From positions 1-64,000 of the forward strand of contig NZ_JROO01000038.1 in assembly GCF_000826685.1 (NCBI RefSeq): 64,000 nt of DNA, written 5' to 3'. Position 1 is the first letter of the stretch. The number at the start of each line of letters is the position of its first letter. The notes below the pieces were generated by a model. The model ran no database searches. It had not been told where the DNA came from and was given only the letters and a program-made list of their open reading frames with translations. Of the stretch, positions 1-64,000 are shown in pieces. A program made the position numbers and the translations under genes. Source of the stretch: Streptomonospora alba. GTDB lineage: Bacteria > Actinomycetota > Actinomycetes > Streptosporangiales > Streptosporangiaceae.

Positions 1-13
1 CCGGGGAGCGGTG

Positions 14-1000
14 TCAGTCCGGGCCATGGCCTCGCTCGGCGAATCCGGGAGGCGTGAAGCGGGTTCCGTCGGGCTGGGCGCGTCGGCCGCGCGGGGACAT
101 CGGCGGCGCGTCGGGTGTGCGCGCGAGCATGTCCAGGCCGAGGCGCGCGCGGCGGACGCGCTCGCGGGACGAGGCGGCCACGGCATCGCCGAGGTGTTCG
201 CCCGCAGGGTAGACGCCGGGCGCGTTGCGGAGACCGAACTTGACGTAGACCGGTGCCGCCGCGCGGATGATGCCGGCGATCTCGTGGTGGCGCACGAAGC
301 CGCCGACGTTGTCGGGCGCCTCCACGTAGAAGTCCAGCGTCACCGGGCCGGCCGCACGAAGTTCGGACAGCTGGTGCAGGGTCAGGTCGGAGGGGACGTT
401 GACGGTGTCGGCGCCCAGGCGCTCCTGGACGGCCAGGGCCGCCGGATTGACCGGGCCGGCCATCACCGAGACCTTCAGTTGCAGGTCGGCGGGCAGATCG
501 CGGCGGGCGCGCATGCTGTGCAGCACCCACAGCAGACCCTCGTCCGCCACCAGGAGGCTGCGCACGCCCAGCGACGCCGCGCGCTCGGCCTCGGCGACAC
601 CCGCCGTCAGCTGAGCGGTGCCCCTGCTGCGGGACGAGACCGAGCCCGCCGCGCTGTCCCGAGCGGCGCCGATGTCCCAGTCGGCGCCGGGGCGGACGAA
701 CAGGCACAACTCGACGTCTTCCTGTGCGCACCTCCGCACCATCTCGGTGATCTCGCCGTCGGTCAGCATGCCTACGCCGGACCCTTGCGAGACGCGATGG
801 AGGGGCACCTCCCATTCCGCGGCGGCGGAAAGCACCGCATCCAGCGCAGTGGGCCCCTCGACGCTGGGGATCTCCAGGCGCCAGGCGCCCCCGTCGGGAA
901 AGGCCAGCGGGGAGGCGGGGGGCTCGGTGTCGATCCGGGGCAGGCCGAGCGCTTCGAGGGCTGCGCTTCTGTCGACCGGGTGTGGCGCTGAGTCGGGCAT
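14..1000 (-). CDS. U32-family-like TIM-barrel protein, sugar-acid regulon
   Basis: A 328-residue soluble protein resembling the TIM-barrel proteins annotated as peptidase U32 family. The middle has short strand-helix repeats (for example SLLVADEGLLWVL and VTLDFYVEAPDNVGGF), but I see no clear protease motif. The C-terminal 40 residues are Pro/Arg-rich and probably unstructured. The ATG at 1000 is the first in frame and lies 50 bp from the operator pair at 1050-1084. That pair matches those before the permease, dehydratase and FAH genes, so a role in sugar-acid metabolism is inferred; peptidase activity is unproven. The gene ends 13 bases from the left window edge. Confidence 0.6.
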   Translation of the reverse strand: MPDSAPHPVDRSAALEALGLPRIDTEPPASPLAFPDGGAWRLEIPSVEGPTALDAVLSAAAEWEVPLHRVSQGSGVGMLTDGEITEMVRRCAQEDVELCLFVRPGADWDIGAARDSAAGSVSSRSRGTAQLTAGVAEAERAASLGVRSLLVADEGLLWVLHSMRARRDLPADLQLKVSVMAGPVNPAALAVQERLGADTVNVPSDLTLHQLSELRAAGPVTLDFYVEAPDNVGGFVRHHEIAGIIRAAAPVYVKFGLRNAPGVYPAGEHLGDAVAASSRERVRRARLGLDMLARTPDAPPMSPRGRRAQPDGTRFTPPGFAERGHGPD

Positions 1001-1049
1001 CGCGGGTCCTCACGGAGGTCGGGCCCGCGGCCTACGGCCGCGGTACCTG

Positions 1050-1084
1050 GTTCTAAATATCGAACTTCGTTCTCTATATCGTCA
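1050..1084. promoter_or_regulatory. IclR-type tandem operator, pair 1
   Basis: Two 16-bp sites start 19 bp apart. The first (1050-1065) is a near-perfect GTTC-N8-GAAC dyad reading GTTCTAAATATCGAAC. The second (1069-1084) is a degenerate copy, GTTCTCTATATCGTCA. It lies just upstream of the U32-like gene. Assignment to the IclR protein at 3000-3770 rests on recurrence of the same arrangement at all five promoters of the cluster. Confidence 0.7.
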
Positions 1085-1194
1085 TCGCACTGTACGAGTG
1101 GGATGTGGGCTGGTCAACGGCGGCTGCGGCAGGGGTGCATTCGGTGACGCACGCCACTCGCCGGGTTGACCTGGCGCACACTGCGACTCTAGGG

Positions 1195-1229
1195 TGACGA
1201 AATAACAGACGTCGTCCGAAATATAGAAC
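1195..1229. promoter_or_regulatory. IclR-type tandem operator, pair 2
   Basis: The good copy is at 1214-1229 (GTCCGAAATATAGAAC, reverse-strand match to the shared dyad). A weaker copy lies 19 bp upstream at 1195-1210 (TGACGAAATAACAGAC). It sits between the divergent U32-like and GntP-type genes and probably controls the permease. It is 165 bp ahead of the chosen permease start, which implies a leader of over 100 nt or a further promoter. The rest of 1001-1393 holds nothing else I can identify. Confidence 0.65.
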
Positions 1230-1393
1230 ATCCTGACGCCGACAGCGTGCCGCGATCCCACTCGTTTCCGGCCCCGCCCCCGTGGCGCCCCCGTTCGCCG
1301 CACCGGCCCCTGCGTCCCCCGGATGCCGCGCCCGTGTCCATGCAGGCGCGCACCGACGCCCTCCGCCACCAGCCCTCGAACAGGTCCCCACTC

Positions 1394-2842
1394 ATGGCAG
1401 AACCAGCGAACCTCCCCACGGCATGGCTGCTCGCCGTAGCCGTGCTCTCCATCGGCACCCTGCTGTTCCTCATCATCAAGGTGCGCTTGCACGCCGTCCT
1501 CGCGCTGATCCTGGTCAGCGCCGCGACAGCGCTGGCCACCGGAACGCCGCCGGGCGAGCTCGTGCCCCTGCTCATCGAGGGGCTCGGCACCACGCTCGGC
1601 GAGGTCGTACTGCTGATCGGCTTCGGCGCGATCCTCGGCCGGCTCATCGAGGTATCCGGCGGCGCCCAGGTGCTCTGCGACGGGCTCACCCGCCTGTTCG
1701 GCGAGCGCCGCGCGCCGCTCGCACTGAGCGTCGCGTCGCTGCTCTTCGGCTTCCCGATCTTCCTGGACGCCGCCTTCGTGGTGGTGCTGCCGATCATCTT
1801 CTCGGTCGCCCGGCGCATGGGCGGATCGGTACTGCTCTACGCGCTGCCGGCCACCGGCGCCTTCCTGGTCATGCACGCGCTGCTGCCGCCGCACCCGGGT
1901 CCGGTCGCGGCCACCCAGCTGGTCGGCGCCGACATGGGCGTCGTCGTGCTCACCGGTCTGCTGGTGGCGCTGCCGACGTGGTACGTCAGCGGCTACCTGC
2001 TCGGCCGGTGGCTGGGCGCCCGCCACGATGTCCCCGTTCCGGCGCTCCTGGGAGGAGCGGGGGGTCGGCCGGAAGCCTCGGGCACGGACTCCGCCGGCGG
2101 GGCCGGCGACCAAGCCACCGGGGGCCAGGAGCCGCCCGCACCTCCGCGGATGCCGGTATTGCTGTTCCTGCTGCTGCTTCCGGTCGTGCTGATCTTCGTC
2201 AACACCGGTCTGGAGACACTCGCCGCGACCGGTGCCGTCGAGACCGAGGCGCTGTGGGTGCAGTCACTGCAGGCCCTCGGCCAGACGCCGGCGGCGCTGC
2301 TGATCACCGTGCTGGCCGCGCTGTACCTGCTCGGGTGGCGGCGCCGCAACGACGGCGCGTCCCTGGAGCGCCTCATCGATCGCGCGCTTGCGCCGGTATG
2401 CACGATCATCCTGCTCACCGGGGCCGGCGGCATGTTCGGCGCGGTCATGGCCGAGAGCAGGATCGGCGACGCGCTGGCCAACGGATTGGACACCATGGGG
2501 CTGCCGCTCGTGGTCGCCGCGTTCCTGATCGCACTGGTCATGCGAGTGGCTCAGGGATCGGCGACCGTGGCGACGACGACCGCGGCAGGTCTTGTCGCCC
2601 CGGCCGTGCAGGCCGCCGGCGGGCACTCGCAGTTCGAGCTGGCGCTGATCGTGCTCGCCATGTGCGCCGGCGGCATCGTGCTGTCCCACGTCAACGACTC
2701 CGGCTTCTGGCTGGTGCGCGGCTTTCTGGAGATGGACACCAAAACGACGCTGCGCACGTGGACGGTCCAGGCCACCGCCGTGGGCACGATGGCGTTCGCG
2801 CTGGTGTGCGGACTCTACGCGGTGTCGGTCGCCGCCTTCTGA
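1394..2842 (+). CDS. GntP-family gluconate/sugar-acid:H+ symporter
   Basis: A 482-residue polytopic inner-membrane protein with about 12 hydrophobic segments. The conserved GntP-type stretches include GFGAILGRLIEVSGGAQ near residue 75 and the segment LFGFPIFLDAAFVVVLPI. A hydrophilic Gly/Pro loop lies at about 215-255. The ATG at 1394 puts a hydrophobic helix right at the N-terminus. A GTG at 1247 is also in frame but would add a 49-residue Pro/Arg-rich leader with no ribosome site, so it was not used. The family imports gluconate-like acids with protons. With the adjacent dehydratases it probably supplies the aldonic acid substrate; the exact sugar acid is unknown. Confidence 0.85.
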   Translation: MAEPANLPTAWLLAVAVLSIGTLLFLIIKVRLHAVLALILVSAATALATGTPPGELVPLLIEGLGTTLGEVVLLIGFGAILGRLIEVSGGAQVLCDGLTRLFGERRAPLALSVASLLFGFPIFLDAAFVVVLPIIFSVARRMGGSVLLYALPATGAFLVMHALLPPHPGPVAATQLVGADMGVVVLTGLLVALPTWYVSGYLLGRWLGARHDVPVPALLGGAGGRPEASGTDSAGGAGDQATGGQEPPAPPRMPVLLFLLLLPVVLIFVNTGLETLAATGAVETEALWVQSLQALGQTPAALLITVLAALYLLGWRRRNDGASLERLIDRALAPVCTIILLTGAGGMFGAVMAESRIGDALANGLDTMGLPLVVAAFLIALVMRVAQGSATVATTTAAGLVAPAVQAAGGHSQFELALIVLAMCAGGIVLSHVNDSGFWLVRGFLEMDTKTTLRTWTVQATAVGTMAFALVCGLYAVSVAAF

Positions 2843-2852
2843 GAGCGTGCGC

Positions 2853-2887
2853 TCCGGCGGGCGCGCCCTCGGGCGGTGCCCGCCGGA
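2853..2887. terminator. Bidirectional hairpin between convergent permease and IclR genes
   Basis: A perfect 10-bp inverted repeat (TCCGGCGGGC at 2853-2862, GCCCGCCGGA at 2878-2887) with a 15-nt loop starts 11 bases after the permease stop. It lies between convergent genes. No T-run follows, as is common for actinobacterial hairpin terminators. Confidence 0.55.
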
Positions 2888-2999
2888 GGCCCGTTGCCAG
2901 CCGCGCTCCCGGTCCGGCCGGCGGCGCCGCACGCGGGCTGCAGTACGCGTCCGCGCCGGAGCCCGGCGTGTGCCCGGCCCGGGACCGCGCAAGGGAGGT

Positions 3000-3770
3000 T
3001 CAGGCGCGGACGCGACCGCCCAGTGCGGCGGTGAAGCGCCGCGCCCCGTCGGCGACCAGCCCTTCCAACTCCGCGCGGCGCTCCTCGGACCAGCGGTGCA
3101 GCGGCACCGAAACACTCACCGCCGCCACCACCTGGTCGGTGCGGTCGCGCACGGGGGCGGCGACGCAGCACACGTCGGGGTTGGACTCACAGACCTCCAC
3201 CCCCGTCCCCGCCTCATCGACGCGCTCAAGCTCCTCCAGCAGTGCGGGGACTCCGGTGATGCTGCGGGGCGTCATCGGCTCGGGGGGCGTCCGCGCGAAC
3301 CGCGCGCGCAGCTCCTGCTCCGGCAGGGCGGCCAGCAGGACCTTGCCCAGCGCGGTGCAGTGCGCCGGGATGCGCCCGCCCAGACTGGACACCATCCGCA
3401 CCGCGTGCGAGCTGTCGACCTTGGCGATGTAGACGATGTGCACGTCGTCGAGCACGGCCACGTGCGCCGTCTCGTTGCATGCCGCCACCAGTTCGCGGGC
3501 GATCTGGCGACCGGTGCGCGCGGTGTCCAACCCCTCGGCGTAGGCGCTGCCCAGTCGGAACAGCTGGAGCCCCAGCCGGTAGCGGCCGGGAACCTCGGGG
3601 TCGGGGCTGAGGTACTGGCGGTCGAGCAGAGTGTGCAGGAGCTCGTGCACCGTGGTGCGCGGCAGGTCGAGCTCCTCGACGACCTCGGGAGCGCTGACCG
3701 ACTCCCGCCCGTCGGTGAACAGCTCCAACATGTCCAGAGCACGCAGGAGGGCGGGGGTGCGGCGGGCCAT
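3000..3770 (-). CDS. IclR-family transcriptional regulator of the sugar-acid cluster
   Basis: A 256-residue IclR-type protein. The N-terminal winged helix (about 1-65, ARRTPALLRALDMLELF then PRTTVHELLHTLLDRQYL) is followed by the effector domain with the family hallmark GGRIPAHCTALGKVLLA and the late VAAPVRDRTDQVVAAVSVSVP strand. The ATG at 3770 has GGAGGA ten bases upstream; an earlier ATG at 3815 has none. The gene lies within the cluster it probably regulates. Its own upstream region carries the tandem operator (3857-3891), suggesting autoregulation. The effector is probably the sugar acid or its 2-keto-3-deoxy product (inferred). Confidence 0.88.
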   Translation of the reverse strand: MARRTPALLRALDMLELFTDGRESVSAPEVVEELDLPRTTVHELLHTLLDRQYLSPDPEVPGRYRLGLQLFRLGSAYAEGLDTARTGRQIARELVAACNETAHVAVLDDVHIVYIAKVDSSHAVRMVSSLGGRIPAHCTALGKVLLAALPEQELRARFARTPPEPMTPRSITGVPALLEELERVDEAGTGVEVCESNPDVCCVAAPVRDRTDQVVAAVSVSVPLHRWSEERRAELEGLVADGARRFTAALGGRVRA

Positions 3771-3856
3771 GGGCGTGCGGTCCTCCCTGAGCGCGGCGGA
3801 TCGCGCCCAGGCCACCGGCTGCGGACCCGCCCGGGCGCGAGCGCGGTTCCGTTGCT

Positions 3857-3891
3857 AACCGAAGTATAGAACGACATTCGGTATTTTGTGC
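3857..3891. promoter_or_regulatory. IclR-type tandem operator, pair 3 (autoregulatory)
   Basis: Site one is at 3857-3872 (AACCGAAGTATAGAAC, reverse-strand match to the consensus) and a weaker site is at 3876-3891 (ATTCGGTATTTTGTGC). The pitch is again 19 bp. It sits 87 bp upstream of the iclR start codon, in the gap between the dehydratase stop and the regulator. Confidence 0.65.
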
Positions 3892-4007
3892 GCCAGGCGC
3901 GCCCTGCGGCACCGCCGGGCCCACCGGGCCGGCGGTGCCGCAGGGCGCGGACCCGCCCGCCGAAGGCACGCATCCGCGCTGTGAGGCCGCATCAGGCCGG
4001 CAGGCGA

Positions 4008-5756
4008 TCAGTGCGACTCGCGCGGGACCTCGTGGCCGCTGGATCCGACGAGGAAGTCCAGGTCGGCGCCTTGGTCGGCCTGCAGGACGCGCTCACAGTA
4101 CAGGCGCACCCACCCGCGTTCCGAATGCGGGCGGGGCGGTGTCCACGCGGCGCGGCGGCGCTCCAGCTCGTCGTCGTCGACGTGCAGAGACAGCGTGCGT
4201 GCCGGGACGTCCAGGCTGATCTCATCGCCGTCGCGCACCAGCGCCAGCGGGCCGCCCACCGCCGCCTCGGGTGCGGTGTGCAGCACCACCGTTCCGTAGG
4301 CGGTCCCCGACATGCGTCCGTCGCAGATGCGCACCATGTCGCCGACGCCCTCGTTCAGCAGCTTGGAGGGCAGCGCGACGTTGCTGACCTCGGGCATGCC
4401 CGGGTACCCGGCCGGGCCGCAGTTGCGCAGCACGAGCACGGTGTCGGCGTCGACGTCCAGCTCGGGGTCGTCGGCGACCGCGTAGTACTCCTCGGGAGAC
4501 TCGAAGACCCGCGCGCGCCCGCGGTGCACGAGCAGGTGCGGACTGGCCGCCGACTGCTTGACCACCGCGCCGGAGGGTGCCAGGTTGCCGCGCAGTACCG
4601 CGGTCCCGGTACCCGCGGGCTGCAGCGGGGCGTCGATCGGGCGGATCACCTCGCGGTCGTGGCACTCGGCGGTGCGGGCGGCGGCTTCGAGGGGCTCGCC
4701 GGCCACCGTGGGGGCGTCGCCGTGCAGCAGTCCGCCCAGTTCGGCGACGACGGCGGGCAGCCCGCCCGCATAGCAGAAGTCCTCCATCAGGAACCGGCCG
4801 CTGGGCATCAGGTCCAGCAGCGTGGGCACGTCACGCGCCAGCTCGTCGAAGTCGTCCAGGCTCAGCTCCACGCCCAGCCGGCCGGCGATGGCCAGCAGGT
4901 GGATGACCGCGTTGGTCGAGCCGCCGAGGGCGGCGTTGATCCGGATCGCGTTCTCGAAGGCCTCGCGCGTCATGATGAAGGAGGGACGCACGTCGTGCTC
5001 GACCAACTCGACGATGCGCCGGCCCGAGCGCTGCGCGGCCGCGTAGCGCCGGGCGTCCACCGCCGGCCACGTGGAGCCGTAGGGCGGCTGCATGCCCAGC
5101 GCTTCGGCCATGCACGCCATCGTCGAGGCGGTGCCCATGGTCATGCAGTGCCCGTTGGACCGCGACATGCACGACTCGGCGAAGGAGCAGTCGGCCTCGG
5201 TCATCCTGCCGGCGCGCACCTCCTCCTCGAACTTCCACACATGGGTGCCCGACCCGATGTCCTCGCCGCGGAACTTGCCGTTGAGCATCGGCCCGCCGGT
5301 GAGCATCAGCGCGGGAAGGTCGGTGCTGGCTGCGGCCATCAGCAGGCCCGGCGTGGTCTTGTCGCAGCCCGAGAGCAGCACGACCCCGTCCATCGGGTTG
5401 GCGCGGATCAGCTCCTCGGCCTCCATGGCCAGCAGGTTGCGGTAGAGCATGGCGGTGGGTCGCAGTACCGTCTCGCCCAGGGCCATGACCGGGAACTCCA
5501 GGGGGAACCCCCCGGCTTGCCACACGCCGCGCTTGACCGACTCGGCGATGCGGGAGAGGTGGGCGTTGCAGGGGGCCAGTTCCGATCCGGAGACGGCGAT
5601 CCCGATGACCGGGCGGCCGTCGAAGACCTCGTCGCTGAAGCCCTGGTTGCGCATCCAGGACCGGTAGAGCATTCCCGATCGACCGCGCGCCCCGAACCAG
5701 TGGGTGCTGCGGCGGTCGGGACCGTTCCCGCCTCCGTGCTCGTCGGCGCTGTTCAT
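4008..5756 (-). CDS. IlvD/Edd-family sugar-acid (aldonate) dehydratase
   Basis: A 582-residue iron-sulfur dehydratase. Cluster and active-site motifs are visible: SGCDKTTPG near residue 130, CMSRSNGHCMTMGTASTM near 195, and the C-terminal GVGDMVRICDGRMSGTAYGTV with PEAAVGGPLALVRDGD. The family covers dihydroxyacid dehydratase, phosphogluconate dehydratase and pentonate dehydratases. The neighbouring permease, FAH-fold enzyme and IclR regulator favour an aldonate such as L-arabinonate, D-xylonate or a hexonate, giving a 2-keto-3-deoxy acid. The ATG at 5756 has an AGGAG 11 bases upstream. A longer in-frame start at 5837 would place the operator pair inside the gene and was rejected. Confidence 0.85.
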   Translation of the reverse strand: MNSADEHGGGNGPDRRSTHWFGARGRSGMLYRSWMRNQGFSDEVFDGRPVIGIAVSGSELAPCNAHLSRIAESVKRGVWQAGGFPLEFPVMALGETVLRPTAMLYRNLLAMEAEELIRANPMDGVVLLSGCDKTTPGLLMAAASTDLPALMLTGGPMLNGKFRGEDIGSGTHVWKFEEEVRAGRMTEADCSFAESCMSRSNGHCMTMGTASTMACMAEALGMQPPYGSTWPAVDARRYAAAQRSGRRIVELVEHDVRPSFIMTREAFENAIRINAALGGSTNAVIHLLAIAGRLGVELSLDDFDELARDVPTLLDLMPSGRFLMEDFCYAGGLPAVVAELGGLLHGDAPTVAGEPLEAAARTAECHDREVIRPIDAPLQPAGTGTAVLRGNLAPSGAVVKQSAASPHLLVHRGRARVFESPEEYYAVADDPELDVDADTVLVLRNCGPAGYPGMPEVSNVALPSKLLNEGVGDMVRICDGRMSGTAYGTVVLHTAPEAAVGGPLALVRDGDEISLDVPARTLSLHVDDDELERRRAAWTPPRPHSERGWVRLYCERVLQADQGADLDFLVGSSGHEVPRESH

Positions 5757-5819
5757 GGGTGGGGGCTCCTCTCCCTCGCGTGCCGTCGGGAAGGGGCGGG
5801 TCTGGGCGCCGACGGCGGC

Positions 5820-5854
5820 GTTCCATATATCGAACATTGGTCAATATTCTGAAA
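5820..5854. promoter_or_regulatory. IclR-type tandem operator, pair 4
   Basis: This is the best-conserved copy: GTTCCATATATCGAAC at 5820-5835, then the weaker GGTCAATATTCTGAAA at 5839-5854, 19 bp later. It sits 64 bp upstream of the dehydratase start and faces the divergent FAH gene. Confidence 0.7.
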
Positions 5855-5929
5855 ACGGTAAGCCGCACATGTGACGCAGGTCAAGTCCGCCCCTGATGGG
5901 GGATATGCCCGCACCGGCACCGGTGATAA

Positions 5930-5964
5930 GTTCGGTATCACGGACGATGTTCGACATTTTGCAC
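5930..5964. promoter_or_regulatory. IclR-type tandem operator, pair 5
   Basis: GTTCGGTATCACGGAC at 5930-5945 and GTTCGACATTTTGCAC at 5949-5964, at the same 19-bp pitch. It ends 27 bp before the GTG start of the FAH-family gene. That location supports the downstream GTG start, since upstream ATGs at 5896 and 5947 would put the operator in coding sequence. Confidence 0.68.
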
Positions 5965-5991
5965 GAAAAAGCTGCCAGAGGAAGGTGGGAC

Positions 5992-6921
5992 GTGGCCGGG
6001 ATTCTGCGTTACGCCGGCGCCGACGGGCGCGTACGGGTGGGCCGCTACGACACAGCACGCGACGCCCTGCACGCGCTCCCCGGGGTGGACGGCATGGCCG
6101 ACCTACTGCACAGGCCGCTGTCCGAGATCCGCGAGCTGGCCGACGCCGCATTCGGCGAGCGGCCCGCCGATCGGCTGGAGGACGTCGTCGTACTGCCTCC
6201 CGTCGACGGCGGTACCGAAGTGTGGGCCGGCGGCGTGACCTATGAGCGCTCCCGCCGGGCCCGCGGCGAGGAGAGCGACAGCGCCGACCTCTACGACCGG
6301 GTCTACGACGCCGCCCGCCCCGAACTGTTCTTCAAGTCGGTGGCGTGGCGGGTGGTCACCGACGGCGAGCCGATCGGCGTCCGCGCCGATTCCGACCTCG
6401 ACGTGCCCGAACCCGAACTGGCGCTCTACGCCAACGCCCACGGCGAGATCGTCGGATACGGGGTCTGCGACGACGTCAGCTCGCGCTCCATCGAGGGCGA
6501 GAACGCCCTCTACCTGCCTCAGGCCAAGGTCTACGCGGGCGGCTGCGCGCTCGGCGCCTTCGTCAGGCCCGCTTGGGAGGTCGACGACCCGCGCACGGGC
6601 CGGGTGCGGATGTCCGTGCTGCGCGGCGGCGACGAAGCGTTCTCCGGCGAGGTCGCCCTGTCCGGCCTGCGCCGCAGGCCCGAGGACCTGGTCTCCTGGC
6701 TCTTCGACTGCTACCCCTTCCCCGACGGAGCCGTGCTGGCCACCGGCACCGGCATCGTCCCCGACATGGATTTCACCCTCCATGAGGGCGACGTGGTCGA
6801 CATCGAGATCACCGGCGTCGGCGCACTGCACAACACCGTGGTGCGCGGCCAGCGGGCGCTGGACTGGCTGGTGGAGGCCCGCGCCGACCCGGCGCTGCGC
6901 CGCGGCGACGCCGCCGGCTGA
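5992..6921 (+). CDS. FAH-family 2-keto-3-deoxy acid dehydratase/hydrolase
   Basis: A 309-residue fumarylacetoacetate-hydrolase-fold enzyme. Family motifs include VWAGGVTYERSRRAREE-like residues near 100 (GGVTYERSRRARGEES), a FFKSVAWRVV core strand, the DSDLDVPEPELALY metal-ligand region and GYGVCDDVSSRSIEGENALYLPQAK. This subtype resembles 2-keto-3-deoxy-pentonate dehydratases of Weimberg-type pathways, which form 2-oxoglutarate semialdehyde. The GTG at 5992 has GAGGAAGG six bases upstream. The adjacent dehydratase would supply its substrate. No semialdehyde dehydrogenase lies in the window, so the end of the route is inferred. Confidence 0.8.
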   Translation: MAGILRYAGADGRVRVGRYDTARDALHALPGVDGMADLLHRPLSEIRELADAAFGERPADRLEDVVVLPPVDGGTEVWAGGVTYERSRRARGEESDSADLYDRVYDAARPELFFKSVAWRVVTDGEPIGVRADSDLDVPEPELALYANAHGEIVGYGVCDDVSSRSIEGENALYLPQAKVYAGGCALGAFVRPAWEVDDPRTGRVRMSVLRGGDEAFSGEVALSGLRRRPEDLVSWLFDCYPFPDGAVLATGTGIVPDMDFTLHEGDVVDIEITGVGALHNTVVRGQRALDWLVEARADPALRRGDAAG

Positions 6922-6941
6922 GGCAGGGCGGCGCCGGTGCT

Positions 6942-8096
6942 TCAGCCCGGCGGGTCGCCGATGAGGTCGCCGACCCAGGAGTGGAATTCGGCGATGTGGT
7001 GCTCGACCGGCACCAGCACGCCTCCGTCGCGGTAGGCGCGGGAGGACATCGCGGGCTGGCAGCGTTCGCAGGCCGCGAAGTCCTGGCGGTTCACCCGGTC
7101 GAACAGCTCGACCGAGCGGGACAGGTCGGCGCCGGAGTCCACCACCTCGGGGCTGTAGAGCCAGTCGCACTCGATCAGGGTCCTGTCGGGCGCCAGCGGG
7201 AACATCCGGTGCACGATCACGTGGTCGGGCACCAGGTTCACGAATACCTGCGGCGGGACCGTGACCGCGTAGTAGCGGCGGTCCTGCTCCTCGCCGACTC
7301 CGTCGATGCGGGCGAACCCGGCCGTGCCGTCGACGGTGAACCCGGCGACATCGTCGCCGAACCGTGCGCCGTGGCCCACGTAGTACTGGGCCGCATACCC
7401 CTCGGCGAACTCAGGTAGCACGTCGGTCAGCTCGGGGTGGATCGTGCCGCAGTGGTAGCACTCCATGAAGTTCTCGATGACCAGCTTCCAGTTGGCCGCC
7501 ACGTCGTAGGAGATGCGCCGACCCAGCGCCAGGCCCTCGGCGCCGTAGCGCTCCACCGCCTCCTCGCCGCCGAGCCGCCGCGCCACGGTTGCGCGCACGG
7601 TCTCGTCGAAGGACGGCGGCTCCTGGGCCAGGCACACCCACACGTAGCCCAGCCACTCGCGCACGTGCACCCCGAGGAGTCCGCGTTCGCCGCGGTCGAC
7701 ACCGGGCATGTCGGCCATGTTGGGTGCGGCGGTCAGGCGCCCGTCCAGGTCGTAGGTCCAGGCGTGGTACGGGCACTGCAGCGAGCGCCGGACCTCGCCG
7801 GCCTCCGCGGTGCACAGCCGTGCGCCGCGGTGCCGGCACACGTTGAGAAACGCGCGGACGCCGCCGGAGCGGTTGCGGCAGACCAGGACGCTCTCGCGGC
7901 CCACGGAGGCGGTGCGGAAGGCGCCCGGCCGCGCCAGGTCGGCGCTGCGCACCGCGCAGAACCACCGGGCCTCCAGGATGCGCTCCTGCTCTCGGGCGAA
8001 CACCGCGGGGTCGGTGTAGTAGCGCCCGGGCAGCGTGGGCAGCAGTTCCGACGGCGGGGCCGGGGAGGCGGTGCGGGGCGGGTCGGTCGCGGTCAA
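6942..8096 (-). CDS. Rieske non-heme iron oxygenase, glycine betaine demethylase-type
   Basis: A 384-residue aromatic-ring-hydroxylating-type oxygenase alpha subunit. The Rieske [2Fe-2S] ligands are in CRHRGARLC and [12 protein letters not shown]. The mononuclear iron site is in [22 protein letters not shown]. The TTG at 8096 overlaps the sarcosine oxidase stop by two bases and has AGGAGGTG upstream, giving translational coupling; no ATG or GTG fits. The sarcosine oxidase and dimethylglycine dehydrogenase neighbours argue for GbcA-like oxidative demethylation of glycine betaine to dimethylglycine plus formaldehyde. Other quaternary amines (stachydrine, carnitine, choline) remain possible. Electrons probably come from the divergent ferredoxin/reductase pair at 12181-13682. 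Confidence 0.85.
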
Positions 8097-9268
8097 CGGG
8101 GCACCTCCTGGCGGGGTTCCGCGGTGCGGCGCGGCCGCGGGTCGAACAGGTCGACGGGATACGCGGTGGACCCCGAGACCGCCAGGTCGGCGGCGATCTC
8201 GCCGACGACCGGGGTGAACTTGAACCCGTGGCCGGAGAACCCGCACGCCACGGTCACCTGCGGGTGTTCCGGGTGCGCGGAGATGACGAAGTGTTCGTCG
8301 GGGGTGGTGGTGTACATGCACGCGGCGCCGCGCAGGAACCGGCCGGGCAGGTCGGGCACCCGCGTGCTCAGGTGCTCGGCGATCACCGCGATCTCCTCGG
8401 GGTGGATCCTGCGGTCCAGCGTCTCGGGTGTGCAGGGGGTTCCGCGGCGGAAGAAGGCCGTCTTGACCCCGCCCTGCGGCCCTTCGTAGGCGGGGAACCC
8501 GTAGATCTGCACACCGGCGGGGTCCTCCCACACGTAGACGGGGTGGCGCTGGGCCGCGAACGGCTCCGTGCCGCCGTGCGGCGCGAACCAGTACTGCACC
8601 TGGCGCTCGACCGTGAAATCCACCCCCAGATCCGCCAGCAGCCGAGGCGCCCAGGCGCCCGGGCACACGACCAGCCGGTCGGCGGTGTAGGACCCCGCAG
8701 CGGTGGTGATCCGCACGCCCTCGCCGCCCGGCAGGGCGGTCCAGGAGGCGGCGGGTTCGAAAAAGCGCAGGTCGGCGCCTGCCCGCTCGGCCAGGCGGAG
8801 GTGGGCGTCCACTGCGGCCTCGGGTCGGACGAACCCGCCGCGCGCCTCGTAGAGGCCGACATGGTCCTCATCCGGTTGCAGTGTGGGAAAGCGGCGGCGG
8901 ATCTCGGCGGCGTCCAGCATCTCGTGCGGCAGACCCCACGTCCGGGCCGAGGCGCGGCTGCCCGAGACGGTGCGGCTGTCGGGCCGGCCCAGCATCAAAG
9001 CGCCGGTCAGCGTCATCAGCTCGGAACCGGAGTCGTCTTCCAGCGCTTCCCACAGTTCGTAGGCGCGCAGCAGCAGCGGGACGTAGTCGGGGTGCTCGAA
9101 GTAGGCCTGGCGGATGATGCGCGAGCCGCCGTGGCTGGCCCCCCGGTCGTGTGCGGGACCGAAGCGCTCCAGGCCGAGCACGCGCAGACCGCGCGCGGCC
9201 AGGTGGTAGGCGGTGGAGCTGCCCATCGCGCCGAGTCCGATGACGGCGGCGTCGTAGGAGCGGTCCAT
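8093..9268 (-). CDS. Monomeric sarcosine oxidase-type FAD enzyme
   Basis: A 391-residue DAO-fold flavoenzyme of typical MSOX length. The ADP-binding motif [18 protein letters not shown] is at residues 7-24. The segment [12 protein letters not shown] carries Cys317, the position of the covalent flavin cysteine in monomeric sarcosine oxidases. [15 protein letters not shown] lies near the C-terminus. It probably oxidises sarcosine to glycine, formaldehyde and peroxide as the last betaine step. The ATG at 9268 has GGAGG upstream; an ATG-like start 129 bases earlier would overlap the dehydrogenase. It sits 37 bp behind that gene and overlaps the Rieske gene. Confidence 0.85.
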
Positions 9269-9305
9269 GAGGTGCCTCCTCGGGCGGGGAGACTCGGGTG
9301 GGTGC

Positions 9306-11786
9306 TCAGCGGCGGATGCGGGCCATCTGCGGGTCGACCAGGGGTTCGGCGGCCGCGGTGGCGGCGAGCGGCTCGCCGAAGTACTCCACCGCGACATCGG
9401 CGCCGGCCTCGGCCGCCTCGGCGGGCAGCCAGGCGTAGGCGATCGTGCGGCCGAGCGTGGTGCTGTAGGCGGCGCTGGTGACGTAGCCGGCGGGTCGGCC
9501 GCCGACCAGCACGGGCTCGCGCCCCATGACCACGCGGGCGGGATCGTCGAGGGTCAGGCAGCCCAGCTTGCGCCGGGGCTCGCGCTCGGCGGCGGCCGCG
9601 GCGGCGTCGCGCCCGACGAAGTCGCCCTTGTCCAGGCGCACCGCGAAGCCCAGCCCCGCCTCGTAGGGGTCGTGTTCGGTGGTCATGTCGGCGCCGGCGA
9701 GCCGGTAGCCCTTCTCCAGCCGCAGGCTGTTGAAGGCCCCGCGGCCCGCGGCGATCGCGCCCAGGCCGCGCCCGGCCTCCCACAGGGTGTCCCACAGCCG
9801 CAGACCCACATCGGCACTGGTGTAGAGCTCCCATCCGAGCTCGCCGACGTAGGACACCCGCAGCGCGAGCACCGGCACGTGCCCGATGTGGATCCGGCGC
9901 GCCTTGAAGAAGCCGAAGCCCTCGTGGGAGAGGTCGTCGCGGCTGAGCGGCTGCACCAGATCGCGGGCGAGCGGGCCCCACACGCCGATGCAGCAGGTGC
10001 CCGCGGTGGTCTCGCGCAGGACCACCGATCCGTCGGCGGGCAGGTGGGCGCTCAGCCAGTCGACGTCGAGGTTGCTGCTGACCGCGACCTGGAAGGAGTC
10101 CTCGCTCAGGCGGGCGACGGTCAGGTCGCTGCGCACCCCACCGCCGGGGTCCAGCAGCAGGTTGTAGGCGACCGTGCCGTGCTTGCGGTCGACCTGGTTG
10201 GTCGTCATGTGCTGCAGGAACCGCAGTGCGCCCGGCCCGCTGACCTCCAGGCGCTTGAGCGGCGTCATGTCGTAGAGCGCGACGCCCTCGCGGGTGGCGC
10301 GGGCCTCGGCGCACACGACGGGGGAGTGGTAGCGGGCCGCCCAGGGATCGCGCACCGCCGCCTCGTCCTCGGGGCGCACAAGAGGCGCGTTGGCCTCGTA
10401 CCAGTGCGGCCGCTCCCAGCCGCCGCCCTCGAGGAAGTACGCGCCGAGGTCGCGCTGGCGCTGGTGGAAGGGACTGGTGCGCAGCGGGCGCGGGTGCTCC
10501 ATCGGCTGCATGGGGTGGACGACGTCGTAGACCTCGATGAAGCTCTGCTTGCCGCGGTCGGTGACATAGGCGGGGGAGAGCTGGACGTCCTCGAACCGGT
10601 GCATGTCGCACTCGTGCACGTCGGTGGCGGTGCGGCCGTCGGTCATCCACTCGGCCACCGCCTTGGCCGCGCCGGCCGAGTGGGTCACCCACACGGCCTC
10701 GGCCAGCCAGAAGCCTGGCAGTCGGCGCGACTCGCCCAGCAGCGGCATGCCGTCGGGCGTGAACGAGAAGACCCCGTTGAAGCCCGCCTCGACCTTGGAG
10801 TCGGCCAGCGCCGGCAGCAGCTCCACGCCGTCGCGCCAGCTCGGCTCGAAGTCGGCGGCGGTGAACTCCAGCATCGAGGGCATCTCCGCCGCGGTGTCGG
10901 CGCCCGGCTCGGCGACGTCCTCCAGGCGCACGGGAATCGGGCGGTGGGCGTAGGAGCCGATGCCGATGCGGTCGCCGTGCTCGCGGAAGTAGAGGTCGCG
11001 GTCCTGATGGCGCAGCAGGGGCCGGCGTGCCTCCAGCTCCGGCGGATTGTCCACGCCCTCGATCGGAGCGGTGTAAGCGTACTGGTGGGCCATGGGCAGC
11101 AGCGGGACCTCGACCCCTGCCATGCGCCCGATGGCCGGACCCCAGAACCCGGCCGCCGAGACCACGATGTCGGCGGGAAAGGTGCCGCGGTCGGTGACCA
11201 CCCCTCGCACGCGGCCGCCGCCGCGCTCGACGTCCACGACGGTGTGGTGGTCCAGGAACGCCGCGCCGCGCGCCATGGCGGCGCGGGCCTGGGCCTCGCC
11301 GGCGCGCACCGCTTTGGCCAGTCCGTCGTCGGGTGTGAACAGCCCGCCGTAGACGCGGCCGGAGTCCAGCATCGGCCACATGCGCGCGCATTCGTCGGGG
11401 CCCACGAGTTCGGCGCGCACACCCCAGGAGCGCGCCAGCCCGATCTTGCGCTTGAGGTCGTGCCAGCGCTGCGGTGTGGCCGCCACCTCCAGGCCGCCCA
11501 CGGAGCGGAAGCACCACCGGCCGTCGAGGTCCAGGCGCGAGAACTTCGCCACGGTGTAGTTCGCGAAGGCGGTCATCGCCTTGGACGGGTTGGTCGCGAA
11601 CACCAGGCCCGGCGCGTGCGAGCTGGACCCGCCGGCGGCGAAGAGCGGCCCCTGCTCCAGGACGGTGACGTCGCGCCAGCCGCGGCTGGTGAGCTCGTCG
11701 GCCAGCGAGCAGCCGACGATGCCCGCGCCGATGATCACGACGCGCGGGTGCGGGGTGCGGGGAGGCGGGACGGCGGCGGTGCTCAT
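9306..11786 (-). CDS. Dimethylglycine dehydrogenase-type FAD/folate enzyme
   Basis: An 826-residue two-domain protein. The N-terminal DAO-type FAD domain starts at [17 protein letters not shown], followed by [12 protein letters not shown], which aligns with the flavin-histidine motif of DMG/sarcosine dehydrogenases. The C-terminal half is a GcvT-like tetrahydrofolate domain ([41 protein letters not shown]). The family demethylates dimethylglycine to sarcosine and passes the one-carbon unit to folate. It is the first gene of the leftward dehydrogenase-oxidase-oxygenase operon. The ATG at 11786 follows a weak GGGGGA; an ATG-like start at 11837 adds only 17 atypical residues. Confidence 0.85.
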
Positions 11787-12180
11787 GGGCTCCCCCTCAG
11801 GACGGGCGCCGGTGCCGGGTGATCGGAGGTTGCGCATGGTGCATCAGACTGCGCGATTGTCAACAGGGTGGATCCGGCCGATACCCCGCGTCAAGGGTCC
11901 GCGCGGTAATCGATTTTTCATGGAAGTTCCTGGCTAGTACGGGTTTTCAAGGGCTTGACCGCGGCTAGCGGTGCCGTCGACACTGTTTCACACTGAGAAT
12001 TACGTTGCGTATTAGGAGACACATGGTGTTTCCGTTCGGTAGCCGTTAGTACCCGCCGAATCACGCGTCTGCGGCGTCCGCGCCGCGGGTTCCACCGTCC
12101 GCACCTTGCCGCCTGCGCGCCGCGCGGACCGGCCCGGCACAACCAGCGCACCCGAACCGGACCGAGAGGAGGAGCTCGCC
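11787..12180. other. Divergent promoter region between betaine operons
   Basis: This 394-bp gap separates the leftward demethylase operon from the rightward ferredoxin operon. A TTGACA hexamer faces left (complement of 11858-11863), but the matching -10 is poor. Facing right, TTTCAC and TATTAG (12010-12015) are 18 bp apart. An 8-codon ORF with AGGAG four bases upstream lies at 12023-12049. No long dyad is obvious. Both operons are probably controlled from here. Confidence 0.4.
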
Positions 12181-12513
12181 GTGATCTACGCCTGCCACCT
12201 GGACGACCTGCCGCAGGGGGAATCGCTGCGGGTGATGGCTGACGACCCCATCGCGCTGTTCAACGCCGATGGCGAGATCTATGCCGTCGACGACACCTGC
12301 ACCCACCAGAACGCCTCGCTCTCCGAAGGCTGGCTCGAGGGGTGCCACATCGAGTGCCCGCTGCACGAGGCGTCTTTCGACCTGCGCACCGGGCAGCCCA
12401 CGTGCCTGCCCGCCAAGCGCCCCGTGCGCACCTATCCGGTCACCGTCGACGACGACGGCGGCGTATACGTGGACGCCACCGTCTCCGAGCGCATCACGGA
12501 GGGGGCCGCATGA
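12181..12513 (+). CDS. Rieske-type [2Fe-2S] ferredoxin
   Basis: A 110-residue non-heme dioxygenase ferredoxin. The Rieske ligands are in CTHQNASLSEGWLEG and CPLHEASFDLRTG, with the expected Cys-X-His and Cys-X2-His pattern. The GTG at 12181 has a GGAGGAG nine bases upstream; the ORF extends further 5' only as Pro/Arg-rich sequence. Its stop overlaps the reductase start (ATGA). It probably carries electrons from that reductase to the Rieske oxygenase at 6942-8096. Soluble cytoplasmic. Confidence 0.88.
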   Translation: MIYACHLDDLPQGESLRVMADDPIALFNADGEIYAVDDTCTHQNASLSEGWLEGCHIECPLHEASFDLRTGQPTCLPAKRPVRTYPVTVDDDGGVYVDATVSERITEGAA

Positions 12514-13682
12514 GGGCGGTGGCCGTGGTCGGAGCGTCCCTGGCCGGGGTGGAGACCGCCCGTGCACTGCGCGAGCAGGGGTTCGACGGCAGGCTGACCG
12601 TCGTCGGCGACGAGGACCGCCTGCCGTACGACCGCCCGCCGCTGTCCAAGGAGTACCTGCTGGGCAAGGCCGAGACCGACGATCTCGCCCTGCTCGACGG
12701 CGACGACGAGGACCGGCTCGGCATCGACTGGCGGCTGGGCGTGCGCGCTACCGGCCTGGATCTGCGCCGGCGTGCCGTCGAACTCGCCGACGGCACCGAG
12801 ATCACCGCCGACGCGGTGGTCGTAGCCACCGGCGCCGCGCCCAACCGGCTGCCCGGGACCGCCGGCTTGGAGGGCGTGCACGTGCTGCGCAGCCTTACCG
12901 ACGCCGACGCGCTGCGCGCGGACCTCGCCGCGGGCTCGCCGCGCGTGGCCGTCATCGGCGGCTCCTTCATCGGCGCCGAGATCGCCTCGGCCTGCTCGGT
13001 CTTGGGCCTGGAAACCACCGTCGTCGAGGCGCTGGACACTCCGATGGAGCCCGTGCTCGGCCCTCGCGTCGCCCGCGTGGCGGCGGGCCTGCACGGCGAC
13101 AACGGGGTGCGGCTGCTGCGCGGCGTCCCGGTCAGCGGCATCCGCGGGATCGGGCGGGTGACCGGTGTCGACCTCGCCGACGGCACCGTGGTCCCGGCCG
13201 ACGTGGTGGTGATGGGCATCGGCGCCAAGCCCGCCACCGCCTGGCTGGAGGGCTCGGGACTGGAGCTGGACGACGGGGTCGTGTGCGACACCGGCCTGCT
13301 GACCGCGGCCGGCGGCGTCGCGGCGGTAGGAGACGTTGCGCGGCTGCGCGGCGCCGACGGCACGAGCACGCGGCCCGAGCATTGGACCGCCGCCGCGCAG
13401 CAGCCGGCCGTGGCCGCGGCCAACCTGCTCGCCGGTACCGCGCTCCAGGAGTACCGGCGAGCACCCTACTTCTGGTCCGACCAGTACGGGGTGCGGCTGC
13501 AGTTCGCCGGCAGGGCGGCGCCCGGCGACGAGGTGCGCGTCGTGGAAGGCGCGCTGGAGGAGTACGCCTTCGCGGCGGTCTACGAACGCGACGGTGCGGT
13601 CACCGCCGCGGCGGCCATGGACCGCCCGCGCAGCTTCACCCGCCTGCGCCGCGGTATAGGCCGGGCGGCGGCCCCGGTGTAA
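12510..13682 (+). CDS. FAD-dependent ferredoxin reductase
   Basis: A 390-residue NAD(P)H-dependent flavoprotein of the rubredoxin/ferredoxin reductase family. The first dinucleotide motif VVGASLAGVETARALREQGF is at the N-terminus, with the family signature YDRPPLSKEYLLG near residue 45. The second NAD(P)H motif is VAVIGGSFIGAEIASACSVLGLE near 150. AAVGDVARL closes the FAD site. The ATG overlaps the ferredoxin stop by four bases, so the two are translationally coupled. Together they form the likely electron-transfer chain for the divergent Rieske oxygenase. Confidence 0.88.
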   Translation: MRAVAVVGASLAGVETARALREQGFDGRLTVVGDEDRLPYDRPPLSKEYLLGKAETDDLALLDGDDEDRLGIDWRLGVRATGLDLRRRAVELADGTEITADAVVVATGAAPNRLPGTAGLEGVHVLRSLTDADALRADLAAGSPRVAVIGGSFIGAEIASACSVLGLETTVVEALDTPMEPVLGPRVARVAAGLHGDNGVRLLRGVPVSGIRGIGRVTGVDLADGTVVPADVVVMGIGAKPATAWLEGSGLELDDGVVCDTGLLTAAGGVAAVGDVARLRGADGTSTRPEHWTAAAQQPAVAAANLLAGTALQEYRRAPYFWSDQYGVRLQFAGRAAPGDEVRVVEGALEEYAFAAVYERDGAVTAAAAMDRPRSFTRLRRGIGRAAAPV

Positions 13683-13890
13683 GCCGCCGCCCGGCGTCTG
13701 GCGCCCTTTCGCGGCGCCGGTCCGGAACCGGGCGCGCACCCGCCTCTGCCGCCGCGGGATTCGCCCCGGTCGCCGGGCCGGGGCGGATCGAACCGGCGAT
13801 CGCGTATGGCGGCGTGCGGTTCGTCGGCGCCGCGAGGATGCCGCCTCCCCGGGCGGCGGACCGGATGCTCACCGCGGTCTGAGGGGCACC

Positions 13891-13926
13891 CGCCGCCGGC
13901 CGGAGGGGGAGCCCCGGCCGGCGGCG
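13891..13926. terminator. Hairpin between convergent reductase and xylA
   Basis: A perfect 13-bp inverted repeat (CGCCGCCGGCCGG at 13891-13903 and its complement at 13914-13926) with a 10-nt loop, 14 bp after the xylA stop. No T-run. It probably ends the leftward xylose operon, and perhaps the rightward ferredoxin operon. Confidence 0.6.
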
Positions 13927-13940
13927 AGGGGGCGCAGGGG

Positions 13941-15098
13941 TCAGCGAACGCCCATCAGGTGGTCCAGCGCGAGCTGGTCCAGCCGCTCGAAGTGGTAGCC
14001 GCGCTCGCCCACCGACTCCAGGTCCAGCTGCTCGCCGCGCAGGTCGGCCAGCGACTCGCCCTCACCGAGCGTGGGCACCGAAAGCTCGCCCACGCGCGAC
14101 GCCTCCATGGCGGCCTTGACCTCGGGGTCGGCACGGAAGGCCCTGGCCTTCTCCCGCAGGATGAGGTAATTGCGCATGCAGCCCTCGGCCGAGGCCCACA
14201 CGCCCTGCATGTCCTCGGTCCGCGGCGGCTTGAAGTCGAAGTGCCGCGGTCCCGTGTAGCCGCCGTTCTCCAGTAGGTCGACCAGGAAGAACGCCTCCTT
14301 CAGGTCGCCGGCGCCGAAGCGCAGGTCCTGGTCGTACTTGACGCCGCGCTGCCCGTTGAGGTCGATGTGGTAGAGCTTGCCGTGCCACAGTGCCTGGGCC
14401 ACTCCGTGGGCGAAGTTGAGTCCGGCCATCTGCTCGTGGCCGACCTCGGGGTTGACGCCCACCATCTCGGGGTGATCCAGCTCGTTGATGAAGGCCAGCG
14501 CATGGCCGACGGTGGGCAGCAGCACGTCGCCGCGCGGCTCGTTGGGCTTGGGCTCCAGTGCGAAGCGCAGCCCGTAGCCCTGCTCGCGTACGTAGGCGCT
14601 GAGGATGTTGAACGCCTCGCGCAGCCGGTCGAGCTGAGCGCGGTCGTTCTTGCCCGCCTCGGTCTCGGCGCCGTCCTGGCCGTTCCAGCACACATAGGTC
14701 TGCGCGCCCATCTCGGCGGCCAGGTCGATGTTGCGCAGGACCTTGCGGATGGCGTAGCGGCGCACGTCGCGGCTGTTGGACGTGAACCCGCCGTCGCGGA
14801 ACACCGGGTGGCTGAACAGGTTCGTGGTGACCATCGGCACCGCCAGGCCGGTGTCCTCCAGCGCGCCGCGGAACCGCTTGACGAGCTGCCGGCGGGTGTC
14901 GTCGTCGCTGCCGGGCGGGACGAGGTCGTCGTCGTGGAAGGTGACACCGTAGGCGCCCAGGTCGGAGAGGCGGCGGACGGCCTCGACGGAGTCCAGTACC
15001 GGGCGCACCGGCTCGCCGAAGGTGTTGACGCCGCGCCACCCCACCGTCCACAGACCGAAGGTGAACTTGTCTTCGCGGACGGGCTGGTAGTCGTTCAT
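13941..15098 (-). CDS. xylA: Xylose isomerase
   Basis: A 385-residue class I xylose isomerase (D-xylose to D-xylulose), closely resembling Streptomyces enzymes in length and sequence. The catalytic FHDDD has His55. Metal-site segments [10 protein letters not shown] and [14 protein letters not shown] are intact, as are [12 protein letters not shown] and [11 protein letters not shown]. One oddity: the usual WGGREGAE loop reads WNGQDGAE at residues 138-145. The ATG is preceded by a GAGGA-type site. It lies 69 bp downstream of xylB in the same direction, so xylB-xylA is probably one operon. Confidence 0.95.
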
Positions 15099-15167
15099 GG
15101 CTGATCCTCGCTCGATTTCGACTGGGGACCGGCTCCGATCCCCGTGGCAGGTGTGCCGGGCAGGGGC

Positions 15168-16559
15168 TCAGGTCAGGGCGCTGCGCGCCCGGGCGTAACG
15201 CTCACGGACCTCGGGCGCCGGATCGGCCTCGTAGACCTCCGCGCTGCCCGGGCCGGCCCACTCCGGCGGCTCGGTGGTTCCGGCCAGCGCCCAGGCGGCC
15301 TGGCGCGCTGCGCCGTCGGCGACGTACTCGCCCGGCTCGGGCACGACCACGGGCCGGCCCAGGATCTGCGGCGCGATCGACCGCACCGCCGCCGAGCGGG
15401 CCGCGCCGCCGATCAGCAGCACGCGGTGTACCGGCACGTCCTGGGCGGTCAGCGCGTCCACGGCGTCGGCCAGTCCGCACAGCATGCCCTCGACGAACGC
15501 GCGGGCGACGGCCGCCGGGTGCAGGTTGGCGCGCGTCATGCCGTCGAGGCGGCCTGCGGCCTCGGGCAGGTTGGGAGTGCGCTCGCCGTCGAGGTAGGGC
15601 AGCAGCGTCAGCCCTTCGGCTCCCGCCGGTGCCGACAGCGCGAGCCGGCCGAACTCCTCCAGGTCCACGCCCAGCATCCGCGCACCGGCGTCGAGCACCC
15701 GCGCCGCGTTGAGGGTGGCCACCAGCGGCAGGAACCGGCCGGTGGCGTCGGCGAATCCGGTGACCAGGCCCGACGCGTCGGCGACGGGTTTGTCGGCGAC
15801 GGCGAAGGCGGTGCCGGAGGTTCCCAGGGACACGACGACGTCGCCGGGGCGGGCCTCCAGACCGAGCGCGGCGGCCATGTTGTCCCCGGTGCCCGGCGCG
15901 ACAGTGCCGATCTCCGGCATGCCGGGCGCTCGGACGGGCCCCGTGTTCTCTGCGGGGCGGGCGACGCGGGGTACGCCCAGGTCGCGGCCGAAGGCCATGC
16001 GCAGCAGGTCGGGGCGGTAGGAGCCCTGGGCGGTGTCGAAGTAGCCGGTGCCCGATGCGTCGCCGCGGTCGGTGACGGGGTCGGTCTCCCCGCGCAGCCG
16101 CCAGGTCAGCCAGTCGTGGGGGAGCATGACCTGCTCGGTGCGGGCGGCGTTCTCGGGTTCGTGCTGGGCCAGCCAGCGCAGCTTGGTGACCGTCAGGCTG
16201 GCCACGGGGACGCTTCCCACGGCGCGCGCCCATTCCGCGGGACCGCCGAGCTCGTCGATCAGATCCTGGGCGGCGCCTGCCGAACGGGTGTCGTTCCACA
16301 GCAGAGCGGGGCGCACGACCGCGCCATCGCCGTCGACGGCGACCATGCCGTGCTGCTGGGCGCCCACGCCGATGGCGGCGACGTCGTCCAGCAGGCCGTC
16401 GCCGCCGACCTGCAGCAGTGCGTCCCACCAGTACCGCGGGTCGATCTCGGTGCCGTCAGGGTGGGCCGCCTGCGCGCTGCGCACCAGGGCGCCGGTGCCT
16501 GCGTCGCGTACCACGATCTTTGTGCCCTGGGTGGAGGAGTCCACTCCCGCGACCAGCAT
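15168..16559 (-). CDS. xylB: Xylulokinase
   Basis: A 463-residue FGGY-family carbohydrate kinase that phosphorylates D-xylulose. The N-terminal phosphate-binding motif is [33 protein letters not shown] and the C-terminal ATP-site segment [21 protein letters not shown] are present, with [10 protein letters not shown] in the second domain. The length is near the family norm of 460-500. It is the first gene of the xylBA operon, downstream of a dyad-rich promoter region at 16637-16690. No ROK-type xylose repressor gene is in the window. Confidence 0.92.
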
Positions 16560-16636
16560 CGTCGGATCTCCAAGCGCGTCGGGATCTGGGGGTATGGGGA
16601 ACAGAGCGCGGGGGCCGCACGGGGAGGCGCTGCGTA

Positions 16637-16690
16637 CCGCGGTGGGATTAGTTTGGTCTCTGGACTAACTAAAAGTCAATCCCACCACGG
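16637..16690. promoter_or_regulatory. Dyad-rich control region upstream of xylB
   Basis: Two overlapping symmetries lie 78-131 bp upstream of xylB. The inner 25 bp (16648-16672) pair TTAGTTTGGTC with GGACTAACTAA around TCT, matching at 9 of 11 positions or nearly so. The outer arms GGTGGGATT (16641-16649) and AATCCCACC (16678-16686) are perfect 9-bp complements, and a further CCG/CGG extends them. The A/T-rich centre stands out from its surroundings. A ROK-type XylR operator is the likely meaning, by analogy with actinobacterial xyl genes. Confidence 0.6.
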
Positions 16691-16800
16691 GAGTGAAGAC
16701 GCTGGTAAGCGGCACGGCGGCGCACGGCGGTGGTGGGCGGGGCGTCGCGGCGGCGAGTGCCGGCAAGACCCTGCGGTCGCTGCGCGCGGCCGGACACAGA

Positions 16801-16830
16801 AGCGGGGGCGGGCACGTGCCCGCCCCCGCT
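16801..16830 (-). terminator. Perfect 30-bp palindromic terminator
   Basis: A perfect palindrome with 15-bp arms (AGCGGGGGCGGGCAC and its complement, no loop bases) begins 12 bp beyond the stop of the XRE regulator on the minus strand. There is no U-tract; hairpins of this form commonly end actinobacterial transcripts. Confidence 0.7.
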
Positions 16831-16842
16831 TCCTGCGGTGGC

Positions 16843-17751
16843 TCAGCCGAGTTCGTCCAGGATGCGGCGCAGGTAGCGGGGCGTCTCCGAGGCCGGTGCG
16901 GCCTCCAGGCAGAGCCGGTCCATGACCGCCATGTAATGGTCGGTCTCCTCGGGCTTGTCGAAGTAGAGCGAGCTGGTGAGCTGCTCCAGGTAGACCACGT
17001 CGGGCAGATCGGCTCCGGTGAAGCGCAGGATGCTGAAGGGCCCGCCCGCCGCGGCGTGCCCGCCTCGGGCGAAGGGCACGATCTGCAGCGTGACGTTGGG
17101 CAGCGTGGCCATCTCGATCAGGTGCTCCAGCTGCGCGCGCATGGCGTGGGTGCCGCCCAGCGGCCGGCGAAGCGCGGCCTCGTCGACGACCGCCCACAGC
17201 CGCGGCGGGTTCGGGCCGGTCAGGCGCTGCTGGCGGGTCATGCGCAGGTGCACCCGCCGGTCGATCTCGTCGACAGGAGCGTTGCCGTGCCCGAGCATGA
17301 TCACCGCGCGGGCGTACTCCTCGGCCTGCAGCAGGCCGGGTATGAACTGGAGCTCGTAGGTACGGATGATCGAGGCGGCTTCCTCAAGGCCGACGTAGAC
17401 CTCGAACCAGCTCGGCAGCACGTCGCTGTACTTGTGCCACCAGCCGGGGTTGTTGGCCTGGCGCGCCAGCGAGAGCAGCGTGCTGCGCTCGTCGGCGTCG
17501 TTCACGCCGTAGAGGGTGAGCAGGTCGGCCACGTCGCGCTCCTTGAAGCTGACCTGGCCGAGCTCCAAGCGGCTGATCTTGGCGTGGGACGCGCGGATTT
17601 CGTATCCGGCGTCCTCGCGGCTGATGGCCTTCGCCGTGCGGAGTCGCCGCAGCTGGGTGCCGAGCAGGATGCGCAACACCGTGGGGCCACCCCGGGACTG
17701 GGCGAGTACGTTCGCAGGAGGAGTGTCCTCTTCCGGTCGCGCTATCTCCAT
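16843..17751 (-). CDS. XRE-family regulator with DUF5753 (WhiJ/Scr1-like)
   Basis: A 302-residue protein. An XRE helix-turn-helix lies at about 28-85 (LGTQLRRLRTAKAISREDAGYEI, ASHAKISRLELGQVSF), followed by the DUF5753 domain with its typical LQFIPGLLQAEEYARAVI and MRAQLEHLIEMATLPNVTLQIVPF. The ATG at 17751 has AGGGG upstream. With the DUF397 gene and the ATPase gene downstream on the map it forms the trio known from Streptomyces WhiJ-type loci, which repress development. Repression of the neighbouring DUF397/ATPase promoters is inferred from their shared 18-bp motif. Confidence 0.85.
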   Translation of the reverse strand: MEIARPEEDTPPANVLAQSRGGPTVLRILLGTQLRRLRTAKAISREDAGYEIRASHAKISRLELGQVSFKERDVADLLTLYGVNDADERSTLLSLARQANNPGWWHKYSDVLPSWFEVYVGLEEAASIIRTYELQFIPGLLQAEEYARAVIMLGHGNAPVDEIDRRVHLRMTRQQRLTGPNPPRLWAVVDEAALRRPLGGTHAMRAQLEHLIEMATLPNVTLQIVPFARGGHAAAGGPFSILRFTGADLPDVVYLEQLTSSLYFDKPEETDHYMAVMDRLCLEAAPASETPRYLRRILDELG

Positions 17752-18300
17752 TTTGCCCCTCCGAGAGCAGCTGACCGAGCTAGTGAATCAGAATACCGGC
17801 GGTTACGGCAATTGCCGGGACCGGCGCATACCCTCGATCTCACTACCGAACGCTGTTAGTTGAACACGCTGTGATCGCGTCGGGACGCGTTGGGTGACGG
17901 TTTCGACAATACGTCGTCGGACCGCCTGGCCTGGCCGGGTCCGACCGCGGTCGCCCGGCGATCAGGGGGTTATGTGAATTGCGCGGCCGTTTTCCGAAGT
18001 GGCGACGGATTTCCGCTTGGATATGCGCTAAGGCCGCTGATTGCGCTGACAACCCCAAGCTGCGACGCGCGTCCGCGCACGCACGTGTAGGCAACACGTG
18101 TAGGCGGTGGAGCGGAAAGCGGTGTGCGGGAAAGCGCCGTACGAGCGCGGTCCGGCCGTTGAGCGGCGCCGCGGTGAAGTAGGCCGGCCCGGCCCTCCCC
18201 GCAGGACGGCGGCGGGGGTCAATGTGGGGCGGGGGCGATGGGGAGCGCGTGCCGTCCCTTCTCCGGATCCGGTTGCGCTGCGGGCCACCCGCGCCGGGCC
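17752..18300. other. Gene-free gap with an 11-bp direct repeat
   Basis: About 550 bp between the XRE gene and DUF397, with lower GC than the coding DNA around it. I find no convincing gene on either strand. The one clear structure is a direct repeat, CACGTGTAGGC at 18082-18092 and 18095-18105 (13-bp pitch), each containing a CACGTG palindrome. The promoter of the XRE gene should lie near 17760-17900. Confidence 0.4.
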
Positions 18301-18316
18301 GCCTGCGCTCGCAGGC
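18301..18316 (-). terminator. Short hairpin after DUF397 gene
   Basis: GCCTGCG-CT-CGCAGGC, a perfect 7-bp stem that begins one base beyond the DUF397 stop. There is no T-run, and the two-base loop is tight, so this is a weak call. Confidence 0.35.
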
Positions 18317-18317
18317 G

Positions 18318-18554
18318 TCAGTCGAGCAGGTAGTCGAACTCGCCCTGCTTGGCTCCGTGGACGAAGGCCGTGATCTCGGCCGGGGTGTAGATCAGGGCGG
18401 GGCCCTCAGGGTGTCGGGAGTTGCGCATCGCGATCGCGCCGTCCGGCAGGCGGGCGACCTCCACACAGTTGCCGCTGGGGTTGCTGAGCTCGGACTTGCG
18501 CCACACGGCGCCCCGGAGGCTGCCCGCGGGGATGCCGTTGTAGGTCTTCTGCAT
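18318..18554 (-). CDS. DUF397 domain protein
   Basis: A 78-residue acidic protein of the actinobacterial DUF397 family. Hallmarks are WRKSELSNPSGNCVEVA at about 18-34, then IAMRNSRHPEGPALIYTPAEITAFVHGAKQGEFDYLL. In Streptomyces such proteins partner DUF5753 XRE regulators and relieve their repression. The ATG at 18554 has GAGAGAG six bases upstream; an ATG 36 bases earlier lacks a site. It is transcribed leftward towards the XRE gene, and its promoter region holds the 18-bp motif at 18649-18666. Confidence 0.85.
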   Translation of the reverse strand: MQKTYNGIPAGSLRGAVWRKSELSNPSGNCVEVARLPDGAIAMRNSRHPEGPALIYTPAEITAFVHGAKQGEFDYLLD

Positions 18555-18648
18555 CTGTGCTCTCTCTTTCGGTCCTGTCGCCATCGGCAAGATCGTCCGC
18601 GACTCGCGCGGCAGACTACATGATGCACGTGCATATGTTCTTGCAGGG

Positions 18649-18666
18649 GTGCTTGCGTTCGTAAAC
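18649..18666. promoter_or_regulatory. WhiJ-module operator copy A
   Basis: GTGCTTGCGTTCGTAAAC lies about 95 bp upstream of the DUF397 gene. It matches the site at 18964-18981 at 14 of 18 positions and carries an imperfect 6-4-6 dyad. A perfect 12-bp palindrome ATGCACGTGCAT lies just before it at 18623-18634. Confidence 0.45.
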
Positions 18667-18963
18667 TACGTTAACTCCGACGATAAGCGCCAAGGTGTGG
18701 GAAGCAGGGCGATATGGGGCAGTTAGTGCCAATCGGGACCTTTGGCTCATAGTCCCGGGCCGCAATCGGACGGACGGCGCCCTCCTTCGATCGGCCGCAC
18801 TGGGGTTGCAGGTGACCCGAGTGCCCTGCGCTGCTACGACGTTGCGGAAGTGCTGGACGGGGCGTGGTGGCATCTCTGTGATCCGCTTAAGTTTTCATAA
18901 CGACTGACTGCAGGGGGGACAGGCGGCGTTCTTCTCACTAGACTGACTTTTGCACATGCATTC

Positions 18964-18981
18964 GTGCTTACGTCTGTAAGC
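18964..18981. promoter_or_regulatory. WhiJ-module operator copy B
   Basis: GTGCTTACGTCTGTAAGC contains a perfect 6-bp dyad, GCTTAC-gtct-GTAAGC, 62 bp before the ATPase gene. It is preceded by TGCACATGCA, echoing the TGCA/CATG sequence near copy A. The 488-bp gap 18555-19042 otherwise holds no gene I can support. Confidence 0.45.
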
Positions 18982-19042
18982 GACGAGAGATAGGGATGCA
19001 AGTGGACCCGTACGGCGCGAGCCCGACAGCGCAAGGAGCGCG

Positions 19043-19603
19043 ATGACTGCGCACTCTGCCCACTTCAAAGCCGGTGGCCGCTTCCTGGAGTCCGGCAGCG
19101 CCAGAGTCCCGTCGGCGCGCGTCGGCGATGTTCCGGGGGGATGGCAGGGCCTTTCGCTGGCGCCGCTGCCCATCGGGGAGCACTTCATCCGCCCGCTCAC
19201 CGCGGTGTGCGGTCTGGGCTTCCACCCCGCCTCGGTCAAGCGGGCCCGCGACTTCGCGGCAGGCGTGCTTGAAGACTGGGGACTGGAAACGCTCTCCTGC
19301 GATCTGCGTCTTGTGGTCTCCGAGTTGGTCACCAACGCCTGCCGGCACGCCGCGCCCGTGGAGTCCGGCATGGTCTCGGAGTGGTCCGTCCAGTTCGGGC
19401 TGGTCCGCGGCGACGGAGAGATCACCAGCATGGTCTTCGACCCCAGCCGCGCCGCGCCGGTGATGGACGAGGGCGACGGCTTCGGCGAAGGCGGACGCGG
19501 TCTTCGCCTCATCGACTCCTACAGCTCCGACTGGGGCTGGAACATCCTCGACGGGCAGGGAAAGGTGGTCTGGGCGGCGTTCTCCATTCCCGACGCGCCC
19601 TGA
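19043..19603 (+). CDS. GHKL ATPase, RsbW/AbaA-type serine kinase-like protein
   Basis: A 186-residue protein with a histidine-kinase-like ATPase fold at about 60-180. The N-box is LRLVVSELVTNACRHAAP, followed by GDGFGEGGRGLRLIDSYSSDWGW as the G-box/ATP-lid region. It lacks a phosphoacceptor domain, like anti-sigma kinases of the RsbW group. The ATG at 19043 has AAGGAG seven bases upstream. It is the third member of the XRE/DUF397/ATPase developmental trio. A strong terminator follows at once. Confidence 0.82.
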   Translation: MTAHSAHFKAGGRFLESGSARVPSARVGDVPGGWQGLSLAPLPIGEHFIRPLTAVCGLGFHPASVKRARDFAAGVLEDWGLETLSCDLRLVVSELVTNACRHAAPVESGMVSEWSVQFGLVRGDGEITSMVFDPSRAAPVMDEGDGFGEGGRGLRLIDSYSSDWGWNILDGQGKVVWAAFSIPDAP

Positions 19604-19639
19604 GGGGCACCACCCGATCAACCCTCGCCCTTCCGGATA

Positions 19640-19675
19640 GGGCGCCGCCGCCGCGAGGCGGCGGCGCCCTTTTTT
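19640..19675 (+). terminator. Rho-independent terminator after ATPase gene
   Basis: A perfect 13-bp GC stem (19640-19652 with 19657-19669), GCGA loop and six Ts at 19670-19675, 37 bp after the ATPase stop. One of only two hairpins with a clear T-run in this window. Confidence 0.9.
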
Positions 19676-19782
19676 GCTGCGCGCCTCCCGGCCCCTGCCC
19701 CGCCGGCTGGGCGGACGGGGCGCTTCACCCCGAGCCGCCCTTCGGGGGCTTCTCCGGCTTCCCGCTGCGAAGATGAACGGAT

Positions 19783-19799
19783 TCTCATCGGCGTTTCAT
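19783..19799. promoter_or_regulatory. OmpR-type direct repeat before two-component operon
   Basis: TCTCAT (19783-19788) and TTTCAT (19794-19799) repeat at an 11-bp pitch 36 bp upstream of the operon's first gene. OmpR-family regulators bind such one-turn-spaced direct repeats, and actinobacterial MprA-like boxes have similar CTCAT cores. Autoregulation by the response regulator at 21620 is inferred. Confidence 0.5.
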
Positions 19800-19834
19800 G
19801 GCGGACTCCGGGCGCGTCCGACAAGCTCAGGGGT

Positions 19835-20140
19835 ATGAGACCGCTGTACCGGACCGCGGTGATCGCGGCCGCCGTCATCGCCCTGCTCCTGGGCCTCGCG
19901 CTGGCCTGGGCCTCGGTCGGCGACGACCCCGCCTCCCCGCCGCCGGGGCGCGTCACCATCGGTGAGTCGCCCGACCCCGCGTCCCCCTCTCCCGGCGCCT
20001 CGGCCGGGGCGGGACCCACACCCGCGCCCTCGGCCTCCGGCGAGATCGTGGCCCCGCCCGCCCCGGTCACCGACGACGATGACGACGACGTCGGGGAGGA
20101 CGATGACGACGATGACGACGCGGACGGCGATGACGACTGA
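19835..20140 (+). CDS. Small membrane protein with poly-Asp C-terminus
   Basis: A 101-residue protein: an N-terminal hydrophobic helix (about 8-26, VIAAAVIALLLGLALAWA), a Pro/Ser/Ala-rich linker, and an extracytoplasmic tail in which nearly all of the last 25 residues are Asp, with Glu and Gly. No family recognised. It is the first gene of the two-component operon, and its 3' end overlaps the kinase start. The acidic tail could bind cations and act as an accessory sensor (inference). The GAC/GAT triplet repeat encoding the tail is prone to length change. Confidence 0.7.
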   Translation: MRPLYRTAVIAAAVIALLLGLALAWASVGDDPASPPPGRVTIGESPDPASPSPGASAGAGPTPAPSASGEIVAPPAPVTDDDDDDVGEDDDDDDDADGDDD

Positions 20141-21623
20141 CGGCACCGCGGACACGGTCCCCCTCCCGGCCGACCACCCGCCCGCCCCGCGGCGCAGCAT
20201 GCCCGCCCGGCTGCGCATCATGGTCTGGGTGGTGCTGCTGATGGTCGGTGTGCTCGCGCTGGTCAACCTGGTGACCTGGCAGGCGCTGCGCACCGGCGTC
20301 GACGAGCGCATCGACGCGGCCCTGACCCAGGAGATCGACGAGTTCCACCGGTTCGCCGCCACAGGCCACGACCGCCGCGGCGGGGAGCGGATCGCCGATG
20401 TGCACAGCGCGTTGCGCGCGCACATCGTCGACCAGCATCCCGACCCCAGCGAGATCATCTTCGGCCACGTCGACGAGGCGCCCGGTGCCGGTGCCGGAAC
20501 CGGGCGGGTGCGCCAAGCCGAGGACCCGCTCTACGACGTCTCCGCCGACGACCGGCTGCGCTCGCGCATCCTCTCGGCGGACACGCGCAGCGGCGTCGAG
20601 CAGACCCCCGCCGGGCCGCTGCGCTGGTCCAAGATCCGCGTCGGCCCGCGCCAGGAGTCGGCGGGGCCGGAGGGCTGGTTCGTCATCGGCTACTTCGTCG
20701 ACCCCGAGATGGCCGCTGTGAACCGCACCGTGCGCATCCTGGTCCTGGTCAGCGCCATCGGGCTGGTGCTGGCGGGCGTGGCCGCGTGGTGGGTGGCCGG
20801 GCGCATCCTCACCCCCGTCCGGCTGGTGCGCCAGACCGCCGCCCAGATCGGCGAGGGGGACCTCACCCGCCGTATCGCGGTTACCGGCAACGACGACATC
20901 GCGGCCCTGGCCGACCAGTTCAACGCCATGCTGGACCGGCTGGAGCAGGCGTTCTCCACCCAGCGCCGATTCATCGACGACGCGGGACACGAACTGCGCA
21001 CCCCCATCACGATCGTGCGCGGCCACCTGGAGCTGATGGGCGACGATCCCGAGGAGCGGCGCGAGGTGGTGCGGCTGGTCACCGACGAACTGGACCGCAT
21101 GGCCCGCATCGTCGAGGACCTGCTGCTGCTCGCCAAGGCGCAGCGCCCCGACTTCGTGCGCCCTCAGGAGGTCTGGCTGGCCGAACTGACCGGTGACATC
21201 GGCGCCAAGGTGCGCGCGCTGGGTGACCGCGACTGGCGCCTGGAGCACGTCGCCGAAGGAGCCGTCATGGCGGATCCGCAGCTGATCACTCAGGCCATGG
21301 TCCAGCTCGCCTTCAACGCCGTGGGGCACACCGGGTCCGGCGACACGATCCGCATCGGTTCGGCGCAGGCGCCCGACGGTTCCGCCACGCTGTGGGTCGC
21401 CGATTCGGGGCCGGGTATCCCCGAAGAGGAGCACGAGCGGATCTTCGAGCGCTTCTCCCGCGGCTCGGCCTCGGCGGGCAGGTCGGACGCGGGACTGGGG
21501 CTGGCCATCGTGCGCGCCATCGCCGAGGCGCATCACGGCAGCGCCGCCGTGGACTCGGCTCCCGGGCAGGGAGCGGTGTTCACGGTGGCCCTGCCCGCCG
21601 GCACGAGGAAGGAGCACCCGTGA
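20112..21623 (+). CDS. Membrane sensor histidine kinase
   Basis: About 503 residues. TM1 is at about 38-58 (IMVWVVLLMVGVLALVNLV), then an extracytoplasmic loop of about 130 residues, TM2 near 200, and a HAMP domain. The HisKA box is FIDDAGHELRTPITIVRGHLELM, and the catalytic domain has GSGDTIRIG, WVADSGPGIPEEEHERIFERF and GLGLAIVRAIAEAHHG. The start is uncertain: ATGs at 20103, 20112 and 20130 are all in frame. 20112 is best spaced from GGGGAGGA at 20093-20100. It overlaps the poly-Asp gene by 29 bp and the regulator by four bases. Confidence 0.9.
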   Translation: MTTRTAMTTDGTADTVPLPADHPPAPRRSMPARLRIMVWVVLLMVGVLALVNLVTWQALRTGVDERIDAALTQEIDEFHRFAATGHDRRGGERIADVHSALRAHIVDQHPDPSEIIFGHVDEAPGAGAGTGRVRQAEDPLYDVSADDRLRSRILSADTRSGVEQTPAGPLRWSKIRVGPRQESAGPEGWFVIGYFVDPEMAAVNRTVRILVLVSAIGLVLAGVAAWWVAGRILTPVRLVRQTAAQIGEGDLTRRIAVTGNDDIAALADQFNAMLDRLEQAFSTQRRFIDDAGHELRTPITIVRGHLELMGDDPEERREVVRLVTDELDRMARIVEDLLLLAKAQRPDFVRPQEVWLAELTGDIGAKVRALGDRDWRLEHVAEGAVMADPQLITQAMVQLAFNAVGHTGSGDTIRIGSAQAPDGSATLWVADSGPGIPEEEHERIFERFSRGSASAGRSDAGLGLAIVRAIAEAHHGSAAVDSAPGQGAVFTVALPAGTRKEHP

Positions 21624-22279
21624 GCCGGATCCTCATCGCCGAGGACGAGGAGCGCATCGCGTCGTTCGTGCGCAAAGGGCTCAGCGCCAACGGGTACGCG
21701 GTCACCGTTGCGGGCACCGGCGGCGAGGCCGCCGACTACGCTCTCACCGGCGGCTTCGACCTCATGGTGCTCGACATCGGCCTGCCCGACGAGGACGGGT
21801 TCGCCGTGCTGCAGCGGGTGCGCCGCGGCGGTGCGCAGCTTCCGGTGATCTTCTTGACCGCGCGCGCCGGCGTCGACGACACCGTCAGCGGCCTGGAGAA
21901 CGGCGCCGACGACTACATGACCAAGCCGTTCCGCTTCGAGGAGCTGCTCGCGCGCGTACGGCTGCGCATCCGCAGCGAGCGCGGCCCCGAACCCTCCTCG
22001 CTCGCCGCCGGCGAGCTCACCCTCGACCTGCGCACCCGCAGGGCGGCCACGGGATCGGGCACCGTCGACTTGACCGCCCGCGAGTTCGCGCTGCTGGAGT
22101 TGCTGCTGCGCCACCGCGACCAGGTGCTCTCGCGCCAGCAGATCCTCTCCCACGTGTGGGGCTACGACTACGACCCGGGCTCCAACGTCGTCGACGTCTA
22201 CATCCGCGCCCTGCGCAAAAAGGTCGGCCCCGAGCGCATCGAGACGGTGCGGGGGATGGGCTACCGGCTCTCCTGCTGA
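21620..22279 (+). CDS. OmpR-family response regulator
   Basis: A 219-residue regulator. The receiver domain at 1-115 has the acidic pair EDEE, phosphoacceptor Asp in LMVLDIGLPDEDG, and Lys in DDYMTKPFRFEEL. The winged-helix output domain is at 125-218 (LTAREFALLELLLRHRDQVLSR, VDVYIRALRKKV, VRGMGYRL). The GTG start overlaps the kinase stop (GTGA) and has AAGGAGC upstream. It is the cognate partner of the kinase at 20112. Its direct-repeat target may be 19783-19799. Confidence 0.93.
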   Translation: MSRILIAEDEERIASFVRKGLSANGYAVTVAGTGGEAADYALTGGFDLMVLDIGLPDEDGFAVLQRVRRGGAQLPVIFLTARAGVDDTVSGLENGADDYMTKPFRFEELLARVRLRIRSERGPEPSSLAAGELTLDLRTRRAATGSGTVDLTAREFALLELLLRHRDQVLSRQQILSHVWGYDYDPGSNVVDVYIRALRKKVGPERIETVRGMGYRLSC

Positions 22280-22353
22280 CCGCGCCGGGCCGCACCGGCA
22301 CCGGCCCCCGCTCGCCCTGCTCTCGCGACGGTCAGGGAAGGCGCGTGTGCTAA

Positions 22354-22387
22354 ATTGGGCGAACGACCAATACGATCGACCAATACG
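22354..22387. promoter_or_regulatory. Repeat cluster upstream of tetR-monooxygenase operon
   Basis: GACCAATACG occurs at 22365-22374 and 22378-22387 (13-bp pitch). An inverted half-site ATTGG at 22354-22358 faces the first CCAAT. Three half-sites 110 bp ahead of a TetR gene suggest its operator. Confidence 0.45.
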
Positions 22388-22496
22388 TGCGCCCGAGAAT
22401 CCGGCCGGCCGTGGCACAGGGCACAGCGAGCGGCGGATGCCCGGACGCGCGGAAGCGCGGAAGGCGCGCCCTTCGCCAGGGCGCAGGGGAGGATCC

Positions 22497-23111
22497 ATGG
22501 CACGACCCACCACGGCCCAGCGCGGCCGCGAGGTCCGGCGCAGGCTGCTCGACACCGCCTGCGAACTCATCGCCGAGCACGGCTGGACCGCGGTCAGTAC
22601 CCGCATGCTGGCCGACCGGGCCGGCGTCACACCGGGGCTGGTGCACTACCACTTCTCCTCGGTCCAGGCGCTGCTGAGCGAGGCCGCCACCGGGGCGATG
22701 CGCGACTACCTCGCCCAGACCCCCGACGTGTTCGAGCAGGCCGCCACGGCGCAGCAGGGCCTGGACACCCTGCTCGGCGAACTCGACAGGCACACCGGAC
22801 TGGACCCGCTTTCGCTGCTGTTCACCGAGGCATACTTGGCCTCCACGCGCGACGGCGCCCTGCGCGCGGAGATCTCCGTCCTGCTGGCCGAGTTCCGCGA
22901 CCGGGTGAGCGGATGGCTGGCGGGCCACGGCGTCGCCGCCCCCGACGCGACCGCCGCGGTGCTGGCCGCAGCGGTCGACGGCCTCCTGCTGCACCGCGCA
23001 CTCAACCCCGACCTGCGCGGCTGCGAAATCGCGCCGGTACTGGGCCGCATTCTCGCGCCCGCCGGCGGCGCGCACACCGACGGAACGGAAGGCACAGGTG
23101 ATCGGCCATGA
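22497..23111 (+). CDS. TetR-family regulator, coupled to FAD monooxygenase
   Basis: A 204-residue TetR protein. The helix-turn-helix is at about 28-58 (TAVSTRMLADRAGVTPGLVHYHFSSVQALL), followed by a helical ligand-binding domain. The ATG at 22497 has GGGGAGGATCC upstream; the 50 preceding in-frame residues are Arg/Pro-rich and not family-like. The stop overlaps the monooxygenase start (ATGA), so regulator and enzyme are made together. The ligand is probably the monooxygenase substrate (inference). Confidence 0.88.
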   Translation: MARPTTAQRGREVRRRLLDTACELIAEHGWTAVSTRMLADRAGVTPGLVHYHFSSVQALLSEAATGAMRDYLAQTPDVFEQAATAQQGLDTLLGELDRHTGLDPLSLLFTEAYLASTRDGALRAEISVLLAEFRDRVSGWLAGHGVAAPDATAAVLAAAVDGLLLHRALNPDLRGCEIAPVLGRILAPAGGAHTDGTEGTGDRP

Positions 23112-24304
23112 GAATCGTCGTCTGCGGCGCCGGGATCGCGGGGCTCGCCCTCGCCCAGCGCCTCGACACCCTCGGATTCGAGGTCGTCGTGCTGGAGAAG
23201 GCGCCGGGCCCTCGGCCGCAGGGGTACATGATCGACTTCTTCGGCCCCGGCTACGACGCCGCCGAGGCCATGGGCGTGCTGCCGCGGCTGCGCGAGCTCA
23301 GCCACCGTGTCGACGAGGCCCGCTACATCGACGCTCGGGGCCGCAGGCGCGCCGGGCTCGACTACGACAGGTTCGCCCGAGCGGTGGGCGGCCGCCTGCT
23401 GAGCATCATGCGCCCCGACTTGGAGCAGGCCCTGCGCGAGCACGTCTCCGACCGCGTCGACCTGCGGTACTCGACCAGCGTCGCCGACTGGGACGAGCGG
23501 CCCGACGGGATCGGGCTGCGGCTGACCGACGGCAGCGAACTGGAGGCCGCGCTCCTCGTGGGCGCCGACGGCATCCACTCCCACGTGCGCGAGGCGGCCT
23601 TCGGCGAGGAGGATCGCTTCATCCGCTACCTCGGATTCCACACCGCCGCCTACGTCTTCACCGACGCCTCCGTGCAGGCCGAGGTCGGTGACGGGTTCTG
23701 CCTGACCGACACTCGGGACCGGCTCATGGGCTTCTACGCACTGCGCGACGATCGTGTGGCGGCCTTCGCGGTGCACCGCACGCCCGACCCCAACCCGCCC
23801 GAGGACGCACGCACCGCCCTGCGCACGATCTACGGCTCGCTGGGCTGGGTGGTCCCGCGCGCGCTGGAAGCCTGCCCGTCCGCCGACGAGATCTACTACG
23901 ACCAGGTCTCCCAGGTCCGCATGCCCCAGTGGAGCCGCGGACGTGTCACCCTGCTGGGCGATTCCTGCCAGGCCGTCTCCCTGCTGGCGGGGATGGGAGC
24001 ATCGCTCGCGGTGGCCGGCGCCCATGTGCTCGCCGAGCACCTGGCGGGCGAGGAGACGGTCGAGGCCGCGCTGCGGCGGTATGAGGAGGAGTGGCGCCCC
24101 GTGGTCGAGGAGAAGCAGGAGGTCGGACGGCGCGGAGCGCGCATCTTCCTGCCCGATTCCGGCTGGATGCTGTGGGCCCGGCGGATCGCGCTGCGACTGT
24201 CGCGGCTGCCCGGAGTCGACCGCCGCATCGCCGCGTCGCTGACGGGAAAACCGGTTCCGCTCCCCGAGTCCACGGCGGCGGCGCGGGGCGGGCGCCGCGG
24301 CTGA
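23108..24304 (+). CDS. Class A FAD-dependent monooxygenase (TetX/PHBH fold)
   Basis: A 398-residue flavoprotein hydroxylase. Motifs: IVVCGAGIAGLALAQRLDTLGF (FAD dinucleotide site, residues 3-24), LLVGADGIHSHVREAAFG (the DG motif, near 155) and VTLLGDSCQAVSLLAGMGASLAVAGA (the GD motif, near 280). The N-terminal GYMIDFFGPGYDAAEAMG is typical of actinobacterial TetX-like enzymes. These hydroxylate polyketides, aromatics or antibiotics with NAD(P)H and O2. A dedicated TetR in front suggests detoxification or modification of an inducer; substrate unknown. Confidence 0.85.
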   Translation: MRIVVCGAGIAGLALAQRLDTLGFEVVVLEKAPGPRPQGYMIDFFGPGYDAAEAMGVLPRLRELSHRVDEARYIDARGRRRAGLDYDRFARAVGGRLLSIMRPDLEQALREHVSDRVDLRYSTSVADWDERPDGIGLRLTDGSELEAALLVGADGIHSHVREAAFGEEDRFIRYLGFHTAAYVFTDASVQAEVGDGFCLTDTRDRLMGFYALRDDRVAAFAVHRTPDPNPPEDARTALRTIYGSLGWVVPRALEACPSADEIYYDQVSQVRMPQWSRGRVTLLGDSCQAVSLLAGMGASLAVAGAHVLAEHLAGEETVEAALRRYEEEWRPVVEEKQEVGRRGARIFLPDSGWMLWARRIALRLSRLPGVDRRIAASLTGKPVPLPESTAAARGGRRG

Positions 24305-24328
24305 CGGAAAGGCGGCGCGCGGCGCGGT

Positions 24329-24949
24329 TCAGTGGCGCGGGCCGCCGAGGTGGTGGTGGATGATCAGGTCGGTGTAGACGTCGCCGAGCTCCTCCGCCGA
24401 CAGGCCGTCGTCGGGTTCGTACCAGTTCACCACTGATTCCAAGGTCTCCAGCACCGTCGACGCCGAGGTGTAGGAGCTGTCGACGTGGAAGCGCTCCTGG
24501 GCCATGCCCTCGGACACGATCGAGCGCAGATGTTCAAGGTAGGTGTAGCGCACGCCGGAGAGCTGCCGATAGCGGGCCGGGTCGACGGCACGCAGCGTCG
24601 GCAGGACGGTGCGCCGCAGGTCCTCCTCGGTGCGATGGTGTCGGCAGTGGTCGATGTGGCGCCGGACCAGGCGCTCGATCCGCTCGGCGGGCGGACCCTG
24701 GCGTCGGTCCGCGAGCTGGTCGTCCACCAGTTTGTGGGCGCTGTTGAGCGCGATCGTGTAGGCGAGGTCGAGTCGGGTGGGGAAATCCCTGTGCAGCACG
24801 GCGGGGTCGAGACCCGTCGCGGCGGCGACTTCGGCTACGACGGAGGCCGTGTCCAAGCCGCGCAGTCCGTGCCGGGCGAACACGTCCGCTGCCGCGCACA
24901 GAATGCGGTCGAGGGTCTGGGCGTCGAGCTGGGAGAGGTCCGCCGTCAT
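24329..24949 (-). CDS. TetR-family regulator
   Basis: A 206-residue TetR-like protein. The HTH spans about 12-55 (LDRILCAAADVFARHGLRGLDTASVVAEVAAATGLDPAVLHRDF), somewhat divergent in the recognition helix. The remainder is helical. The start at 24949 has AGAG six bases upstream; ATG 24955 is possible. The ORF extends 60 residues further without RBS or similarity. It converges with the monooxygenase, with 24 bp between stops. Its target is unknown; the GDPD-like gene lies 307 bp upstream in the same orientation. Confidence 0.75.
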   Translation of the reverse strand: MTADLSQLDAQTLDRILCAAADVFARHGLRGLDTASVVAEVAAATGLDPAVLHRDFPTRLDLAYTIALNSAHKLVDDQLADRRQGPPAERIERLVRRHIDHCRHHRTEEDLRRTVLPTLRAVDPARYRQLSGVRYTYLEHLRSIVSEGMAQERFHVDSSYTSASTVLETLESVVNWYEPDDGLSAEELGDVYTDLIIHHHLGGPRH

Positions 24950-25255
24950 GATCATCTCTGCAGAGCCGGCCCCGAGGGAGGGGGCGAAGTCGAGGTGCGT
25001 GCCGAGGAATCCGCCGTCGGCATATTCGAGGATAGCGCCATTCTCCGGATGTTTCAGAGGAATCCGTGACGTGGCGCGTCGCGATCGGCGGTCGTCGAGA
25101 ACGGGCGGAAAACACGTGCGCGAAGTGCCCACGACGAGCGGCGGGAGGGCGACGGGGCACCGGGCGTTCCGGAATCCGCGGTTACCCCGGGGTCAGGAAT
25201 GATGCAGGTTTCCCCTGCCGCACTCGCCGCGAAATGAACTGAATTCAATTCTGCT
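24950..25255. other. Gap without a recognisable gene
   Basis: 306 bp upstream of the TetR gene and downstream of the GDPD-like gene. It probably contains the tetR promoter. I see no strong dyad, terminator or small gene here. Confidence 0.3.
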
Positions 25256-26017
25256 TCAATGTAGGCCGGCGCCCTGGCCCTGGGGGTGGGAGGGGATTTC
25301 CTGCTGAGCGGATTCGGTCGCGAGCTCCGCGTGTCGCGTGAGAGGAACGAGCTCTGCGATGTTGGACGTGATGATGGAGTCCACGCCCATTCCCGCCACC
25401 CGCACCATTTCGGGGAAGTCGTCGACCGTCCACGCGGTGACGCTGTATCCGTGGCGCTGGATCTCCTCCACCAGCTCGCGGGTGAGTATGCGGTAGTCGG
25501 CGTTGAAGGCGTCGGGCCGCAGGTCCTCCCAGATCTCCGGGCCGGGCAGGTCGGACTGCTGCCAGGGCAGCGCGGTCCCCGCCGAGGGCAGCTTCGCGCG
25601 CACGTCCCGCAGCGTGCCGAGCGACCCCGTGAAGCAGACCCGATCGCTCATTCCGTGCTCGCCGACCACGGCATCGGCCGCAAGCGCGGTGGCGGCGGAG
25701 TCCACCTCGCACAGCAGCGATCGGGGCGCGGGGCCCCTGCCCGCCTCGGCCAGCACCTCCATGAAGGTGGGTATGCGCTGCTCGACGTCGGTGCCCAGCA
25801 CCGCGAGGTCGGCCAGCTCGGCGCTGCCGGCGGCCCGGTCCAGCCCCCAGTCCTGCTCCAGGCTTCGGTCGCGAACCACCACGACGTGTCCGTCGGCCGT
25901 GGTGCGAAGGTCCACCGCGAGGGCGTCGGCCCCCGCCGCGATCGCCGCGCGGATGGCGGGCAGCGTGTTCTCGCGGTAGCGGGATGTATCGCCCCGCAAT
26001 GCGGTCGCCAGAGTCAT
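25256..26017 (-). CDS. GDPD-like protein lacking catalytic residues
   Basis: A 253-residue TIM-barrel protein of the glycerophosphodiester phosphodiesterase family. RENTLPAIRAAIAAGADAL, RIPTFMEVL, ILTRELVEEIQRHGYSVTAWTVDD and GVDSIITSNIAELV keep the fold signature. The active site does not: the usual HRG is ALRGD, the Glu-X-Asp metal pair is AVD, and the HD after VVV is RD. Actinomycete relatives with LRGD/MRGD in place of HRG exist as I recall, but loss of the Glu and second His too is unusual. Probably inactive or with another function. It has no signal peptide and is divergent from a DeoR regulator. Confidence 0.75.
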   Translation of the reverse strand: MTLATALRGDTSRYRENTLPAIRAAIAAGADALAVDLRTTADGHVVVVRDRSLEQDWGLDRAAGSAELADLAVLGTDVEQRIPTFMEVLAEAGRGPAPRSLLCEVDSAATALAADAVVGEHGMSDRVCFTGSLGTLRDVRAKLPSAGTALPWQQSDLPGPEIWEDLRPDAFNADYRILTRELVEEIQRHGYSVTAWTVDDFPEMVRVAGMGVDSIITSNIAELVPLTRHAELATESAQQEIPSHPQGQGAGLH

Positions 26018-26335
26018 CGATCATCCCCCCAGGCCCCGTGGTACCGGCGGGGGTCGTCCGCCGGAGTCGGTGTCCACATTGCCAAACCGGGCGCGCCGAC
26101 GTGGGGCGAGTCCGGCGAGTCCTGCGGATTCGGCGGCAATGCGAACACAATGCAAGCATCCGCAACGGCGATCGCGGCCCCCGCAACCCCCGCGGCGCGA
26201 CGGCCCTCGAATCCCGCGGCATACACTGCGGGGTGGTCAGCGCCGCACTCTGGCGGACTGGGAGACTTCTGTGGTAAGCACGCGCGCCCGCTGCACGGCC
26301 GGCGCCGCTCCGACGACGATATCCGAAGGCGAAAG
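26018..26335. other. Divergent promoter gap, GDPD-like/DeoR
   Basis: 318 bp between divergent start codons. It probably holds promoters for both genes and a DeoR operator. I could not single out a convincing repeat or a small gene. Confidence 0.3.
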
Positions 26336-27106
26336 ATGATCCCCGACCAGCGCCGCGAGCACATCCTCAAGCTCCTGCAGGAGCGGCACGTGCTGAGCAT
26401 CAACGAGCTCACTTCGATGCTGTCCGTCTCGCACATGACGGTGCGGCGCGACATCCAGGCGCTGGAGAACGACGGCAAGGTGCTGTCGGTCACCGGGGGC
26501 GTGCGCCTGGCGGCCCGGCTGAAGAGCGAGCCCTCCTACCTGGCCAAGGCCCAGCTGGAGGTGCCGGCCAAGCGCGCCATCACCCGCGCCGCGGGCCAGC
26601 TGGTGCGCGACAACTTCACCATCTTCCTCGATGCCGGAACCACGTCGCTGCAGATGGTGCCGATGCTCACGGAGAAGGTCGGGCTGACCGTGGTCACCAA
26701 CGACTTCAACGTCGTCGGGCACTTGATGGAGTATCCCAACATCGAGCTGATCCACACCGGAGGCGTGGTCTCCCACGCCGATCACTCCTCGGTGGGGCAG
26801 TTCACCGCCGACTTCCTGAGCAAGGTCAACGTCGACATCGCGTTCGTCGCCAGCAGTTCCTGGGACGTGGAGCGGGGCTCGACGACGCCGTCGGAGGCCA
26901 AGGTGGTCGCCAAGCAGCAGTTGCTGCGCATGGCCTCCAAGAGCGTGCTCACCGTGGACAGTACGAAGTACGGAAAGTTCGGGACGTTCCGGGTGGCCCG
27001 CCTGGAGGAGTTCGACTTGATCGTCACCGACGACCGGCTGCCGCAGTCGGCGGCCGACGAGATCAGGGCTCAGGAAGTACGCCTGGAGCTGGTCTCCCCG
27101 GAGTAG
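26336..27106 (+). CDS. DeoR/GlpR-family regulator
   Basis: A 256-residue regulator. The winged-helix domain at 1-57 carries QRREHILKLLQERHVLSINELTSML and the family HTH SVSHMTVRRDIQALENDGKV. The sugar-phosphate sensor domain follows, with FLDAGTTSLQMVPML near 100, DIAFVASSSWDVERGSTTPSEAKVVAKQQL and VLTVDSTKYGKFGTFRVA. The ATG at 26336 has GAAGG upstream. The ORF extends over 1 kb 5' but that part is antisense to the GDPD-like gene. It is divergent from that gene and likely regulates it or a distant sugar gene. Confidence 0.88.
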   Translation: MIPDQRREHILKLLQERHVLSINELTSMLSVSHMTVRRDIQALENDGKVLSVTGGVRLAARLKSEPSYLAKAQLEVPAKRAITRAAGQLVRDNFTIFLDAGTTSLQMVPMLTEKVGLTVVTNDFNVVGHLMEYPNIELIHTGGVVSHADHSSVGQFTADFLSKVNVDIAFVASSSWDVERGSTTPSEAKVVAKQQLLRMASKSVLTVDSTKYGKFGTFRVARLEEFDLIVTDDRLPQSAADEIRAQEVRLELVSPE

Positions 27107-27218
27107 GCGCGGGACGGGGAGCCCTTCCGTCACGGGCGGCCGGTCGGTGACGGGTCGGTCCGTGGCGCGGAGCGCCCCTGCCGAGTGCGGGGTCCGCGTG
27201 GCGGCGGGCGGCGTCGGC

Positions 27219-27629
27219 TCAGGCTTCGTCGCTGCCCAGTTCGGCCGGGCAGAACAGCTCCAGCTGGATGCCGTCCGGGTCGGAGAACTGGATCATGGAG
27301 CCGTTGTCGGAATGCACGACCGGCGAGTGGTCGATGTCGAGCTCGGTGAGCCGGTCCTCCCAGTAGTCCAGCTCGCCGAGGCTGCCGACCTGGAAGGCGA
27401 CGTGGTCCATGCCGGTACGCCGGTGGTCGAAGGTGGCCTTGAACTGGTCTTTGTGCTGAATGAAGCCCAGCACGACGCCACAGGGATGGCGGCACTCGGT
27501 AAGCAGCCACTGCTTGCCGTCGCGGGTCTTGAACTCCTTGAACCCGAGCACGGTGCGGTAGAACTCGATACTGGCGTCGCGGTCGCGCACAGACAGGGTG
27601 ATGTGCGCGAGTCCGGTTACTCGAGGCAC
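27219..27629 (-). CDS. VOC-family (glyoxalase/dioxygenase-like) protein
   Basis: A 136-residue single-unit vicinal-oxygen-chelate protein. The two beta-alpha-beta-beta-beta modules begin at LAHITLSVRDRDASIEFYRTVLGF and MDHVAFQVGSLGELDYWEDRLTEL. Candidate metal ligands are His in AHITL, His in DHVAF and Glu in GIQLELF. The GTG at 27629 has AGAGGG upstream. Function within the superfamily (glyoxalase, extradiol dioxygenase, drug binding) cannot be read from sequence. It converges on the DeoR gene. Confidence 0.82.
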   Translation of the reverse strand: MPRVTGLAHITLSVRDRDASIEFYRTVLGFKEFKTRDGKQWLLTECRHPCGVVLGFIQHKDQFKATFDHRRTGMDHVAFQVGSLGELDYWEDRLTELDIDHSPVVHSDNGSMIQFSDPDGIQLELFCPAELGSDEA

Positions 27630-27965
27630 GGAACCCTCTTTCCGGCGGTCCAGCGGCCGTCTGCGGGGTGGGAACAGCGTAAGCACGATTCTTGAGAATA
27701 CGCGGGTCACGGGGCCTGGCAAGGGCCTGTTAATGCATGCTTAACGGGATCGATCGCTCCCGCGCGCGCAGGGCTCGGAGACGGTTCCGTACAAGGCCGT
27801 GTCACGGCCGATCGTGGCTACGCGCACGGTTCGTCCCACCGGGTATGAGACTGCTCACATCACGGCCGGGTGACCGCCCGTCCCGGCGCCGGCGGGCTCA
27901 CTGCGAGGGACACGGCGCGGAGCCCGGGGCGTGCCTCGATACCCGGACGTGGCAGGGTTTCGCCC

Positions 27966-28649
27966 ATGAGCGCCAACACCACACTGCATGTCGTCACCGT
28001 GTTCCTCGGGGACGGCGACACCGGCGGAAACGAACTCGGGGTCTTCCTCGACGCGTCGGGAACGGCCGAGACGGTCCGGCAGCGGATCGCCGCCGACCTC
28101 GGCTTCGCCGAGACCGTCTTCGTCGAGGACGCCGACCGGGGGCGGCTGTACATCCACACACCCGCCGTCGAGCTGCCGCTGGCCGGCCACCCACTCGTGG
28201 GCACCTCGTGGCTGCTGGCCGACTCGGGCCGCCCGCTCGACGTCCTCAACCCGCCCGCAGGCGCGGTCTCCACGTGGTCGGAGGGCGAGCGGGTGTGGAT
28301 CCGCGCCGATCCCGATCTGGCGCCGGTCTTCGACACCCGGCAGTTGGCCTCCCCGGCCGAGGTGGACGCCCTGAAGGGCGGTGAGGCAGGGGTCGACCTC
28401 CACGTGTGGGCCTGGGAGGACGAGTCGGCCGGACACGTCAGGGTGCGGGTCTTCCCGCACGAGATGGGCATCGGCGAGGACGAGGCCACCGGCGCCGCCG
28501 CGCTGCGCCTGGGTCAGCGGCTCGGCCGTGCGCTGACCGTGCACCAGGGGGTGGGCTCACGCATCGACGTGCGCCCCGGTCCCGGCGGCACCGTTGAGGT
28601 CGGCGGCCGCTGCGCCCTGCTGCGGACACGCGAGTACCCGCTGTCCTGA
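27966..28649 (+). CDS. PhzF-family isomerase-like protein
   Basis: A 227-residue PhzF/diaminopimelate-epimerase-fold protein, slightly short for the family (260-300). Hallmarks: VVTVFLGDGDTGGNELGVFLD near the N-terminus, FAETVFVED with the conserved Glu, LPLAGHPLVGTSWLL, and GEDEATGAAALRLGQRLGRAL near the C-terminus. The family contains isomerases and proteins of unknown role. No phenazine genes are nearby. The ATG at 27966 follows a weak GCAGGG. Confidence 0.82.
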   Translation: MSANTTLHVVTVFLGDGDTGGNELGVFLDASGTAETVRQRIAADLGFAETVFVEDADRGRLYIHTPAVELPLAGHPLVGTSWLLADSGRPLDVLNPPAGAVSTWSEGERVWIRADPDLAPVFDTRQLASPAEVDALKGGEAGVDLHVWAWEDESAGHVRVRVFPHEMGIGEDEATGAAALRLGQRLGRALTVHQGVGSRIDVRPGPGGTVEVGGRCALLRTREYPLS

Positions 28650-28729
28650 GGGGTGCGGCGATGCGTCGCGGCGCGTGCGTGGAGGCACCCGCCTCGATGG
28701 GGCCTTAGGAGCGCCGGCGGTCCCGGGGC

Positions 28730-29368
28730 TCAGCCGCGCACCAGGCTCCCGTAGACGATCAGGTTCCGCTCGTAGCGCCCGGTGCCGGGGTCGAAGCGCC
28801 CCGCGCAGGTGATCAGCCGCAGGGCGGCGTGGTCCACGGGGCCGTAGACCGCGGCGGAGGGGAACCGCTCCTTGTCGACCTGCTCGCTGCGCCGCACCCG
28901 GAACAGCGCGGAGGAGCCGTCTGCGCGTCCGATGCGCACCCTGTCGCCCGGCTCCAGTTCGTCCACCCGCAGGAACGCCGAGGGGCCGGTGCGGGAATCG
29001 CGGTGGCCGACGATCACCGCCGGGCCGGGTTCGCCGGGCGCTGCGCCCAGGCGGTACCAGCCCGCGACGCCGGTCCGCTCCAGCGGCGGCTCCTCAAGTG
29101 TCCCGTCGGCGTCGAGCCCCACGGGCACGATCCGCGCGGCCATGCCGACGGAGCGGGCGGTGATGCGCACCGGGGCGGCGACGGCGTCCGCCGGGTTCTG
29201 CGGCCCTCGCGGTCCGGTCGCCGGGCCGCTCCGATCGGGGCCGGTGGGCGTGGCCGGCGGGTCCGCGCCGGCGGCGCGCAGGGGTGGCGCGGCGCCCGGA
29301 ACCGCCACCAGCAGTACCACCGCGGCCAGAGTGCAGGCCAGACCGCGGGCGGCGGATTCAGCCCGCAC
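28730..29368 (-). CDS. Class F sortase
   Basis: About 212 residues. An N-terminal hydrophobic anchor (about 8-33) and a Pro-rich linker precede the sortase domain at about 65-212. The catalytic triad is visible: His122 in VIVGHRDS, Cys188 in LRLITCAGRFD, and Arg201 in RYERNLIVYG. Class F enzymes transpeptidate surface proteins. The start is uncertain: GTG 29368 or 29404 and TTG 29413 are in frame, none with a good RBS. All overlap the preceding gene, whose C-terminus carries a candidate sorting signal. Confidence 0.8.
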   Translation of the reverse strand: MRAESAARGLACTLAAVVLLVAVPGAAPPLRAAGADPPATPTGPDRSGPATGPRGPQNPADAVAAPVRITARSVGMAARIVPVGLDADGTLEEPPLERTGVAGWYRLGAAPGEPGPAVIVGHRDSRTGPSAFLRVDELEPGDRVRIGRADGSSALFRVRRSEQVDKERFPSAAVYGPVDHAALRLITCAGRFDPGTGRYERNLIVYGSLVRG

Positions 29369-29852
29369 GGCGGGCGAGTCGGCGGCTCGCTGCCGCGGCC
29401 GCACCCGCGGCAAGCAGTCCGGCGCCGGCCAGGGCGGCGGGCACCGGCGAGCCGGAGTCGGCCGCGGCGCCGCCTCCTCCGGTCTGCGGCGCGCCGAACG
29501 GGGTGGGTGTGAGCGGCCCCCGCACCACCGTGACCTCGCCCGCGACCGTCTCGTTCGAGGCGCCGCCGGCGCACTCGCCCATGACGCCGTAGACGCCCGG
29601 CTGCGTGCCCGGCGCCACCACGACCGGGACGGTGCCGAAGGTGTCGATCAGTTCGGCCGAGGCCGAACCCTGGAACGCCCGGGATGTGAACTCCAGCCGC
29701 TCGGCCGGTCCCTCGCAGGAGGAGCGCAGGGTGACGGAGTCGCCGGGGGCGACGGTGGCCGGCGTGATATCGATCTCCCCGGCAGTCGCCGCGGAGGCCC
29801 CGCCCACCGCCGCCGCGCTCGCCGCGAGGCCGATCGTCACCAGAATGCGCAT
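29358..29852 (-). CDS. Secreted protein with APQTG sorting signal, likely sortase substrate
   Basis: A 164-residue surface protein. Signal peptide at 1-25 (RILVTIGLAASAAAVGG then ASAATAG), an Ig-like beta domain with Cys46 and Cys94 that may pair, then a C-terminal cell-wall sorting region. This last comprises APQTG at 121-125, a Gly/Ala spacer, a hydrophobic helix at 137-155 and the tail RRLARRAG. APQTG is a non-classical LPXTG variant. The ATG at 29852 has GGGGAGAC upstream. The gene overlaps the class F sortase gene, so anchoring by that enzyme is likely. Confidence 0.75.
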   Translation of the reverse strand: MRILVTIGLAASAAAVGGASAATAGEIDITPATVAPGDSVTLRSSCEGPAERLEFTSRAFQGSASAELIDTFGTVPVVVAPGTQPGVYGVMGECAGGASNETVAGEVTVVRGPLTPTPFGAPQTGGGGAAADSGSPVPAALAGAGLLAAGAAAAASRRLARRAG

Positions 29853-30033
29853 GTCGTCTCCCCATCGCCGCACATCGGACAACCGAACGATGTCACATTA
29901 GGTTATGTATGGTCACGCACCGTATCGGGTGTCGGGACGTGTCGCGGTTCCATCGGGGCTCCCTCGCGCCCCGCCATCGGCGGCTCGGCCCTACCCTCGA
30001 AGGAGATCGAGGCGAATGCATGGCGGAGTGGCG

Positions 30034-30642
30034 ATGTCGGCGACGCGGTTGCTGGTTCTGGGGGCGGTGCGCGCTTCGGGGCGGGCACACGGCTACCAGG
30101 TGCGGCGCGAGCTGCTCAGTTGGGGCGCCGAGCAATGGGCCAGTGTCAAGCCGGGCTCGATCTACCACGCCCTGCGCCAGTTGCTGAAGAGCGGAATGCT
30201 GCGCAGCGCCGGTGTGGAGGAGAGCGGCGAGGGGCCTGAACGCACGCTCTTCGAGCTGACCGAAAGCGGCGAGGAGGAGTTCGTCCGCCTGCTGAGCAAA
30301 GCGCTGTCGGACGCCTCGGCCAAACCGGAGTTCTTCGGCGCCGGCATCACCTTCCTGACGTGCCAGCCCCGGGAGCGGGCTGTCGGTCTGCTGCGGTTCC
30401 GCCTCGCCGGGCTTGAGCGGGAGCAGGGAAGCCTCAGGTCGATGCTGGAGGACGGGGCGGTGCCGGCTGCCAAGCCCGAGCACGTCTGGGAGCTGTTCCG
30501 TTCGTGGATCGTCGCAGGCGATGCGGCGGTCTCCTTCACCCGCGAGCTGATCGAGCGCCTGGAGAACGGCGCCTACACCATGGCCGGCGAGGGCGGCGCG
30601 GCCTTCGGCGAGCGCGGCTGGATGTCCTCCGCGCAGGGCTGA
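30034..30642 (+). CDS. PadR-family regulator
   Basis: A 202-residue PadR-like protein. The winged helix at 1-85 has RLLVLGAVRASGRAHGYQVRREL, the recognition region VKPGSIYHALRQLLKSGML and the wing PERTLFELTESGEEEF. The C-terminal helices (about 105-190) are of the Vir-like dimerisation type. ATG 30034 follows GGAG; ATG 30016 with AAGGAG ten bases upstream is an alternative. It sits 104 bp before a DrrAB-type exporter and probably represses it, as PadR proteins often do. Confidence 0.85.
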   Translation: MSATRLLVLGAVRASGRAHGYQVRRELLSWGAEQWASVKPGSIYHALRQLLKSGMLRSAGVEESGEGPERTLFELTESGEEEFVRLLSKALSDASAKPEFFGAGITFLTCQPRERAVGLLRFRLAGLEREQGSLRSMLEDGAVPAAKPEHVWELFRSWIVAGDAAVSFTRELIERLENGAYTMAGEGGAAFGERGWMSSAQG

Positions 30643-30745
30643 CGGGGGTCTGCCTGCCCCGGCGCACGAATCCGTTTGATCGCGTCCGACCGATGCGGCA
30701 TGGTGAGTGGTGTTCAAACTTGACTACCGAGTTCCTGGGGGAAAC

Positions 30746-31702
30746 GTGATCCGCACCCGTGATCTCGCCCGGACGTTCCAGACCAAGGGCGGCGCCGTCG
30801 AGGCGGTGCGCGGTCTCGACCTGGACATCGGGGCGGGCGAGCTCGTCGCGTTCCTGGGCCCCAACGGGGCGGGGAAGTCGACGACCCTGCGAATGCTCAC
30901 CACCCTGCTCCTGCCCACCTCGGGCAGTGCCGCCGTCGCGGGGTGCGACGTCGTGGCCGACCCGAAGGGAGTCCGCCGGCGGATCGGCTACGTCGGCCAG
31001 GGCCACGCCGCGGGAACGGGCCAGTACGTCGCCGACGAGTTGGTCAGCCAAGGCCGGCTCTACGGATTGAGCAAGGCCGAGGCGCGTTCGCGCGCGGCCG
31101 AGCTGATGGCCGATCTCGACCTGGAAGGGCTGGACAAGCGCGAGGCCGCCCATATCTCCGGAGGGCAGCAGCGGCGGCTGGACATCGCCATGGGCCTGAT
31201 CCATCAACCGGAACTGCTGTTCCTGGACGAGCCCTCCACCGGCCTCGATCCGCACAGCCGCGCCAACCTCTGGTCGCACATCACCCGGCTGCGCGAAAGG
31301 TACGGCACCACCATCCTGCTCACCACCCACTACCTGGACGAGGCCGACAGCATCGCCGAGCGTGTGATCGTCATCGACCACGGCTCGGTCATCGCCGACG
31401 GCACGCCCGACGAGCTCAAGGGGAAGGTCTCCGGGGACCTGGTGAGTCTGGAGGCCGGCTCCGAGGAGGACGCCCGCGCGGCGGCGGCCGCCGTCGAGGG
31501 CGTGCCCGCGACGCATTCGGTCGACGTCTCCGCCGCGACGGTCCGGATGCGCGTCGACCGCGGCGACGCGGTCCTGCCCGAGGTTCTGCGCACCGTCGAC
31601 GCCCATGGGCTGGAACTGCGCACCGTGCAGGTACACCGCCCCTCGTTGGACGACGTCTTCCTCACCCTGACCGGGCGCAGTCTGCGCGAGAGCGCCGAAT
31701 GA
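30746..31702 (+). CDS. DrrA-like drug-efflux ABC ATPase
   Basis: A 318-residue ABC ATPase of the daunorubicin-resistance group. Walker A is GPNGAGKST, the signature ISGGQQRRLDIAMGL, Walker B LLFLDEPSTGLDP, and the H-loop TTHYLDEAD. The C-terminal 70 residues (RPSLDDVFLTLTGRSLR) are the typical DrrA extension. The GTG at 30746 has GGGGGAA upstream. It probably pairs with the permease at 31762, whose longest frame overlaps this stop. Confidence 0.9.
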   Translation: MIRTRDLARTFQTKGGAVEAVRGLDLDIGAGELVAFLGPNGAGKSTTLRMLTTLLLPTSGSAAVAGCDVVADPKGVRRRIGYVGQGHAAGTGQYVADELVSQGRLYGLSKAEARSRAAELMADLDLEGLDKREAAHISGGQQRRLDIAMGLIHQPELLFLDEPSTGLDPHSRANLWSHITRLRERYGTTILLTTHYLDEADSIAERVIVIDHGSVIADGTPDELKGKVSGDLVSLEAGSEEDARAAAAAVEGVPATHSVDVSAATVRMRVDRGDAVLPEVLRTVDAHGLELRTVQVHRPSLDDVFLTLTGRSLRESAE

Positions 31703-31761
31703 GCGCGGCCCCGCCCTCGACCGACGTGTCCGGCCCGAACGGCTCGAAAGGAGCGCGAACG

Positions 31762-32517
31762 ATGTCCCTCCTCCGCGACACCTGGCTGATCTGCCTCCGG
31801 CAGCTGCGGCCCACCCTGCACAGCCCCGTCGCGGGCCTGGGGTTCAGTGCGCTGCAGCCGATCCTCTATCTCGCGCTCTTCGCTCCGCTGCTGTCGGGGA
31901 TGCCCGGCGCCATGGGCGAGAACCCGTTGCAGTGGTTCGTGCCCGGCGTGCTGGCGATGCTCGCGCTGTTCGGCACCTCTTTCGCGGGCTTCGGTCTGCT
32001 GCCCGAGCTGCGCAGCGGCGCGCACGAGCGCCTGCTGGCCGCCCCCGTCAACCGGGTCGCGCTGCTGCTGGGGCGGGTCCTGCGCGACATCGCGGTGCTG
32101 CTCGGCCAGGCGACCGTCATTCTGCTGATCGTCGTCGCATTCGGTCTGCGGGTATCGCCGGCGGGCGCGGTCGCGGGCCTGCTGGTGCTGCTCATCATGG
32201 GCGTCGGTCTGGGAACCCTGTCCTACATGCTGGCGATGTCGGTGAAGCAGGAGTTCCTCTTCCCGGCGATCCTGCAGACCACGACCATGCCCCTGATCCT
32301 GCTGTCCGGCATCCTGCTGCCCATGGAGCTGGCGCCGACCTGGCTGTACACCCTCTCGCGCATCAACCCGCTGAGCCACGTGGTCGACGCCGAGCGGGCG
32401 CTGTTCGCCGGCGACTTCAGCGACCCCTCGGTCCTGGTCGGCTCCGCGGTGGCCGTGGCGGTCGCCGTCGTCGCGCTCGCGCTGGGCACCCGCCTGATGC
32501 GCCGTTTGGCGACCTGA
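31762..32517 (+). CDS. DrrB-like ABC-2 permease
   Basis: A 251-residue ABC-2 permease with six hydrophobic helices. The family features are FGLLPELRSGAHERLLAAPVNRVALLLGRVLRD near the cytoplasmic loop and a C-terminal segment ending in INPLSHVVDAERALFAGDF. ATG 31762 has AAAGGAG eight bases upstream; ATG 31699, overlapping the ATPase stop by four bases, would add 21 residues. Substrate probably a hydrophobic drug or secondary metabolite. Confidence 0.87.
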   Translation: MSLLRDTWLICLRQLRPTLHSPVAGLGFSALQPILYLALFAPLLSGMPGAMGENPLQWFVPGVLAMLALFGTSFAGFGLLPELRSGAHERLLAAPVNRVALLLGRVLRDIAVLLGQATVILLIVVAFGLRVSPAGAVAGLLVLLIMGVGLGTLSYMLAMSVKQEFLFPAILQTTTMPLILLSGILLPMELAPTWLYTLSRINPLSHVVDAERALFAGDFSDPSVLVGSAVAVAVAVVALALGTRLMRRLAT

Positions 32518-32557
32518 GGCGCCCGTCCCGGCCGAGGCCCGACTGGCGGGTGAAGGG

Positions 32558-32587
32558 TGTTAGTCGCTAACATGTTAGCCACTAACA
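32558..32587. promoter_or_regulatory. 30-bp palindromic TetR operator
   Basis: TGTTAGTCGCTAACA joined to TGTTAGCCACTAACA is symmetric over 30 bp apart from one central-arm mismatch pair (C at 32565 and 32580). The inner GCTAACATGTTAGC is perfect. It ends 19 bp before the TetR start codon and is A/T-rich against the surroundings, so it probably overlaps the promoter of the tetR-ABC operon. Confidence 0.8.
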
Positions 32588-32606
32588 TCCTTCTCGAAGG
32601 GCGAGC

Positions 32607-33188
32607 GTGAGCCAGGACTGGCGGGAGCGGAAGAAGGCGCGGACCCGGGAGCGGATCCAGCGCGAGGCGCTGCGGCTGTTCGGGGAACAGGGCTACGACG
32701 AGACCACGGTGACCCGGATCGCCGCGGCCGCGGGGGTTTCGCACACCACCTTCTTCCGGTACTTCCCGACCAAGGAGGACGTCGTCCTCGCCGACGAGTA
32801 CGACCCGCTTATCGAGGCGGCGATGCGCAGCCGGCCGGATTCCGAGGACCTGGTCGAACGGGTGCGCAACGCGATGGCGGAGGGCTTGGCCGCCGTCTAC
32901 GCGGCCGACCGGGACGCGCTGCTGGCGCGGGTGCGGCTGCTGCTCAGCGCGCCCGCGCTGCGCTCGCGGCTCTGGGAGCAGATGCAGAGCACACAGGCGC
33001 TGCTGGAGCGGTCGCTGGCCGGCACCGACGACCCAGCTGCGGTGCCGATGCGGGTGCGCGTCGTCGCCTCGGCGTGCCTGGCCGTGCTCACCACCGCCAT
33101 CACCACGTGGGGCGACGAAGGCGGCACCGCCGACCTGCCCGAACTCGTCGACGAGGCCTTCGCCCAGCTGCGCGCCGAGCTGAGCTGA
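32607..33188 (+). CDS. TetR-family regulator of ABC exporter
   Basis: A 193-residue TetR protein. The HTH is at about 14-60 (ERIQREALRLFGEQGYDETTVTRIAAAAGVSHTTFFRYFPTKEDV), and the C-terminus is helical. The GTG at 32607 has GAAGG upstream. A 30-bp palindrome lies at -20 to -49, consistent with tight autoregulation. It is 51 bp ahead of the ABC ATPase gene in the same direction, and so probably controls the exporter. Confidence 0.9.
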   Translation: MSQDWRERKKARTRERIQREALRLFGEQGYDETTVTRIAAAAGVSHTTFFRYFPTKEDVVLADEYDPLIEAAMRSRPDSEDLVERVRNAMAEGLAAVYAADRDALLARVRLLLSAPALRSRLWEQMQSTQALLERSLAGTDDPAAVPMRVRVVASACLAVLTTAITTWGDEGGTADLPELVDEAFAQLRAELS

Positions 33189-33239
33189 CTACAGGGAACC
33201 GGTGGGCGGCCGGTCGCGGATGCGGAGAGGCGGAGGGAC

Positions 33240-34112
33240 ATGGAGAACGCGGGCACGCCCGTGATCGAGGTCGAGGACCTGCGCGTGCGCTACCGCGGGG
33301 CCGGGACCGACGCCGTGGCGGGGATGGCCTTCACGGTCGCCCCCGGCGAGGTGTTCGGATTCCTGGGGCCCAGCGGCGCGGGCAAGTCGACGGTGCAGCG
33401 GATCCTCACCCGCCTGCTGCGCGGTTACAGCGGTCGAGCCGCCGCGTTCGGGCGGCCGCTGGAGGATTGGGGCGGCGACTACTACGAACGCATCGGGGTC
33501 GGCTTCGAGCTGCCCGTGGCCTTCGGCAAGCTCACCGCCGCGGAGAACCTCGCCGCCGTGGCGCGCCTGTACCGCCGCCCGGCGCCGCCCGTGCGCGATC
33601 TGCTGGAGGCGGTCGACCTGGGCGGGGTCGCCGATCGGCGCGTCGAGGGGTTCTCCAAGGGCATGCGCATGCGGCTCAACCTGGCCCGTGCTCTGGTCAA
33701 CCGTCCCGATCTGCTGTTCCTGGACGAACCCACCACCGGCCAGGACCCCGTGCACGCCGCCGCGCTGCGCGAGCTGATCCGCGACCAGGCACGGCGGGGC
33801 ACGACAGTGTTCCTGACCACCCACGACATGACCACCGCCGACCGGTTGTGCGACCGCGTCGCTTTCGTGGTGGGCGGATCCATCGCTGCCGTGGACTCCC
33901 CGCGCGCCTTCAAACTGCGCTACGGGCGCCCGGGAGTGCAGGTGGAGTACCGCGTCGACGGCCGCCTGGACGTCCGGCAGGTACCGCTGGACACGCTGAC
34001 AGCCGACAGCGAACTGGCCGAGCTGCTCGCCCGGGGCGCGGTCGAGACGGTCCACACGCGTGAGGCGTCGCTGGACGACGTGTTCGCCACCGTCACCGAG
34101 GCGCGACTGTGA
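33240..34112 (+). CDS. ABC exporter ATPase, fluoroquinolone-exporter (Rv2688c)-like
   Basis: A 290-residue ABC ATPase. Walker A GPSGAGKSTVQRIL; GDYYERIGVGFELP precedes the Q-loop region; the signature is the unusual FSKGMRMRLNLARAL; Walker B is LLFLDEPTTGQDP; H-loop TTHDM. The YYERIGV-FELP and FSKGM features recall the mycobacterial fluoroquinolone exporter ATPase Rv2688c, from memory. The ATG at 33240 has GGAGGGAC upstream. The stop overlaps the permease GTG. Confidence 0.85.
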   Translation: MENAGTPVIEVEDLRVRYRGAGTDAVAGMAFTVAPGEVFGFLGPSGAGKSTVQRILTRLLRGYSGRAAAFGRPLEDWGGDYYERIGVGFELPVAFGKLTAAENLAAVARLYRRPAPPVRDLLEAVDLGGVADRRVEGFSKGMRMRLNLARALVNRPDLLFLDEPTTGQDPVHAAALRELIRDQARRGTTVFLTTHDMTTADRLCDRVAFVVGGSIAAVDSPRAFKLRYGRPGVQVEYRVDGRLDVRQVPLDTLTADSELAELLARGAVETVHTREASLDDVFATVTEARL

Positions 34113-35719
34113 CCGGCGGGTGGGCGGCGCGTGCGGCGGCCGGTGCGGCCTTGGAGTGGCGGGTGGAACTGCGCCACGGGGTGCCCGCCGCCGCGGCGGT
34201 ACTCGCGGTGCTGTGGACCGCGGTCCTGCTCGCCGTTCCGGCCGCGTCGGCACCCACGGTCGCCGCCCACCTGCTGATCGTCGACACCGCCGGCTTCGGC
34301 GTGCTCTTCGCCGTCGTGCTGGTGCTCTTCGAGCGGGCCGAGGGCGGCCGGGCGATCCTGGCGGCGGCTCCGCTGCGGTCTGCCGAGTACGTCGGGGCGA
34401 AACTCGGGGTGCTCACCTGCCTCGCGGCGGCGATCGCGGTCCCGATGACCCTCGCGGCCGCGCGCGGGCGCCCGGGCGCAGGGTCGGCGCTGCCGCCGGT
34501 GCTGCTGGGTGTGGTGCTGCTGTCGCTGCTGCTTGTCGGGGGCGTGCTGGCGGCCTGCGGCCGTTCGGCCGGGCCGGGAGTGCTGTTCACCCGGCTTCCG
34601 CTGGTCGCCCCGCTGGTGGCGGCACCGCTCGTGCACGTATCAGGTGCCCTCGACCATCCGCTGCTGTACCTGGTGCCCACCACCGGCGGCGCCGACCTGA
34701 TCCGCGCCGGGCTGCTGCCCGAGGCGGCACCCGGGGCCGGGCCGCTGGCCGTGGCCGTGCTGTACCTGCTCGTGTGGATCGCGGGTGCCGCGGTCCTCGC
34801 CGGCAGGGCGGCGGGACCGGAGACGGCGGCCGCGGTCCCGCCGCCGGGCGACCGGTCGAGCCTGCGCCCCGAACTCGGCGAGGGGCGAACCACCGGCACC
34901 GCCCGCGCGCGTGCCGACGCCCCTGCCGCGGGTCGGGTGCCCGGCGGCACAGGCGCATCGGCCGTGCCGCGGCGCGGCGGAGCCGTGGGCGGGCTGGCGC
35001 GTGTCGATCTGCGCGGGCTGCTGCGCGATCCGATGCTCGTCGCGCTGCTGCTGGGGCCGGTCCTGCTCGCGCTGGCGCTGCGGTGGGGGTATCCGCCGGT
35101 GAGCGGTTTCCTGTCGGACCGCTACGGGCTCGACACCGCACCCCTTGCTCCTGTGCTGCTGGCGGCGCTGGTGGTGCTGCACGTGCCGATGATGATCGGC
35201 GCGATCGCGGCCCTGCGGACGGTCGAGGACGCCGACGACGGCACGCAACTGCTGTACCGGGTCTCGCCGCTGGGCCTGCCGCGCTACCTCGCCTACAGGC
35301 TGGCGGTGGCCTCGATCGCGGCGGCGGGCGGGCTGGCGGCGGCCGTCCCGCTGTCGGGCCTGGCGGCCGGCGTTCCCGCCGAGCGGGCTCCCGCGCTGGT
35401 CGCGGCGGTCGCGCTGGCAGCGCTCCAGGCGCCGCTGTTCGTGCTCGCCGCCACCGCGTTCGCGCCCTCCAAGATCGAGACTCTGGTGCTGGTCAAGGTC
35501 GCCGGTGCGGTCTTCACCCTGACCCCGGTCGCGGTGTGGTGGCTGCCCGGCCGGGCCGCGTGGGCGCTCGCGCCCCTGCCGCTGTTCTGGCCGACCGCGG
35601 TGCTTCCCGGATTCGGCACGGTCCCCTGGCCCGCGGGTCTGGCCGCGGGAACGGTCGTCGCGGCGCTCAGCGGCGCGTGGCTGGTCCGGCGCACCGTGCG
35701 GCGCCTGGAGGGCGGGTGA
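34109..35719 (+). CDS. Fused double ABC-2-type permease
   Basis: A 536-residue membrane protein with two halves. Residues 1-235 hold about six hydrophobic helices, starting at WRVELRHGVPAAAAVLAVLW. A hydrophilic linker rich in Pro/Gly/Arg spans about 236-290. Residues 291-536 hold six more, starting at ARVDLRGLLRDPMLVALLLG. Each half is about the size of one subunit of the Rv2686c/Rv2687c pair (about 250 residues each), so this looks like a natural fusion. The GTG overlaps the ATPase stop (GTGA). Confidence 0.78.
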   Translation: MTGGWAARAAAGAALEWRVELRHGVPAAAAVLAVLWTAVLLAVPAASAPTVAAHLLIVDTAGFGVLFAVVLVLFERAEGGRAILAAAPLRSAEYVGAKLGVLTCLAAAIAVPMTLAAARGRPGAGSALPPVLLGVVLLSLLLVGGVLAACGRSAGPGVLFTRLPLVAPLVAAPLVHVSGALDHPLLYLVPTTGGADLIRAGLLPEAAPGAGPLAVAVLYLLVWIAGAAVLAGRAAGPETAAAVPPPGDRSSLRPELGEGRTTGTARARADAPAAGRVPGGTGASAVPRRGGAVGGLARVDLRGLLRDPMLVALLLGPVLLALALRWGYPPVSGFLSDRYGLDTAPLAPVLLAALVVLHVPMMIGAIAALRTVEDADDGTQLLYRVSPLGLPRYLAYRLAVASIAAAGGLAAAVPLSGLAAGVPAERAPALVAAVALAALQAPLFVLAATAFAPSKIETLVLVKVAGAVFTLTPVAVWWLPGRAAWALAPLPLFWPTAVLPGFGTVPWPAGLAAGTVVAALSGAWLVRRTVRRLEGG

Positions 35720-35872
35720 GCGCACGCCGCTATCCCGCGTGCAGGTCGCCGAGGCAGTGGCGCACGCGGCCCCGCGTGCGCCGGGCCGCGCGGGCGAGCC
35801 GCCCATCGCCGCCTCGGGGCCCGGAGCCGCCGGGGCAGGAGGGGCCGCGGTCTTCCGCGGCGTCGGTGCGGG

Positions 35873-36322
35873 TCACCACTGAGCCGACGGCGGCCGCACA
35901 GGCCGCCAGGCGTAGGTGCTGGAGAGCACCATGGTGCTGGACGGGCGGCCGTGCTCGGCCAGCCGGTCGATGACCTCCTCGAAGTGCGCCATCGAGGCCA
36001 CCGCCACCAGCAGCACGCAGCAGGCGTCGCCGGTGACCCGGTGGAGCTGCAGGATCTCGGTCATCTCCAGGGCCGGCGCGTCGCGCAGCAGGCACCGGGG
36101 GCCGAAACACTCCATGCGCACCAGCGCGGTCACCGGCAGCCCGGCGGCGGCGGGATCGACGTGCGCGTGGTAACCCGTGATCACGCCGGAGTCCTGCAGC
36201 CGCCGCACCCGATCGGCCACAGCGGGCGCCGACAGGTTCACCCGCCGCGACAGTTCGTTGTAGGACAGCCGGGCGTCCTCCTGCAGCTCTTCGAGGATCC
36301 GCCGGTCGACGGTGTCCAACAC
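35873..36322 (-). CDS. AsnC/Lrp-family regulator
   Basis: A 149-residue Lrp-type protein. The HTH spans 5-55 (DRRILEELQEDARLSYNELSRRVNLSAPAVADRVRRLQDSGVI), followed by a RAM-type ligand domain (LHRVTGDACCVLLVAVASMAHFEEVIDRL). GTG 36322 has GGAGGGGA upstream. It is divergent from kynA with a 259-bp gap and probably controls the tryptophan-degrading genes in response to tryptophan or kynurenine (inferred). Confidence 0.88.
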   Translation of the reverse strand: MLDTVDRRILEELQEDARLSYNELSRRVNLSAPAVADRVRRLQDSGVITGYHAHVDPAAAGLPVTALVRMECFGPRCLLRDAPALEMTEILQLHRVTGDACCVLLVAVASMAHFEEVIDRLAEHGRPSSTMVLSSTYAWRPVRPPSAQW

Positions 36323-36463
36323 GTCCCCTCCCGTATGCGCCGCGTGCCCGGCATGCCAGGTGGCTCAGCGCCTCGTCGCCACGCCGCGCCCCGGCCCTTC
36401 CGGCCGCCTAGTCCGGGCCTGGAACAGTCCCTTTGCGCTCGTAAACACTACAGCCGACACCGA

Positions 36464-36497
36464 TTGCGGACGTTAAGCACGGACCTCCGATCCGCAA
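36464..36497. promoter_or_regulatory. Inverted repeat between asnC and kynA
   Basis: TTGCGGA (36464-36470) and TCCGCAA (36491-36497) form a perfect 7-bp inverted repeat with a 20-bp spacer, 85 bp before kynA. A third related half, TTGCGC, is at 36433. Candidate binding site for the AsnC protein. Confidence 0.4.
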
Positions 36498-36581
36498 GTG
36501 CCGGCCATTCAATCCGCGGTCCCGCTTGGCTCATGCTGGGGTAGACCGACGCGCACCGCGCGAGCAGAGAGGTGAGCAACG

Positions 36582-37469
36582 ATGGCCATGACCGCGTCCT
36601 ACGACCACGGGCGCTCGGCGCCCGGCGACGCGGCCGCGGAGAGCGCCGGCGCACCGCAGACCTGCCCGGTGCTCGGCACCGACGAGGCCGCCGCCTATAC
36701 CGACTACGTGCACACCGAGACGCTGCTGAGCCTGCAGCGTCCGCGTACCGGCGAGTCGGCCGAGTTGTCCTTCATCATCACGACCCAGGTGATGGAGCTA
36801 CTGTTCCGGCTGATCCGCCACCACTGGGAAGAGGCCCGGGACGCGCTGGAGGCCGACGACACCGCATCGGCCCTGGCGGCGCTGCGCCGCGCCACCGGCC
36901 CCCAGGACGTGCTCGTGGAGTCCTGGGCCATGCTGGCCACGCTGACCCCCGCGGAGTTCGACAGGTTCCGCGACTCGCTGGGCGTGGCCTCGGGCGTGCA
37001 GTCGGCCGGGTACCGGCAGCTGGAGTTCCTGCTGGGCAACAAGTCGGCGGGGATGGCGCGAGCACAGAGCGGACTGCCCGTGGCAAGCGCCGAGTTGGAG
37101 CGGACCCTCGCCGAGCCCGGCCTCTACGACGCCGCGCTGCGGCTGCTGCGCCGGCGCGGGACGGCCGTGCCCGACGAGGTCGCCGAGCGCGACTGGAGCC
37201 GCCCCTACAAGCCCGATCCCCGGGTGGAGGGAGCCTGGGCCGAGGTCTACGCCGACGAGCGCCCCGGCAACGACCTGCTGCAGCTTGCCGAGGCCCTCAT
37301 GGACACCGCCGAGCGCGTGACCCGGTGGCGGCACCGGCACCTGATGGCGGTCAAGCGCTCCATGGGCGCCAAACCCGGCACCGGCGGATCCAGCGGGCTC
37401 GACTGGCTCGCCCGCAACGCCGCCCAGGACGTCTTCCCCGAACTGTGGTCGCTGCGAACCGGAGTGTGA
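36582..37469 (+). CDS. kynA: Tryptophan 2,3-dioxygenase
   Basis: A 295-residue heme dioxygenase opening the indole ring of tryptophan to N-formylkynurenine. Family signatures: YTDYVHTETLLSLQ near 39, LSFIITTQVMELLFRLIRHHWEEAR with the proximal active-site region, VASGVQSAGYRQLEFLLGNKSAGM and RWRHRHLMAVKRSMGAKPGTGGSSG with the heme-ligand His. ATG 36582 has AGAGGTGAG upstream; ATG 36588 is also possible. It is followed by kynU after 206 bp without an evident gene. Confidence 0.94.
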   Translation: MAMTASYDHGRSAPGDAAAESAGAPQTCPVLGTDEAAAYTDYVHTETLLSLQRPRTGESAELSFIITTQVMELLFRLIRHHWEEARDALEADDTASALAALRRATGPQDVLVESWAMLATLTPAEFDRFRDSLGVASGVQSAGYRQLEFLLGNKSAGMARAQSGLPVASAELERTLAEPGLYDAALRLLRRRGTAVPDEVAERDWSRPYKPDPRVEGAWAEVYADERPGNDLLQLAEALMDTAERVTRWRHRHLMAVKRSMGAKPGTGGSSGLDWLARNAAQDVFPELWSLRTGV

Positions 37470-37675
37470 GGCCCCGGCCCGCCGCGGGCATGCATGCCTT
37501 GTGCCACCCGCCACCGCCCCGATCGGCGACACCGCGTGTCCGTGTTCGCGTCGTCGGCCACCGCCCCGACCGGGGCGCTGCGCGCAGGTTCCCCGCCGGA
37601 CCGGCTGCCGCCTCCGCCCCACCCCGCGCATCGGCCAGCCCGTCCGCCCGTCCAGCTCAGGAAGGCCGCACCCGC

Positions 37676-38911
37676 ATGACACCCATCACCCGCCCCGACT
37701 GCGTCCGGCGTGACGACGAGGACCCGCTCGCCGGGTTCCGCCGGGAGTTCCTGCTGCCCGAGGGCGTGATCTACCTCGACGGCAACTCGCTGGGCGCGCT
37801 GCCGGCGGCCGCTCCGGGGCGCATCGCGCGCACGGTCGAGCACGAGTGGGGCGAGCGGCTGATCGCCAGCTGGAACGACGCCGGGTGGTGGGACAAGCCG
37901 CGCGCCCTGGGCGCCAAACTCGCGCCGCTGGTGGGTGCTGCACCGCACGAGGTGGTCGTCGGCGACGGGACCTCCGCCAACCTGTTCAAGGCGCTGGTGG
38001 CGGCGCTGCGGCTGAACCCCGAGCGGCACGTCGTGCTGGGGGAGAAGGGCAACTTCCCCACCGACCTCTACATCACCGAGGGCGTGGCCGAGATCATGGG
38101 TGCCGTCGAGCGCCGGGTCGACGCCGACAACCGCGCGGCCCTGGCCGGTGCGCTGGCGGCGGGCGATGTGGCGGTCCTGCTGCTGAGCCATGTGGACTAC
38201 CGCACGGGCGCCCTGCGCGACATGGCCGAGATCACCCGGTTGGCCCACGCCAACGGGACGCTGGTGGTGTGGGACCTGTGCCACAGTGTCGGCGCGCTGC
38301 CGATCGAGCTGGCGGGCTGCGGCGTCGACTTCGCGGTGGGCTGCACCTACAAGTACCTCAACGCCGGGCCGGGCGCTCCCGCGTTCGTCTTCGCCGCCCA
38401 GCGCCACCACTCCGCCGCCCGCCAGCCGCTGACCGGATGGCACGGCCACGCCCGGCCCTTCGACTTCTCCGGCGAGTACGCACCCGCCGAGGGGGCGAGC
38501 AGCTTCCTCAGCGGATCGCAGCCGGTGGTGGCCGCCGCCGCGCTGGAGGCCTCGCTCGACCTGTGGCAGCGCGTGGACCTGCGGCTGCTGCGAGAGAAGA
38601 GCGTGGCGCTGACGGAGCTGTTCATCGAGCAGACGCGCTCCGCCGGACTCGATCTCGTGACGCCCCCCGAGCCCGATCGCCGCGGCAGCCAGGTCGCGCT
38701 GCGCCACCCCGAGGGGTACCCGATCGTGCAGGCTCTGATCGCACGCGGTGTGGTGGGCGACTTCCGTGCTCCCGACGTGCTGCGCTTCGGGTTCGCGCCG
38801 CTTTACCTGCGTTATGCCGACGTCTTCGACGCGGCCTCGGCGCTGGTCGAGGTGGTGCGCAGCGGGCAGTGGCGTGACCCGCGCTTTGCCGCCGCCAAGG
38901 CCGTGACCTGA
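37676..38911 (+). CDS. kynU: Kynureninase
   Basis: A 411-residue PLP enzyme cleaving kynurenine to anthranilate and alanine. Motifs: YLDGNSLGALP near residue 33, VVGDGTSANLFKALVAAL, VWDLCHSVGALP with the PLP-ring Asp, and CTYKYLNAGPGAPAFVF with the Schiff-base Lys. LRFGFAPLYLRYADV is near the C-terminus. ATG 37676 has GGAAGG ten bases upstream. The formamidase joining it to kynA is not next door, so that step must be encoded elsewhere. Confidence 0.94.
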   Translation: MTPITRPDCVRRDDEDPLAGFRREFLLPEGVIYLDGNSLGALPAAAPGRIARTVEHEWGERLIASWNDAGWWDKPRALGAKLAPLVGAAPHEVVVGDGTSANLFKALVAALRLNPERHVVLGEKGNFPTDLYITEGVAEIMGAVERRVDADNRAALAGALAAGDVAVLLLSHVDYRTGALRDMAEITRLAHANGTLVVWDLCHSVGALPIELAGCGVDFAVGCTYKYLNAGPGAPAFVFAAQRHHSAARQPLTGWHGHARPFDFSGEYAPAEGASSFLSGSQPVVAAAALEASLDLWQRVDLRLLREKSVALTELFIEQTRSAGLDLVTPPEPDRRGSQVALRHPEGYPIVQALIARGVVGDFRAPDVLRFGFAPLYLRYADVFDAASALVEVVRSGQWRDPRFAAAKAVT

Positions 38912-39429
38912 AGCACCGTCCGCCGCTGCCACCCCCGAGCGCTCCCGGCACCCGCAAACTGTGACGGGTGCCATATTTTTTTCGGTTTAAAGTCCTGAAA
39001 CCCCGCTCTGTTCAGGGGTTCCGTCCCTGTGAACCACCCCCGACGCAGGTCGTGATCAGGGGTTTTGCGTTCCCCCTTGTGGCATTTGACTTTTTCGTGG
39101 ACTACAGTCCCTCGTGATCGGTTCGTGACCTGGTCATTACCTTTTCAGGATCCAGGTCTGCATCCTCCGATGCCGAGCCCCGGGACATGACCCCGGGCCA
39201 AGAGGCCCCCGACCTCTTGCGGGCTGGGCCGCGCATCCAGCGCCTGCCCCGGTTCGCCGTCCTTCGACGGCGGCCGGCGATCCCGCCGCTCCTGGCCGTC
39301 CGGTCGGGAGTCCCCAGCAGACACACCGCTCCTCGGGCACCCCTGTTTCAGTGTGACCGAAAAGTCGGAAATGTCGTGCGTCTGTGCGGCCTCGCTCGGC
39401 CCCGCTCTGTCGAAATGGGTTGCGTTTTC
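38912..39429. other. Long structured leader of the DPBB gene
   Basis: A 518-bp gap. Its first half is locally A/T-richer. Visible structures include GTTCAGGG pairing with CCCTGTGAAC around 39010-39035, three 11-bp-phased repeats at 39114-39146, CAAGAGG/CCTCTTG (about 39198-39218) and CCCCGGG repeated around ACATGA. No convincing gene. It does not match a riboswitch class I can identify, though a regulatory leader is plausible. Confidence 0.45.
39114..39146. promoter_or_regulatory. Three 11-bp direct repeats (OmpR/MtrA-type)
   Basis: GTGATCGGTTC (39114), GTGACCTGGTC (39125) and ATTACCTTTTC (39136) repeat at exactly 11 bp, sharing RTKAYC with a TTC/GTC end. Helically phased direct repeats with GTnAC cores are typical of OmpR-family sites, and MtrA-type boxes before cell-wall genes look similar. 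The gene that follows encodes a cell-surface DPBB protein. Confidence 0.5.
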
Positions 39430-40404
39430 ATGAGTTCTGATCCTGTGCAGTACGGCGAGGTAAAGTCCTCCTACTTCTGGGACGACGGTTCCGGCATCAA
39501 CGGCGACACGGGTGCTCCCGCCTCCGGAGAGCCGATGCAGAAGGGCATGGCGGCCAGCCCCAGCTGGCCGCTCGGCACCGAGGGCTACGTCGAGTACAAC
39601 GGCAAGAAGGCCGAGTTCTTCATCGGTGACCGCGGCCCCGGACACCCCGCGGAGAACTGCGACGTCCTCCTCGACCTCGACGGCAAGACCTTCGCCGAGC
39701 TGACCGGCGGGAGCTGGAACGACTCCAGCTACACCGTCAGCGGCGGCCAGGGCCACATCGACGTCGAGTACTACATCACCGAGTGGGGCGACGGCGCGGG
39801 AACGGCCGGCGCGCCCCAGCCGATGAGCGGCTCCGAGGTGTGCGACGGCAAGGCCGTCCAGCCCGTCCCCGCCTCCGCCAAGGACGACGGAGACGAGAAG
39901 AAGAAGCAGGAGTCCGACTCCGACGAGGGCTCCTCCGACGAGGGCTCCTCCGACGAGGGCTCCTCCGAGGAGAGCGGCGACGACGGCGGCTCCGGCGAGA
40001 AGACCGCCAACGACGCGCAGGACTCCGGGGGCGAGGACTCCACGGAGCAGCAGCAGAGCGGCGCCGCCTCCGGCGACGGCGGCGACGACGGCTCCGGCAA
40101 GGGGCTGACGGCCGAGTCCGCCTCCAACGACATCTCCGGCATCTCCCTGGCCGGCAACGATCTGCCGCTGGCCGCCGGGGTGCTCACCCTGGCCATCGTG
40201 CCCGCGCTGCTGGTCGCCCTCCTCTTCGCCCGGCGCAAGCCCGCTGCCGACTACGCCGGCTCGGGCCGCCACCGCAGCTCCTCCCCGCTGTCGGCCGAAG
40301 GGCTGCGCGAGACCGCGCAGAGCGTGCGTGCGACCGCCGTTTCCTACTGGGAGCGTGCAAGCCGGTCCGTGCGCCGCGACTCCGGCGGCACCGGCCGGGA
40401 GTAA
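39430..40404 (+). CDS. Surface protein with DPBB (RlpA-like) domain and C-terminal membrane anchor
   Basis: 324 residues. A double-psi beta-barrel-like domain at about 5-120 has GEVKSSYFW and the hallmark IGDRGPGHPAENCDVLLDLDGKTFAEL. A low-complexity acidic stretch at 150-220 includes three DEGSS repeats. A membrane helix at about 243-263 is followed by FARRKPAADY and a basic tail. The topology needs the barrel outside, yet no signal peptide precedes it. ATG 39430 lacks a ribosome site; ATG 39415 would add MGCVF. The 5' end may be wrong or damaged. Possibly a peptidoglycan or glycan-binding protein. Confidence 0.7.
   Translation: MSSDPVQYGEVKSSYFWDDGSGINGDTGAPASGEPMQKGMAASPSWPLGTEGYVEYNGKKAEFFIGDRGPGHPAENCDVLLDLDGKTFAELTGGSWNDSSYTVSGGQGHIDVEYYITEWGDGAGTAGAPQPMSGSEVCDGKAVQPVPASAKDDGDEKKKQESDSDEGSSDEGSSDEGSSEESGDDGGSGEKTANDAQDSGGEDSTEQQQSGAASGDGGDDGSGKGLTAESASNDISGISLAGNDLPLAAGVLTLAIVPALLVALLFARRKPAADYAGSGRHRSSSPLSAEGLRETAQSVRATAVSYWERASRSVRRDSGGTGRE
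39919..39963 (+). repeat. Three tandem 15-bp units in the DPBB gene
   Basis: TCCGACGAGGGCTCC occurs three times in perfect tandem (39919, 39934, 39949), encoding SDEGS repeats in the acidic linker. Length variation between strains is likely. Confidence 0.85.
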
Positions 40405-40438
40405 CCGCCCCGGCCGATCCGGCCGATCCGGCGACGGC

Positions 40439-40493
40439 ACGACAGCGGCCGCGCTTGCGCCTCTCCGGGGCGTCGGCGCGGCCGCCGTGTCGT
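40439..40493. terminator. Bulged hairpin between convergent DPBB and E2 genes
   Basis: ACGACA plus GCGGCCGCGC (40439-40454) pair with GCGCGGCCGC and TGTCGT (40476-40493), with only a CG bulge at 40486-40487. It lies between two convergent stops and no T-run is seen. Confidence 0.6.
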
Positions 40494-40503
40494 CTGCGGG
40501 CGC

Positions 40504-41961
40504 TTACACGTCGCCGAGCAGCACGGCCGGACGTTCTACGCAGTCGGCGAGGAAGCGCAGGAACGCGCCGGCCTCGGCTCCGTCGCACACTCGGTGATCG
40601 AAGGCGAGCGTCAGTTCGGTGACCGGGCGCAGTGCGAGTTCCCCGTCGTGTGCCCAGGGGCGTTCGGCGATGCGGCCCACGCCCGCGATCGCCGACTCGG
40701 GGTGGTTGATCACCGCCGCCGCCCCGTCCACGCCGAACACGCCGTAGTTGTTGACCGTGAACGTCCCGCCCCGGAGCCGCTCGGGGGGCAGGGTGCCCGC
40801 GCGGGCACCTTCGGTGAGCGCCGAGACCTCGGCCGCCAGCTCGCGGGCGGTCAGCGTGTGGGCGTCGTGCACCACGGGGACCACCAGCCCGCGCGGCGTC
40901 TGCGCGGCGAAGCCCAGGTGGACGCCCTGCGGACGGAGCAGCTCCTCGCGCTCGGGATCGAACCGGGAGTTCAGCGCGGGAAACCGCGTCAGCCCGAGGA
41001 CGCAGAAGCGGGCCAGGAGCGCCAGCAGGCCCACCGGCCGCTCGGGGTCGGCCTCGTTGATCGCCGTCCGCAGCTCCAGCAGTCCTGTGGCGTCGGCGTC
41101 GACCCACACGGTGGCCTCGGGGATCTCGCGCCGCGACCTGGTCATCCGGCGGGCCATCTCCCGGTGCGGAGCCGAAAGGGCGACGCGCTCGGCCGCGGCG
41201 GTCGACCCGTCCGGTCCGCCCGCCGGCGTCCGCGCACCTGCGGGAGAGGTCTCGCAAGCCGCTCCGGAAGCGTCGGCGCCTGCGCGCGGCGGGGCGGCCG
41301 GGGCCGCAGCGGCGACGGCCGCCTCGACGTCGCGCCGCAGCACCACGCCGCCTTCGCCGCTGCCGGCGAGCGCGGCGGCGTCGATTCCGTGCTCGCGCGC
41401 GATGCGGCGCACCAGCGGCGAGATCACCGGCGCCCGCTCGCCGGGTGCGGGCCGTGGCGGAGGAGGTGCCGCGGACGCCGTTGTCCGCGGCACCTCCTCT
41501 TCTGCGTCCCGCCAGGGGAGGAGGCGGCGGGACGGGCCTTCCGGGCGGGTGCCGAACCCCACCAGTACGGCGCCGGAACCGGTGGCGGAGCCGTTCGCCT
41601 CCGGCGCGGCACGGGTGGCGGGCGCGGCGGACGAACCGCCGACGCCTTCTCCGCCGGCGGCGCTCCGGCCGCCGCCCTCGCCGGTCGTGTCGCCGGGCTC
41701 CTCGGCCGTGCGCACGCTGACCAGCGGGGTCCCCACCGCCACGGTGTCGCCGGGCCCGCCGTGCAGTTCGGTGACGGTCCCGCCGAAGGGACAGGGCACC
41801 TGCACCGCGGCCTTGGCGGTCTCGACCTCGGCCACCGGCTGGTCCACGGCCACCGTGTCGCCCACGGCCACCAGCCATTGCACGATCTCGGCGTCCGTCA
41901 GCCCCTCGCCCAGGTCGGGCAGCAGGAAACTGCGCACGGCGCCCTCGCCCGCGCCGCTCAT
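40504..41961 (-). CDS. bkdC: 2-oxoacid dehydrogenase E2 (dihydrolipoyl acyltransferase)
   Basis: 485 residues. A single lipoyl domain at 8-85 has the lipoylated Lys50 in VEVETAKAAVQV. After a flexible Pro/Ala linker, a peripheral-subunit-binding domain (ISPLVRRIAREHGIDAAALAGSGEGGVVLRRDV) at about 200-235 and another linker lead to the acyltransferase domain at about 265-485, with VNNYGVFGVDGAAAVINHPESAI and catalytic FDHRVCDGAEAG. ATG 41961 overlaps the E1beta stop (ATGA) and has GGAGGTG upstream. It forms the core of a branched-chain or acetoin/pyruvate-type complex; BkdR next door favours branched-chain 2-oxoacids. Confidence 0.9.
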   Translation of the reverse strand: MSGAGEGAVRSFLLPDLGEGLTDAEIVQWLVAVGDTVAVDQPVAEVETAKAAVQVPCPFGGTVTELHGGPGDTVAVGTPLVSVRTAEEPGDTTGEGGGRSAAGGEGVGGSSAAPATRAAPEANGSATGSGAVLVGFGTRPEGPSRRLLPWRDAEEEVPRTTASAAPPPPRPAPGERAPVISPLVRRIAREHGIDAAALAGSGEGGVVLRRDVEAAVAAAAPAAPPRAGADASGAACETSPAGARTPAGGPDGSTAAAERVALSAPHREMARRMTRSRREIPEATVWVDADATGLLELRTAINEADPERPVGLLALLARFCVLGLTRFPALNSRFDPEREELLRPQGVHLGFAAQTPRGLVVPVVHDAHTLTARELAAEVSALTEGARAGTLPPERLRGGTFTVNNYGVFGVDGAAAVINHPESAIAGVGRIAERPWAHDGELALRPVTELTLAFDHRVCDGAEAGAFLRFLADCVERPAVLLGDV

Positions 41962-43001
41962 GCGCTCACCTCCGTGCGGGGCGCCTGCGGCCGCCCGGCC
42001 CCCGCGTCTGCGCCGGGAACCCACGACGACTCCCACTGCAGCCGGTCGACCGCGTCCAGGATGCGGTCCACGGTCGGCAGATGGAACTCCTCCAGGTGCG
42101 GCGGCGGGTAGGGGATGTCCAGCCCGCATACCCGCAGCACCGGCGCCTCCAGGTAGTGGAAGCACTGCTCGCTCACGCGCGCGGCGACCTCGCCGCCGAA
42201 TCCGCCGAACCCGTGCGCCTCGTGGACGACGAGCGCGCGCCCGGTCCGGCGCACCGACGCGGCGACGGTCTCGTCGTCGAACGGGGAGAGGCTGCGCAGG
42301 TCGACCACCTCGGCCTCCCTGCCCTCCTCCGCCAGGGACTCGGCGGCCAGCAGCGCTGTGTCGACGGTGGGGCCGTAGGCGATGACGGTCAGGTCGGCTC
42401 CCGGGCGCCGCACCACCGCGCGGTCCATCGGCGCCGTGCGCACCGGCAGGTCGAGGTCCTCGCTCGCCCAGTAGCGCCGCTTGGGTTCGAGGAAGACCAC
42501 CGGGTCGGGCGATTCCACGGCCTCGCGCAGCATGGAGTAGCCGTCGGCGACCGTGGCCGGCGTGACCACGCGCAGGCCCGGTGTGTGGGCGTAGTAGGCC
42601 TCAGAGGAGTCGCCGTGGTGCTCGACGGCGCCGATGCCGCCGCCGTAGGGGATGCGGATGACCAGCGGCAGTTCCACGCGTCCGCGTGTGCGGTTGCGCA
42701 TCTTGGCCACGTGCGAGACGACCTGCTGGAACGCCGGGTAGGCGAAGGCGTCGAACTGCATCTCCACCACCGGCCGGCGCCCGTACATCGCCATGCCCAC
42801 CGCGGTACCCACGATCCCCGACTCGGCCAGCGGGGAGTCGAAGCACCGGTCCTCGCCGAACTCGGCGCCCAGGCCGTCGGTCACGCGGAAGACCCCGCCC
42901 AGCGGTCCGACGTCCTCGCCGTAGACGACGACGTCGGGGTCGGCGGACATGGCGTCGCGCAGCGCCCGGTTGAGCGCCCGCCCCAGGGTGTGGTGCGCCA
43001 T
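41958..43001 (-). CDS. bkdB: 2-oxoacid dehydrogenase E1 beta subunit
   Basis: 347 residues of the transketolase-like E1 beta family. VVVYGEDVGPLGGVFRVTDGL near residue 25, FDSPLAESGIVGTAVGMAMYG, and IRIPYGGGIGAVEHHGDSSEAYYAHTPGLRVV are conserved. The C-terminal domain has VVDLRSLSPFDDETV. The ATG shares one base with the E1alpha stop, so translation is coupled. With E1alpha it decarboxylates the 2-oxoacid using thiamine diphosphate. Confidence 0.92.
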   Translation of the reverse strand: MAHHTLGRALNRALRDAMSADPDVVVYGEDVGPLGGVFRVTDGLGAEFGEDRCFDSPLAESGIVGTAVGMAMYGRRPVVEMQFDAFAYPAFQQVVSHVAKMRNRTRGRVELPLVIRIPYGGGIGAVEHHGDSSEAYYAHTPGLRVVTPATVADGYSMLREAVESPDPVVFLEPKRRYWASEDLDLPVRTAPMDRAVVRRPGADLTVIAYGPTVDTALLAAESLAEEGREAEVVDLRSLSPFDDETVAASVRRTGRALVVHEAHGFGGFGGEVAARVSEQCFHYLEAPVLRVCGLDIPYPPPHLEEFHLPTVDRILDAVDRLQWESSWVPGADAGAGRPQAPRTEVSA

Positions 43002-44137
43002 CACCGGCCTCCGTTCGGCTCGCTGCCTCGCTCGGCCCGCGCAGCGGCCTCGCGCACCCCGGCGCGCTGGCGGCGCAGCGCCGGCGTGGGTTCGGCGTAG
43101 ACGTGGGCGAACAGTTCGTCGGTCGATCGGTGCGGCTCGTGGGCGAGGCGGGTGCGCACCGACTCGGCCAGGCTCTCCGCCCGGGACGCGAACTCCGCCG
43201 ATCGCGCGTCGTCGAGATCGCCCTCGCTGCGCAGCAGCGCCTCCAGACGGGCCAGCGGGTCGCGGCGGCGCCAGCGCTCGACCTCGGCGTCGTCGCGGTA
43301 GCGAGTGGGGTCGTCGGAGTTGGTATGGGGCTCGACCCTGTACGTGCGCGCTTCGATCAGCGCCGGACCGCCCCCGGAGCGGGCCTCGGCCAGTGCGCGC
43401 GAGACCACCGCGTGTACAGCGGCGGCGTCGTTGCCGTCGACGTGGTAGCCGCGCATGCCGTAGCCGATGGCCTTGTGCGCGAGCGTCGGGGCCGCGGACT
43501 GCTTGTGGAGCGGCACGCTGATCGCCCATTCGTTGTTCTGGATCAGGAAGACGACCGGCGCGTTCCACACCGCCGCGAAGTTGTAGGCCTCGTGCGCGTC
43601 GCCCTCGCTGGTCGCGCCGTCGCCCATGAGGACGAGCGCCGCGGTGTCGGAGCCTTTGCGGCGGGCGGCGTAGGTCAGCCCGACCGCGTGTGAGGCGTTG
43701 GTGGCCAGGGGCGTGCACTGCGGGGCGCAGCGGTAGGCCTTGGGGTCGTAGCCGCAGTGCCAGTCGCCGCGCAGCAGGGTCAGTACCTCGACCGGGTCCA
43801 CACCCCGGCTGATCAGGGCGACGGAGTCGCGGTAGGTGGGAAACAGCCAGTCCTGCCCGGCGAGCGCGAGCGCCCCGCCGACCTGGCAGGCCTCCTGGCC
43901 GCGGCTGGAGGGGTAGACGGCCAGCCGCCCCTGCTTGGCCAGTGCCCCGGCCTGGGCGTCGAACCGGCGGCCGACGACCATGGCGCCCAGCAGCGCGCGC
44001 AGCGTGTCGGTATCGGGCAGTTCGAAGCCTGCCCGCGCCGAATCCGCGGCGCGGCGGCCCTCGTCGTCGATCAGCCGGAGGGGCTCCAATGAGGGCAGTG
44101 GGGGAGCCGCAACAGGTGGCGCATCGCTGGTCGTCAT
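43001..44137 (-). CDS. bkdA: 2-oxoacid dehydrogenase E1 alpha subunit
   Basis: 378 residues. The TDP/Mg motif is LVLMGDGATSEGDAHEAYNFAAVWNAPVVFLIQNNEWAIS (starting near residue 180). SSRGQEACQVGGALAL, the DWLFPTYRD loop and EARTYRVEPHTNSDDPTRYR are also typical. ATG 44137 has no ribosome site; a nearby TTG at 44167 is the longer alternative. It may be leaderless. First gene of the E1alpha-E1beta-E2 operon; no E3 (lipoamide dehydrogenase) gene is present here, as is usual for a shared subunit. Confidence 0.9.
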   Translation of the reverse strand: MTTSDAPPVAAPPLPSLEPLRLIDDEGRRAADSARAGFELPDTDTLRALLGAMVVGRRFDAQAGALAKQGRLAVYPSSRGQEACQVGGALALAGQDWLFPTYRDSVALISRGVDPVEVLTLLRGDWHCGYDPKAYRCAPQCTPLATNASHAVGLTYAARRKGSDTAALVLMGDGATSEGDAHEAYNFAAVWNAPVVFLIQNNEWAISVPLHKQSAAPTLAHKAIGYGMRGYHVDGNDAAAVHAVVSRALAEARSGGGPALIEARTYRVEPHTNSDDPTRYRDDAEVERWRRRDPLARLEALLRSEGDLDDARSAEFASRAESLAESVRTRLAHEPHRSTDELFAHVYAEPTPALRRQRAGVREAAARAERGSEPNGGR

Positions 44138-44142
44138 GGTCT

Positions 44143-44178
44143 GAATATGCGGTTCGGTTCCGCACAATGTCCATATTC
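44143..44178. promoter_or_regulatory. Nested dyads between bkdA and bkdR
   Basis: GAATATG (44143-44149) and CATATTC (44172-44178) are perfect complements. Inside them TGCGG (44148-44152) pairs with CCGCA (44160-44164). The site lies 6-41 bp from the bkdA start and 94-129 bp from bkdR. It suits an Lrp-type regulator that acts on both divergent promoters. Confidence 0.55.
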
Positions 44179-44271
44179 CGGCGCGTAATGTAGACGGATG
44201 GCCGCAGGGGCCGGATGCGCGAACGGATCCGTCTCAGCGTGCGGCTACCGAACCGGTGTGAGGTGAGACAC

Positions 44272-44715
44272 ATGGCTGTGGACGACGTCGATCAGCGGAT
44301 CATCGACTTGCTGCGCGCCGACGGCCGCATGTCCATCCGCGCGGTGGCCGAGCACGCACACATCTCGCGGGCGAACGCCTACGCCCGGCTCGACAGGCTG
44401 CGCACCAACGGCGTCATCCGCGGATTCACCGCGGTCATCGACTACGAGAAGTACGGCAAAGGGCTGGCCGCCTACGTCTCGGTGCGCATCGAGCAGCATT
44501 CCTGGGAGAGGTTCCGCGACTACTTGAAGGACATCCCCGAGGTCGACCACGCCGCGCTGGTCTCCGGCGACGTCGATCTCCTGCTGCTGGTGCGCGTCGC
44601 CGACGCCGCGGCGCTGCGCACCTTCGTCCTGGAGCGCCTGCAGCGGATCCCCGAGGTGCGCAGCACCCAGACCATGTTCATCCTCGACGAACCCGCCCTG
44701 GGCGGACCCGCCTGA
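44272..44715 (+). CDS. bkdR: Lrp/AsnC regulator, BkdR-like
   Basis: 147 residues. N-terminal HTH (VDQRIIDLLRADGRMSIRAVAEHAHISRANAYARLDRLRTNGVI), then an alpha-beta ligand domain (DYEKYGKGLAAYVSVRI, IPEVDHAALVSGDVDLLLLVRV). ATG 44272 has GGTGAG upstream. Divergent from the 2-oxoacid dehydrogenase operon with dyads between them, the arrangement known for bkdR and bkd genes in several bacteria. It probably responds to branched-chain amino or oxo acids. Confidence 0.85.
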   Translation: MAVDDVDQRIIDLLRADGRMSIRAVAEHAHISRANAYARLDRLRTNGVIRGFTAVIDYEKYGKGLAAYVSVRIEQHSWERFRDYLKDIPEVDHAALVSGDVDLLLLVRVADAAALRTFVLERLQRIPEVRSTQTMFILDEPALGGPA

Positions 44716-44779
44716 GGTCCGCCCCGCGGGTCCGGCACCGGTGGCCGCAGCCGGTCGGGACCTGAGCGGGGCGGTCGGC

Positions 44780-45222
44780 TCAGAGGCGGGCCGGCCGGAA
44801 GACGTGCCACGCGAAGTCGCGCCCTCCTCGCCCCAGAGCACGACCACCAGCCGCCCGCCGTCGATCCGGTAGCCGCCGCCCTTGTGCGGGCCGAAGCCGG
44901 CGCCGGTGGTGAGGCAGGCGGTCGCACTGCCTTCCTCGACGACCGGGTCGTAGCCGCGCTCGTGCCGCCGGGGAACGCGCCCCGGCCCACCCGGCGGCGG
45001 GCGAACTCCGGGGAGAAGACGATCTCGTCCTCCTGCCCGCCCTCCTCTTCATCGCCCCCCGCCGGCTCCGTGGACTCGGGCGAGGGCGACACCGAGGGCA
45101 TCGGGCCGTTCTCGATTCCGTCGGCGGCCGAGGCGGCCGCGCCCCGGCTCGGCGAGGGGTCGGCGCTGGGCGATCTCCTGGCCGCAACGGCCGGGCTGCC
45201 GGCTCCGTCCCCCTTACAAACA
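44780..45222 (-). pseudogene. Frameshifted secreted-type protein gene
   Basis: Codon-biased coding sequence runs leftward in three successive frames. From about 45222 to 44968 one frame reads a Ser/Pro/Glu-rich linker ending in DEIVFSPEFARRRVGRG. The next, to about 44826, reads ERGYDPVVEEGSATACLTTG then GGGYRIDGGRLVVLWGEEG. A third reads GRDFAWHVFRPARL and a stop. One missing base near 44963-44970 and one in the G-run near 44819-44826 would restore a single protein. The N-terminus is not identifiable. Real pseudogene or two base-call errors; family unknown. Confidence 0.5.
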
Positions 45223-45731
45223 CCGCTGTGCCACCCGCCGTAGACGCCCGCCCGGCAGGTCCCCGCGCGAAGGCGGCGCTTCCCGTGCGTCCGAGACGGC
45301 GGACCGCAGGCAGCCTCGCCTCCCGCGGCTCGCGCCGGGCAGCGTGGCGGTCGGCGCTGCGCACAGTGCCCCGCCCCGGCCGCCGATCCCCGTTGGCCGC
45401 GCCACCCGCCCTGAGGACGGCGGTAGGGCCGCATCCGGCCACCTGGACGTTAGGGTTGACGGGCGGCCGGAGGCCGCCGCGCCGGGCGGGTCCGGACCGT
45501 CGGCCGCGGCGGGCCCCGAGGCGATCGTGCGGGAACCGGGCAGCGGAACGGCGTCGCGGCTCCGCCTGCCGCCGCAGACGGCACACGGTGGTGTGCACAC
45601 CACACCGATCGGCGGGTAGCGGGCTCCTGAACGGGCACGCCGGCACCTGCGGCGGCCGCGGCTGCGGCCCGCGCCGGGGGAGCGGTGCGCCGGAGTAGGA
45701 CGAGATCGATCACGCAGGAGGGATGCGACCG

Positions 45732-47516
45732 ATGCCTGGACGGTACGGGGGCCAGCAGCGCCGCCAAGGCGGGGGACGCCCGGAGCGGGGCGGCGGTCCC
45801 GGAGGCGGGGGCGGCCGCCGCGAGCAGCCCGAGATCAGCGGTCGGCGCGACGACGCCCGCCTGGCCGAGGAGCTGCGCCGGATGGACGGCTCCTCCTACG
45901 GCCGCTACAAGTCTCTCACCGGCGACTGGACCTTCCCCGACTTCACGCTGACCGTCGAGCGGGTGCAGTCCGACCCCTTCGCCCCGCCGTCCCGCGTCGC
46001 CGTGCGCATCCCCGCCGACGTCGTCGAACTGCCCGACGACGCCTGGCACGCGCCGGTACGGCGCCGGGCGACGGCCGACTACCTGGTGCGCCGGGCCTAC
46101 CGCGAGCTCAAGGGCGCCCGGCTGCGCATCGACGCCGGCGGCCAAGAGGTGCTGGACCGCGCCGCCTGCCAGATCCGCGACGGCGAGGTGCACCTGAGAC
46201 TGGGCATCGAGATGCCCGGCCACGGCCGCCGCATCGACGGCCGCACCGCCGAGAGCGAACTGTGCGAGCGGCTGCCCGCCATGGTCGACGCGCTTCGCTG
46301 GCCCGAGCTCGACGCCGCCGAGGCAACCGCCTTCGCCGACACCGTCGAGGACACCTGCGCGCTGCGCGACCAGCTGGAGGGCATGGAACTGGTGGCCTTC
46401 GTCGCCGACGGCGCGGTGCTGCCGCGCCGCAGCGGCGTCAGCGACCTGCCCATGCAGGGCAGCGCCGTGCCCTTCCGGTCCCCGGAGAGCCTGCGCGTCA
46501 GCGTCGACCTGCCCCACGCCGGCACGGTCACCGGGCTGGGCATCGCCGAGGGCATCACCCTCATCGTCGGCGGCGGCTTCCACGGCAAGTCCACACTGCT
46601 GCACGCTCTGGAGCGCGGCGTCTACGACCACGTGCCCGGCGACGGCCGCGAGCTGGTGGTCTCCCGTCCCGACGCCGTCAAGATCCGCGCGGAGGAGGGC
46701 CGCCAGGTCGCGCGCACCGACATCAGCGCGTTCGTGCGCAACCTGCCCACCGGCGCCGAAACGGCCGACTTCTCCACGGAGAACGCCTCGGGCTCCACCT
46801 CCCAGGCGGCCAACATCGCCGAGGCGCTGGAGGCGGGCTCGCATACCCTGCTCATCGACGAGGACACCACCGCCACCAACCTGATGATCCGCGACGCCCG
46901 GATGCAGCGGCTGGTGCACGGCGACCGCGAGCCGCTGACGCCGTTCGTCGACCTGGTCCGCCCGCTGCGGCGCGACCACGGGATTTCCACGGTGCTGGTG
47001 ATGGGCGGAAGCGGCGACTACTTCGACGTCGCCGACCAGGTCATCATGCTCGACGGCTACCGCCCGTACGACGTCACCGACCGGGCCCGCGAACTGGCCT
47101 CCGAGCGCACCGACGCCGAGTTCACCGCACCCGCCGATCGCGTGATCGACGCCCGCTCGGTCGACGCCACCGCGCGCGGCAAGTCCCGGCTCAAGCGCCG
47201 CGACATGGACGTGCTCACCTTCGGCGAGAACGACATCGACGTGCGCAGCCTGACGCAGCTGGTCGACCCCGGCCAGATCATCGGCGTAGGCCTGGCCATG
47301 CGCCGACTCGCCGAGGACGGCCTGCTCAGCCGGCGCACACTCGCCGAGGCCCTGGACGCGCTGGAGGAGCGGCTGGGCGAGGACGGCGTGACGGCGCTCG
47401 GCCGCGGCTACGCGGGCGACTACGTGCTGCCGCGGCGCTACGAGATCGCCGCGGCGCTCAACCGCCTGCGCAGCCTGCGGGTGCAGGGCTTGACCCGGAC
47501 GGGTGAGGCGGAGTGA
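45732..47516 (+). CDS. ABC-class ATPase (COG3044-type)
   Basis: A 594-residue cytoplasmic P-loop protein. A basic Gly/Arg-rich N-terminal tail (1-40) precedes the predicted ABC-class ATPase domain. Walker A-like LIVGGGFHGKSTLLHALERGVY lies near 277, ENASGSTSQAANIAEALEAG is the signature-like region, and LLIDEDTTATNLMIRD is Walker B near 373. VLVMGGSGDYFDVADQVIMLDGY follows. ATG 45732 is well spaced from GGAGGG; ATG 45723 is too close. Members are widespread but functionally uncharacterised as far as I know. A hairpin follows the stop. Confidence 0.8.
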   Translation: MPGRYGGQQRRQGGGRPERGGGPGGGGGRREQPEISGRRDDARLAEELRRMDGSSYGRYKSLTGDWTFPDFTLTVERVQSDPFAPPSRVAVRIPADVVELPDDAWHAPVRRRATADYLVRRAYRELKGARLRIDAGGQEVLDRAACQIRDGEVHLRLGIEMPGHGRRIDGRTAESELCERLPAMVDALRWPELDAAEATAFADTVEDTCALRDQLEGMELVAFVADGAVLPRRSGVSDLPMQGSAVPFRSPESLRVSVDLPHAGTVTGLGIAEGITLIVGGGFHGKSTLLHALERGVYDHVPGDGRELVVSRPDAVKIRAEEGRQVARTDISAFVRNLPTGAETADFSTENASGSTSQAANIAEALEAGSHTLLIDEDTTATNLMIRDARMQRLVHGDREPLTPFVDLVRPLRRDHGISTVLVMGGSGDYFDVADQVIMLDGYRPYDVTDRARELASERTDAEFTAPADRVIDARSVDATARGKSRLKRRDMDVLTFGENDIDVRSLTQLVDPGQIIGVGLAMRRLAEDGLLSRRTLAEALDALEERLGEDGVTALGRGYAGDYVLPRRYEIAAALNRLRSLRVQGLTRTGEAE

Positions 47517-47556
47517 TCCGGCGCCCGGTCCCGGCGGCCGCGTACTCGTGAGCACT

Positions 47557-47580
47557 CTCGGCGCCGAAAACGGCGCCGAG
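47557..47580 (+). terminator. Hairpin after ABC-class ATPase gene
   Basis: CTCGGCGCCG-aaaa-CGGCGCCGAG, a perfect 10-bp stem with a four-base loop, 40 bp after the stop. No T-run. Confidence 0.6.
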
Positions 47581-47746
47581 CACACGATCACCGGCACGGC
47601 GCCGCCCGGCGCGGAGGGGCCGCCTCCGCCGCTGGGGGCGTTCCGGTCGCGCTCGACTATTCTGGACCGTGAATCCGACCGCGCGTGCGACCGTCGCGTG
47701 TCGCAGCCGCCCCGCCATCTTCGTGTGCGAATGGAGACCCTGCCAG

Positions 47747-48670
47747 GTGCGTGACCACGCTGACCTCTACCAGCTTCGCTCCGGCGCCGACAACGCCGCC
47801 GGGACGGTGATGCTGGTCGTCCTCGACGGGTTCGTGGACGCCGGGACGGTCGGTCGCCAGGCCGCCGACGCGCTCTTCGCCGCGTTCGACGCCGAGGAGA
47901 TCGCCGCCTTCGACGTCGACCGGCTGCTGGACTACCGCGCCCGCCGGCCCGTGCTGACCTTCGTCGAGAACGCCTACACCGAGTACACCCCGCCCAAGCT
48001 GTCGCTGTATGAGATGCGCGACAGCGACGGCACGGCGTTCCTGCTGCTCCACGGGCTCGAACCCGACCACGAGTGGGAGGCGTTCGCCGCGGCTGTGCGC
48101 GACCTCGTCGAGCGGTTCTCGGTCACCCTCGTCGTGGGCGTGCAGGGCATCCCGATGGCCGTCCCGCACACCCGGCCCACCACGGCCACCGCCCACGCCA
48201 CCCGTACCGAGCTGGTGTCGGGGCACACGCCCTGGATCGGCCGCGTCAACGTGCCCGCCAGCGCCGCGGCCCTGCTGGAGTTCCGGCTCGGCGAGACCGG
48301 ACACGACGCGCTCGGCTACGCCGTGCATGTGCCCAGCTATCTGGCCCAGTCGGAGTACCCCCGAGCGGCGATGGCCGCGCTGGAGTTCGTCTCCGGCGCC
48401 ACCGGGCTGGCACTGCCCGGCACCGAGTTGGAGGAGACCGCGCGCCAGACCGACGAGGAGATCGAGCAGCAGGTCGAGGCCTCCGAGGAGGTGCAGCGCG
48501 TCGTCTCCAACCTGGAGCAGCAGTACGACGAGTTCATGGCGGCGCGCGAGAACGCCGGCGAGGCGGGCGTCCCGATGTTCGGCGAGGACGGCTCCGAACT
48601 GCCCACGGCCGAGGAGCTCGGCGCCGAGCTGGAGCGCTTCCTCGCCGACCGCGAGCGCGGCGACGGCTGA
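47747..48670 (+). CDS. PAC2-family protein
   Basis: A 307-residue protein of the PAC2 (proteasome assembly chaperone 2-like) family common in actinobacteria. Conserved pieces: [65 protein letters not shown] and [16 protein letters not shown] Glu-rich coiled-coil-like C-terminus ([26 protein letters not shown]) is at about 225-265. GTG 47747 has GGAG ten bases upstream. Its biochemical role is unknown. pyrD follows 71 bp later in the same direction. Confidence 0.8.
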
Positions 48671-48741
48671 GCGGCACCGCCCGTAGAACGGCGCCCGGCC
48701 CCGCGCCGGGCGCGCCACCGCCGAACGAATCCGGAAAGCCA

Positions 48742-49869
<1,128 letters not shown>

Positions 49870-49877
49870 GCCCCCGC

Positions 49878-49908
49878 GCCGCGCGCAGGCGACGCGCCGC
49901 CGCGCGGC
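49878..49908. terminator. Hairpin between convergent pyrD and deacetylase
   Basis: GCCGCGCG (49878-49885) and CGCGCGGC (49901-49908) pair perfectly across a 15-nt loop in the 40-bp gap between convergent stops. Probably works in both directions; no T-run. Confidence 0.5.
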
Positions 49909-49909
49909 C

Positions 49910-51421
49910 TCACGTCGGGCAGCCGTCGAGGCGGATGCACTCCTCGTTGGCCACCGGGTCGCTGCTGTAGTACACCCCGCCCGGTTCGGCGTCGCCGAGC
50001 AGGTCGGGCACCGTCACCAGGGTCCAGCCCTGCGACTCGTAGTGGTCGAGGATCTCCGGCAGCGCCTCGGCGGTGGTGCGCTCGGTGTCGTGCATCAGCA
50101 CCAGCCCGCCGGGCGGCGTGAACGAGGCGACGTTGGCGGCGATCTCCTCGCTGCTGATACCGGTCCAGTCCTTGGAGTCGGTGTCCCAGACGATCTGCGC
50201 CTGGCCGTGCTCGGCCGCGACGTCGGAGACGGTCTCGTCGGTCTCGCCGAACGGCGGACGCAGAATGCCCACCTGTTCTCCGGTCCGGCGGCGGATCAGC
50301 GCGTCCACGGCGTCCAGCTCGGACTCCAGCTCCCCGCGGGAGAGGTCGGGGAAGGGTTCGTGCGACTCGCCGTGGCCGCCGACGGCGTGGCCTGCGGCCC
50401 ACACCCGCCCGACCATCGCAGGCCGCTCGCGGATCGCGTGGCCCGACAGGAAGAACGTGGCCTCGGCGTCGTGCTGCGCCAGCAGATCCAGCACCTCGCC
50501 GGTGTTCTCGCTGGGACCGTCGTCGAAGGTCAGCGCGACGCAGGTGGTCTCGGTGCCGCATGCGTGGTCCTCGCCGCCCGGAGCCGATCCCGGGACCTCG
50601 GCGTCTGGGGGCGGGGTCTCCTCGGGCGGGGAGTCCACGGAGAACGCGTGCGGGTCCGCGTCCGAGGCGGCAAGCACGCGCTCGCCCAACCCGGAGAGCA
50701 GCGGCCGCGCGTCCTCGGCCGCGACCGCGGCGGCGACGCGGCCCTCCTCGATCGGCGCCACGTCCCCCGCGTCGAACTCGACCACGAGGTCTCCGTCGGC
50801 GTTGAACCCGATGGAGTCGTAGAGCCGGAAACCGGGGTGCAGCAGGCCGGGGTCGGCCGGGGTTCCCGCCAGCTCCGCGGCGACGAGGCCGTTCAGCTCG
50901 CGCAGCTCGGCGTCGCCGGCCAGCAGTTCGGTGGCGTAGGCGGTGCGGCCGGTACCGACGTCGTAGTAGTAGCTGGAGTAGGCGTCGTGGCTGCCGCGGT
51001 GGTCGACCTCGGTGCGGATCGTGCGCACGCCGACCGCCCCCTCGCCCGCGGCGGTCAGCTCCCAATCGACCTCCAGGCGCTCGGCCTCCTCGAAGGCGTC
51101 GCGGAAGTCGGCCGCCTCGCGGTCCACGATCTCGGTGAGGCGCTCGGTCAGCGGTTCGGCGTTGGGAATCTCCGGAATCGATCCCTGCACGGTGAAGCCG
51201 TCCCCGCCGTGGCCGCCGCCGGCGGGCCGCTCGGTCAGGCCCGGCACGTTCTCGGCGGAGAAGGACGTGAACGCGGTGGGCGGGGGAGCGGGCAGGGCGA
51301 GCGCGTTGCAGCCGGTCGCCGCGGCCAGCGCAGCGGCGCAGGCCGCCAGACGGCCGCACCCGAGGATGCGCCGACGCGCGCGGAGCGGGCTCGCGAGGCC
51401 ACCGGCAGAGGATGGGGACAT
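49910..51421 (-). CDS. Lipoprotein polysaccharide deacetylase (NodB/CE4), copy 1
   Basis: A 503-residue exported protein. A lipobox AAATGC places the acylated Cys at 38. Residues 55-260 form a domain shared with the paralog at 52577 (DSIGFNADGDLVVEFDAGDVAP). The NodB domain at about 290-490 has TFDDGPS, GGHGESHEPF, RPPFGETD, WDTDSKDW and VLMHDTE. The metal-binding Asp and both His are kept. It probably removes acetyl groups from peptidoglycan or another wall glycan. ATG 51421 lies within a GC-rich 5' end; spacing to a GGAA-like site is plausible. Confidence 0.87.
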   Translation of the reverse strand: MSPSSAGGLASPLRARRRILGCGRLAACAAALAAATGCNALALPAPPPTAFTSFSAENVPGLTERPAGGGHGGDGFTVQGSIPEIPNAEPLTERLTEIVDREAADFRDAFEEAERLEVDWELTAAGEGAVGVRTIRTEVDHRGSHDAYSSYYYDVGTGRTAYATELLAGDAELRELNGLVAAELAGTPADPGLLHPGFRLYDSIGFNADGDLVVEFDAGDVAPIEEGRVAAAVAAEDARPLLSGLGERVLAASDADPHAFSVDSPPEETPPPDAEVPGSAPGGEDHACGTETTCVALTFDDGPSENTGEVLDLLAQHDAEATFFLSGHAIRERPAMVGRVWAAGHAVGGHGESHEPFPDLSRGELESELDAVDALIRRRTGEQVGILRPPFGETDETVSDVAAEHGQAQIVWDTDSKDWTGISSEEIAANVASFTPPGGLVLMHDTERTTAEALPEILDHYESQGWTLVTVPDLLGDAEPGGVYYSSDPVANEECIRLDGCPT

Positions 51422-51658
51422 GCGCCGGAAGTTCCTTCCACGTGGCCGGGAGCGCCGCGGCCGGACCGGTGGGCGGCTCCCGCCGGTCCCGGGCCGCGCC
51501 GACGTCTACGCAAGAAACGTAGGACACCGGCTCGCCCGGCAGAACCGGGACGCGGCATGTGTCCACATCAGGTCAGCGGCTCGCGCCGGGGCAACGGGAC
51601 ACCGCTTCGTACGTCCGCCGGCCTGCTCCCCGCGTCGTGGAGCGTCAGGAGCCGGCGG

Positions 51659-52270
51659 TCAGCGCGGTGCCAGAGGCGGCACCGCGTCCAGTTCGGCGCC
51701 CAGCAGCGGGCCGGCCAGGTGGGAGGAGCGGATGCGCACGCCGGTCACCCGGTCGGCCAGAGCCAGGACCGCCGCACCGGGGTCGGACTCGGCGGTGGTG
51801 CCGCCCAGTCCTACGGCGCTCATGTGCGCCTCCAGCGACTCGGGGCGGGTGCCGCGGCGCGCCTGCGGGGTGCGGGCGTCGAAGTAGGTCTGCAGGACGC
51901 CGTCGATCACCCACCGGAACTCATAGCGGTGGTCCATCAGCACGCGCACCGACACCAGTTCGGTCTCGGCCGAGAGCGCCCGGTAGCACTCCGGCCGGGT
52001 CGCGCGGCATCCGGTCGGCTCGATGATCACCGTCCAGCCGCCTATCGCCAGCGCGTGGACGGTCATCGGGGGGCGGTCGTCCGAGCAGCAGAGTGCGGCC
52101 TCGACGGCCTCGGCGATGGGCAGGCAGCGCAGATCGCGCTCGGCCACACCGAGACGGCCCAGTGCGGCGGTCTTGCTGAGTCCTCGGACGTAGGAGAGAC
52201 AGAAAGCTTCGGCGAGGTCCGGCTGGGTTTCCCGCAACCAGGTGTAGTCGCGGGCCAACGCAACGGCCAT
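51659..52270 (-). CDS. DUF6461-type protein
   Basis: A 203-residue soluble protein resembling actinobacterial DUF6461 proteins. It opens with YTWLRETQPDLAEAFCLSYVRGLSKTAALGRLG, and the core holds GWTVIIEPTGCRATRPECYRALSAETELVSVRV and EFRWVIDGVLQTYFD. ATG 52270 has AAGGGA six bases upstream; in-frame GTGs at 52285 and 52291 are alternatives. Function unknown. It lies between two paralogous deacetylase genes in the same orientation, with 237- and 306-bp gaps. Confidence 0.75.
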   Translation of the reverse strand: MAVALARDYTWLRETQPDLAEAFCLSYVRGLSKTAALGRLGVAERDLRCLPIAEAVEAALCCSDDRPPMTVHALAIGGWTVIIEPTGCRATRPECYRALSAETELVSVRVLMDHRYEFRWVIDGVLQTYFDARTPQARRGTRPESLEAHMSAVGLGGTTAESDPGAAVLALADRVTGVRIRSSHLAGPLLGAELDAVPPLAPR

Positions 52271-52576
52271 CGGATTTCCCTTCACGCCCACGGGGCACGC
52301 TGTGGTGGCTGCTCACGTCGTCGGGAACGACCGCCCTTGGTATTCACGTTCCCTGAGCCCGCCGTGTCGAGCGGGCCGGTTCCGGACGCGTCGAGGGCGG
52401 TTCGGCGGCCCCGGAGCGGGTAATCGGATATCCGGCGGGGTCTCCCTGTGCCACGGCGCACCACCCTACGCGCGAGTGCGGGGTGCCCCGCACTGGGGAC
52501 ACCCCGCACCCGGTCTCATCCGCTGCGTCGGCAGCCATCGCCCTCGGGCCGAGAACGCCCAGGCCCCGGCGGTGCG
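52271..52576. other. Gap between DUF6461 and second deacetylase
   Basis: 306 bp with no gene I can support. A GGGGTGCGGGGTGTCC-type repeat around 52478-52510 (GCGGGGTGCCCCGC, then GGGGACACCCCGC) offers short hairpins that may terminate the deacetylase transcript. Confidence 0.35.
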
Positions 52577-54085
52577 TCACCCCGACGGGCTCGCCGTGGG
52601 CGACGGATCGGACTCCGAGGGGTGGCCGTCGATGTACTCCTTGCCCGGTTTGGTCTCGCCGAGCAGTTGCGACACCGTGACCATCGTGTAACCCTTCTCG
52701 TCGAGCCGCTCCAGAATCCGGGGCACGGCGTCGACGGTCGTGTCGTGGATGTCGTGCATCAGCACGATCGATCCGGGCTTTGCGCTCTTGACGGCGCGCT
52801 TGCTGACGAGCCCCGCGTCGTGGTCGCGCCAGTCGTTGGTGTCGATGCTCCACAGGATCTGGGCCTGGTCCAGCTCCTCGGTGACGTCGGCGACGCCTTC
52901 GTCGGTGGCGCCGTAAGGCGGGCGCATGAGGTCCATGCTGTAGCCGGTTTCGCGCCGCACCAGCGTGTTGACCGTCGTCAGTTCGTCGGTGACGTCGTCC
53001 GGTCCCAGCGAAGTCAGGTCCGGGTGGTGGACCGTGTGGTTGGCCAGCTCGTGCCCCTCGGCGTACGCGCGGCGCACGGTCTCGGGGTGCTCGCGCACCG
53101 GCACTCCGGTGACGAAGAACGTCGCCCGGGCGTGGTGCTCGGCCAGCGCGTCGAGAACCTCCGGGGTCCGCCCGGCCGGGCCGTCGTCGAAGGTCAGCGC
53201 GATGCACTTGGAGTCGGCGTCCTGGCAGTCGACGTCGTCGGGAGCGGTGGAGAGCATTCCCGGCACATTGCCTTCGGCCTCGCTGTCCTTGGGCGCACTC
53301 GCGGCCTTGGTGATCTCGAAACCGGGCGTGACCACCACGGCCGCCTTCTTCGCGCGCTTGCCGAAAGAGGACAGCAGCGGACGGGCCTGCTTCTCGGGCA
53401 CGACGGCGTGGACGCGGCCCCGCTTCGCCGGCGCGATCTCTCCCTCGTCGAACTCCACCACCAGGTCGCCGTCGGGGTTGAACCCGACGGAGTCGTAGAG
53501 CTCGGCGATGGGGTACAGGCTCGCTGTGTCGACGCCGTCGCGGTCCTTGAGCCGTTTCTTGACCAGGGTGTCCAGCTTCTCCAGTCGTCCCTGGCCGTCG
53601 AGCAGCTCGGTGGAGTAGGCCGTGCGCCCGGACTCGGTGTTGTACCAGTAGGTCGAGTAGCCGGTGCGCTCGCCGTCGCCGCTCTTCTCGTGCTGGATGA
53701 GGCGCACCGCGAGGACGTTCCCGCCCGCCGCACTGACCTGCCAGTCGACGGAGTAGGACTCGGCCTTCGGCACCGCCCCCGCGAAGTCCCGCCCGTCCTG
53801 CTCGGCGAGTTCGGCGATCCGGTCGGCGAACGGCTCGGCGTGCGGGATGCGCGGATACGACAGCTCGATGTCCACACCGCCCTCGGCGCTGTCTGTGGTG
53901 GTCTGCTCCCGCAGCCCGGGGATGTGGGCCGTGTCGACGACGGTCAGCTCGTCCTCGGCGCCCTTCGCAGGTGTGGCCTCGGCCGAGGCCGAGGCACCCG
54001 ACGAGGTCGGCTCGGCCTCGTCGCCCGAGCAGCCGACGAGCGCCAGGAGCGCCAGTGCGATCGCGGACGCACTCAGCGCATTCAT
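52577..54085 (-). CDS. Lipoprotein polysaccharide deacetylase (NodB/CE4), copy 2
   Basis: A 502-residue paralog of the protein at 49910. Lipobox LLALVGC, Cys19. The N-terminal region repeats the shared domain (YDSVGFNPDGDLVVEFDEGEIAP). The NodB domain at about 305-490 has TFDDGPAGRT, NHTVHHPDL (classical His-box), RPPYGATDE, WSIDTNDW and VLMHDIHDTT. All metal ligands are present. ATG 54085 starts a clean signal peptide, though only a weak GATCGG precedes it; the ORF continues 57 residues upstream without signal features. Likely modifies wall glycan. Confidence 0.88.
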   Translation of the reverse strand: MNALSASAIALALLALVGCSGDEAEPTSSGASASAEATPAKGAEDELTVVDTAHIPGLREQTTTDSAEGGVDIELSYPRIPHAEPFADRIAELAEQDGRDFAGAVPKAESYSVDWQVSAAGGNVLAVRLIQHEKSGDGERTGYSTYWYNTESGRTAYSTELLDGQGRLEKLDTLVKKRLKDRDGVDTASLYPIAELYDSVGFNPDGDLVVEFDEGEIAPAKRGRVHAVVPEKQARPLLSSFGKRAKKAAVVVTPGFEITKAASAPKDSEAEGNVPGMLSTAPDDVDCQDADSKCIALTFDDGPAGRTPEVLDALAEHHARATFFVTGVPVREHPETVRRAYAEGHELANHTVHHPDLTSLGPDDVTDELTTVNTLVRRETGYSMDLMRPPYGATDEGVADVTEELDQAQILWSIDTNDWRDHDAGLVSKRAVKSAKPGSIVLMHDIHDTTVDAVPRILERLDEKGYTMVTVSQLLGETKPGKEYIDGHPSESDPSPTASPSG

Positions 54086-54761
54086 CCGATCGCGTTTCGT
54101 GTTGGCTCGCGAGCAGGGTGGCGGGTTCTGGCCAACGGGCTGGTGCTTCAACTGGTGAGCGTCCTTCACGAGTCTGGAATCGGGTCCCGATGAATGTGTC
54201 GCTCTGGGAATCCTCTCGGTTTCCGCGAATGGCATATCGATTCGGACACGGTCCATCGGTCGAGGGTAATTCGCGCAAGACCAGCTCAGGCGACATGGGG
54301 CGTCATGATGTGGTCAACAGCAGCACAAGATTCGCCGAGGGGTCCGCAGGGCGGGGCAGAACACGCGGGGGAACGGCGACGCCTCGTCCGGCTGCTGCGG
54401 GCACCCGGGGACTCCGCGCGGCGGGAGGCGCCGGGCGATCACGACAGCCGCACCAATGATGGCACTCCCCGCGGGCGCCCGCACGATCCTCCGTGCGTGT
54501 CGCCCTGCGGGGCCCATTCGGAATGGCGCGATGCGCTGCGGCGACACCCGCAAACGAAAACATCGCAGACGATGACATACCGGGCACCGCGACGGTCCGC
54601 GTCATTCCGAACACGGCAAAGCCGCAGTATAGGGCCCCTTTCCTGCCGCCATCACAGCTGTGGAGAAAGGGCCGCGGAGCGTCTCCGAGGGTGCGGTCGG
54701 CGGGCGGTCGCCGGCGGAGGAACCCGGCAGGGCGGTGGGCATCGGAGGGCGGCGGGCGTCG
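54086..54761. other. Long gap without a convincing gene
   Basis: 676 bp between the second deacetylase start and the terminator of the next gene. Several ORFs of 60-200 codons cross it, but their codon use is random and none has a motif or RBS. Local GC is slightly lower near 54560-54640. It should contain the promoter of the deacetylase gene. Confidence 0.35.
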
Positions 54762-54793
54762 AAAAAAGGGGTGCGGCCCGCTGGCCGCACCCC
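54762..54793 (-). terminator. Rho-independent terminator of Pro-rich membrane protein gene
   Basis: On the minus strand, GGGGTGCGGCC pairs with GGCCGCACCCC (11 bp, four-base loop; 54768-54793) and is followed by six Us (A-run 54762-54767). It lies 26 bp after the stop at 54819. Confidence 0.9.
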
Positions 54794-54818
54794 TCGTGAC
54801 TGCCTGAATCGACCGGAG

Positions 54819-55964
54819 TCAGCCTCCGAGCGGGGTCAGGGACTCCTCACCGAGGTCCTGCATCATGCCCTCGACGTCGGAGAACTCCAGCGGTGCCGGG
54901 GTGTCCTCGTCGGCGGACAGGCCGGGGGAGAGGGAGTAGCGCAGCTCCACGTTCATGTTGTCCTTGCGGATCAGCAGTGTCGCCACCGAATCCTGGGTGT
55001 TCAGCACCACCTCGGTGGAGAACACCAGCACCGCCTCGTCGCCCAGGTCGAGGTCCTCCTGGTTGTGGACCTCGACCTCGTTGTAGCTGTTGTCCTCGTC
55101 GGTGGCGTAGTCCACGTTGGACTGGAAGTCCTCCTTGGCCCCCTCGACCGAGTCCGACCCCCCGTAGGGGGTCTCGTAGCCGAGCGAGAGGCTGCCGTAG
55201 GTCTCGCCTTCGCCCTCGATGTACCAGCTGCAGTTGGAGGAGGAGTCGGTGAGGTTCTTGCTGCCGTCCTGGATGCCGTGCTCGGAGAGCACGTCCTGGG
55301 AGATCGCCGAGCACGGCTCCTCGGGCAGGGCGTAGGGCGGGCCGCCGCCTTGCTGCTGCTCCTCCCCGCCCGGTTCCTCGCTGGGCTCCTGCTGCGGCGT
55401 CTGGCTGGGCTGGGCCTCGGGGGTGGGGCCGCCGCCGGCCTCGGGAGCCTCTTCGCCGGGGTTGCGCAGCAGGACGACGAACACGGCGATCACCAGGAGC
55501 AGGATGACCGCGCCGCCGCCGATGACGACGAACAGGCCGGCATTGCTCTTCTTGGGCGGCGGGTAGCCGCCCCCCGGACCCATCGGGCCGCCCGGGCCGC
55601 CCGGGCCGCCCGGACCGCCGGGGCCGTAGGGCGGCTGGCCGCCGGCGAACATCTGCTGGTCGGCCGGCTGCTGGAACTGCGGAGGAGGCTGCTGGGGCCC
55701 GTAACCGCCGGCGGGACCGTAGCCGGGCTGACCGCCCGAAGGGTCGTTGTAGGGGTCGCCGTAGGGCCCGCCCTGCGGCTGCTGGGGGTAGGGCTGCTGC
55801 GGAGGCTGGTAGGGGCCGCTCCCGTAGGGCTGGCCGGGAGGGGGCGCCCCCTGGTCGGGTCCGGGCTGTCCGTAGCCGCCGCCGTAGGGCGGCTGCTGCC
55901 CACCTGATCCGCCCTCGCCCTCCGGGAACTGCGGAGGCTGTGTGTAGGGCCCGTTTTCGCTCAT
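54819..55964 (-). CDS. Pro/Gln-rich single-pass membrane protein
   Basis: 381 residues. A cytoplasmic 1-138 region is almost entirely Pro, Gly, Gln and Tyr with GGP repeats. One membrane helix is at about 142-168 (AGLFVVIGGGAVILLLVIAVFVVLL). A Pro/Glu/Gln linker and an extracellular domain (about 215-381) follow. That domain has Cys218 and Cys245 (PCSAISQDVLSEHG, SSNCSWYIE), resembling DUF3558-like actinobacterial surface proteins. ATG 55964 has GGGGAG upstream. Function unknown; similar architectures are common in actinobacterial envelopes. Confidence 0.8.
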   Translation of the reverse strand: MSENGPYTQPPQFPEGEGGSGGQQPPYGGGYGQPGPDQGAPPPGQPYGSGPYQPPQQPYPQQPQGGPYGDPYNDPSGGQPGYGPAGGYGPQQPPPQFQQPADQQMFAGGQPPYGPGGPGGPGGPGGPMGPGGGYPPPKKSNAGLFVVIGGGAVILLLVIAVFVVLLRNPGEEAPEAGGGPTPEAQPSQTPQQEPSEEPGGEEQQQGGGPPYALPEEPCSAISQDVLSEHGIQDGSKNLTDSSSNCSWYIEGEGETYGSLSLGYETPYGGSDSVEGAKEDFQSNVDYATDEDNSYNEVEVHNQEDLDLGDEAVLVFSTEVVLNTQDSVATLLIRKDNMNVELRYSLSPGLSADEDTPAPLEFSDVEGMMQDLGEESLTPLGG

Positions 55965-56530
55965 GACTCCCCTCGCGCCGGCTGAGTTCGAAACGCTGCC
56001 TGAGACGCGCGTCGGCGCGCTCCTGGTTCCACCGTCGTGCGGCCGCCCGCGGTCGCCTGTGGGCGGGCCGTCGGGGGACGCGCGTGCTCCCGGAGTCGGT
56101 TCCGGGGGCCGGTGATGACCGCGCCGATGGCACGGGTCGTCCGCGGCCCCGACCGCAGTACGGCCGACCGTGCCCGTGGGTAGCGGTTCGCGGACCAGGG
56201 GCCGGGGTTTCGCATCCTAGCCTCCGAGTGTGCACACGCCCGGGGCAGGGGTGAGAGCTCCGCTGGGAGATCGTCACCGTTTCGTGCCGGGACCGTACTT
56301 TTCCGTGTCCTGGCACTCCGCTGAGATCCGGCGCTCCGCCGCGGTCGCCGCGCCGGAGGTCCGGGGCCGATCCGGCCCCGGTGTCCCGGCGTGCGCGGCG
56401 GCGATCGTTGCCCGATCGCAACAGCGGTAGGAGTGGGTGCACCGCCGCCGCACTACCGTGGAAAGCGCTTCGTCCCTGCGGTATCGGACGGTCCCGGGCC
56501 CTGGCGGGTGCCGGGACGGGAAGGCGCACT
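55965..56530. other. Divergent gap, no gene identified
   Basis: 566 bp between the leftward Pro-rich protein gene and the rightward small membrane protein gene. No convincing ORF, dyad or RNA is seen; both promoters should lie here. Confidence 0.3.
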
Positions 56531-56695
56531 ATGCCCTCGTCGGACCCGGCCGGCTCCCTCCCGCCCTCAGGGCGGCGTCGCCGCGCACACGGACCGCTCG
56601 CCTGGACCGTGTTCGTCCTGGCGATCGTCTCGGTACTGGTGCTGCTCGGCGGTTGCCTGTCCGTTCTCTACGGCCCCCTCGTCACCGGCGGCTGA
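56531..56695 (+). CDS. Small single-pass membrane protein
   Basis: A 54-residue protein: a polar, Arg-rich cytoplasmic head ([19 protein letters not shown]) and one hydrophobic helix at about 24-46 (WTVFVLAIVSVLVLLGGCL). ATG 56531 has GGAAGG seven bases upstream, and codon use is normal for the genome. No family recognised. The positive-inside rule puts the N-terminus in the cytoplasm. Confidence 0.55.
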   Translation: MPSSDPAGSLPPSGRRRRAHGPLAWTVFVLAIVSVLVLLGGCLSVLYGPLVTGG

Positions 56696-56866
56696 GGTCC
56701 GGACCCGGCGCGGCGGTACGGGACGGCGCGGGCCGCAGTCCCGTTCGCGGCCGATGCGCGTAAAGCAGGATCGGCACGCCGGCGCAGCGGTGGGGGCGGC
56801 GGCGAGCGGCGGTGCATCCCTCGCGGGAAGACGGTATCCCCGCGGCGGCGTCGAGCGCGGCCGGTC

Positions 56867-57886
56867 CTAGAACATCGAGATGTGCACGTGGTCGTAGTGG
56901 TTCTCGGTGATGCTGCCGCGGTCTTCCATGGGGCGCCAGCCCTCGTCGCCCCGGCGGATGTCCCAGATCTCCTGGCGGTAGATGATGTACATGATCCCCA
57001 GGCGCTCGGCGTTCTTCTGCGCCCAGTCGGCGATCCGCTGACCGCGTTGGTTCGCCTCCTGTGAAGGCATCTGACCGTTGGCGTCGACCATGAAGTCGCA
57101 GGCGCGGCCCTTAGGGTGCTCGCCCACGACCCAGCCGCCGTCGGGCCGGTAGCAGCCGACACCGCCGGTGCTCGGGCTCTCGCCGAACTTCTCGATGATC
57201 AGCTCGCGCATCTGCTCGGTGCGGGGCGTGATGTTGTAGGTCCCCTGCATCTCCTGCACGGGGTAGTCGGCGATCATCTCCTGGACGTCGGCGCGGCGGT
57301 CCTCCAGCTGCTGGAGGTCCTTCTCCACCTTGTCCAGCTTCTCCTGGGCGTTCTCCTGCGCCTTCTCGTCGCGCTCGATGGCCTGCTCCAGCTGGTCCAC
57401 CTTGTCCTGGTTGGTGGCAGACAGGTGTCCCACCAGCTGGGCCTGGTCGACGATGGCCTGGGGATCGTCTTCGACGAACATCGCCAGGGCGGGGTCGATC
57501 CCTCCGCCCGTATAGCTGGCCACCGCGAGCTGGCGCACCTGCTTCTGGGCTTCGTCGACCTCCTCGCGGGTGCTGTCCGCGCGCTCCTCGGCGGTTTCGG
57601 CCTCCTCCATCACCGCGTTCATGTCGTTGAGCTCGCCGCGGTATTCGTCGCTCAGACTGTCGGCGCGGTCGCGCAGCTCGGACAGGCTGGGATCGGCCGG
57701 CAGCGGCGCGGCGCCGGACGGCAGGCCGCTCAGCGTGCAGGCGGCCAAGGCCGCCGCGGTCAGGGCCGCGGCCGCTCGCAGGCGGCGGCGCGGGCCGGGT
57801 TCGTCGTCGAGGTCGCGAGGGCACGGGGGATCGGGCGCCCAGAAGTCGGCGAAGTCGTTCGCGCGGTCGGGTCGTTCGGACTCCAC
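56867..57886 (-). CDS. Secreted coiled-coil protein with ARB_07466/VldE-like C-terminal domain
   Basis: A 339-residue exported protein. A basic/hydrophobic signal-like segment is at about 33-58 (RRRLRAAAALTAAALAACTLSG). A long coiled coil spans 66-205 (rich in Glu, Gln, Asp heptads). The C-terminal domain at about 215-339 has GVGCYRPDGGWVVGEHPKGRACDFMVDANG and NHYDHVHISMF, conserved in actinobacterial wall proteins. GTG 57886 has GGAG eight bases upstream. Coiled-coil plus wall domain recalls RipA-type organisation, but the catalytic domain is not NlpC/P60. A possible lipobox, LAACT, is also present. Confidence 0.8.
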   Translation of the reverse strand: MESERPDRANDFADFWAPDPPCPRDLDDEPGPRRRLRAAAALTAAALAACTLSGLPSGAAPLPADPSLSELRDRADSLSDEYRGELNDMNAVMEEAETAEERADSTREEVDEAQKQVRQLAVASYTGGGIDPALAMFVEDDPQAIVDQAQLVGHLSATNQDKVDQLEQAIERDEKAQENAQEKLDKVEKDLQQLEDRRADVQEMIADYPVQEMQGTYNITPRTEQMRELIIEKFGESPSTGGVGCYRPDGGWVVGEHPKGRACDFMVDANGQMPSQEANQRGQRIADWAQKNAERLGIMYIIYRQEIWDIRRGDEGWRPMEDRGSITENHYDHVHISMF

Positions 57887-58026
57887 GTGAGTCGCTCCTC
57901 GGCTGGCGCGTTACCGCCCGGGTCGGCGTGCGCTCTCGGTCGGATGCGTGGCATTGCTCGGCGACTCCGCGCGGAGGGGCGAGGGACGCCGAGCGTCCGC
58001 GGACAAGCAGGTGTTTAGCTTGTCGC

Positions 58027-58055
58027 AGGCTAGGGTAACCATCCCAGTTTGCCAA
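58027..58055 (-). promoter_or_regulatory. Sigma70-type promoter for coiled-coil protein gene
   Basis: On the minus strand TTGGCA (58050-58055) and TAGCCT (58027-58032) are 17 bp apart. Transcription would start near 58020, giving a leader of about 135 nt. Confidence 0.5.
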
Positions 58056-58316
58056 TCGATGGCCCGCTTTTGGACCGCGCATCGATTCTAGGAAGCCCGC
58101 GCCGGATGATCGCGGACGGCGCGCCCGCGCGGGCGGCCTGCACGCGGATCGCCGACGCCGGGCCCGACGCGGCGCGGCGCCCCGCCCGCGCGAAACGCCC
58201 TGGATACGTCCGTTCCGGGGGATGTACGGGCTGTTTCCGGGGGGACCCCAGAGGCGGCGGAAGGCCCCTGAGATGCCGCTCCGGTAACGGTTGGGTTGCG
58301 TCGGTGTGCACGGGCA

Positions 58317-58344
58317 TTGACTCACCGGGGTGTGACCCGATTCT
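58317..58344 (+). promoter_or_regulatory. Candidate cebE promoter
   Basis: TTGACT (58317-58322) and GATTCT (58339-58344) are 16 bp apart. The predicted start point near 58351 would fall inside the CebR box, so repressor binding would block initiation. Confidence 0.45.
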
Positions 58345-58348
58345 CTTA

Positions 58349-58362
58349 TGGGAGCGCTCCCA
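58349..58362. promoter_or_regulatory. CebR operator (CebR box)
   Basis: TGGGAGCGCTCCCA, a perfect 14-bp palindrome identical to the Streptomyces CebR consensus, lies 58 bp upstream of cebE. CebR releases it on binding cellobiose or cellotriose. No second exact copy was seen elsewhere in the cluster. Confidence 0.93.
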
Positions 58363-58419
58363 AAAGGGGGTACGGGGACGCGGTCAGTTTCAATCCTCGT
58401 GTGACGTAAGGGGTCGCAG

Positions 58420-59709
58420 ATGTTCAAGCGTAGGCGCGGTGCCAGCGTGGCCGCCGCATTGGTGGGCGGCGGAGCCGTCCTCCTCGCCACCGCATGCGGT
58501 GGCGGCGGCGAATCCGGAGACGGCGAGACCAATCTCGTCATCGACACCTTCGGAACGATGGGCTACGAGGAGCGGATCAAGGAGTTCGAGAAGGAGCACC
58601 CCAACGTCACCGTCGAAGAGCGCAACGTCGCCGACCTGGCGGACTACACGCCCCAGCTGCAGCAGAACATCGCAGCCGGCAGCGGGGCGGGCGACGTGGT
58701 CGCCATCGAGGAGGGCATCGTCGCCCAGTTCCTCGGCCAGCCCGACCAGTTCGTGGACCTGAACGACCACGGCGGGGCCGAGCTGGAAGACAACTTCCTG
58801 TCCTGGAAGTGGGAGGGCGGCCACGCCGCCGAGGGCCAGCTCATCGGCCTGGGGACCGACATCGGGTCCATGGGCATGTGCTACAACGTGCCGCTCTTCG
58901 AGGACGCGGGCCTGCCCACCGACCCGGAGAAGGTCGCGGACCAGTGGGAGACCTGGGACGACTTCATCGCCACGGGCGAGGAGTTCATGGACGCCGAGAC
59001 CGGCGCCTCCTTCGTCTCCACGATCCAGCCCTACTTCCGCGCGGTCCTCGCCCAGCACGGCGGCGCGCCGTACCAGAACCGCGAGGGCGAGCTGGTCATC
59101 GAGCAGCAGCAGACGACGCGGGACTCCTACGACACCGTCACCTCGATGTCCGACGCCGGCCTTTCCGCCAGCCTGCCGATCTGGTCGGAGGAGTGGAACG
59201 CCGGCATCCAGAACAACTCCTTCGCCACCCTGCCGTGCCCGGCGTGGATGCTCGGCACGCTCGAGGACACCGCCGGCGACGAGGGCACCAACCAGTGGAA
59301 CGTCGCCGAAGTCCCCGGTGAAGGCGGCAACTGGGGCGGTTCCTGGCTCGGGGTCCCCGCCCAGAGCGAGAACCAGGAGATGGCGATCGAGCTGGCCAAG
59401 TTCCTGACCGACAAGGAGGGCCAGCTCAGTGCATGGGAGGAGGCCAACGTGCTGCCTTCCAACCCTGAGGCCCTGCAGGACCCGGCCGTCACCGAATTCA
59501 CCCGGCCGTACTTCAACGACGCGCCGGTCGGCGAGATCTACAGCACGACCGCCATGGAGCTGAAGCCCGTCTACTACGGCCCCGAGACCCAGGCGATCGA
59601 CGACGCGTTCCGCGCCGCCCTGGACTCGGTCGAGCAGGGACAGGCCTCGCCCGACGAAGCCTGGAGCACGGTCCTGGACGAAGCCCAGCGCGCCACCGGC
59701 GAAGGCTGA
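58420..59709 (+). CDS. cebE: Cellooligosaccharide-binding lipoprotein CebE-like
   Basis: A 429-residue ABC solute-binding lipoprotein. Basic N-terminus FKRRRG, hydrophobic helix, lipobox ATAC with Cys26. The mature part is a family 1 binding protein (IDTFGTMGYEERIKEFEKEHPNVTVE, GSGAGDVVAIEEG, GTDIGSMGMCYNVPLFEDAGLP). It binds cellobiose or cellotriose for uptake through CebFG, by context with the CebR box, bglC and cebR. ATG 58420 has AAGGGG eight bases upstream. The ATPase (MsiK-type) is not in the window. Confidence 0.92.
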   Translation: MFKRRRGASVAAALVGGGAVLLATACGGGGESGDGETNLVIDTFGTMGYEERIKEFEKEHPNVTVEERNVADLADYTPQLQQNIAAGSGAGDVVAIEEGIVAQFLGQPDQFVDLNDHGGAELEDNFLSWKWEGGHAAEGQLIGLGTDIGSMGMCYNVPLFEDAGLPTDPEKVADQWETWDDFIATGEEFMDAETGASFVSTIQPYFRAVLAQHGGAPYQNREGELVIEQQQTTRDSYDTVTSMSDAGLSASLPIWSEEWNAGIQNNSFATLPCPAWMLGTLEDTAGDEGTNQWNVAEVPGEGGNWGGSWLGVPAQSENQEMAIELAKFLTDKEGQLSAWEEANVLPSNPEALQDPAVTEFTRPYFNDAPVGEIYSTTAMELKPVYYGPETQAIDDAFRAALDSVEQGQASPDEAWSTVLDEAQRATGEG

Positions 59710-59862
59710 CCCTTCCCTCCCGGCGGCCCGGCCTCTCCCCTCCGACGGTGATGCGGCGACCATGCTCCGTCACCCGCAGGCCGGGCCGCCTTTCACGCTG
59801 GCAAGACCCGCCGGCGTCAGCATTCCCTGGCTTCGCTCAGGACATTTCGAAAGGAGTGCGAC

Positions 59863-60864
59863 GTGACCTCCCTGCAGCACGGCGCCCCGCCGTCACCCCC
59901 GCCGGGGTCGGAGGGCGGTGCCGGTACCCGGCCCCCCGACCCGGACCGGGCGCGTGCTCGCCGCAGCCAGATGTGGACCAGGCTCGACATCCGCACCTCG
60001 CCTTACCTGTTCATCACCCCGTTCTTCCTACTGTTCGGAGTGTTCGGACTCTTCCCGCTGCTCTACACCGTGTGGGTCTCCCTGCACGACTGGAGCCTCA
60101 TCGGGGGCAACGAGGGCTTCGCGGGCCTGGACAACTACGTCCGCCTCGTCGGTGACGAGAAGTTCTGGAACGCCCTCTACAACACGCTGGGGATCTTCGC
60201 CATCGCCGTCGTGCCCCAGCTGCTTCTCGCCCTGCTGCTGGCCGACACGCTCAACCGCCGCATCCGCATGGCCAACGTCTTCCGGATGACGCTGATCCTG
60301 CCCTACATCACGTCGATCGCCGCGCTGGCGATCGTCTTCAGCGTGGTGTTCGGCGGCGAGCAGTTCGGTCTGATCAACCAGGTGCTCAGTGCGCTGGGAC
60401 TGGACCCGGTCGCCTGGCAGGCCGAGCGCTACTGGTCCTGGACCGCGATCGCGACGATGATCGACTGGCGCTGGACCGGCTACAACGCGCTCATCTACCT
60501 CGCGGCGATGCAGTCGGTGCCCAAGGACGTCTACGAGGCCGCCGATCTCGACGGTGCTTCGCGCCTTCGTCAGTTCGTGCAGATCACCGTCCCGCTGCTG
60601 CGGCCGACGATCATCTTCACGGTCATCATCTCCACCATCGGCCAGATGCAGCTGTTCACCGAGCCCACGATCTTCGGCAACAACGGCTACGCCGGCGGCT
60701 CCCAGGGCCAGTTCCAGACGGTGATGATGCTCGTCTTCCAGGAGACGTTCGACTACCAGAACTTCGGCTACGCCGCCGCGGTCTCCTGGGTGCTGTTCCT
60801 GATCGTGGTGGTCATGGGGCTGATCAACGTGTGGCTCACGAGCCGGATCAAGGGGGCGGAATGA
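59863..60864 (+). CDS. cebF: CebF-like sugar ABC permease
   Basis: A 333-residue permease of the MalF/LacF type. A hydrophilic Pro-rich N-terminus (1-45) precedes six helices starting at YLFITPFFLLFGVFGLFPLLY. The EAA loop reads YEAADLDGASRLRQFVQITVPLL. GTG 59863 has AAAGGAG six to nine bases upstream. It overlaps cebG by four bases. It pairs with CebG to form the cellooligosaccharide channel. Confidence 0.92.
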   Translation: MTSLQHGAPPSPPPGSEGGAGTRPPDPDRARARRSQMWTRLDIRTSPYLFITPFFLLFGVFGLFPLLYTVWVSLHDWSLIGGNEGFAGLDNYVRLVGDEKFWNALYNTLGIFAIAVVPQLLLALLLADTLNRRIRMANVFRMTLILPYITSIAALAIVFSVVFGGEQFGLINQVLSALGLDPVAWQAERYWSWTAIATMIDWRWTGYNALIYLAAMQSVPKDVYEAADLDGASRLRQFVQITVPLLRPTIIFTVIISTIGQMQLFTEPTIFGNNGYAGGSQGQFQTVMMLVFQETFDYQNFGYAAAVSWVLFLIVVVMGLINVWLTSRIKGAE

Positions 60865-61781
60865 CGGCCACGATCATCAAGGAGCCCACCCCGCCGCGGG
60901 CGTCGCAGAACCGGCGCCGCCCTCAGCGCAGCCGCCCGGGCGCCCGCCTGCGCCGGATGCGCCAGGCCACGCCGCTGACCTACTTCGCGCTGCTGTTGAC
61001 CTTCGTCCTGTCGGTCTTCCCGCTGTGGTGGATGATCGTCGTCGCGACGCGCACCACCAGCGCAGCATCACAGTTCCCGCCCGCACTGCTGCCCGGCGGC
61101 AACTTCTTCAACAACGTCGAACGCCTCTTCGCCAACAACTCGGCCAACTTCCTGACCGGCCTGATGAACTCGATCATCGCCTCGACCTCGGTGGCGGTCT
61201 CGGTCGTGTTCTTCTGCTCGCTGGCCGGGTTCGCCCTGGCCAAGCTGCAGTTCAAGGGACGCGGGTTCTTCACTGTGGCCGTGGTCGTCACCATGGCCGT
61301 GCCCGTGCAGATCGGCCTGGTGCCGCTGCTGATCCTGATGGACTGGCTGAACTGGCGGGGCGAACTGCAGTCGGTGATCGTTCCGTTCATGGTCAGCGGC
61401 TTCGGCGTGTTCCTGATGCGCCAGTACGTGCTGCAGACCATCCCCGACGACCTGATGGAAGCCGCCCGCATCGACGGCTGCTCCACCTTCCGGATCTACT
61501 GGAGCGTCGTCCTGCCGGCGCTGCGCCCGGCCATGGTGGTGCTGGGCCTGCTGACGTTCATGCAGACCTGGAACGAGTTCATCTGGGCGCTGGCGGTGCT
61601 GACCCCGGACAACCCGACCGTGCAGTTCTCCATCCAGCAGCTGAACGAGTCGGCGTACTCGCGCGACTTCGCTCTGATGTTCACCGGCGCGACCTTCGCG
61701 ACTCTGCCCTTGCTGATCATTTTCTTCGTGTTCGGCCGCCAACTGGTCGGGCGCATCATGGAAGGTGCGATCAAAGCGTGA
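60861..61781 (+). CDS. cebG: CebG-like sugar ABC permease
   Basis: A 306-residue MalG-type permease. An Arg-rich head (about 10-36) and six helices, with the EAA loop MEAARIDGCSTFRIYWSVVLPALRPAMVV and the C-terminal GRQLVGRIMEGAIKA. The ATG overlaps the cebF stop (ATGA) and its own stop overlaps the bglC GTG, showing tight translational coupling through the operon. Confidence 0.92.
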   Translation: MTATIIKEPTPPRASQNRRRPQRSRPGARLRRMRQATPLTYFALLLTFVLSVFPLWWMIVVATRTTSAASQFPPALLPGGNFFNNVERLFANNSANFLTGLMNSIIASTSVAVSVVFFCSLAGFALAKLQFKGRGFFTVAVVVTMAVPVQIGLVPLLILMDWLNWRGELQSVIVPFMVSGFGVFLMRQYVLQTIPDDLMEAARIDGCSTFRIYWSVVLPALRPAMVVLGLLTFMQTWNEFIWALAVLTPDNPTVQFSIQQLNESAYSRDFALMFTGATFATLPLLIIFFVFGRQLVGRIMEGAIKA

Positions 61782-63235
61782 CCCAATCACACGTGTCCAC
61801 CGTCGCCGATCCGACGGCCGATACCGACAGCGGTGCAGAGCCCGCGGTCCGCTTCCCCGCGGACTTCGTGTGGGGCGCCTCCACCGCGTCGTTCCAGATC
61901 GAGGGGGCCACCACCGCCGACGGGCGCGGCCCCAGCATCTGGGACACCTTCTCGGCGATCCCGGGCAAGGTGCTCAACGGCGACACCGGCGAGCCCGCCG
62001 TCGACCACTACCGGCGTTACGCCGAAGACGTCGGGATCATGAGCGAGCTCGGCATCGGCGCCTACCGGTTCTCCATCGCCTGGCCGCGTGTCCTGCCCGA
62101 AGGCGGCGGCACCGTCAACCAGGCCGGGCTCGACTTCTACGAACGGCTGCTCGACCGCCTCCTGGCGGCCGGGATCACGCCCTGGCCCACCCTCTACCAC
62201 TGGGACCTGCCCCAGGCCCTGGAGGACAAGGGCGGCTGGCCCGAGCGCGACACCGCCTACCGCTTCGCCGAGTTCGCCGAGGTGCTGCGCGACAGGTTCG
62301 GCGACCGCGTCCGCGACTGGACCACGCTCAACGAACCCTGGTGCGCCGCCTTCCTCGGCTACGCCGACGGGGTCCACGCACCCGGCCGGCGCGACCCCTC
62401 CGCCGCGCTCGCCGCGGCCCACCACCTGCTGCTGGGCCACGGCCTGGCGGCGTCGGTGCTGCGTGAGGGCGGCTCCCAGCGCCGTGTAGGGCTGACCCTC
62501 AACCAGACCACGGTGCGCCCCTACACGACCTCGCCGGCCGACGTGGGGGTGGCCCGCCGCGCCGACGGGGTGCGCAACCGCATCTTCACCGGTCCGCTGT
62601 TCCAGGGGAGCTACCCCGCCGACATCCGCGAGGACCTCGCCGGGATCAGCGACTTCTCCTTCGTGCGCGACGGCGACCTGGACCTCGTCGCGGCGCCGCT
62701 GGACCACTTGGGCGTCAACTACTACACGCCCGAGTGGGTCTCGGCCACCTCCGAGGGCATCGACCCGGCGCGCATCGAGAGCGGCGGCGACGGCGGGGCC
62801 TTCGTCGGCTGCGACGACGTGGTCTTCGTCAGCCAGGGCCTGCCGCGCACCGGCATCGGCTGGGAGATCGACGCCAGCGGGCTGTACGAGGTGCTGGTGC
62901 GGCTGGCGGCCGAATGCCCGGGTGTGCCGCTGTACGTCCACGAGAACGGTGCGGCCTACGACGACGAGGTCGGTCCCGACGACCGGGTCCGCGACCCCGA
63001 CCGGGTGGCCTACATCGACGCCCATCTGCGCATCGTGCACGAGGCGCTGAAGGCGGGTGTCCCCATGCACGGCTACTTCGTCTGGTCCCTGTTGGACAAT
63101 TTCGAATGGGCGTGGGGCTACTCGAAGCGCTTCGGCGTCGTGCACGTCGACTACGAGACCCAGCGCCGCACGGTGAAGGACAGCGGGCGCTGGTTCGCCG
63201 AAGTCGTCGGTGCGGGTGGTCTGCCCAGGTGGTAG
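61778..63235 (+). CDS. bglC: GH1 beta-glucosidase
   Basis: A 485-residue cytoplasmic glycoside hydrolase family 1 enzyme splitting imported cellooligosaccharides to glucose. FVWGASTASFQIEGA opens the barrel. The acid/base is Glu186 in TLNEPW and the nucleophile Glu389 in YVHENGAAY; the canonical T before ENG is His here. WSLLDNFEWAWGYSKRFGVVHVDY completes the sugar site. GTG 61778 overlaps the cebG stop. The N-terminal 25 residues are polar with no signal peptide, consistent with a cytoplasmic enzyme. Confidence 0.94.
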   Translation: MTQSHVSTVADPTADTDSGAEPAVRFPADFVWGASTASFQIEGATTADGRGPSIWDTFSAIPGKVLNGDTGEPAVDHYRRYAEDVGIMSELGIGAYRFSIAWPRVLPEGGGTVNQAGLDFYERLLDRLLAAGITPWPTLYHWDLPQALEDKGGWPERDTAYRFAEFAEVLRDRFGDRVRDWTTLNEPWCAAFLGYADGVHAPGRRDPSAALAAAHHLLLGHGLAASVLREGGSQRRVGLTLNQTTVRPYTTSPADVGVARRADGVRNRIFTGPLFQGSYPADIREDLAGISDFSFVRDGDLDLVAAPLDHLGVNYYTPEWVSATSEGIDPARIESGGDGGAFVGCDDVVFVSQGLPRTGIGWEIDASGLYEVLVRLAAECPGVPLYVHENGAAYDDEVGPDDRVRDPDRVAYIDAHLRIVHEALKAGVPMHGYFVWSLLDNFEWAWGYSKRFGVVHVDYETQRRTVKDSGRWFAEVVGAGGLPRW

Positions 63236-63301
63236 CGGATGTAATGCTGGTACGGGCGTGAACGCGCCCGGCACTGTGCGGGGACCGGGGAAGGTGTTGC
63301 G

Positions 63302-64000
63302 ATGAGTGAGGGCCGGCGGCCGACGCTGGAGATGGTGGCCATGCGCGCCGGGGTCGGGCGCGGCACCGTTTCCCGCGTCATCAACGGGTCGGACCAGGTC
63401 AGCCCGGCGACGCGCGAGGCGGTGCGCGACGCCATCTCCGAGCTGGGCTACGTCCCCAACCACGCGGCACGCACCCTGGTCACCCGGCGCACGGACACCG
63501 TCGCGCTGGTGGTGCCCGAGCCCAACGACCGGCTGTTCGCCCAACCGTTCTTCGCCCACGTCGTCCGCGGAGTCAGCGCCACGCTCAACGAGCGCGACCT
63601 GCAGCTGCTGCTGACGACGGTGCGTTCCGCCGACGAGTACGGCAGGCTGGGCGACTACCTGACCGCCCACCACGTCGACGGCGTGCTGCTGGTCTCGCTG
63701 CACGCCGACGACCCGCTGCCGGACCGGCTGGCGGAGGCGGGGGTCCCGTGCGTGATCGGCGGCCGGCCGTCGTGGCAGACCAGTCATCCCATCCACTACG
63801 TGGACATCGACAACGTCGGCGGGGCGCGCACCGCGACCTGCCGGTTCGTCGAGACGGGGAGGCGCAACATCGCCACGGTGGCCGGTCCGCCGGACATGGT
63901 CGCCGGCGAGGACCGGTTGGAGGGCTACCTCAAGGCCATGCGCGCGAGCGGCCTGCCTACACCGCAGGAGCGGATCAGGCGCGGCGACTTCAGCTACGAG
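63302..64000 (+). CDS. cebR: LacI-family repressor CebR (partial)
   Basis: The first 233 residues of a LacI-family regulator; the gene continues beyond the right edge. The HTH is at 7-55 (PTLEMVAMRAGVGRGTVSRVINGSDQVSPATREAV, hinge LGYVPNHAARTL). The periplasmic-binding-like core starts at VALVVPEPN. ATG 63302 has GGGGAAGG upstream. Position right after bglC and the exact CebR box at 58349 identify it as the likely repressor of the whole cluster. Confidence 0.93.
   Translation, partial: MSEGRRPTLEMVAMRAGVGRGTVSRVINGSDQVSPATREAVRDAISELGYVPNHAARTLVTRRTDTVALVVPEPNDRLFAQPFFAHVVRGVSATLNERDLQLLLTTVRSADEYGRLGDYLTAHHVDGVLLVSLHADDPLPDRLAEAGVPCVIGGRPSWQTSHPIHYVDIDNVGGARTATCRFVETGRRNIATVAGPPDMVAGEDRLEGYLKAMRASGLPTPQERIRRGDFSYE

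Follow-up and report, generated by a model that had tools for sequence, protein, structure and literature searches.

An overlapping class F sortase and putative substrate gene pair with an extended, non-LPXTG sorting signal in Streptomonospora alba

Within the window, by which we mean the whole 64 kb stretch of DNA that was analysed, we identified an overlapping pair of genes that are both encoded on the minus strand and, according to a check of the open reading frames (ORFs), both fall within positions 28730–29852 (Table 1). The upstream gene encodes a small putative substrate protein and the downstream gene a sortase. A PadR-like regulator gene is divergent from the pair and is followed by a gene for an ABC-type ATPase, and a PhzF-like gene converges on the pair; all three names come from reading of the ORFs. 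A search of the region 28500–30200 revealed neither a sigma-70-like promoter nor a terminator.

Table 1. Features of the substrate and sortase genes, in positions of the window.
Feature	Position	Strand	Basis
Substrate gene, 164 aa, ATG start, TGA stop	29358..29852	-	ORF; family-genome matches
Signal peptide, residues 1-24, predicted cut after ATA, placed by eye	29781..29852	-	sequence reading
Ig-like beta-sandwich ectodomain, residues 25-111	29520..29780	-	predicted structure, alignment
Sorting motif P-F-G-A-P-Q-T-G-G-G-G, residues 118-128; putative Thr124/Gly125 cleavage	29469..29501	-	alignment, profile, strict scan
Ala-rich hydrophobic helix of sorting signal, residues 136-156	29385..29447	-	sequence; model
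Basic tail RRLARRAG, residues 157-164	29361..29384	-	sequence
Substrate/sortase overlap, 11 nt to sortase GTG	29358..29368	-	start at -11 in related pairs
Class F sortase gene, 212 aa from GTG at 29368	28730..29368	-	ORF, NF033748, predicted structure
Catalytic His122 codon (GHRD)	29003..29005	-	His in 64/64 aligned class F sortases
Catalytic Cys188 codon (LITC)	28805..28807	-	Cys in 64/64 aligned class F sortases
Asn202 codon, apparent position of usual catalytic Arg	28763..28765	-	Asn in 61/64 aligned class F sortases

The preliminary description of this locus had the two genes overlapping by at least 11 bp, and this was borne out, the overlap measuring 11 nt from the GTG codon given in Table 1. 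An alternative TTG start at 29413 would extend the sortase to 227 residues. Counted from the substrate gene's end, 12 of 15 related pairs have an in-frame sortase start at −11, two have one at −14 and one has it at −23; several of these pairs also offer other possible sortase starts, and the −11 codon is either GTG or ATG, depending on the pair. Because an in-frame start at −11 recurs across related pairs, the 11-nt overlap is very likely real, and because this overlap is conserved while the start codon itself changes, we suggest that translation of the substrate and the sortase is coupled. In the four GVDTG-type pairs examined from the same genus, a possible sortase start is found at −4 (GTGA) instead.

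The sortase matched the class F model NF033748 with 176.9 and 177.2 bits, over the curated cut-off of 166, and scored 31 bits against the class E model, for which the cut-off is 160; this agrees with its original assignment to class F. The alignment column occupied by Asn202 looks like the position of the usual catalytic arginine, and an arginine-to-asparagine exchange is reported for actinobacterial class F sortases in excerpts of an earlier study (PMC6998099). The predicted structure has pLDDT block means of 91–98 over residues 61–210 and adopts a fold that matches SrtA (PDB 7f87; VIA Z 16.1, 129 residues, 2.2 Å) and sortase E of Thermobifida fusca (PDB 9m2n; VIA Z 15.8, 127 residues, 2.2 Å). 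A search of the PDB with the single sortase sequence returned nothing at E ≤ 0.01, and a profile search returned 10 distant sortase sequences.

The substrate protein contains all the elements ascribed to it in the preliminary description, namely a hydrophobic N-terminus, a beta domain, the APQTG sequence, an Ala-rich hydrophobic stretch and the RRLARRAG end. Its ectodomain is predicted to form a seven-stranded Ig-like sandwich, with pLDDT block means of 89–96 over residues 31–110, and contains two cysteines, Cys46 and Cys94, that are invariant across 16 aligned relatives. The helix of the sorting signal was modelled with low confidence at residues 151–161. No Pfam family was matched at E ≤ 1, the LPXTG anchor PF00746 included, and a PDB profile search gave weak matches only, the best of which (E 0.044) was to a stretch of cyclodextrin glucanotransferases. 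Structural matches were to generic Ig-like or PKD-like sandwiches, the best being transglutaminase 2 (VIA Z 9.8, 88 residues, 2.2 Å), and we therefore did not read a function from them; our guess would be a role in surface adhesion or a structural one. At E ≤ 1e-4, matches to the substrate were present in 30 of 297 family genomes, its own genome counted. Of the 19 positions that are invariant in the 16 aligned sequences, eight are located in the motif (P118, G120, A121, P122 and G125–G128), and the P1 position is occupied by threonine in 12 sequences, serine in three and alanine in one. The substrates of this family with serine or alanine at P1 (GAPQSG, GAPNAG, GAPNSG and GAPDSG, at loci L066, L067, L068 and L075) are found beside open sortase frames.

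Protein-to-protein joining is established for class C sortases. A comparable, pilin-type reaction is conceivable here, in which the sortase would polymerise its substrate or join it to another protein rather than to the wall; such a scheme would suit a small Ig-like protein, and the joining of one protein to another by sortases is described in parts of a published text (PMC13257024). Nevertheless, one substrate gene is seen in the unit and the 16-sequence alignment contains no invariant lysine, and we regard this reaction as very improbable.

Our survey of class F sortase neighbourhoods comprised 220 loci that reduced to 191 distinct class F sortase domains, with a bias to high-scoring sortases since these were taken best first. 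Among the 175 domains with at least 900 bases of upstream sequence, 143 were preceded by an ORF that encodes a hydrophobic helix and a basic tail, and in 128 of the 175 a TG preceded the helix, as against 0 of 175 on the opposite strand. Using a strict definition of a partner gene, which demands P-x-G-x-x-x-[TSA]-G, we analysed 143 distinct sortases that had come from sortase searches or the regions around them and not from substrate searches: 102 had a partner just upstream on the same strand, three a divergent one and two a downstream one, and for none of the 143 did the other strand of that kilobase carry a partner. The remaining 36 sortases lacked a strict partner in the stretch examined, which counts against the pairing. 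A wider set of 173 of the 191 domains (at least 1490 bases upstream, 150 bits), to which substrate searches contributed 25 domains and which contains five repeats or near-copies, gave 129 upstream, three divergent, two downstream, 39 without a partner and none on the opposite strand; without the repeats, 126 of 168 sortases had an upstream strict partner. Judged from the sequences of these neighbourhoods, arrangements like that of the window pair are common.

Several loci in the survey show other layouts. Under looser criteria, seven loci with no upstream partner (L094, L095, L098, L101, L106, L107 and L184) have a divergent ORF that ends in P-[IV]-G-G-V-A-A-G-F-G-G, with alanine at P1. Three genomes (G057, G012 and G031; loci L145, L191 and L170) contain units in tandem, spaced by about 2 kb, each consisting of a class F sortase and its own signal-bearing gene, and the motifs differ between the two units. 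A class F-like sortase from outside the actinobacteria, that of Marinococcus luteus (L007), scored 141.6 bits against the cut-off of 166 and had no strict partner nearby.

Comparison of the partner genes defined a longer signal, P-x-G-[GA]-[AVP]-x-T-G-x-G. The signal profile takes 116 of 138 signals, chosen by a selection score that fixed glycine at P1' and rewarded threonine at P1, particular residues at P4, glycine or alanine at P5, glycine at P6 and glycines that follow the cut, with P7, P3 and P2 unscored. Proline occupies P7 in 97% of the 116 signals, and P6 and P8 in 0% and 2%, respectively. Glycine is present at P5 in 97% and at P3' in 96%, and threonine at P1 in 94%, these three percentages being inflated because the selection score rewarded those letters; P4 is glycine in 60% and alanine in 27%, and P3 is alanine in 42%, proline in 27% and valine in 25%. 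The P7 proline was also present in 94% of all 138 signals, in 84 of 87 signals from loci found through their sortases and, at a looser cut, in 98 of 105. The window sequence PFGAPQTGGGG agrees with every position of this extended signal. Across the 64 kb window, six-frame translation yields 619 ORFs of 50 residues or more; a strict scan of these (P-x-G-x-x-x-[TSA]-G, a hydrophobic stretch and a basic tail) returned a single ORF, that of the substrate. The motif had been presented as non-classical, and it is indeed a non-LPXTG signal; however, APQTG is not a private pentapeptide but the form of the longer signal that has proline at P3 and alanine at P4. By this sequence comparison, "APQTG" is too narrow a description of the class F-linked signal.

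The P3 proline was found in 32 of 114 signals, and its distribution required eight changes on the sortase tree compared with a mean of 28 after shuffling, with the starred branches forcing at least six. Since so few changes are needed on the sortase tree, we conclude that the P3 proline probably arose or disappeared several times, in step with the enzyme. We also sought the sortase residues that set the P3 preference, for which six independent pairs on supported branches were available, too few for the purpose. We lean, by a small measure, towards a general model in which actinobacterial class F sortases would read a signal of about 10 residues, P-x-G-[GA]-[AVP]-x-[T/S/A]-G-x-G. Proline at P7 and glycine at P5 would be fixed, alanine or serine would be allowed at P1 (as in GVAAG, GAPNAG and GAPDSG), and each enzyme would be tuned to the P4–P3 residues of its co-translated partner, giving several parallel display routes per cell.

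Class F sortases were detected in 101 of 120 family genomes at E ≤ 1e-10. A signal profile (A1) built from 61 signals was searched against the same genomes at E ≤ 1e-3, where 100 of the 101 genomes that encode a class F sortase gave a match, as did seven of the 19 that lack one. At E ≤ 1e-4, a cut chosen after the table had been seen, the corresponding figures were 96 of 101 and 0 of 19 (Fisher test 7e-18, a value that ignores kinship, as some of the 19 negative genomes share a genus). Because the profile derives from neighbours of class F sortases, some of them in the very genomes searched, the positive side of this co-occurrence is not independent, and the negative genomes therefore carry the weight. 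Across the 120 genomes, 333 sortases were counted against 337 signals, with a Spearman correlation of 0.87 between the per-genome counts. In genus g9, represented by six genomes among the matches listed, four had both genes adjacent and two (G073 and G102) had neither.

These data also bear on whether the protein is only a tail-anchored membrane protein, its helix and basic tail serving as nothing but an anchor and its Gly-rich stretch as a linker. Exported tail-anchored proteins do occur in actinobacteria, as described in part of one report (PMC10924467), but neither the position-specific proline at P7 nor the co-occurrence with class F sortases would be expected of a plain linker, and we judge a simple tail anchor to be improbable.

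The preliminary description had further proposed that one substrate is served by one enzyme. The genome of the window (G000) encodes three sortases, of which one belongs to class E (contig C47) and two to class F (contig C90 and the window), and contains two full-length signals, in the window (42.3 bits) and on C90 (30.3 bits, MPAGGVDTGGG). A further 17 signal matches in this genome at E ≤ 1 were partial or weak. One of these, a weak signal on contig C59, was rejected on reading, being antisense to what reads as a methyltransferase gene. In the C90 pair (L002/L054), the end of the GGVDTG gene overlaps a possible sortase start (GTGA, −4); this pair lies close to the end of a 4250-base contig, and the N-terminus of its substrate is cut off.

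Among the six genomes of the genus, four (G000, G107, G121 and G080) have the GAPQTG pair side by side, and in one (G030) the substrate search gave no match and all class F pairs are of the GVDTG type. The sixth (G120) encodes a substrate that is 71–72% identical with an intact GAPQTGGGG motif, yet the sortase is missing from the locus and the substrate stop codon runs into the PhzF-like gene. The two class F sortases of G120 are located elsewhere, beside GGVDTG and GGMETG proteins. In pairwise comparisons, the G120 substrate gene gave dN/dS values of 0.40 with the window and 0.33 with G107, similar to the 0.35 between the window and G107, and slightly higher values with G080 and G121 (0.65 and 0.66) than the window or G107 gave with these two (0.53–0.61). 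Three comparisons of the sortase gene with G121 are left out of this set because their reading frame was wrong. This weak test gave no clear sign of relaxation, although some relaxation may have occurred. Either the orphan protein of G120 is served by another sortase or its sortase was lost recently.

Because the substrate is retained in G120, where this sortase is missing, its recognition is not necessarily exclusive. The proposal of one substrate for one enzyme thus stands as far as the conserved overlapping pair is concerned, and falls short because the genome has a pair of class F sortases and as many full-length signals, and because G120 has no sortase at the locus. The GAPQTG protein could be handled in trans, no less than by its neighbour, by the class F sortase on C90 or the class E sortase on C47, with adjacency reflecting history rather than strict pairing. 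The intact signal of the G120 protein and the dN/dS values of its gene, similar to those between intact loci, favour handling in trans. Against it stand the retention of both genes side by side in four of the six genomes of the genus, the P3 proline that tracks the sortase tree, the lack of a signal at E ≤ 1e-4 in all 19 genomes without a class F sortase, and the slightly raised dN/dS against G080 and G121. On balance, we consider handling in trans unlikely, though a real possibility.

Our preferred reading, which we hold to be likely, is that the pair constitutes a two-gene surface-display unit in which the sortase would cut the extended signal of its partner and anchor the Ig-like protein to the wall. 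The basis of this reading is the gene structure, its conservation, the motif and the genome-wide co-occurrence; the export route, recognition, cut site and acceptor are what we infer from sequence. The substrate would be exported by its putative Sec-type signal peptide, after which the C-terminal helix and basic tail would keep it in the membrane. Translation of the sortase from the same mRNA would begin at a codon within the last bases of the substrate gene, possibly in a coupled manner; the enzyme would recognise the signal from P7 to about P3' and cut between the threonine and the glycine, and the Ig-like protein would be transferred to a cell-wall precursor as the putative acceptor.

A partner gene and a motif are now available for most of the class F sortases examined, which makes their specificity directly testable, and class F enzymes could supply ligases without cross-reaction with LPXTG enzymes. 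In the literature searched, which takes in a minority of subscription journals, the extended motif was not found; "GVDTG" appeared there in two papers whose titles point to other subjects.

The closest known system is the GVDTG sorting domain (NF058571, GVDTG_CTERM), which the substrate matched with 20.3 bits as a whole protein, with 24.2 bits as the signal and with 23.4 bits in a further search, all under the cut-off of 29. The layout is the same, with the motif, hydrophobic helix and basic tail in GVDTG-domain order at the C-terminus and the match spanning profile positions 1–43 of 44; the window signal differs by alanine at P4, proline at P3 and glutamine at P2 in place of glycine, valine and aspartate. 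The same model matches 48 of 61 class F partner signals at E ≤ 0.01. By this likeness, the window signal probably works like a GVDTG sorting domain, although it is below the membership cut-off.

The comparison with characterised sortases is less direct. SrtE1 of Streptomyces coelicolor, a class E enzyme, shares the sortase fold (PDB 5cuw; VIA Z 15.2, 132 residues, 2.2 Å), whereas its substrates carry LAXTG, a signal that differs from that of the window; a residue other than proline at P3 is known there too, according to excerpts of PMC5148588. Developmental roles are described for class E sortases in parts of two studies (PMC13251363, PMC5148588), and the role of class F sortases is described as unknown in excerpts of PMC13251363 and PMC6998099. 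Two published statements count against our preferred reading. First, the class F sortase of Cutibacterium acnes is said to read LPXTG (PMC13257024); the window enzyme has no LPXTG partner beside it. Second, Actinoplanes missouriensis showed no phenotype when it lacked its four class F sortases, according to excerpts of PMC13251363. In that species, the proteins AMIS_11010 and AMIS_36440, encoded beside srtF1 and srtF4, have a signal peptide, a transmembrane segment and a basic tail, and were set aside for want of a known pentapeptide. The extended motif could explain why such class F neighbours were set aside. This kind of system is known, as NCBI models both class F sortases and a GVDTG sorting domain; the window pair is a variant of it, and what merits testing is the extended motif.
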